32,322 nt of DNA, from NCBI GenBank assembly GCA_014324065.1, contig JACOMV010000032.1, forward strand, positions 1 to 32,322, in the 5' to 3' direction. Source of the stretch: Hormoscilla sp. SP12CHS1 (GTDB lineage Bacteria; Cyanobacteriota; Cyanobacteriia; Cyanobacteriales; Desertifilaceae). How positions within the stretch are numbered: the first letter of the stretch is position 1; the number at the start of each line of letters is the position of its first letter. Below the pieces are notes generated by a model that was not told the origin of the DNA, searched no databases, and saw only the letters and a list, made by a program, of their open reading frames with translations. Shown piece by piece: positions 1 to 32,322 of this stretch. The translations under genes and the position numbers were made by a program.

Positions 1-470
1 ATCACTATTTACTGGGCCGTTTTACCAGAAAGTCATAACCGAGTTCCCGTGGGAGCGGGTCTCCGTGATAGTAGTCAGGATTATTTGTCCCGGTCGTATC
101 CTATTCACCGTCCTATGTCTGCATATCCATAGGCATTACCCTAGGCATTGGCTTTTTAGGACATCCCTCCCACAGTGGCTTGCGCTTATCATCTAGCTTG
201 TCCCCCTATCCCATCCTTACCCTCCCGGAGACAGCAACACTGGAGGTGAATTCGTTCCTCGGTATCATTCTTGATGCTTTTAGGCCCCTACACTACCCCG
301 GGAGCTCTTTGAGTACGTTGTCAGCTAAGTTAAAGGGCTGACACTGGCTACCATATCCCTTTTGGGCCAGCGATACAGCCTTATTGCGCTGGTTCTGATT
401 TACGAGACTTAAATAGGTTCGCTTATTCTAGCCATGAGCATCTTTCCCTAGCGGCGTCACCGGCTTAGGC
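1..470 (-). mobile_element. 5' (domain I-like) segment of a group II intron, continuing past the left edge of the window
   Basis: Minus strand reads AAGCCGGTGACGCCGCTAGGGAAAGATGCTCATGGCTAGAATAAGCGAAC ... GATGATAAGCGCAAGCCACTGTGGGAGGGATGTC ... AATGCCTATGGATATGCAGACATAGGACGGTGAA ... GACTACTATCACGGAGACCC, resembling remembered cyanobacterial group II intron RNA. No ORF in this stretch; the maturase would lie to the left. Confidence 0.55.
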
Positions 471-476
471 TGCCAG

Positions 477-1928
477 CTAGCCTACATTTAAGTCCTTCTC
501 TCTCAGGAAAGTCCATAACCAGTCTTTTACCCGCTGGGTGGCCCGACAGTCATCTTCATTGTAGCGAACGATCGCCTCACAGAAAGCCCGATCGCCCGTT
601 TTCTGCCACTGATCGTACCAGTATAGACTCTGGGCGCCACTGGCATCGGAGTCCCGCCACTCAAACCCTACCCAACGGGCGATCGACTTCAGGGAGTAGC
701 TTTCCACCGGTAGGATCGCCCCTTGAGTGACTAACTGATGTACGTCCTCCAACCTTGTGATTAGGGGTTCCCACTGGGGTGCTGCTGTCTGATAGAGCCT
801 TGCTAACCGCCTCACGGTCTTGACTTCATAATCGTAGAAATGGAAAATGGGAGCGGACGGGTAGCGCCAGACTAACTCAAGAAACTGTTCCCAAATTAAC
901 TGCTCATCAGCCGGTTGTTCTGCTAGCAATGGATAAAACCGGTCTGTTCCCGAAGAGCGATCGACCACCAACAGCCCCAGCAAATAATCCAGATGCAGCT
1001 GTGGTTCTGCCTCTATATCAAAGTATATTTCTACTGGGGCTACTGGCAACAAGGTCAAGTCGGACTTGACCAGGGCCTTCCCTGTAAGAGTTGATTTCGC
1101 TTGCAGCACTAACTGCTGAGCGATCGGCCTGGACCACACCGGTTCCAGCACCGCCGGATCTACAGCCGAAAGCGATTCGGTAGTCGTCAGCCCCAGAGTT
1201 TGCAAATCATCATAGCGCGATTGACTCACTCCAGCCAACAGGGACAAATGAAGTTCAGACTTAGCAGTTGCATAGCAGCTGCTATACCAGCGACAGAGAT
1301 TGCAGCGCTGGCGGGAGATAAACACCTCTGGTTCTGTCCGGGACAATAACATCTGGATACAGGCGTTGAGGGTCTGGAGAAACCGATCCTGCAGTTTTGC
1401 CAGATTTACCTGATAGTCACTTCTACCTCGTAGAATAAGGATTGAAGTTTCCGGCATCAAACCTTGCACTTGTGCCAACACCCAGGCATGAAACGCTGCT
1501 ACAATCTGATAATCCAGCTTCGGACGCTTACCCAGTTTGATTTGGTGAGGGATGTAACTCCAAGCACCCAAGTCCGATTTTTCCGGAACGGTGGAAGTAG
1601 AGCATTTTACCAGCAAGTCTGGCCTACTCAGCAGGGTCACTCCCCGATCGTCAGGGTATAAGAGCACTCCTTTGTGAATGCAGTCAACCCCTTGAAGCAT
1701 TAACTCCCTTGTTGCATCAGCTCCAGCTTGCCAATCTTCACGGATATACTTGATTTGGTGATAATTCCACTCATTGAGAACAGTTTGGTGGTGCTCCCAA
1801 CTATCGCGCATCAGTTTGTGCAGATAGTCACTGGCTTGGTCTTGTCTCGATGGGTCTTCATAAACATCGAGAAAAGCACGCCGGTTACAGCGTTGGTAAA
1901 ATAGCAGCAGTCGAGCATCAAGCAGCAT
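477..1928 (-). CDS. TM0106-family RecB-like putative nuclease with C-terminal RNase H-like domain
   Basis: 483 aa ORF; cysteine cluster CNLCRWYSSC, EIYFDIEAEP exonuclease-like motif, YNEDDCRAT near the C-terminus. Confidence 0.8.
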   Translation of the reverse strand: MLLDARLLLFYQRCNRRAFLDVYEDPSRQDQASDYLHKLMRDSWEHHQTVLNEWNYHQIKYIREDWQAGADATRELMLQGVDCIHKGVLLYPDDRGVTLLSRPDLLVKCSTSTVPEKSDLGAWSYIPHQIKLGKRPKLDYQIVAAFHAWVLAQVQGLMPETSILILRGRSDYQVNLAKLQDRFLQTLNACIQMLLSRTEPEVFISRQRCNLCRWYSSCYATAKSELHLSLLAGVSQSRYDDLQTLGLTTTESLSAVDPAVLEPVWSRPIAQQLVLQAKSTLTGKALVKSDLTLLPVAPVEIYFDIEAEPQLHLDYLLGLLVVDRSSGTDRFYPLLAEQPADEQLIWEQFLELVWRYPSAPIFHFYDYEVKTVRRLARLYQTAAPQWEPLITRLEDVHQLVTQGAILPVESYSLKSIARWVGFEWRDSDASGAQSLYWYDQWQKTGDRAFCEAIVRYNEDDCRATQRVKDWLWTFLREKDLNVG

Positions 1929-2119
1929 GCCTTTAGATTAGCTTAAATCCCGTGATTGTGTCACTCGTGCATGACGATATCAGACTTCAACTAGCCTTGC
2001 TGTGCACGCTCCGGGACCCCTACGCTACCCGAGGGACTGCTGTTGGCAGAAGGAATATTTATCTTCCGTCCCGCTGTCCGGGAACTGGGTCAGAAAATGA
2101 AAACGCCCAAGCCTGCCCA

Positions 2120-3000
2120 GCGGACGCACAGAGGAACGAACTGCTGAGGGAGCTAGAACGGAAAAACATCGCGATCGACCTGGCCCCGATCGAAGCCCAA
2201 TCGGCCACTCGGATCAAATCTGATCCGCGTTACCTGGCTCCCGCCTGGTAACGCGGGGTGATGAGCCACGAAATCAATACGCCCATGAACAGCGAAGCGT
2301 GTGATGGGCATGACAGAATTGCTATTAGACAGTCAACTGGATGAATAGCAGCGGGAGTACGTGCAAACTATCCGCAAAGACGATATCCTCGACTTCTCCA
2401 AGATAGAGGCAGGCTTGCTGGATCTCGAAGTTAGGGATGGTTTCGATCTGCGAGTGCATTGAGGACTGCCTAGATTTGGTAGCCCAGAAGGCATCAGAAA
2501 AGCAACTGGATCTGGCATACCTGATTGATGAAGGAGTATGCCGTTAAATTCACTCAGTTTGGAGAAGTGGTGGTCTCAGTTACGGCCTGCCTCAAGGAAA
2601 ACAACTTGACTCGGGCAGTCAAACCAGGAAGACCAGAAATATGAGGTCATTAGAGCCGAAAGAGATACGGGCATTGGCATTCCAGAAAGCTGCCATCATC
2701 TGCTGTTCCAGTTTTTTTACCAGGTAGATAGCTCTTCGACGCGCCCATATCCAGGCATTGGTTTGGGTCTGGCGATCGCCAGACGTCTGGTAGAACTAAT
2801 GGGTGGTAATATCTGGACTGATAGCGAGGAGGGCAAAGGATCGACATTTCATTTCACGATCGTTGCCCCTGTTGCCCCTGTTGCTGCTAGCAGAACTGTC
2901 CGGGTAGTTCTAGACAAAGTGCAAGCCATGCTTAGTGGCAAGCATCTGCTGATTGTAGAGAAGTTGCGACTAAGTACCCTAAAACCTACACATCTCTCAT
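2120..3000 (+). pseudogene. Hybrid sensor histidine kinase remnant
   Basis: Fragments in different frames: [150 protein letters not shown]. Confidence 0.85.
2226..2257. repeat. Family D palindromic repeat GCGTTACCTGGCTCCCGCCTGGTAACGCG inside the histidine kinase remnant
   Basis: Near-perfect palindrome; related copies at about 7811-7845 and 23585-23618. Confidence 0.8.
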
Positions 3001-3142
3001 ATTTGAGCGAAAAATCAGTAGGATAGGTGTCGTGAGCGGTAATTAAAATATTCGATAACTTCCGTGTTTTTGCGAGTATTGCTACGTTTGGTTGTGGTTA
3101 CAGTTATAAAGATAAAGCGAATGATACTAATGTAATCCAGCA

Positions 3143-3169
3143 AGAAACGAGCATTGGGTGCTCGTTTCT
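3143..3169. repeat. Inverted repeat AGAAACGAGCA-TTGGG-TGCTCGTTTCT
   Basis: 11-bp perfect stem immediately upstream of the IS607-type recombinase remnant; terminator-like but no T-run. Confidence 0.7.
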
Positions 3170-3171
3170 AA

Positions 3172-3740
3172 ATGAAACATGAGTATTATACCCCAGCCCA
3201 GGCAACTAACCTTTACCGGAGTACATCGGTGAGTCCCGACTAAGATGGGAGCGAGGAGGAAAAATCAAATCGTACAGGACACCAGTTGGGCGGCGCCGTT
3301 TCCTCAAAGGGGAAATTGTGCAGATTTGCAGGCATCACGTTACCAACTCCAACTATTGGCTATGCAAGGGTCTCAAATTATTCCCAACATAAAGATATTG
3401 AGCGACAACTTGAATACTTGCGCTACCACTATTCAGAAGCGTAATTTATTTCATAAATTGTCGGAGGGCTTAATTTTAGACGGCGAAAATGTAAGTCCTT
3501 TCTGAAACGAATTGTCAAGCAAGCTATCCAGCGGCTTGTCGTTGCCCACCGCAACAGACTCAGCCCTAAAGGCTACGAACTGGTTGAGTGGCTATGCTAG
3601 TACAATGCAGTCCAACTCGTGGTTCAGATCAGTCCAGAGCAAGAGCTTGTTCCGGATACTTTGTCCAGCATCCACTGCTTCAGTTCTCGGCGCTACGGCT
3701 TGGCTTAGTACCGAAAAAAAATCAGCGATAAAATACGAGA
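3172..3740 (+). pseudogene. tnpA: IS607-family serine recombinase (TnpA) remnant with N-terminal MerR-like HTH
   Basis: Frame-stitched: MKHEYYTPAQATNLYRSTSVSPD*; WERGGKIKSYRTPVGRRRFLKGEIVQI; IVGGLNFRRRKCKSFLKRIVKQAIQRLVVAHRNRLSPKGYELVEWLC*YNAVQLVVQISPEQELVPDTLSSIHCFSSRRYGLA*YRKK. Confidence 0.85.
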
Positions 3741-4900
3741 AGAACCCCTTCAAAAAAAGCCAAAAGGTTCCGCCTAACAGCATCCTAAAAATCCCCTTAT
3801 TCCCCGAGCCAGAACTTCATGCTATTTGGAAGCAATGGATGGCAGCTTATCGCTGGGTTTACAACCAATGCGTAGAGTTCTATAACTCCAACCGAGTGTT
3901 GGCTGAAGGGCAATCTTTAGACCAGTATATACAAGGGTTGCAAAAATTACCAAAAAATCAATGGACAAAATGCTTGGCGTCAATCTTGCAAAGCTAATGG
4001 TGGCAAGATTTTGCTGCGGTTTAGATCCTGTAGAAGCAAATCGCAAGCTATTCAGTTTAAGAATGACGCTTACCGAAATGGCACTTGGTTTACCTCAAAG
4101 ATTGGTAACCGGAAATTCACTGTTGCTAAAGGCTATGAACTGCCCGTTAATTGCGTTTACGGTACGGAACTGGTCTATCAGCGCGGGCAGTGGTTTGCTT
4201 GCTTTCCTCAGTATGTACCAGTAGTAGGTACTGGTTCTAACAAAGTAATTGTGCTCGACCCTGGAAACCGCACTTTCCTGACTGGCTACGATGGTGAAAA
4301 TATCCTATAAATTGGCAAGGGCGACATCGGGCGGCTAACCAGGCTGTGCCTGCACCTTGACAAAATAATCGGGAGAAAAATGAAAGCCACTGGCAAAGCT
4401 AATAAGCGTTTGCAGTACAAACTGAACAAAGCAATTGAGCGGTTGCAGTTTAAGATCCGCTCGCTCGTAGATGACCTACATCGGAAAGCTGCAAGTATGC
4501 TTGTTAATAGCTACAAGCTGATATTTATACCCACTTACCAAACTTCGCAAATGGTCGTCAAAGCCAACCGTAAGATTAATAGAAAGTCAGTTAGAAATAT
4601 GCTTACGTGGGCAATGGGTAGATTTGCTTCTCACTTGGAACAGGCAGCAAAGCGAAAAGGTGTACTAGTAGTGCGCTGTAATGAAGCTTACACTAGCAAA
4701 ACTTGTCCCCTTTGCGGTCACATTCACAAAAAGCTAAGTGGTTTTAAAGTTCACTTTTGCCCGGCTTGCGGTCATAAAGCACGCTCCGGGCCCCCTCCGC
4801 TGCGAGGATTGGGTAGGCGCTCTCAACATCATGTTGAGGGCTTTGCAGGCTGTCGCCTTCGATGTCGGAAATGGCGTTATTACTATTTCTGATGCCGATG
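3704..4900 (+). pseudogene. tnpB: TnpB (IS607/IS605-type OrfB, RuvC-like nuclease) remnant
   Basis: KIPLFPEPELHAIWKQWMAAYRWVYNQ (N-terminus), VIVLDPGNRTFLTGYDGE (RuvC-I), KRKGVLVVRCNEAYTSKTCPLCGHIHKKL...FCPACGHKA (zinc ribbon), DWVGALNIMLRALQAVA (C-terminus, other frame); split over several ORFs. Confidence 0.9.
4781..4807. repeat. Family B repeat ACGCTCCGGGCCCCCTCCGCTGCGAGG
   Basis: Shared with 18187-18215 and 18507-18538; lies between CPACGHKA and DWVGALNIM of TnpB. Confidence 0.85.
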
Positions 4901-5083
4901 TTATACTTGCGCCTGATATTAGCTTTGTGAGGGTTAAAGGCAGCACAGTGTCACTAACAGAGAAATTCTCAGTCAAGTCAGACAGAATCTCGCTATATGA
5001 GGCTGTACAGCAGCCCGAAGCGATCGCACAATCGGATATTGGGAGTTGGTTGACCTGAAAGTGATAGCCCAGTAGCTGGCCCT

Positions 5084-5126
5084 GAACAGCGGAGGGGGCG
5101 TTACCCGGGGAGCTGGCAGATAGACA
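5084..5126. repeat. Family C repeat (CAGCGGAGGGGGCGTTACCCGGGGAGCTGGCAGA)
   Basis: Near-identical to GCAGCGGAGGGTTCGTTACCCGGGGAGCTGGCAGACAG at about 18528-18568. Confidence 0.8.
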
Positions 5127-5375
5127 AAAATTCTGATATATACGTCACAGATGCTATCATTGTCTTTAGAGGAAAAAGCTACTGAGGAATATTCTGAATA
5201 CCATAAGCAAATTGTAGCTAAATTAGAATGAATTTCAGTCCGGCAGTTGTGGCAGGATCGAAAGTGGGGGATTGAGTAGTGGAATACTAGAGGAATGTAT
5301 TGTCAGTTGTTGATATGCTCCGGTGGTTAATAATAGAAATTATCTCCAACGCAGATTGAATATTTAAAAGAAACC

Positions 5376-5805
5376 ATGAAAAACAAAAAACTATCGTTCG
5401 CAAGAAAATCATCCAGAGATCGCCGCTTTTATACAATATGAAGCGAGATGTCCAGAATCATTCAATGTCAACATTCATGCTGATGATGAGATGTTCACCT
5501 TTCTCCTGGATGCCAGGGCGTTCCCAGGCGGAGCCGTGGGAACGAGGGCGATCGAGACCGGGCCCTGTTGGCTTATTTCAAGTCAGGACAAGAGGTCATG
5601 ACCCGAGTAGAGCAAATCATCAATTGGAAGTTTAAGGGCTGGGATAGGATGATGGAATCGGCTTTTCTGGATTTTGCTTGCGGTTACGGGCGGTTTACGC
5701 GATTTTTGGTGCAAGAAATGTCCCTCGATCGCATTTTGGTGTCTGATATTTACTCTGAGGCAGCAAGATTTGTATATAATAGTGCGGGGAGAATACGAAG
5801 ATAAA
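5376..5805 (+). pseudogene. Class I SAM-dependent methyltransferase remnant
   Basis: RCPESFNVNIHADDEMFTFLLDA (frame 1), then LAYFKSGQEVMTRVEQIINWKFKGWDRMMESAFLDFACGYGRFTRFLVQEM (frame 0); FLDFACGYGRFTRFL resembles SAM motif I; truncated afterwards. Confidence 0.75.
5519..5544. repeat. Family A palindromic repeat CGTTCCCAGGCGGAGCCGTGGGAACG
   Basis: Copies at 18135-18160, 18455-18480, 24562-24586, 24698-24723. Confidence 0.85.
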
Positions 5806-5814
5806 TTGACTATG

Positions 5815-6110
5815 GATTTGGGACCGAGAGGATATCTGGATAGTTGTATTTTGAAAGAAAATTATCAACTCAGATTGCAAGTTTGGGCAGCAAATATTCC
5901 TCCTGAAAACATTGTCGAAGAGTTGCGGATAAATGGCAAACTAAAGTAAACTTGTATGCCGAGGCAAGAGCGTCGGGATGTAAGTAATTTTTTTGCAGAT
6001 AAAAGATATCTGCAGAGTGGGTGGGCAACGGAGTGTCAGTTGGAAAAAGCAAGTCAGATAGATCGGGACGATCGCCAGCTATCAGTGGGAACAACAAAGA
6101 ATGAGTGCTG
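5815..6110 (+). pseudogene. Copy 1 of a tandem domain of unknown function
   Basis: LGPRGYLDSCILKENYQLRLQVWAANIPPENIVEELRINGKLK* plus shifted frame RRDVSNFFADKRYLQSGWATECQLE; parallels the downstream copy. Confidence 0.6.
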
Positions 6111-6590
6111 CACTTGAGTACCTTGGAAAAGGCTTTGTCCGGATCGCTAGCGATCAATAAACAGAATTTGATGACCCAGGTTTTAGAGATAATGGCAGGG
6201 GCTGTAAGCAGTGTAAAACAATTATTATCTGTGGCCCATGACCCCGAAAGCCGGATAAAGGGTTGTCTGGATCGGGTAGTGTGGCAGGGTAACGAACTAT
6301 GGCTGGAAGGATGGGCCTCCGATATCAGCAAGAATGGAAAAATCAAGGAAATTCACATAATAATTAATGGTCAAGCACAACAGAAAAAGATATTCTTTGT
6401 AGAAAGACCGGATGTAGCCAAGTTTATAGGCGATGAACGATTTATAAATTCGGGGTGGATATGTAGATGTGAGTTGACGGCAGATCCAAAGCTGGTAGCG
6501 TAGGGTTCCCGGAGCGTATGGTAGTCAAAGCAATCAATAGCAAAAATGTTGAAAGAGTGCTATATGTGGGTAGCATAGAAGGAGCGTTAA
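6105..6590 (+). pseudogene. Copy 2 of the tandem domain; frame broken at about 6500
   Basis: RIKGCLDRVVWQGNELWLEGWASDISKNGKIKEIHIIINGQAQQKKIFFVERPDVAKFIGDERFINSGWICRCELTADPKLVA*; continues in another frame as VVKAINSKNVERVLYVGSIEGALKL*. Confidence 0.6.
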
Positions 6591-6594
6591 AATT

Positions 6595-7770
6595 ATGACA
6601 AGTGGTGGGACGGGAAAAACGATAAGCCATCGAGAAGAGTTTCCGGGGCTGATAAATAAGGCATATTTTAATTATGGCGGACAAGGACCAATGCCGCAAA
6701 GGGCAATAGAGGCGATCGCCGAGTTCTATCACCTGATCCAATATCTGGGACCATTTTCAGGCCAGGTGCATGACTTGCAGGAGTCTTCGGCATTGAGAAC
6801 CAAAGAGGCGATCTCCAGTGAATTGAAGGTACCAACAGCAACGATTACCCTGACGGAAGATGTGACCGTCGGTTGTAATATTGCCATGTGGGGAATGGAC
6901 TGGCGGGGGGGTGATCGCATGTTACTAACGGACTGCGAACATCCAGGTATCGTCGCCACTGCTAAGGAAATTAGCAGGCGGTTTGATGTGGAAGTTTCTA
7001 CCTGTGGGGTGATGGCAACGTTAAATCAGGGCAACCCGATAGAAGTAATTGCTAGTGCGGTGCAACCTACTACCCGACTGGTAATACTCAGTCATATCCT
7101 CTGGAATACGGGTCAAGTATTACCTCTAGCTGAGATTGTTAAAGCTTGCAAATCAGTTAATAGTAATGTCAAGATTTTAGTAGATGCGGCCCAGTCTGTG
7201 GGGATTTTGCCCTTAAATTTAATTGATGAGGGGATTGACTTCTATGCCTTTACGGGTCATAAATGGTGGTGCGGACCAGAAGGCGTGGGTGGTTTATATG
7301 TCAGTCAGGAGGCGAGGGAAGATTTGCATCCCACCTTTATTGGTTGGCGGGGCATAGTCACGGATAATGCTGGCCATCCCGTAGGATGGAAACCCGATGG
7401 AGGCCGGTATGAAATTGCCACATCTGCTTATCCCTTGTATGCCGGGTTGCGCGAGGCTATCGGCCTCCATTCTGCCTGGGGAACGGCCCAAGAACGCTAT
7501 CAACGCATATGTGAATTAAGTGCATATCTCTGGCAAAAATTGACCCAAGTAGAAGGGGTTATCTGCTTGCGGGAATCTCCTCCTCTATCGGGTTTAGTTT
7601 CCTTTCAGCTAGCTAATAAAAAGCATTGCCAGCTAGTGAAATTTTTGGAGACGCAGAATATTATGGTACGGACAATTCGCGATCCGGACTGCGTGCGTGC
7701 TTGCGTTCATTATTTTACCTTAGAGTCGGAAATAGAGCAATTGGTATCGCTAATTGCTAATCAATATTAA
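6595..7770 (+). CDS. Class V-fold PLP-dependent enzyme (L-cysteine/cystine lyase or cysteine desulfurase-like)
   Basis: 391 aa; AYFNYGGQGPMP N-terminus, ILVDAAQSVGILPLN and FYAFTGHKWWCGPEGVGGLYV PLP-lysine motif; AAGGAG upstream. Confidence 0.85.
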   Translation: MTSGGTGKTISHREEFPGLINKAYFNYGGQGPMPQRAIEAIAEFYHLIQYLGPFSGQVHDLQESSALRTKEAISSELKVPTATITLTEDVTVGCNIAMWGMDWRGGDRMLLTDCEHPGIVATAKEISRRFDVEVSTCGVMATLNQGNPIEVIASAVQPTTRLVILSHILWNTGQVLPLAEIVKACKSVNSNVKILVDAAQSVGILPLNLIDEGIDFYAFTGHKWWCGPEGVGGLYVSQEAREDLHPTFIGWRGIVTDNAGHPVGWKPDGGRYEIATSAYPLYAGLREAIGLHSAWGTAQERYQRICELSAYLWQKLTQVEGVICLRESPPLSGLVSFQLANKKHCQLVKFLETQNIMVRTIRDPDCVRACVHYFTLESEIEQLVSLIANQY

Positions 7771-7807
7771 GAATAATAATTAGCAATTAACGATTAGCGA
7801 ACGACAA

Positions 7808-10800
7808 TTAGCCTCGTTGCCTGGCTCCGCCTGGTAACGCGGGAGTCAATTGGAGATACAAACAGGGCACGATTAAAAGAGAGATCGCAGTTGAGGCCGT
7901 CAAGCCAAAGGCGATCGCCATGCAGAGGGGAAACCAGACCGGAGCGCTCAGGGCCAAGGGAACCACACCCGCGATCGTGGTAATACTGGTAGTCAGGACA
8001 GGACGCAGGCGATCGCTTGCCCCATGTGCAGCAGCAGAACGCAGGTTCATGCCCCGTCGGCGATGAGAATTCATCGTTTCTACCATGACGATCGAGTCAT
8101 TGACGACTATTCCCGTCAGAGCGATAATCCCAATTACCGCCGGGAAAGATATCGGGATCCAGAACAGAAAGAAGCCGCCAAAAGTGCCGATCAAAGCGAA
8201 GGGAATAGCTAGCATAATAATGAAAGGCTGGGTGAAAGAGCCAAACTGAATCACTAGGACAGCAAAGACAAGGAACAGCGCCAAACCTGCCATCTGTCCC
8301 GCCGAACCAAAAGTCTCGCTTTGGGTTTCCGCTTCTCCGCCGAACTTGTAGTCATAGCCCCCGGGCCAGCGGCGCTGCATTTTCTGCAACTGCGGTTCCA
8401 AATCTGCTAAAATCTCCCCGACCGTGCGACCTTTGGTCTTCGCCAAAACCGTGACCGTGCGTTGGGCATCTTGGTGGGTAATGGACAAAGGTGCTTGATC
8501 GAACTGGATTTCGACTACTTGGGAGGCGGTAATTGACCCGTCTGGGGAGAAGAAACGAGTCATCATCAGTTCCTCCATCTGGGTGGGTCCGCCAACTGCT
8601 CCACCACGGGAAGGCCATTTTGTACTGAGGTGAATTTCTAGGTCTTCCTCTCCACCCCCGATCGGGAAATCGCCGATATCGTTATTAGTCATCAGGTAGC
8701 GCCCCTGGAGGGAGAAATCTTCTGGAGTAATGCCATAGAAGTTCATTGCTTCTCGGCGGGGACTGAGTTTCACGTCCGGTCGTTCCGGACCCAGGTCGTC
8801 GCGGACATCTGCTGTTCCCCGAATCTGTCGCAAAGCTAGCTGCACGTCCCCAGAAATGCCGCGCAACAGGTCCATGTCGCTGCCCGTTAGCTCAATGGCG
8901 ATCGGGTCTCCAGCTTCTCCCGATCGCTCAAAGTTCACTACTAAAGACGTCCCCGGATAGTTGCGAACGAGCGCTTGTAACTCCGACCGCAGGGGGTCTA
9001 TATATTCAAAGGACAATTTTTCGCGTTCTGCTTGAGGTACAAACATTGCCGAAAAGCCCACTAGGTAGTTGCCCGTGCTAGGTTTGATGCCGCTTTCTTG
9101 TACTAGGTTACTGCGCTGACCGACGAATTTGACTACCGTTTCCAAGTAATCCTTGCTCCGCAGAATTTCCCCCACTTCATCTGCTAATATTTGGGAACTG
9201 TCGAGGGTAGTAGTGGGGGGCAGTTCGATGTTGATGCTCAATTTGAGTTTGTCCGAGTCGGGAAACAGAGTTCCCGGTATGTTTCCCACCAGAATTGTCG
9301 TGCAGACAAACAAGGCGATCGCCCCCATAGTCCAAAGGCGGGCAGTAGTTTTGTTGCGGACAGTGGAGCGCAAACTCCAATGGATAAACTTCTCGGAAGC
9401 GGCTTCCGTAAGTTTGTCAATGAAAGTCTTTTTCGCGCCGCCTTTGACATTAGCGAGGAGGTAGCGGGAGAGAGGGATATCTACAAAGAGGGCGATCCCG
9501 TAGCTGATTAGCAAGCAAGTAATGGCACTAATGGGAATCAAGCGGATAAATTTGCCCATGGTGCCGCTAATTGCCATCAAGGGGGCCATGGCCAGGATTG
9601 TAGTCAACTGACCGGAAAAAGCTGGCACTGCGTAGGTTTTAACAGTTTTCAAGGCCGATTGCTCGAAAGACAGACCTTCAACGAAAATCCCATCGTGCAT
9701 CCCTTCCATCATCAGGATGAATACATCTACAAGGAGTCCCAGGGCGAGGATCAGACCCACTTGCACCATCGTGTTCAGAGTGTTGCCGAATATCCAAAGG
9801 ACCGCGATCGCCCCCAGAAAGGTGAGGGGAATAGACAGGCCAGCGATGATGGCTTCGCGCCAACTAAGGGCCAACAATAATACGATAAAGACGGCCAAAA
9901 CTCCTTGCCAAGCATTATTAAATAGATTCTGCAGTTCCTCGTTGATGATATCTGCATCCGTACTGACGATCTGGTATTCCATCCCGTAGGGCCAGATTGA
10001 GGGATTTTGTCTGGCCTGCTCTAGGGCTGCTAGGCAATCATTAATCACTTTAATTGTATCCGAACCCGGTACCTTGACTACATCCACGTTAATTACCGGT
10101 TTAAACTCCCCCCCATTACCACTAATAAAAGCGCGAGTCTGTTCTCGTTCCAGGTCGCGACGGACTTCTGCTACTTCTGAGAGGTACACCACCCTTCCTT
10201 CCGTACCCCCCAGGCGGGTGACCGGTAAACTGCGCAGGTCGGCTTCGGTTCTAAAGCGACCGTAATAACGCACTTGCCTGCCTATTTGGTCGCTCTCTAT
10301 CTGGTCCCAGGGCAGGTCTCGGTTGCCTCCGGTAATCGCATCTCTCACCTGAGTCGGAGAAATATTCAGAGTCAGGAGGCGATCGGGCAGCAGCTGCACG
10401 TGGATGACCTCTTTGCGATCGCCACTCAGGTCAACTTTTCTGACATTGGGGACTTTTTCTAACAGTTCTTCGATCTCTTCGGCAGCGCGACTCAGGACTG
10501 CCTGGTCGATATTGCCAAACAGGCCCAGGCTGAGAACGGGGGTATCTTGGGCCGATATTTGCTCGACTTTGGGCTCTTCGGCGTCCGAGGGCAAATTCAA
10601 CTCTGCCGAAGCTTCATCGACTTCTGCTCTCACCTGGGCGATCGACTCTGCCACCGGAGCTTCGACGCGGAATTCAATTTTAATTTGCGAACGGCCATCG
10701 AATGAGGCACTACTGAGTTCCTTGAGTCCCTTGAGGGATTTGAGTTCTTTCTCTAGCTTATCCGTGACCTGGTTCTCGATCGTTTCTGGATCTGCACCTG

Positions 10801-10993
10801 GCCAAATAGTCGTCACGTTGGCTAAGGCTTGATTGATATCTGGGTCCCCTTCTTTCACCATTGTCGCCGCTCCTATCAGCCCTCCTATTACCAATAGGAC
10901 GCACAGGAGTATGGCAAAAACCGTGTTCAGGAAAAAGAACTTGGCGATCGGGGATGCTTTGCTGACATCGGGAACATCATGTTCTTCGTTCAT
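7808..10993 (-). CDS. Efflux RND transporter permease (AcrB/HAE1-like)
   Basis: 1061 aa; GADPETIENQVTDKLE, LALGLLVDVFILMMEGM, GEAETQSETFGSAGQMAGLALFLVFAVLVIQF, ALTGIVVNDSIVMVE, RLRPVLTTSITTIAGVVPLAL. Confidence 0.95.
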   Translation of the reverse strand: MNEEHDVPDVSKASPIAKFFFLNTVFAILLCVLLVIGGLIGAATMVKEGDPDINQALANVTTIWPGADPETIENQVTDKLEKELKSLKGLKELSSASFDGRSQIKIEFRVEAPVAESIAQVRAEVDEASAELNLPSDAEEPKVEQISAQDTPVLSLGLFGNIDQAVLSRAAEEIEELLEKVPNVRKVDLSGDRKEVIHVQLLPDRLLTLNISPTQVRDAITGGNRDLPWDQIESDQIGRQVRYYGRFRTEADLRSLPVTRLGGTEGRVVYLSEVAEVRRDLEREQTRAFISGNGGEFKPVINVDVVKVPGSDTIKVINDCLAALEQARQNPSIWPYGMEYQIVSTDADIINEELQNLFNNAWQGVLAVFIVLLLALSWREAIIAGLSIPLTFLGAIAVLWIFGNTLNTMVQVGLILALGLLVDVFILMMEGMHDGIFVEGLSFEQSALKTVKTYAVPAFSGQLTTILAMAPLMAISGTMGKFIRLIPISAITCLLISYGIALFVDIPLSRYLLANVKGGAKKTFIDKLTEAASEKFIHWSLRSTVRNKTTARLWTMGAIALFVCTTILVGNIPGTLFPDSDKLKLSINIELPPTTTLDSSQILADEVGEILRSKDYLETVVKFVGQRSNLVQESGIKPSTGNYLVGFSAMFVPQAEREKLSFEYIDPLRSELQALVRNYPGTSLVVNFERSGEAGDPIAIELTGSDMDLLRGISGDVQLALRQIRGTADVRDDLGPERPDVKLSPRREAMNFYGITPEDFSLQGRYLMTNNDIGDFPIGGGEEDLEIHLSTKWPSRGGAVGGPTQMEELMMTRFFSPDGSITASQVVEIQFDQAPLSITHQDAQRTVTVLAKTKGRTVGEILADLEPQLQKMQRRWPGGYDYKFGGEAETQSETFGSAGQMAGLALFLVFAVLVIQFGSFTQPFIIMLAIPFALIGTFGGFFLFWIPISFPAVIGIIALTGIVVNDSIVMVETMNSHRRRGMNLRSAAAHGASDRLRPVLTTSITTIAGVVPLALSAPVWFPLCMAIAFGLTASTAISLLIVPCLYLQLTPALPGGARQRG

Positions 10994-11036
10994 TATTCAT
11001 TGCTAATTGTTCATTGCTAATTGTTCATTGCTAACT
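10993..11036. repeat. Short tandem repeat, 14-bp unit (TCATTGCTAATTGT), about 2.5 copies
   Basis: TTCATTGCTAATTGTTCATTGCTAATTGTTCATTGCTAAC. Confidence 0.8.
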
Positions 11037-11262
11037 ATATAGTGCAATTTTCCCCTGAAAAACAGCTCTTCTTTCGACTGAAAATGCTGGCCCTGGGTTA
11101 CAGGAAATACTTGCCTCGATTATCTTCTCCCGATCCTCGCTGAAACCCGCGCTATGACAATAAGTTCTCCCAATAACAACGGAGCTGTCTAGCCTTGCTA
11201 ATTTATTCATCTCCATTCTCAATTTTTCATTCTCAATTCGACCTTCTCAATGAACAATTTTC

Positions 11263-12858
11263 CTATTCAATCACCTCCACGGGGGCTCCATCCACGAGAC
11301 TATTTTTTCCCTCAGTCACGAGCTGTTCCCCTGGTTGAACGCCATCGATAATTTCCCGTTGGGAGATGCCACGAATGCCCGTTTTTATCTGGCGCTGTTC
11401 TACTATTTTCTCTTGTTGATTAACTACAAAAACATGAGGTTTTTGGTCCCTCCATACAAAAGCATTGAAGGGAGCAGTTGTAGCATTCAACTTTTCTTCT
11501 ACGGCGATCCAAGCCGAAACGCGAGCCCCATTCTTGAGGTTTTGGGTGCCTTTATTTACCCTGATTTTTACCTCGATCGCCCGACCCCCTGGAGTCACTG
11601 AAGGACTGACAGAGAAGACAATCCCTTCGGCACTAGCCAAATCTATCAGATCTGCGCTCGTCATAGCTTCAGGGCTGTGAAGCCGTTCGTTGGCAATAAT
11701 GAACGCGCGTTGACCCGTTCTGACCCTAGCACCATCGAAAGCAGGCAATTCTACATCGACCTCAAACTCATTCGGGTCGATCGCGATTATCGGCACGGAC
11801 TCTACTATCTGCTGATAGTCACCTGTGGCATTGATCCGCTGGGGCGTCCAATAGTCCCCTTCTTTGATGTTGAGATGGGCGATAATGCTGTCAAAAGGGG
11901 CGACTATCTCCGTGTCTTCCAGGATGACTTGGGTTTTGTTCAGGGAGGCGATCGCCGATTTAATTCCCGACTGCGCTGATTCTACCTGGGCCTGTTGGGA
12001 TAAGACTGCCGCCTGAGCTGAAGAGACAGCGCTCGACGCTGCCCTTATTCCTGCATCTGCCGCTTTCACCTGCGCTCGTGCAGCTTCAACCGCCGCTTGA
12101 GCTTCCGCAAACTGGGTTTCTCTGGTGTCCCGCTCGCTCTTCGATACGACGCCGTCTTCCCAAAGTTTCTGGTAGCGGTTAACATCGGTCTGGGCGAAAT
12201 CGCGATTAGCTTCAGCTCTTTTCAAGTCCGCTTGGGCAGACGCTAAAGAAGCTTCCGCTCTTGCTTTTTCAGCTTGGGCCTGACTCACCGCCGACTCCGA
12301 CTGCCTTAAAGAAGCCAGGGCCGTACTCAACCGCTGCTGGGCATCCTGCCGCTGGGCCTGGGCCACCGTCACATCCGAAGCCAGTTTGCGAGGGTCTACC
12401 TGGGCTAGCAGGTCCCCTTTTCTCACAAAATCCCCCGTTCGCAGCTCGCGGCCATTTACCTTCTTCACATAGACGATCGTCCCTTCTGCCTCAAAAGTGA
12501 GATGCTTGCGGAGCACCGCCTCCACAAAACCGTCGCTGAATACCCAAGCTTGGATCGGGGCTATTTGCGCCCGCGCTGCCCGCACTGGTAGTTTCGCCAC
12601 CGTGGCCGCCGCACTTGCCTCTATCTGTGCTGGCTGATTTTTCAGGCGGTGGGAGGCGATCGCCCCTACTCCTAACACCACTGCTACTAATGGGACCATC
12701 CACAGGAGCCTACGCGCCAGCGATAGTTTTCCCTTACCCCCATAGGCATCATTTTCTGCGCTGGCAGGCGAGACGCCCGCCCTACGCAATTCTCTTGTGT
12801 CCCGTGAAGCTTCTACCACACTTACTTTTTCCTTGTGGGTTACATCCGATGTTTCCAT
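11263..12858 (-). CDS. RND efflux periplasmic adaptor (HlyD/MFP)
   Basis: 531 aa; N-terminal TM, long coiled coil AQAQRQDAQQRLSTALASL..., VAPFDSIIAHLNIKEGDYW; upstream of and codirectional with the RND permease. Confidence 0.9.
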   Translation of the reverse strand: METSDVTHKEKVSVVEASRDTRELRRAGVSPASAENDAYGGKGKLSLARRLLWMVPLVAVVLGVGAIASHRLKNQPAQIEASAAATVAKLPVRAARAQIAPIQAWVFSDGFVEAVLRKHLTFEAEGTIVYVKKVNGRELRTGDFVRKGDLLAQVDPRKLASDVTVAQAQRQDAQQRLSTALASLRQSESAVSQAQAEKARAEASLASAQADLKRAEANRDFAQTDVNRYQKLWEDGVVSKSERDTRETQFAEAQAAVEAARAQVKAADAGIRAASSAVSSAQAAVLSQQAQVESAQSGIKSAIASLNKTQVILEDTEIVAPFDSIIAHLNIKEGDYWTPQRINATGDYQQIVESVPIIAIDPNEFEVDVELPAFDGARVRTGQRAFIIANERLHSPEAMTSADLIDLASAEGIVFSVSPSVTPGGRAIEVKIRVNKGTQNLKNGARVSAWIAVEEKLNATTAPFNAFVWRDQKPHVFVVNQQEKIVEQRQIKTGIRGISQREIIDGVQPGEQLVTEGKNSLVDGAPVEVIE

Positions 12859-12934
12859 TTCCTTTGCCTCCTGCTGAGAGTCTCTTTCCTCGCACCATTT
12901 TTTTCTCTATTATATCTCGATCAAATCCGATCTA

Positions 12935-12985
12935 CTGACAACTGACAATTCAAAATTCTGGCATTGACAACTGACAACTGACGAC
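12935..12985. repeat. Heptad (CTGACAA) STRR-type repeats
   Basis: CTGACAACTGACAATTC...TTGACAACTGACAACTGACGAC; similar at 13447-13474 and 14203-14224. Confidence 0.75.
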
Positions 12986-13396
12986 CCTGGTGTCAAGGGA
13001 AGCAGGGTAATGATTAAAATCAAGGTCAATAAGAAGGATGAATTATGGGAGCATGTCCAGTGGCATCTGGAGTGCCAAAACCCGGAAATAGCACGAAAGT
13101 GGTGTTCCCGCCTCTGGACAGGAAGTCTGCTTGCAGACTCGATCTAATGCTGCCAGTCCTGGGGCTGGTTAAGGGCAAAACGGCCACGCAACTCAAAATC
13201 GATCGGGGATCTTCGATATCTCTGCTCCTTGCTCTTGTCCCAGGGGACATACGGCACACAGGAGACATCGCCGCCAACTCCGGAGGCCAAACCGGGTATG
13301 AGCAGACTGCACTGCTGACCAGTGACCTGTGAGCAGTTATCAGTGAGCTGCTACCAGGCCGAGTGACGAGGCGATGTGCGATGCGTAGTGCGAATA

Positions 13397-13416
13397 CGAT
13401 GTCCCCGGGGACATCG
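13397..13416. repeat. Perfect 20-bp palindrome CGATGTCCCCGGGGACATCG
   Basis: Self-reverse-complementary by inspection. Confidence 0.9.
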
Positions 13417-13482
13417 AGCGCGCAGAGCACATATAGTACTGCGATCCTGACAACTGACAACTAACAACTGACATGGTAGTCG

Positions 13483-13884
13483 CTACCTGGGGGGTTTGGC
13501 GGCCAGGTATTTTTCCAGTGCTTCTTGAATCACAGCCTTAAATTCCTCAGGCTGCCAAGGCTTGGTGACGCATTTGAAAACATGGGAGAAGTCAATCTCT
13601 TCTCCTTCATCACCCAGTTTGTCATGGTCGTAGCCAGTGAGCAGAATACCAATTGTATCGGGGAAGCGGTCTTTTGTCTTGCCCAAAAATTCCACCCCTG
13701 TCATTTCTGGCATACTCTGGTCGGAAATAATCACCGCCATTTCGCCTTCCGTATCCATAATTTCCATCGCGCTGGCAGGACTGTCGGCTCTAAATACTTG
13801 AAATTCACGCCCAAACGTCCTGTACAGTAAGTCCAGGTTGTCACCCTCGTCATCTACCACCAGTAGTCTAGGTTTTTTGGGCAT
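13483..13884 (-). CDS. Single-domain response regulator (REC)
   Basis: 133 aa; PRLLVVDDEGDNLDLLYRTF, VIISDQSMPEMTGVEFL, LLTGYDHD, CVTKPWQPEE. Confidence 0.9.
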   Translation of the reverse strand: MPKKPRLLVVDDEGDNLDLLYRTFGREFQVFRADSPASAMEIMDTEGEMAVIISDQSMPEMTGVEFLGKTKDRFPDTIGILLTGYDHDKLGDEGEEIDFSHVFKCVTKPWQPEEFKAVIQEALEKYLAAKPPR

Positions 13885-14236
13885 CTCTCAACTCACTCCG
13901 CCAATCTGTACCCTGCGTAACTTGACATGTATCTGTCAGACAATAGCAAATACTGCCGCTTTGTCAAGTGACGCAGGCTGTGTCTACCGGGGCGAGGTAT
14001 CTCCTGAGAGCGCTATCGCACGTTCCCACGAACGAGGGAGGAGACATCGTACTCGGAGACACAGCTGGTTGCTTTGCATTTTAGCTTTTCTTCTGCTTGG
14101 ATAGGCAGTCAGTTAAGTACATGAGCAAAATTAATTTCACTCCCGCCCTCGCGCTGATGCACCCTGCTTGCATTGTGAGATGCACCCCCTCTATCATAGA
14201 CGCTGACAACTGATAACTGACAACATTAACAATTAA

Positions 14237-16302
14237 TTAGTCGGACAAACGTTCTTGACAACGATCTAGATAAATGCGGGCTACTGGATCTGCGGGGTTT
14301 TGGCGCAAGCAATCGGCAAACATTTGGGCGGCTTTATGGATAGACTTGCGATAGTATAGCAGTAAACCTTCTTCAAATATTTTGATGGTCTCTAATTTCG
14401 CCTGTCGCAGTTCGGGAGGATCGCCGTCAAAGACTTCAAAGACGGCCACCTATGAAAGATTTTCCCTTCACTTTCACCCGACCGATCAGGCGCATCTTAT
14501 ACTGCATGGGGTCTGACAAACTGGCAAAAGTATAGTAAGAGATTAACAAAGACACTCCATAGGTTTTGGTTAAGTTTTCTAAGCGAGATGCTAAATTGAC
14601 AGCATCGCTAATGACAGTGCTATCCATGCGGGAATGTCCCCCGATCGTCCCCAGCATCAGAGAACCTGTATTGATGCCAATGCCGATTTTCACCGGTGGA
14701 TAACCAGAATTGGCGCGATGTTGATTATATTTTACTATACTTTGCAGCATACCAACTCCGGCATTAACAGCATCATCGGCGTTGCCGCTAAAAAGTGCCA
14801 TAATTGCATCGCCAATGTATTTATCAATAAAGCCATGATTTTCGAGAATCACGGGTTCTAGGCGAGAAAGATAGGAATTGATAAATTTGAAATTCTGCTC
14901 CGGTGTCATGGTTTCACTTAGGGTAGTGAAGTCGCGAATATCATAAAATAAAATCGACATCTCCTGCTGGACTTGATCTCCTAATTGGACACGACAATGC
15001 TTTCTTTGTGCAAAAACTGGAGAAATTCCCGGGGGACAAAGCGACTGTAGGCGATATTGAGAGTAGATATGCGCAGATGAGTTTTTATTCTGGCTAGGAG
15101 CGTTTTTGGAAATGGGTTTAGTCAGATAATCATTGGCACCAGCATTAAATCCTTCTACTAGATTGTTGACTTGATTTTTGGCGGTTAACATGACCACAGG
15201 GAGTTCGTTGGCTGGGAACTAATCGCGGATTTTATGACAGACTTCATAGCCAGTCATGCGCGGCATCATCACGTCTAGTAAGACTAGGTCGGGTTTGAAA
15301 CCCCGATCGAGCATTGATAAAGCATCTAGACCATTCTCGGCCAGGGCGAGACTATAATTTTCTAGGGAAAGATGGTTGACCAGTACCTGAAGATTCACTG
15401 GCTCATCATCAACTATCAGGATTTTGAACTGATGAGGCTGTTGACCGTTGACTGTTAATTGTTGATTGTTGCTTTGTGCTGGCTGGTGCATTATGCTTTC
15501 ACGCCAATTGACGATCGCGCGATCTGTGACGGTGGCGGGGCGATCGCTTGTTTTCGGGGCTCTGCCTGGGGCTAATGGTAGGGTAAAGGTAAACCGGGTG
15601 CCCTCGCCCACGATCGAGGAGACGCCAATTTCTCCCCCGTGCAATTCTATTAGCTGTTTGGTGATGGTTAAGCCTAAACCGGTGCCTCCGTATTCCCGGG
15701 CTGTGGAACCGTCCGCTTGTTCAAAAGATTCAAAGATGCGGTCTAATTTATCCTTGGGGATGCCGATGCCAGTATCGGACACGGAAATTGCTAATTGTTC
15801 GTTGTCGATCGTCGAGCCAGCATTGCCATCAACTATGAAGGATGGACCGTGAATAGTCTTGGCGGAGATTTCCACCATGCCGCTATTGGTGAACTTGATG
15901 GCATTGCCCACTAGGTTGTGCAGAATCTGTTGCAGGCGATTTTCATCGGCATATACTAGAGATAGCTCCTCGGGAATAGCGTTAATTAGCTGCAAATCTT
16001 TGTTGCCAACCAGAGATTGGCTGAGGGAAATCACAGAGTCGGCGATTTCTCGGATCCCCACTGGCTTGAGTAACTATATGGGGCGTCCCTAGGTAACTGC
16101 GCAGTTTTTGGTCAACCCGATCGGTTATTTCGCTACGCAGTTGGGTGGCGACATCGTTGACGGCTGTTTGCCCCTTTTTAATCGAGAGATATCCCGTCAG
16201 CCCCACCGCCGCACAGATCTGGAGCACGAAGGGTACGACCAGGACCGTGCGCAGGTGAACTTTTTCAGAAAATTTAGAAATTAAGTGGTTTAGAGATTGC
16301 AT
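14237..16302 (-). pseudogene. Hybrid histidine kinase - receiver - adenylate/guanylate cyclase remnant
   Basis: Four ORFs: 15982-16302 (N-terminal TM/sensor start), 15219-16061 (HATPase + REC: NLVGNAIKFTNSG, VSDTGIGIP, GGTGLGLTITKQLIELHGG, KILIVDDEPVNLQ, PDLVLLDVMMPRMTGYEVCHKIRD*), 14436-15197 (REC end + cyclase: ILFYDIRDFTTLSETMTP, IGDAIMALFSG), 14237-14449 (cyclase end VFDGDPPELRQAK). Confidence 0.9.
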
Positions 16303-16437
16303 CCAATCATCACCTTGGGGATAATTAATCTATACTCTAATTGGCCATCCACCCTGATAAGCTGGCACCCCTCTAAGCTGTCGTGCATTTAAATTGCATA
16401 GGCCGATCTTCTGAAAGCCTTGCCCAGCCCAATGCAA

Positions 16438-16466
16438 GAATTTTGAATTTTGAATTTTGAATTGCT
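16438..16466. repeat. Heptad repeat GAATTTT/TTGAATT
   Basis: GAATTTTGAATTTTGAATTTTGAATTGC. Confidence 0.85.
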
Positions 16467-16496
16467 TAGTGGGGTGTTTCTGAATATTATTTTAGC

Positions 16497-16916
16497 TCAA
16501 TTACCGGTAATGTGAACGATGATTTCTCGGGGATGTCCCTGCTGCCGGTGCTCCCAAAGGTATATTCCCTGCCAGGTTCCTAGCAGCAATTTTCCTTGAT
16601 GAATGGGGATCTGTTCTGATGTCTTGGTGAGGGCTGTGCGAATATGGGCAGGCATGTCGTCCGGTCCTTCTAGATCGTGAATGTAGCTTTTGTCATCCTC
16701 TGGCACTAGCTTGGCAAAGAAGTTTTCCATGTCTTTGAGCACGTCTGGATCGGCGTTTTCTTGGATCAGCAAGCTAGCTGATGTGTGACGCAAAAATATG
16801 CTACATAGTCCTGTTTGGATCCCTGAATATGTGACTATTTCTTGCACTTTAGATGTGATGCGGCAAAAGGATTTGCCTCTGGTTTTGATTGGCAGTTGCT
16901 GTTGATAATGACTCAT
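16497..16916 (-). CDS. YjbQ/UPF0047 family protein (secondary thiamine-phosphate synthase-type)
   Basis: 139 aa; GLCSIFLRHTSASLLIQENADPDVLKDMENFF, GTWQGIYLWEHR. Confidence 0.92.
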   Translation of the reverse strand: MSHYQQQLPIKTRGKSFCRITSKVQEIVTYSGIQTGLCSIFLRHTSASLLIQENADPDVLKDMENFFAKLVPEDDKSYIHDLEGPDDMPAHIRTALTKTSEQIPIHQGKLLLGTWQGIYLWEHRQQGHPREIIVHITGN

Positions 16917-16935
16917 CTTGGTACTCGGTCAATTT

Positions 16936-18021
16936 TTATGTCATACTCTGAAAATAGTTGGCTACTTCTCGGGCGATCGCCTGGCTGCCATTTTTATCCA
17001 ACGGTGACTGCTGCCGAGGGGGCTGGGGTGCTTGCCGCAGGAACTGCCAATTGCTACAGTAAAACTCTGCGGGGGTAATAATTTGATGATAACTATAATC
17101 TTGAATGCCAGCCAGCAACAGAGGTGCTTCGGCAAAACTCTCCCTGGTCAGAGAGATAATGGGTATTTCCAGTCGCATAGCTTCGGCAAAGGTGCTGTAT
17201 CCAGGTTTAGAAATGACGCGCCCGCAGGCAAGCATTAAGTCTAGGGGACGGTATTCTCTACCGGAAATTTTCAGTAAATTGGGTAAGTCAGGTGCTTGTC
17301 GATCCAGGGTGATGAATTGCCAATCAGGAAACTGTGGCAATATTTGGTAGGGAATGGCCTGCAAACTCAGTCCCCCAAAGGTGAGTAAGATGGTTTTTTC
17401 CCGAGGTGCTGTTAGTTCCAGGCGATCGCGGATTTCGGCAGCAGGATAGCGCGGGTTGCCGCCAGTTAACCCGACATCGGTGATATTCTCAAAGGCTGTC
17501 ATGGGTTCGGAGAGGGGCAGGCGAAATAGGCGATCGCACTTTTGGTAAGACTGGGCAATCCAATGGGCAATTTCGAGAAACTCACCGCCCCAATCTCGAT
17601 AAATAAAATCCCAACTGAAATTACTCAACATCCAACAGGGAATCCCAGCGGCTGTGGCAATTTCCGCTGCCAAGGGGGGGATATCAGCCAAAACTAGACC
17701 TACCCGATTTTGACGGATATAACTGACTTCTCCGGCGACAATTGATTTTTGTTGAGCGCGAATATGCCACAATTTTTCTAGGGTTGCGTCCTTATCCATT
17801 GTCAAGCTATCAGATTGAATCACGCCCACGTCGAAGGCCCGGGGGCGATGAATGAAATCCCCGGGAATGTAGGATTCTAGCAACCATCGCGGTGCGGCTG
17901 TCACCAGAATCAGCAGCAGTTCGAAATATATCTGCTTCAGGGCTGCGGCCACCGATGATGCTCTCACAGCATGACCGAATCCGTGATTGGTGATGGCGAT
18001 GTATAAAACAGGTCGGGGCAT
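16936..18021 (-). CDS. Glycosyltransferase-like protein (UDP-GlcNAc/UGT-like fold)
   Basis: 361 aa; VLYIAITNHGFGHAVRASSVAAAL N-terminus; TILLTFGGLSLQAIP; CGRVISKPGYSTFAEAMRLEIPII. Confidence 0.8.
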   Translation of the reverse strand: MPRPVLYIAITNHGFGHAVRASSVAAALKQIYFELLLILVTAAPRWLLESYIPGDFIHRPRAFDVGVIQSDSLTMDKDATLEKLWHIRAQQKSIVAGEVSYIRQNRVGLVLADIPPLAAEIATAAGIPCWMLSNFSWDFIYRDWGGEFLEIAHWIAQSYQKCDRLFRLPLSEPMTAFENITDVGLTGGNPRYPAAEIRDRLELTAPREKTILLTFGGLSLQAIPYQILPQFPDWQFITLDRQAPDLPNLLKISGREYRPLDLMLACGRVISKPGYSTFAEAMRLEIPIISLTRESFAEAPLLLAGIQDYSYHQIITPAEFYCSNWQFLRQAPQPPRQQSPLDKNGSQAIAREVANYFQSMT

Positions 18022-18098
18022 AACTAGGTGTTAGGCGCTAGGGGTCTGTTGGAGTTACCATCCTACATTAGCAGCTAAGGAGTGAGACCATCTATATA

Positions 18099-18215
18099 GA
18101 TCGGGTGCATATTGGCGTCGCAGCCGCCCGAACCCGTTCCCAGGCAGAGCCGTGGGAACGAGGGGTCCGGCTACAGGAACAAAGCCCACGCTCCGGGCCC
18201 CCTCCGCTGCGCAGG
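18099..18215. repeat. Composite repeat (A + B modules), copy 1
   Basis: GATCGGGTGCAT...GCCGCCCGAACCCGTTCCCAGGCAGAGCCGTGGGAACGAGGGGTCCGGCTACAGGAACAAAGCCCACGCTCCGGGCCCCCTCC; second copy at 18417-18538. Confidence 0.9.
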
Positions 18216-18416
18216 GGCTAGATGAGAAAAGTGAGATGCACCCTATAGATCTAAATCCTTTGCGATCGCTGGCCAGGAGACAAGGGGTTGTAACGACCAC
18301 AGGATAACTGGTAGGGTGGTCACCGCGGCGAGCATAGCCCACCAGGGACAGCCTTGCAGTTCTGACTGCGAACAGCGCCAGCGTGTCCGATCGCGCCCTA
18401 TCCCCAACAGAAAAGC

Positions 18417-18568
18417 GATCGGGTGCATCCCATATTTGCCTCGCCGCCCGAACCCGTTCCCAGGCAGAACCGTGGGAACGAGGGGCCCGGCTACACGAAC
18501 AAAGCCCACGCTCCGGGCCCCCTCCTCGCAGCGGAGGGTTCGTTACCCGGGGAGCTGGCAGACAGCGA
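18417..18568. repeat. Composite repeat (A + B + C modules), copy 2
   Basis: Near-identical to 18099-18215 at a 320-bp offset from GCCGCCCGAACCC onward, followed by the family C module. Confidence 0.9.
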
Positions 18569-18650
18569 AAGGGTCAGCTCATCTACCTGGTTTCTGGGTC
18601 ATACTGATACTCATCGCCACCTGCTTTTGCGGGTAAACTTTGCCCAGATA

Positions 18651-19082
18651 TCAAGCTTCTTCAATATGGTGTACCCAGGAAATATTGAGGTTTCTGGCAG
18701 CATCAGCAATTCGCCGATCTGCTGTCCAAAATTCTGCCTCTTGGGACTCAGCTAAGGCAAGGTAGGCAGCATCATAGGCGACGATCTGATTCAGTCTCCC
18801 TGCCCAAATAAGCGCTTGTTGGTGAAGTGCAGGCGTGGGCGGTACTTGGGGAATGTTCATAGATAGAATATCTTGCATATCTTCTACCGCCTCTTCAGAA
18901 GAAATACTCCTGGTTGCAACAGCCTTGCGGAGAGTGGAAGCTACCTCATAAGACCATAAGGTAGGCACTAGCAGTTCTACATTTTGCTGTTCCCATTCTG
19001 CCATCTTGTCGATCGCGGCTTGGGAATAGGGTAGAGAAATCACTAGCGCTATGAATATATTTGAGTCTGGCATGATTTTCAT
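18651..19082 (-). CDS. PIN-domain toxin (VapC-like)
   Basis: 143 aa; MPDSNIFIALVI, LWSYEVASTLRKAV, VAYDAAYLALAESQEAEFWTADRRIADAA. Confidence 0.85.
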   Translation of the reverse strand: MKIMPDSNIFIALVISLPYSQAAIDKMAEWEQQNVELLVPTLWSYEVASTLRKAVATRSISSEEAVEDMQDILSMNIPQVPPTPALHQQALIWAGRLNQIVAYDAAYLALAESQEAEFWTADRRIADAARNLNISWVHHIEEA

Positions 19083-19372
19083 GGTTCACCTCTCATTACC
19101 TTGTCAATTTGTTTTTCTCGTTCGGCCCGGACTTCGGCAACTAGATCCCCTGGATACATACCGTGCTGGCGATGGTATTTGATGCGCCGCTGGGTTAAAC
19201 GATCAAGGATTTCCAAGTTGTGCTGTTTTTGCTTTTCCCGAGTTTCTAGCCCTAAGCGCACCATTTCTTGTGCTAGATCGGAAATGCTGCGACCTTCTTG
19301 ACTGGCCATTTGGGCGAGGGTTTCATATTGTTCTGGAGCCAATAGCACATTATGAGTAGCGGTTTTTGTCAT
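19079..19372 (-). CDS. Ribbon-helix-helix-type antitoxin of the PIN toxin (start taken at MTKTATHN)
   Basis: NVLLAPEQYETLAQMASQEGRSISDLAQEMVRLGLE; ATGA overlap with the toxin start. Confidence 0.8.
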   Translation of the reverse strand: MTKTATHNVLLAPEQYETLAQMASQEGRSISDLAQEMVRLGLETREKQKQHNLEILDRLTQRRIKYHRQHGMYPGDLVAEVRAEREKQIDKVMRGEP

Positions 19373-19448
19373 CTCGACCTCTTCACTATCTGAACTATTG
19401 CTTCTATTGTAGATTATAGCTAGCATGGATGGATATTGTCAAGTCTCC

Positions 19449-19465
19449 AAGAAACCGGGTTTCTG
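19449..19465. repeat. Family G palindrome AGAAACCGGGTTTCT
   Basis: Present next to the truncated Uma2 start; related sequence at 20575-20617. Confidence 0.7.
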
Positions 19466-19503
19466 GGTATGAATAATTCTCGATCGCTTGCCGAAATATT
19501 GGG

Positions 19504-19914
19504 TTGCGTGCTAAGGCGATCGCTCCTGACGGCTGGTACGTAGACTCGCAAGAACCCATTACACTAAATGATAGCGAGCCGGAACCAGATATTGCGATCG
19601 TGCGAGGCGATACCCGCGATTATCTCGATCGCCATCCGGGTGCGCGAGACTTAAGTTTAGTGGTGGAAGTTGCTGACTCTACCCGGGAACGCGATCGCAC
19701 TTTGAAACAACGCCTCTATGGGCGGGCGGGAATACCGGTTTATTGGATTGTTAATCTTGTGGAAAGGCAACTTGAAGTTTATTCCCAACCGGTTGAGCTT
19801 CCGTCAGGGCCACTTTATCAGCAGCGCCAAGATTACAGCCTGTCCGATGCAGTTGAGGTGGCGATCGGCGATCGGACTGCGGGTTCCTTGAGGGTGCGGG
19901 ACTTGTTTCCATAG
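19504..19914 (+). pseudogene. Uma2-family protein, 5'-truncated
   Basis: EPEPDIAIVRGDTRDYLDRHPGARDLSLVVEVADSTRERDRTLKQRLYGRAGIPVYWIVNLVERQLEVYSQP is the Uma2 core; the N-terminal portion is missing. Confidence 0.8.
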
Positions 19915-20047
19915 GGCGATCGCGCTTGCGCCATTGGAGATTAGCCTCATGGCCCGCCAGGGGTTATGGCGATCGGCGCAAGATGTAAGTATAATGTATG
20001 GTAAAACGATTCTAAGTTCACATTACCGTTAACTACCTCAGACAACT

Positions 20048-20299
20048 ATGCCTGATATGTCTATTTCCTACCCGGACTCCTTACTCATTACCTCGGGCAA
20101 ATCACCGCAAGATTTAGAAGCAGAACTGGTCTTCTTGCTGGCAGTCAAACTGTATGAGTTACGGCGGTTGTCTCTAGGCAAGGCCGCTGAATTTTGTCAC
20201 ATGAACAAAATCCAATTTATGTTTGAACTCGGACGAATGAAAATCCCGGTAATCAACCTAGATGATGACCAAATAGCTGACGAATTACGTGATGACTAA
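20048..20299 (+). CDS. UPF0175-family protein (antitoxin-like)
   Basis: 83 aa; EAELVFLLAVKLYELRRLSLGKAAEFCHMNKIQFMFELGRMKIPVINLDDDQIADELRDD. Confidence 0.85.
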   Translation: MPDMSISYPDSLLITSGKSPQDLEAELVFLLAVKLYELRRLSLGKAAEFCHMNKIQFMFELGRMKIPVINLDDDQIADELRDD

Positions 20300-20615
20300 T
20301 GCTGCCATTATCGCCGATAGCAGTCCGCTCATTTCTATAGCTATTATCGAACAGCTAGAACTTTTGCCTCAGCTATATCAGCGGATCTTGCTTCCTCCTG
20401 CTGTATGGGATTTCGATCGGGTATTTCTGGGCCGATCGCACGCTTTCTCCGGCAGCAAAGCCATCTGGACCACCAGTCGCGTCTACAAAAAGAAAACCCG
20501 CGCTGGCGGGTTTTCCTATTCAAAGATGATATTGTTAACAGAATGGAAAGCGATCGCGCTTGCGGTGGGGGATGAATTAAGAAACCCGGTTTTTATTCCA
20601 TACCGGGTTTCTTAA
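20289..20615 (+). pseudogene. DUF3368/PIN-like toxin, truncated and fused to unrelated sequence
   Basis: AAIIADSSPLISIAIIEQLELLPQLYQRILLPPAVWD then loss of similarity; ORF ends inside an inverted repeat. Confidence 0.75.
20493..20514 (-). terminator. Hairpin AAAACCCGC-GCTG-GCGGGTTTT, T-rich on minus strand
   Basis: 9-bp perfect stem; minus strand continues CTTTTTG. Confidence 0.55.
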
Positions 20616-20617
20616 TT
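20575..20617. repeat. Inverted repeat AATTAAGAAACCCGGT-ttttattccat-ACCGGGTTTCTTAATT
   Basis: 16-bp perfect arms, 11-nt loop. Confidence 0.9.
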
Positions 20618-20639
20618 GCTGGTGAAACCTCCCCGCAGT

Positions 20640-21070
20640 CTGTTGCGCATTAGTGGGCGGTGCCCACCCTACTTTTACCATTGCCATCTCGTACTGTTGA
20701 CAAAGTACACTGCAAGGGTTCAGAATCATCCACTTGGAAATAAAGCTTTTCAAAAGTCCCTCTTGGAACTATTTGGGCAAGTTCGCCAATAATAAGAAAC
20801 ATCCGGCTGACATTCCAGCACCCCAACCTGACGAAAGCTACAGGCGCCTATTGAGAGGAATGCCGTATCAAACAAGTTAACGGCAAATAAAATTATGCCT
20901 TTATCGCACGAACGATCGTATCCTGTAGGCATGGAGGCGATCGGCATCCGTCCTTTATAATAATAACCACTCGCCTGTTTATAAGCCCGATCGTTATTCA
21001 ATTCTATATACTCTTCCCAACTGACGATCGCCCATATGTCTGTGGGTAATTGTGTGGACGTAGTTTTCAT
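20640..21070 (-). pseudogene. Second Uma2-family remnant
   Basis: MKTTSTQLPTDIWAIVSWEEYIELNNDRAYKQASGYYYKGRMPIASMPTGYDRSCDKGIILFAVNLF...RQVGVLECQPDVSYY then frameshift; 3' end runs into the GTGGGCGGTGCCCAC repeat. Confidence 0.65.
20653..20667. repeat. Family H palindrome GTGGGCGGTGCCCAC
   Basis: Related GGCACCGCCCACC copies at about 24515, 24773 and 30519-30535. Confidence 0.75.
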
Positions 21071-21356
21071 GTAGTACCTCGCTCCTGGTTCTTTGACTGA
21101 CTTCCTGTTAGCCCTAGCCCCCAGGCGCTTCAAAGCGCCGCGTCCCCAGGCGGTCCCCAGCGAACTCGGTAGGAGTCGGGTTGAAAACCGACTAAAAATA
21201 ATATAGAACAATATTGCGATCGCTCTCAATCAATTATATGATTTATGCAGGGGGGAATGCGATCGCCTCTTTTTTATGATTCCCCCGATCGCCCGTACCA
21301 AATATATTTGTTGACTCATACTTCAAGTCGTTCCTGTTCGATCGAGTATAACACAA

Positions 21357-21965
21357 TTATAGCAAACCTGGAGGAGGCGCTATCTCCATTCTCCGATTTT
21401 TCAAGTCTACCACTGGCACAATTTCCTTGACAAAGGGAATCAAAACCGTAACTGGTTTCCCTGGTTTTGGCCGCTTTTTTCTAATTTTACTCTTTCTATT
21501 CGGAATGGGGGCATTTGACTTCTCCGACGGCAGTTCTGGTTGTTTGTGCAACTGCACTTCTAGCAGATCGTTCCCCGCTGGTATTATATCTACTACAACA
21601 CCGATCGCCTCTCCTGTCAGTTGGTTAAATACTTCCAGTTTCAGCAAGTCTCTCACGTGATATTCGTCCTCTTCCAGGGTGGGGCGATCGCTTTCTGGCA
21701 CCAATAATTTAGCATCTCGCAAAGCTTCCGCTTGGTCGCGATATTCTATCCCTGCCAATTTTACCACATATAAACCCTTCCCCGGAATATAGCGTCCCCC
21801 CAGCAATTCTACCGGTTCGGGTTCCCGATCGCCCTGTTGTAGCCATCTTTTTCCGGGTTCGAGAAACCGTTCGGGAAAGTCAGTATTAGGATAAACTCGC
21901 ACTGCCCCATCCAGGGCGTGGGGCGCAACTACTGTACCAATTTCTATCCATTCTTCATTGCTCAT
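21357..21965 (-). CDS. rimM: Ribosome maturation factor RimM
   Basis: WIEIGTVVAPHALDGAVRVYPNTDFPERF ... VLIPFVKEIVPVVDLKNRRMEIAPPPGLL. Confidence 0.95.
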   Translation of the reverse strand: MSNEEWIEIGTVVAPHALDGAVRVYPNTDFPERFLEPGKRWLQQGDREPEPVELLGGRYIPGKGLYVVKLAGIEYRDQAEALRDAKLLVPESDRPTLEEDEYHVRDLLKLEVFNQLTGEAIGVVVDIIPAGNDLLEVQLHKQPELPSEKSNAPIPNRKSKIRKKRPKPGKPVTVLIPFVKEIVPVVDLKNRRMEIAPPPGLL

Positions 21966-21995
21966 TTGTCAATTCGTAATTTTTATTAAGTATCG

Positions 21996-22096
21996 TTTGT
22001 AGTGAGGACTTTAGTCCTCATCCGCGTTTGTAATGAGAACTTTAGTCCTCATCCGCGAGTTAGGGAGATAAGGACTAAAGTCCTTACTACGAACCT
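21996..22096. repeat. Family E hairpin repeats (three copies)
   Basis: 31-bp direct copies at 21996-22026 and 22027-22057 (TTTGTAGTGAGGACTTTAGTCCTCATCCGCG / TTTGTAATGAGAACTTTAGTCCTCATCCGCG); third AAGGACTAAAGTCCTTACTACGAAC at about 22070-22094. Confidence 0.9.
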
Positions 22097-22100
22097 TTAT

Positions 22101-23366
22101 TTACGAACCTTTATTATTATACACTTCTTCTACAACTTTTGCCAACCGACTTATTCCCGTTACAATTTCGTCATTCGTCGCCGTCAAGCTAATTCTCATG
22201 CACTCTTGCTTGTGTTGCCATTCTGACCGCAAACCTGGGAAAAATGGACTCCCTGGCACTACGATCACTCCTACTTGCTTCAGCTTTTCGTAAAATTCCC
22301 AATCAGTCATTGGTAAATCTTGCAACCACAACCAGGCAAATATTGCCCCTTCCCCCCGATGCAGGAACCAGGGTAATTCTTTGGGCATTACTTCATCCAA
22401 TGTCGATTCGACAATCTCGAACTTTTTCTGGTAAAATGGACGTATTACCTCATCTGATATCTTCCCGAGTTTACCTGACTTAATCGCTAAGGCCGCGATC
22501 GCCTGTCCGTAGCGGGAAGAATGAATGCACAAATTTGTCTGAAATGACTCCAACACTCGCAGCAGTTTGGATGGTCCGATCGCAACACCAATCCGTTCTC
22601 CTGGCAGTCCCGCCTTTGATAAACTCAGACAATGGACGATATTATCTCCAAATACTGGCGTCATACCCGTGAAGTTCAGGGCCGGATAGGGCGGGCCATA
22701 AGCCGAGTCGATGAACACTGGTACATTAGAGGCGATCGCGCCAATTTTGTTCACTTCATCATCTGTCAAAACATTTCCCGTGGGGTTGCAGGGGCGAGAG
22801 AAGATAACGCAACCCGTATTTTCGGTAATTTGCAGTTGACTAAAGTCTGGGCGATACTTGAACCGATGGGATGTCATTTCTATAGTTGGTTTATAGGCAT
22901 ATACTACATCTGGGGTCAAGCTAATCGATCCGTATCCCGTGTAATCTGGACTCAATGGTAACACAATTTGCTTGAGGGTGCCATCAGGGGTATAGCCGCC
23001 AAAGACATTCGCCGCAAAAAAATAGATTGATTGACTTCCATGCGTAATCAGGATATTGCGATCGCCCATTTCCCACCCGTAGCGCTGGTTAAAATCATCC
23101 TTGACCGCCTCAATCAAAGGCTGATATCCTTGAGATAGGCCGTAGCGACAAACCACCTCGCCGTATTCCCGACTAGATAGCAGTTCTGCCGTACAATCAC
23201 GCCACAACTGCTCTACTTCTGGTAATATAACTGGATTGCCCGCACTCAAATTAATAAAATCTTGCCCTTTACCAGCTTGTAAAGTTTCAATGATATCTTT
23301 CATAATTGCCCGCACCCCGCTGAGGTGGGACATCTTCACGCCAAATTGAGTCAGTACAGGTTCCAT
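22101..23366 (-). CDS. Valine-pyruvate transaminase-type class I/II aminotransferase
   Basis: 421 aa; GQDFINLSAGNPVILPEVE, FSRPCNPTGNVLTDDEV, HCLSLSKAGLPGERIGVAIG, SLTATNDEI. Confidence 0.88.
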   Translation of the reverse strand: MEPVLTQFGVKMSHLSGVRAIMKDIIETLQAGKGQDFINLSAGNPVILPEVEQLWRDCTAELLSSREYGEVVCRYGLSQGYQPLIEAVKDDFNQRYGWEMGDRNILITHGSQSIYFFAANVFGGYTPDGTLKQIVLPLSPDYTGYGSISLTPDVVYAYKPTIEMTSHRFKYRPDFSQLQITENTGCVIFSRPCNPTGNVLTDDEVNKIGAIASNVPVFIDSAYGPPYPALNFTGMTPVFGDNIVHCLSLSKAGLPGERIGVAIGPSKLLRVLESFQTNLCIHSSRYGQAIAALAIKSGKLGKISDEVIRPFYQKKFEIVESTLDEVMPKELPWFLHRGEGAIFAWLWLQDLPMTDWEFYEKLKQVGVIVVPGSPFFPGLRSEWQHKQECMRISLTATNDEIVTGISRLAKVVEEVYNNKGS

Positions 23367-23550
23367 AGGTTTTTTCTTGTTTTTCTCCTACCGGTTCTTC
23401 GAGCTGGGTTTTCCCAGCCGTTTCTCCATTCTAGTATATGCTGAGTACATCATACCAATATTTGAGTAAACCTAAGCTAGGATGGTGTTATAGTAACATG
23501 ACGTCGCAATAATCCGCAGAGGGTTTTAACTGAGTTCTTGCACCATTCTC

Positions 23551-23660
23551 GATTAGCCTCATGGCCCGCCGTGGGTTAAAACCCACGCGCGTTACCAGGC
23601 GGGAGCCAGGTTTCGAGGCGCCAAGTGGGTTAAAACCCGACGGGTTTTGACCGCACCCAA
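23551..23660. repeat. Composite of family F hairpin (CGTGGGTTAAAACCCACG) and family D palindrome
   Basis: GATTAGCCTCATGGCCCGCC also at about 19938; D module related to 2226 and 7811. Confidence 0.8.
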
Positions 23661-23731
23661 TGTCAGATTATGTTGGATTACAATAGAGCAAATCCCAGTA
23701 TCTACCGGACCTATGCACCGGCGATAAACCT

Positions 23732-23991
23732 ATGGAACTTGAAGATTTCTTCAATCTCGCCTCCGACATCGTTTACGCTAAGACTGGCAAACACCTGAAC
23801 GACCAACACGAGCAATGGAGGCGCTAGAACAGTTAATTGAACTTGCTCTGATGCTGATGGGAACAAATACGTTTAAGAACTCTCTGCTTTCTCTGGAAAG
23901 GCGATCGCTCCTGGAAAAGCCCTCACAAAACGGTAACTCGACAGTTTTCTACCTGGCGCCTGTCCTGAGAGAATATTTGCAAAATAAATAA
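23732..23991 (+). pseudogene. Collapsed STAND/NB-ARC-type ATPase gene
   Basis: MELEDFFNLASDIVYAKTGKHLND start abuts TFKNSLLSLERRSLLEKPSQNGNSTVFYLAPVLREYLQNK*, resembling the post-NB-ARC winged-helix segment; the middle is missing. Confidence 0.55.
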
Positions 23992-24191
23992 AATGTAGCG
24001 AAGGGTATTGAAGGCCCTCGTAAGGTCAGAATTAGGAAAACCCGTACTCAATACTTCTCGGTTAACAATCTGTCATTGCGAGGGGAAAACCTTTGCCGAC
24101 ATTTTAGGGATCCAAGTGACGATCCCCCCGTTAGCGCAGCGGCCCGACGACAACGCTCTGTCTCCGGTAGTTGCCAAGGGGAGGCCGAGCC

Positions 24192-24431
24192 TCACCAAGT
24201 GCGTTCCCACGGACGGAGAAATTTTTGTTCCCTTTGATCCACTTCCCCACTCACTAGCTGGGCCACACAAGCAGAACATTCTCCTTGCTTGCATCCAGAT
24301 GGTAAGCGGATCCCAGCCTCCTCTGCTATGTCGAGGATATACTCGTTCTCGGGAACCTCGATCGCGCGAACGCTGCGCGAAAAATCGAGACCAATTTTAT
24401 CATTCACCAGACGCACTTGATAAGCTGCCAT
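24192..24431 (-). pseudogene. 2Fe-2S plant-type ferredoxin, C-terminally truncated
   Basis: IRLPSGCKQGECSACVAQLVSGEVDQREQKFLRPWERTW*; CxxxxCxxC present, distal cysteine region lost. Confidence 0.75.
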
Positions 24432-24482
24432 AATATCTCCAGCGGACTTGATTTATCGGGCGATCGCCCCTAAACCAATTGA

Positions 24483-24557
24483 AAAAGAATTTTGAATTCC
24501 GCGCAGCGGCACTAGGCACCGCCCACCCTACCAATTATAGCTGCTGGAGATATGATT
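24483..24557. repeat. 75-bp perfect direct repeat, copy 1
   Basis: AAAAGAATTTTGAATTCCGCGCAGCGGCACTAGGCACCGCCCACCCTACCAATTATAGCTGCTGGAGATATGATT; identical to 24741-24815. Confidence 0.97.
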
Positions 24558-24740
24558 CCCTCGTTCCCAGGGAGACCCTGGGAACGAGCAATCTGAGGCT
24601 CTGCCTCTTGTGAGCTTGTGATTTCTGGGACTCCTATGTGCTCCGCCGTCGAGGCCAGGAGGCAGAGCCTCAACGGAACGTGACCAGGGAGACAACTCGT
24701 TCCCACGGATCAGCCTGGGAACGAGGGGCCCGGCTACATG

Positions 24741-24815
24741 AAAAGAATTTTGAATTCCGCGCAGCGGCACTAGGCACCGCCCACCCTACCAATTATAGCT
24801 GCTGGAGATATGATT
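24741..24815. repeat. 75-bp perfect direct repeat, copy 2
   Basis: Identical to 24483-24557. Confidence 0.97.
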
Positions 24816-24851
24816 GGAAAATGGCAGCGATGAATTGAAGGAGTCAGAATT

Positions 24852-25328
24852 GTGCTCATAGCCCCCAGTCAACCGCAAATAAAAGATAGTTTTGCCATTA
24901 CTTTTGCCCCCTTGTCCTTAGAGGAAGTCTACGCCTTGGCAGACGAGCGAGCCAACGGGGCGGTAGTAGTGATGAGTGGCACGGTACGGAATCAGACGGA
25001 TGGTAAGCCCGTGGTAGCCTTAGAGTATCAGGCTTACGAACCAATGGCAATTCAGATATTTCGTAACATTGCGGCCCAGATTCGTCATCAATGGCCTGAT
25101 GTGAATCGGGTGGCGATCCACCATCGCACTGGACGCTTGCAGCAAGGGGAAATTAGCGTCCTGGTAGCTGTGGGTTGTCCCCATCGGGCAGAAGCTTTTG
25201 CAGCTTGCCAGTACGCGATCGATACCCTGAAGCACAATGCCCCCATCTGGAAAAAGGAACATTGGGCCGATGGTTCCAGCAGTTGGGTGAGTATTGGAGC
25301 TTGTGAAGCGGTTAGTGCTAATTGCTAG
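24852..25328 (+). CDS. moaE: Molybdopterin synthase catalytic subunit MoaE
   Basis: GAVVVMSGTVRNQTDGKPVVALEYQAYEPMA, HHRTGRLQQGEISVLVAVGCPHRAEAF, PIWKKEHWADGSSSWV. Confidence 0.93.
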   Translation: MLIAPSQPQIKDSFAITFAPLSLEEVYALADERANGAVVVMSGTVRNQTDGKPVVALEYQAYEPMAIQIFRNIAAQIRHQWPDVNRVAIHHRTGRLQQGEISVLVAVGCPHRAEAFAACQYAIDTLKHNAPIWKKEHWADGSSSWVSIGACEAVSANC

Positions 25329-25486
25329 TTTCAATAGTCCGGACCCTTTTGAGAATAATTTTTATAATTCACTATGTAACATATCCAGTCCGATTTTGTA
25401 TATATTACAATAGCCAGTTGAAAAGGGAGTTTGTCTCCAAGCTATCCACCCTGTCGAGTGTTGTAGTAAACCAAATCGGGTGTGGC

Positions 25487-25759
25487 TCAACAATAAAGCT
25501 TATCCTCAAACAGGTCTTCACAAGTAACTTGGATGACATCCTTTAGTCCCAGGCTTTCCAAGTAGAAGATCCACCCTTGGGGAGTATTTTCGACTTCTAT
25601 AAGACCCAGGGCCCTGGCCACGTCGGCTATCCAGGGAACGGTGGAGATCCTATATCCCTGCCAATTTACTCCTACGGATAGCCATTCAGGTACAGCGCCT
25701 TCGTCAAACTGGGTTGACAGTTTGTAGCTAGCCCGGAAACAATAGATTTGGCTGTTCAT
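25487..25759 (-). CDS. Hypothetical protein (90 aa)
   Basis: Open reading frame with no recognised domain. Confidence 0.55.
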   Translation of the reverse strand: MNSQIYCFRASYKLSTQFDEGAVPEWLSVGVNWQGYRISTVPWIADVARALGLIEVENTPQGWIFYLESLGLKDVIQVTCEDLFEDKLYC

Positions 25760-25774
25760 GGTTAATTGTTAGCT

Positions 25775-26050
25775 ATTAGCAATACTCTCTTGGAGATTGT
25801 AGCTAGAAGCCTGTAAGCGAAACATCCGCGCATAGAGGCCATCATTGGCCATCAGTTGAGCGCGATCGCCCACTTCGACAATGGGACTATTATCTAGCAC
25901 GACAATGCGATCGGCCAATAGGAAGACTGACAAAGAAAGTCATTTTTACCCGAGTTAGCTAGCGAAAGTTCTGAAACAATTGATATTCGGCTAAGGCATC
26001 ATAAGCGGCGGTGGGTTCGTCTAAAAGGATATCCATACCATTACGATCGC
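25775..26050 (-). pseudogene. ABC transporter ATP-binding C-terminal remnant
   Basis: GMDILLDEPTAAYDALAEYQLFQNFR* (Walker B region) and FLLADRIVVLDNSPIVEVGDRAQLMANDGLYARMFRLQASSYNLQES in another frame. Confidence 0.8.
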
Positions 26051-26204
26051 CTGACGGTCGAGGTCAGCATGGTTGTGGGGGATGAGATATGCCCAACCTG
26101 ACCCAAGGGTAAACCCTTGGGTCAGGACTATGTCAACCATGTTGTCAATGGTGCCAAAGAAAGTGGTTTGCCTGATGATTGTATCCAGAATTGTACAATA
26201 TAAA

Positions 26205-26915
26205 TTAGGGAATCAAGGCCAATACTGATACAGGTGTTCCCGAACCCCCCCGGAGACGGAGAACGCCAATTACTAATGTAGCACCTGTAGGAGGCAGGCG
26301 CTCGAGGTTGGTCAAATTTTCCAGGACAATTTTATGCTCTCGAAGTACTAGCTTATTAATAGAGAAGGTGCTGTCTACTGCGGGGTCTACTCCGTGGGTG
26401 TCAATTCCAACTCCGGCAATGCCTCGTTCTGCTAGCATAAAGCAGGTGGCTTCAGTCCCGAATCCGGGAAATTGCGGCAAAAATGCTCCGGCATCGCCCC
26501 ACTTGTTTTGCCAACCCGTGTATAATAGGACAATACTGCCGACGGGGATGCGATCGTCGTGCTTTGCTTCCCAACTGAGAATGTCATCTTTGGTTAAGGC
26601 ATAATCGGGATTGGCAGCAGTGCGATCGCAGATATCGATCGCCACAGATGGGACAACCAGCGATCGGGCGGGATAGCGATCGATTCCGGGACCATCGGGA
26701 TAAAAACTCTTGGGTGCATTCATGTGAGTGCCGCTATGTTCTCCCATGGAGAAGCGGCGCAGATAGTAACCATCTTGGTTTAACTCAGCGACTGACTCAA
26801 ATTCAACGGGGGGATCCCCTGGCCATCGGGGAATGTTGGGGTCGATAATATGGCTGAGGTCTATTACCTGAGAGTAACTGATGGTTTCGATACTGTTGGA
26901 GTTGGAGTTCATCAC
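26205..26915 (-). CDS. Cyclase-family protein (arylformamidase/KynB-like fold)
   Basis: VIDLSHIIDPNIPRWPGDPP, MGEHSGTHMNAPKSFYPDG, GIAGVGIDTHGVDP. Confidence 0.88.
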   Translation of the reverse strand: MMNSNSNSIETISYSQVIDLSHIIDPNIPRWPGDPPVEFESVAELNQDGYYLRRFSMGEHSGTHMNAPKSFYPDGPGIDRYPARSLVVPSVAIDICDRTAANPDYALTKDDILSWEAKHDDRIPVGSIVLLYTGWQNKWGDAGAFLPQFPGFGTEATCFMLAERGIAGVGIDTHGVDPAVDSTFSINKLVLREHKIVLENLTNLERLPPTGATLVIGVLRLRGGSGTPVSVLALIP

Positions 26916-27008
26916 GGTAATGGGTTGAGTTAGTTCACAATTGCTATCTAGATTATGCTAACATATTAGCATGGCGATGCAGATGATTGACAAGAAAAAA
27001 AACAGCCA

Positions 27009-28184
27009 ATGCAGGATATCAAGGAAGTAGTTGCCCAAGCTGCCCAGCACCTAACGGGGCAAGAAGATTTTCCCGGGGCCACAAGTTGGTATATAGGTAG
27101 CAAAGTTGTCAAAGCGGATATAATTGAGTTCTTGCAGGAGGCAGCTACTCGTTTTCCCCAGGTTAAGGTTTCCAGTAAGGATACCAAAGATTGGTTGATT
27201 GCTACGCTGTTAGAACATCCCCAACTATGGGATAGTTTTTTCCAGAGGTTTAACCAAGCTTTGGCCCTGCATCCTCCGGATGTAGAGTATATTTTGCAAT
27301 GTTCCCGAACTGAACGCAAGCGTTGGGAGTCGGAAGGAAAACTGCCTGTGGTGGGTTCTGATTCTGTGAGGAAGCATGGCCGGGATTTGGTTTTCTCTCT
27401 GTTCGATCTCAGGGCGATCGCCCGGCTGTCTCCAGAGGAGATTTCGGCTTGGCGCAGCACTCACGCACAGTTGCTGAAACGCTCTCGAAAAATAGGAGCA
27501 TATAAGGCCAAGGAAACCTTGGTAAAACATAACCGGGCTCGTTTAGAATTTGGTTTAACTTGGCAAGAACTGTGCGAACAATGGGAAATTCGAGATGCTG
27601 CTGCTGCACCAGTGCTGAAGCTAGCTTATTGGTGTGTCTGGGTTTCTCGGTGGGCGAAGGCATATCAGATCCGGGCTCATCGCGCTAGGAAATATGCTGA
27701 CCAGTATCGGGCTAAATCACAGGAATATTATCAACTGAAGCATGAAATTGTGAAAATTTTGGTGCGGTCTCCTTATGCCCAGTTAAGTTTTTATCGCCCC
27801 GATCGCCCTCATAAAATAATTTGGGACGATCGGGACTTTGATGATGAATATGATGAACCAGATCGCTTTTACGACCGACTCCGGGAACCAGTGCGTCAAA
27901 TTAAAGATTACTACTCTCTGTATTATTTAGCCGTCGCCTCCGATCGCATTCCCGATGTCGGGTTTTCTTTCCACACCCCCTATCCTATCGGGAAAAAGTT
28001 CTTGCCTTTTCCGAATAGTTTGCCGCAAGTAAAGCATTCCGAACAAGAAGGAATATTCCGGTTTGGGCGGGTGCTGTTTGATAAGGAAAAGATTACTCAC
28101 AGCGAAAAAATGACCTGTAAGCAAGCGGAATTTTATTTAGATTTATTGCGACATAAATATGCTGCCATTGAAAAGCTTAATTAA
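27009..28184 (+). CDS. Hypothetical protein (391 aa), possible HTH-like segment
   Basis: Long ORF with consistent cyanobacterial codon usage; ERKRWESEGKLPVVGSDSVRKHGRDLVFSLFDLRAIARL resembles a substrate/DNA-recognition HTH-like module; otherwise unrecognised. Confidence 0.75.
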   Translation: MQDIKEVVAQAAQHLTGQEDFPGATSWYIGSKVVKADIIEFLQEAATRFPQVKVSSKDTKDWLIATLLEHPQLWDSFFQRFNQALALHPPDVEYILQCSRTERKRWESEGKLPVVGSDSVRKHGRDLVFSLFDLRAIARLSPEEISAWRSTHAQLLKRSRKIGAYKAKETLVKHNRARLEFGLTWQELCEQWEIRDAAAAPVLKLAYWCVWVSRWAKAYQIRAHRARKYADQYRAKSQEYYQLKHEIVKILVRSPYAQLSFYRPDRPHKIIWDDRDFDDEYDEPDRFYDRLREPVRQIKDYYSLYYLAVASDRIPDVGFSFHTPYPIGKKFLPFPNSLPQVKHSEQEGIFRFGRVLFDKEKITHSEKMTCKQAEFYLDLLRHKYAAIEKLN

Positions 28185-28280
28185 TCTTTTTCTTCTCGGG
28201 AATTATGGCAGCATAAATTACCGGATTTTATGCAAGAGTGAAGTTCTAACATGCTGATTTCCTATTATTGTATAAGTTGC

Positions 28281-28631
28281 TTACTGGCGATCGAGTCCCT
28301 GTTCGATCCAGTTGATACATTCTTGTTCCAATAGGAACAGCTTGGGGGCGGCAATATTTCTCAAGCTGTCGGGGGGATAACGATCGTAAAAATATTTGCC
28401 GCATTGTTTGTAGATGATAATTAGATTGTGGCGATAGGTATATCGAGATTTGAAATCATCTACCTGACTGAGGACATCTGTATGGCGATCTAGATGTTCT
28501 TTAGCAATTTCAATCAAGCTAGCAATGCTACCGGAATAGATGCCAGCGGGATTTTCCGATTTATGGAATTTACCTTTATGTCCCAGATCGGATAGTAGCT
28601 TATAGGAGTAGATGGAGTAACCGTCCGCCAT
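28281..28631 (-). CDS. Hypothetical protein (about 116 aa)
   Basis: Coherent ORF; no recognised family. Confidence 0.6.
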   Translation of the reverse strand: MADGYSIYSYKLLSDLGHKGKFHKSENPAGIYSGSIASLIEIAKEHLDRHTDVLSQVDDFKSRYTYRHNLIIIYKQCGKYFYDRYPPDSLRNIAAPKLFLLEQECINWIEQGLDRQ

Positions 28632-28765
28632 GCCAAAGACAAAGGAGACGATCGGATGTCCCCGATGGGAAACTTAATTTTCGTAAATTAACCTATTCAT
28701 GGTGCTTTTTGTGGTATAATAACATCAGTTCGTAGTAATACCATTTGTCTTCGCTGTCAGCCCGC

Positions 28766-28783
28766 CGGGGGTTCAAACCCCCG
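28766..28783. repeat. Family F hairpin CGGGGGTTCAAACCCCCG
   Basis: Preceded by CCCGC like the 23570-23587 copy. Confidence 0.75.
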
Positions 28784-28822
28784 ACTAATAATATAATGTT
28801 CAAGTAATTGTAACATTGCAAG

Positions 28823-29212
28823 CTAAAAAGGATTGAGCAGCATAATGTTGCAACCCTCAAAATCTCGGATATTGCGCGTCACTAAAGTCAGTGCATGAAA
28901 TTGAGCGGTAGCAGCAATTATCATGTCTGCTTGAGAACGGGTTTTTCCCTGAGATTGTAATTGCCCTCTCAGTTGGCCAGCAAGCTTGGAGATCGGCGCA
29001 GTAACTGAAAAAATACTACAGCGAGAGTCGATAAATGTCTCAAACCAAGCTTTAATTCTCGGGTTAGGTTTCCAAGCTAGACCGTAGTAAATTTCCTCAA
29101 CAGTTATCGCACTAATAGCAATATCTGAAACACCTGCCGCCCAAGCTAGCACTTTCTGGTCAGGCAGAGGTCGTGCTAGTTCACTGATGATATTAGTATC
29201 ACAAAGAAACAT
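28823..29212 (-). CDS. PIN-domain toxin (VapC family), start taken at MFLCDTN
   Basis: MFLCDTNIISELARPLPDQKVLAWA, ISAITVEEIYYGL, RSQADMIIAATAQFHALTLVTRNIRDFEG. Confidence 0.92.
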   Translation of the reverse strand: MFLCDTNIISELARPLPDQKVLAWAAGVSDIAISAITVEEIYYGLAWKPNPRIKAWFETFIDSRCSIFSVTAPISKLAGQLRGQLQSQGKTRSQADMIIAATAQFHALTLVTRNIRDFEGCNIMLLNPF

Positions 29213-29609
29213 CGTCAAGATTGTCAACAAAGGATAATGGTCTATTTTGGCGCGGCGGCACCTCTAGAGAATAATCCTCCTCAGCGCATAGACGACGCAA
29301 CTCGGCAAATTCATCCGCCAGTGAAGGTTTTTGACACTGCTGGTGCCAAAGCAAAAACTCTTGAAAGGTTTCGGCATCGACAACCGCCGCCACTAGCTGT
29401 TCTCGATCGTAGATAAGCTGCGGTTCTTGGTTTATAGAACGAATGAGTTCGGCAAACCGCTGTTGTGCTTCGGGAATCTCCCAGTTCAAGCTATTTCCTC
29501 CCAGATCCTCTACAAATTTTGCAGATTGTCTTATTTTACCCTTAAAATCATAATTATCACAGTCGTTCATATAAATTATCCCCGATCGACCAAATATATT
29601 TGTTACCAC
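29199..29609 (-). CDS. Phd/YefM-type antitoxin
   Basis: SLNWEIPEAQQRFAELIRSINQEPQLIYDREQLVAAVVDAETFQEFL; overlaps the toxin start. Confidence 0.82.
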   Translation of the reverse strand: MVTNIFGRSGIIYMNDCDNYDFKGKIRQSAKFVEDLGGNSLNWEIPEAQQRFAELIRSINQEPQLIYDREQLVAAVVDAETFQEFLLWHQQCQKPSLADEFAELRRLCAEEDYSLEVPPRQNRPLSFVDNLDDVSL

Positions 29610-30496
29610 CGTTGTTTATGTCGAGCAGTTTCTTACCCCCGGAAGTCACGCAACTGACTGAGTCTACTTCTATTACTCTGGCCCAAAGGATCCAGTGTCA
29701 GCCGATCGCCACTCCTCTGAACGATCGGCCAATTCCGACCGCCTACGTGCATGAGGGGAAAGGCAACACCCCGATTTTATTATTGCACGGTTTTGACAGT
29801 TCCGTGCTGGAATTCCGCCGCCTTCTCCCCCAACTGGCCCCTGCAAATGAAACTTGGGCGATCGACTTGTTAGGTTTCGGCTTTACAGAACGCATTCCGG
29901 GCATTACCTCAGAAACCATTAAAGCACATCTCTATGCTTGTTGGCAAAGTTCGATCGCTCGGCCAGTAATTTTGGTGGGGGTGTCCATGGGCGGTGCTGC
30001 TGCGATAGATTTTAGCATCTCTTACCCGGAAGCTGTCAAAAAGCTAGTGCTAATTGACAGTGCGGGCTTTGCTAAAGCCCCAGCAATGCAGGGATTTTGG
30101 TTGACTCCCTTGGTCTACCTGGCGGCGGAATTTCTGCGTCAGCCCAAGGTGCGCCAGCATGCCGGTCAAAAGGCTTACTATAATCGAAAGTTGGCTTCCT
30201 CTGATGCTAATTTATGTGCATTCCTACACCTGAAAATGCCCAATTGGCGTCAAAGTATGGTAGACTTCACTAAGACGGGTGGTTACGGCTTTTTGGCCGA
30301 TCGCATTTCGGAAGTTACGCAGGAGACCTTGATTTTGTGGGGAGACTCCGATAAGATTTTGGGAACCTCCGATGCGAAAAGGTTCCAGAAGGCGATCGGC
30401 GGTTCACAACTGATCTGGATCGAAAAGTGCGGTCACCTACCGCACCTGGAGAAGCCGGAAATTACTGCCCAACACATTCTCGCCTTCCGTGATTAA
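29600..30496 (+). CDS. Alpha/beta hydrolase
   Basis: TPILLLHGFDSSVLEFRRLLPQL, VILVGVSMGGAAAIDFSISYP, ILWGDSDKILG, CGHLPHLEKPE. Confidence 0.93.
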   Translation: MLPPLFMSSSFLPPEVTQLTESTSITLAQRIQCQPIATPLNDRPIPTAYVHEGKGNTPILLLHGFDSSVLEFRRLLPQLAPANETWAIDLLGFGFTERIPGITSETIKAHLYACWQSSIARPVILVGVSMGGAAAIDFSISYPEAVKKLVLIDSAGFAKAPAMQGFWLTPLVYLAAEFLRQPKVRQHAGQKAYYNRKLASSDANLCAFLHLKMPNWRQSMVDFTKTGGYGFLADRISEVTQETLILWGDSDKILGTSDAKRFQKAIGGSQLIWIEKCGHLPHLEKPEITAQHILAFRD

Positions 30497-30580
30497 AAGG
30501 TTTGTACTAAAGTAGTAGGGTGGGGCACCGCCCACCAGCAGCGCCTGTGGTCTTTTTTTTCCAACTGGTTTTGACCACGG

Positions 30581-30616
30581 TTTGTACTAAAGTTTGTACT
30601 AAAGTTTGTGCTAAAG
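30581..30616. repeat. 12-bp tandem repeat TTTGTACTAAAG x3
   Basis: TTTGTACTAAAG TTTGTACTAAAG TTTGTGCTAAAG. Confidence 0.93.
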
Positions 30617-30620
30617 TTCA

Positions 30621-30735
30621 TAGTAAGGACTAAAGTCCTTGCACTCCGGAAACACTTTAGTGTTTACTACGAACCCGGGAAACACTTTAGTGTTTACTAC
30701 GAACCCGGGAAACACTTTAGTGTTTACTACGAACC
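30621..30735. repeat. Family E hairpins: AAGGACTAAAGTCCTT plus three tandem 30-bp units (AAACACTTTAGTGTTTACTACGAACCCGGG)
   Basis: AACACTTTAG recurs at 30651, 30681 and 30711 (period 30). Confidence 0.95.
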
Positions 30736-30756
30736 AACTAACAAGGTAAACAGAAA

Positions 30757-31722
30757 ATGAATTCCAAGAATAAATTAATTCTCGCTCTCGACTTTGGAGG
30801 CACCAAACATGCAGCCGCGATCGTCCACAGCGGAGACAGAAAGTGGCAGAAAGGTCGCCGCGCCCTTTCTCCTCCCTTCGCTGGTGCTACCGTCGATCGC
30901 GAAATTATGCGATCGCTCATCCACCAGTTGCTGCAAGGAGAAAAACCAGGGGCGATCGGGGTAAGTTTTGGCGGACCGGTAGACGCCACCACGGGAACAG
31001 TACGGCTTTCCCATCACGCCCTGGGTTGGGAAAATACTCCCCTGCGGGAACTCTTAGAAACCGAATATGGCGCACCGGTCAGCGTAGACAATGACGCCAA
31101 TGTAGCAGCATTAGGAGAATATCGGTTTGGGGCGGGAAAGGGTTACGAGAGCATGTTTTATATTACCATCAGTACGGGTGTAGGAGGGGGATGGATTCTG
31201 AATGGACGCCCTTGGCGGGGTGCTGATGGCATGGCAGGAGAAATAGGTCATATAGTAGTCGATCCAGAAGGACCAAAATGCTTGTGTGGGAAGCGCGGAT
31301 GTGTGGAACGTTTCGCTTCGGGACCATATATTGCCCAAACAGCGCAGCAGTTCTTGCAGCAGCAACCACATCGAGGTGAATTATTGCGGAATTTGGCAGG
31401 AAATAATTTGTCAGATATCACTGCACAATTAGTCAGTCAAGCGGCAGCCCAAGGAGATAATCTAGCTAGTGAAGTATTAGAAGTAGCAGGATGGGCCCTA
31501 GGAGTAGGTATTGGGAATGTGGCGAATTTGATCAATCCTCAGCTTTTTGTGTTGGGGGGAGGCGTGACGAAAGCAGGGGCAAAGTTTTGGGAAGCAGTGC
31601 GTCGGGTTGCCCGGAAGACTGCTTTACCAGAAGTTAATTTTGAAATTGTTCCTGCTGCTTTGTCAGATGAAGCCCCGCTGTGGGGTGCGGTGGGATTGGC
31701 AGAAGATTTACTTGGTTCGTAG
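30757..31722 (+). CDS. ROK-family sugar kinase/regulator (glucokinase-like)
   Basis: LALDFGGTKHAAAIV, VDNDANVAALGEYRFGAGKG, ISTGVGGGWILNG, GEIGHIVVDPEGPKCLCGKRGCVERFASG. Confidence 0.95.
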   Translation: MNSKNKLILALDFGGTKHAAAIVHSGDRKWQKGRRALSPPFAGATVDREIMRSLIHQLLQGEKPGAIGVSFGGPVDATTGTVRLSHHALGWENTPLRELLETEYGAPVSVDNDANVAALGEYRFGAGKGYESMFYITISTGVGGGWILNGRPWRGADGMAGEIGHIVVDPEGPKCLCGKRGCVERFASGPYIAQTAQQFLQQQPHRGELLRNLAGNNLSDITAQLVSQAAAQGDNLASEVLEVAGWALGVGIGNVANLINPQLFVLGGGVTKAGAKFWEAVRRVARKTALPEVNFEIVPAALSDEAPLWGAVGLAEDLLGS

Positions 31723-31776
31723 CAAGACACCGTTTGCTCTATACTATAATTACAGCAACTAATTCACGGGATTCCT

Positions 31777-32259
31777 ATGACACAAATAATCCAGGCAAAT
31801 ACATTAACATTACACGATGTTAAGGAAAAGTTTAGCATCCAGCTTATTGATGACGAAGATTTTTTCTCCGAATGGCAATATAATTTGCCACAGGTGACTG
31901 AGGCGGAAAAAGAATGGCTCGATCGGATGAAAGCAGATTTCCTTTCTCTAGAAGAGTACCCATTCCACGAAGAAATTGTCAAGCTGGCTGTCTTGGGCCC
32001 TTTGCTGTCCTTAGCAGGTTTATTTGGTCATCCTTTTCATCCGGAGGTTGAGGTAAAAGTTGAGACAGAAGATGAGGAAGAAGTTATACGCGGAAGTATT
32101 GATGTGTTGATTTTACGGCAAAATTTTTGGGTGACATTAATAGAGGCTAAAAATCAACAGTTTAGTCTGGTGAAAGCTTTACCGCAAGCTTTGTTTTATA
32201 TGATGAAAAATCCTCATCCTGAGAAACCCACCTTTGGCTTGATGGTGCGATTCGTTTAG
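31777..32259 (+). pseudogene. Restriction endonuclease-like protein (type I R-subunit N-terminal-like), C-terminally truncated
   Basis: EVEVKVETEDEEEVIRGSIDVLILRQNFWVTLIEAKNQQFSLVKALPQALFYMMKNPHPEKPTFGLM then VRFV*. Confidence 0.65.
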
Positions 32260-32322
32260 CATAAACGACTTGACACAGGTCAAGATAAAAAAGCTAGCAG
32301 GGCCTTCATTAGCCCTGACAAC

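Follow-up and report, generated by a model that had tools for sequence, protein, structure and literature searches.

The window, the whole 32,322-nucleotide stretch analysed here, is contig C32 of a Hormoscilla genome (the source genome) with a GCGATCGC-rich composition and a size of 5.0 Mb in 573 contigs. At positions 18123-18205 and 18443-18525 lie two blocks that are 96% identical over 83 nt at a spacing of 320 bp. Each block carries module A, GAGGGGYCCGGCTACANGAACAAAGCCC and module B, with module C added in the second, as the first-pass annotation had described. The limits drawn in that annotation were too short, however, and the repeated units are two copies of a MITE family, termed M1, that span 18103-18243 (141 bp) and 18421-18560 (Table 1). 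The window also includes: (i) a degraded IS605-type TnpB gene (3512-5058), whose HTH and TNB domains fall on different ORFs and whose zinc-ribbon region is interrupted by a lone module B, (ii) further copies of modules A and C, and (iii) two minus-strand genes (18651-19426), one with a PIN domain and one a weak match to ribbon-helix-helix genes, which lie ~90 bp from copy 2 and likely form a toxin-antitoxin pair. No Rfam family reaches its gathering score in the window. Comparisons were made with two genomes of the same genus, G001 and G002, which share ~95% identity with the source genome over most shared DNA. Module, TIR and TSD counts were taken over 1.6 Mb of source sequence (~1/3 of the genome), while the core count was taken over the whole 5.0 Mb.

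Table 1. Repeat features of the window, with positions on the forward strand.
Feature	Position (strand)	Remarks
Left target-site duplication TATAGATC	18095..18102 (+)	Exact match to 18244-18251; single TATCGATC at the empty G002 site
M1 MITE copy 1, complete, 141 bp	18103..18243 (+)	TIR - H1 with A - linker - H2 with B - TIR; orthologous G002 locus without insert; TIRs GGGTGCAT..ATGCACCC
Module A replacing the H1 loop, copy 1	18136..18162 (+)	Boundaries as in ~30 other filled loops; empty state TAAA
Core linker GCTACAGGAACAAAGC, copy 1	18170..18185 (+)	On the reverse strand, GTAG immediately precedes H1
Module B within the H2 loop, copy 1	18187..18212 (+)	Empty H2 is AGCCCGCCTGCGCGGGCT
Right target-site duplication TATAGATC	18244..18251 (+)	Alignment to the empty G002 site
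M1 MITE copy 2	18421..18560 (+)	Without right TIR and target duplication; 139 bp missing from the orthologous G002 site
Module A within the H1 loop, copy 2	18456..18482 (+)	
Core linker GCTACACGAACAAAGC, copy 2	18490..18505 (+)	
Module B, 5' part, within H2 of copy 2	18507..18525 (+)	
Module C joined to B, copy 2	18526..18559 (+)	B+C composite also in L042, L044 and L092
Lone module B, clean 25-bp insert	4780..4804 (+)	Breaks the frame of the TnpB gene in the zinc-ribbon region
Lone module C	5087..5116 (+)	Just downstream of the degraded TnpB gene
Lone module A	5519..5546 (+)	
Module A plus half of a core (to ~24742)	24698..24725 (+)	A, then GGGCCCGGCTACATGAA

The M1 family has inverted ends (GGGTGCATCTCA) and target duplications of 8-9 bp. 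In an extended alignment the left end reads GGGTGCAT(C/A).. and the right end ..ATGCACCC. A second family, M2, has other ends (GGGTGYGGTCA) and duplications that are mostly 9 bp. Within the 1.6 Mb of source sequence, 11 of 19 M1 end pairs and 20 of 27 M2 end pairs are flanked by an 8-9 bp TSD, compared to 0.14 and 0.04 expected, respectively, when right flanks are shuffled. The M1 and M2 pairs span 68-377 bp, are non-coding and are present in dozens of copies; an empty M1 is ~101 bp and consists of TIR, H1, linker, H2 and TIR. One M2 copy of G002 has a 9-bp TSD at a site that is empty in the source genome. Both families thus combine the TIRs, short length, lack of coding capacity, many copies, TSDs and empty sites in relatives that are typical of MITEs. 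They share the non-coding nature, size (~70-350 bp), TIRs, TSD and copy number of prokaryotic MITEs (e.g., Nezha, a MITE of cyanobacteria; PMC3733652) but differ in their cargo, a REP-like doublet in which the loops are swapped for other repeats. A combined TIR and ORF search of ~1.6 Mb of the fragmented source genome and of the relatives' loci found no parent transposon of M1 or M2, and among TIR pairs with a TSD at spans of up to 3.2 kb none bears M1 or M2 ends together with a transposase gene. Half of an M2-type end (GGGTGCGGTCAAAACCCGTCGGG) is noted on the minus strand of the window at ~23630-23658.

Both M1 and M2 carry a core in which two hairpins, H1 and H2, are joined by GCTACANGAACAAAGC. 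The 5.0-Mb genome has 150 occurrences of the linker YCCGGCTACANGAACAAAGC (20 bases, no more than 2 mismatches) and 0 of the reversed control; thus, the repetition of this linker is not due to chance. The empty core hairpins are CCGAACCC-TAAA-GGGYCCGG for H1 and AGCCCGCCTGCGCGGGCT for H2. The core is also found without TIRs and with other H1 stems (CCCACCCTAAAGGGTGGG, GATACCCTAAAGGGTATC and CGCAGGTTAAAACCTGCG). All 25 copies in the alignment have a paired H2, and at four of its five pairs both sides have changed; these rows were chosen for having stems, and the linker count given below serves as the unselected check. Covariation is not claimed for H1, as MAFFT places its variable stems in poor register. 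On the reverse strand of the source copies, TTTGTTCNTGTAG and H1 provide a hairpin with an adjacent 5' GTAG that is dispersed and forms dimers, as do the GTAG REPs and REPINs, although GTAG is replaced by ATAG in some species. A unit of core and flank is tandemly amplified in the source genome (C186, L198 4450-4800, compared with L300) and is present as one copy in G002.

A search of the source genome for Y1 transposases gives four hits. Two of these, at the ends of contigs C114 and C146, complement each other as halves of an IS200-like gene; they carry two and three adjacent doublets and are probably parts of one gene. A match to the 3' end of a group II intron (RF00029; L205 1-160, C114) scores 34.1 bits against a gathering score of 40 bits (E 3.7e-5) and is on the strand opposite to the Y1 gene half. 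Since this intron-like sequence adjoins the C114 half, the Y1 gene of the source genome may be inactive. Close relatives of its protein are not seen in G001 and G002, where the best match is 44% and cores are abundant; the nearest relatives are cyanobacterial with ~60-70% identity. At 20 cyanobacterial loci, for which the Y1 relatives were gathered by protein sequence alone, the linker (counted without any stem requirement) has 48 occurrences within the 10 kb next to the Y1 gene and 15 within the remaining 100 kb, and the reversed pattern has 0. Of the 48 gene-side linkers, 40 have an H2 stem of 6 bp or more, compared to 0.7% of random sequences. With stems required, doublets reside beside the Y1 gene in 18 of the 20 loci and on both sides in 11, mostly in opposite directions.

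The Y1 protein has the motifs DHVHLL, FFKWQDGYG and YIKNQVIHH, which follow the pattern (DHVH, WQ, YI(K/R)NQ..HH) of TnpA Y1 subclass 1.2, an assignment based on the motifs given in PMC6006769. It scores above the cut-off of the IS200 model NF033573. The two halves, when joined, reach 30.4 bits against the REP model NF047646, well below the cut-off of 80 that marks a class 2 RAYT, and L228, a close relative, has no hit to this REP model. L228 is homologous to TnpA proteins of solved structure (2f4f, 2a6m of ISHp608 and 2xm3). Similarly to the subclass 1.2 proteins surveyed in PMC6006769, the Y1 proteins share these motifs, are ~135-148 aa, and occur in cyanobacteria at low copy number. By contrast, while TnpA Y1 subclass 1.2 is reported to be mostly devoid of typical terminal structures (PMC6006769), the doublet adjoins the gene in most of the cyanobacterial loci examined here.

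The core shares with the GTAG REPs/REPINs and their RAYT proteins (PMC3733652, PMC3116915) the dispersed hairpin doublets, the GTAG beside the hairpin and the inverted placement around a Y1 HUH gene. Anabaena variabilis is a known case of REP dimers that lie within longer palindromes (PMC3733652). The core differs in that its protein partner is IS200-like and not a class 2 RAYT, its two hairpins are unlike each other and joined by a conserved AACAAAGC linker, and its GTAG is ATAG in places. By analogy to the REP/RAYT and IS200/IS605 systems, the Y1 protein would act on the doublet. The association with a RAYT transposase suggested in the first-pass annotation is, thus, real in kind for the core that lies between A and B, whereas no such link is found for modules A, B or C. 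The genome has only the four Y1 hits, and the class 2-like RAYT among them (C2:47392) shows no doublets of its own. This second Y1 gene (L077 7338-8123; C2:47338-48123) has an M1 copy with module A ~150 bp upstream.

The modules are short (~27 bp for A and 25 bp for B) and reside in the loops of the core. Module A takes the place of TAAA in H1; modules B, C and D take the place of the H2 loop; and further modules are found inside the loop of A itself. Loop classes, assigned automatically in the 150 source cores, are: (i) for H1, TAAA-like or empty (93), A (26), A with a nested insert (7) and other (24), and (ii) for H2, empty (74), B (23), reverse C (19), D (AATGTCC.., 10), B+C (3) and other (21). 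The main loop combinations are all found in M1, M2 and bare cores. The junctions of A are constant in ~30 cores (GAACCC to the left, GTTCCC...GGGAACGAG for A itself and GGG to the right), at least three A subtypes occur at one H1 position, and A in cores is always in one orientation. The B+C composites of L044 and L092 retain the MITE right end. In the composite of copy 2 (18507-18560), the pairing predicted from the first-pass reading is possible and corresponds to the minimum-energy fold, but its stability is no better than that of shuffled sequences (z = +0.63).

Modules A, B and C are also found apart from the composite, so that the refuting condition of the first-pass annotation, modules that never occur apart, does not apply, and the earlier suggestion that they are independent units is supported. 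The 1.6 Mb of source sequence has 99 A-like palindromes, of which most (~70-77) are outside cores, together with ~30 B and ~24 C outside cores by a core test so strict that a few of those counted are really cores. Within the window, the separate copies of B, C and A reported near 4781, 5084 and 5519 are present as such, whereas that at 24698 is A joined to half a core and no lone A. This site lies between the copies of an exact 75-bp direct repeat (24483-24557 and 24741-24815), which surrounds 183 bp with two A palindromes and the half core, itself cut short by the second repeat copy. The repeat could be a long duplication from a staggered break. Some A palindromes are centred in long unrelated inverted repeats (L131 533, L088 1836, L166 1923, L091 5485 and L203 512).

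Loops change in place, as three orthologous cores common to the source genome and its sister G001 differ mainly in loop content. At L325 (G001) and L167 (source, C140), A in G001 corresponds to TAAA in the source genome within shared flanks. At L308 (G001) and L181 (source, C292), A corresponds to TAAAA and the source side is also without the M1 left end. At L292 (G001) and L176 (source, C234), an empty H2 corresponds to C, with a small neighbouring change as well. The L318/L194 pair also resembles such a difference but was left out of the count, as its source side is a contig end. In G002, the L325/L167 site has 751 subject bases per 771 query bases, the length expected without A; A was thus most simply gained in G001, although three unrooted genomes leave the direction unproven.

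Several explanations of these arrangements were weighed. The first-pass annotation proposed a block duplication. As a local event, this would mean that a composite pre-assembled from modules was copied 320 bp away via recombination or slippage. The high identity of the blocks and their like order and orientation agree with such an event, but the window copies are 86% identical to each other while each is 91-92% identical to copies elsewhere. Copy 1 moreover has an 8-bp TSD of its own, and the copies are unlike in H2 content and right end. The orthologous G002 locus is without both copies: the copy 1 site has one TATCGATC instead of two TATAGATC, and ~180 bp beyond that site the 139 bp of copy 2 are absent as well, with the intervening host DNA largely present. 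Since each copy is nearer to copies elsewhere and G002 is without each at its own site, block duplication is rejected as highly improbable and the two copies are, judging from these alignments, separate M1 insertions. Precise loss in G002 is an alternative to insertion, but the TSD around copy 1 speaks for insertion. For copy 2, which is without a TSD, the simplest reading is that its right end (TIR and TSD) was lost by later deletion. The core itself might instead be read as a family of intrinsic transcription terminators under selection, as the reverse strand has a GC-rich hairpin followed by TTTGTT (AGCCCGCGCAGGCGGGCTTTGTT) that is terminator-like in shape. This reading is unlikely given that the core is found on both sides of Y1 genes in inverted orientation, is embedded in MITEs with TSDs and differs in presence between sister genomes; termination could be a side effect of the core.

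How loops come to be filled is less clear-cut. Exchange between MITE copies, by gene conversion or homologous recombination, would by itself suffice for the loop swaps if primary insertions were rare and old, a reading that is plausible but somewhat short of probable. It is consistent with the occurrence of every main pairing of TIR type with loop content, the many near-identical copies in each genome, orthologous swaps whose modules are widespread in other copies anyway, and the change beside the loop at L292/L176. At L325/L167, however, a linker base and an unusual left flank are unchanged despite the loop change, such that a conversion tract would need to be very short; these unchanged neighbours favour events confined to the loop. 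More doubtful is targeted insertion at the loop step, in which each of A, B, C and D would be an ultra-small mobile element in its own right that prefers hairpin apical loops, perhaps at a single-strand or cruciform stage. The constant boundaries of A where it replaces TAAA, the A subtypes at that position, orthologous cores filled in one genome and empty in the other, the nesting of modules within the loop of A and the clean insert of the lone B are in accord with this mechanism. The single orientation of A within cores, by contrast, is what would be expected if few founders had multiplied through copying or gene conversion. Module A is found at the centres of other palindromes in 5 of 70 cases compared to 1.8 expected, a weak excess; thus, a general preference of A for hairpin loops is poorly supported.

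The two blocks very probably result from two hops of a mobile element built in layers, with an M1 MITE outside, a Y1-linked two-hairpin core inside and loops filled by modules. M1 probably moves by DDE-type cut-and-paste on its terminal inverted repeats, catalysed by a putative transposase; the observed parts of this step are the ends, the 8-9 bp target duplications and the empty site of the sister genome. The M1 interior, a REP-doublet-like two-hairpin element, is or was presumably copied as single-stranded DNA by the Y1 protein, and its observed counterpart is the core that, in many cyanobacteria, flanks IS200-like Y1 genes in inverted orientation. The tiny repeats A, B, C and D fill the apical loops of H1 and H2, and other modules the loop of A, as seen in the empty and filled states and in the differences at orthologous positions. 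Loop filling is predicted to leave the stems, and so mobility, intact. The filled loops would spread through MITE transposition and probably also through gene conversion or recombination between copies, and the window copies would have landed independently, 320 bp apart.

The SDRs of Nostoc are reportedly nested in each other, in minitransposons and in themselves. Compared by description, these SDRs (Elhai et al. 2008, Genome Res 18:1484; cited in PMC3733652 and PMC3116915) are reportedly likewise dispersed cyanobacterial repeats of 20-30 nt that nest mutually and in minitransposons, and modules A, B and C resemble them in their presence inside and outside cores and in the nesting within the loop of A. 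The present system goes beyond the Nostoc SDRs in its host structure (the two-hairpin core with its Y1 gene), in loop replacement and in the orthologous filled and empty states. The closest precedents are the REP-RAYT pairs, MITEs and Elhai's SDRs; as far as the compared literature shows, the doublet linked to subclass 1.2 Y1 genes and the orthologous loop-state differences are new. A class of mobile sequences of 25-30 bp may spread by replacing hairpin loops, stacked loop in loop on a two-hairpin scaffold, and this scaffold would be a hitherto unrecognised DNA substrate for the 'orphan' subclass 1.2 Y1 proteins of cyanobacteria, a proposal that is speculative at present. The subclass 1.2 Y1 transposases gain a concrete candidate DNA partner that is testable in vitro, and the orthologous filled and empty loops open the old question of how 25-bp repeats move to direct tests. 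In one element of 100-250 bp, two mobility systems that are unrelated to each other appear in layers, with DDE-type ends on the outside and HUH-type hairpins on the inside.

At 30643-30735 and 21994-22094 the window also has short arrays in which units of 30-31 bp are repeated in tandem, with the palindromes AAACACTTTAGTGTTT and AGGACTTTAGTCCT; the AGGACTTTAGTCCT palindrome family is frequent in the source genome.
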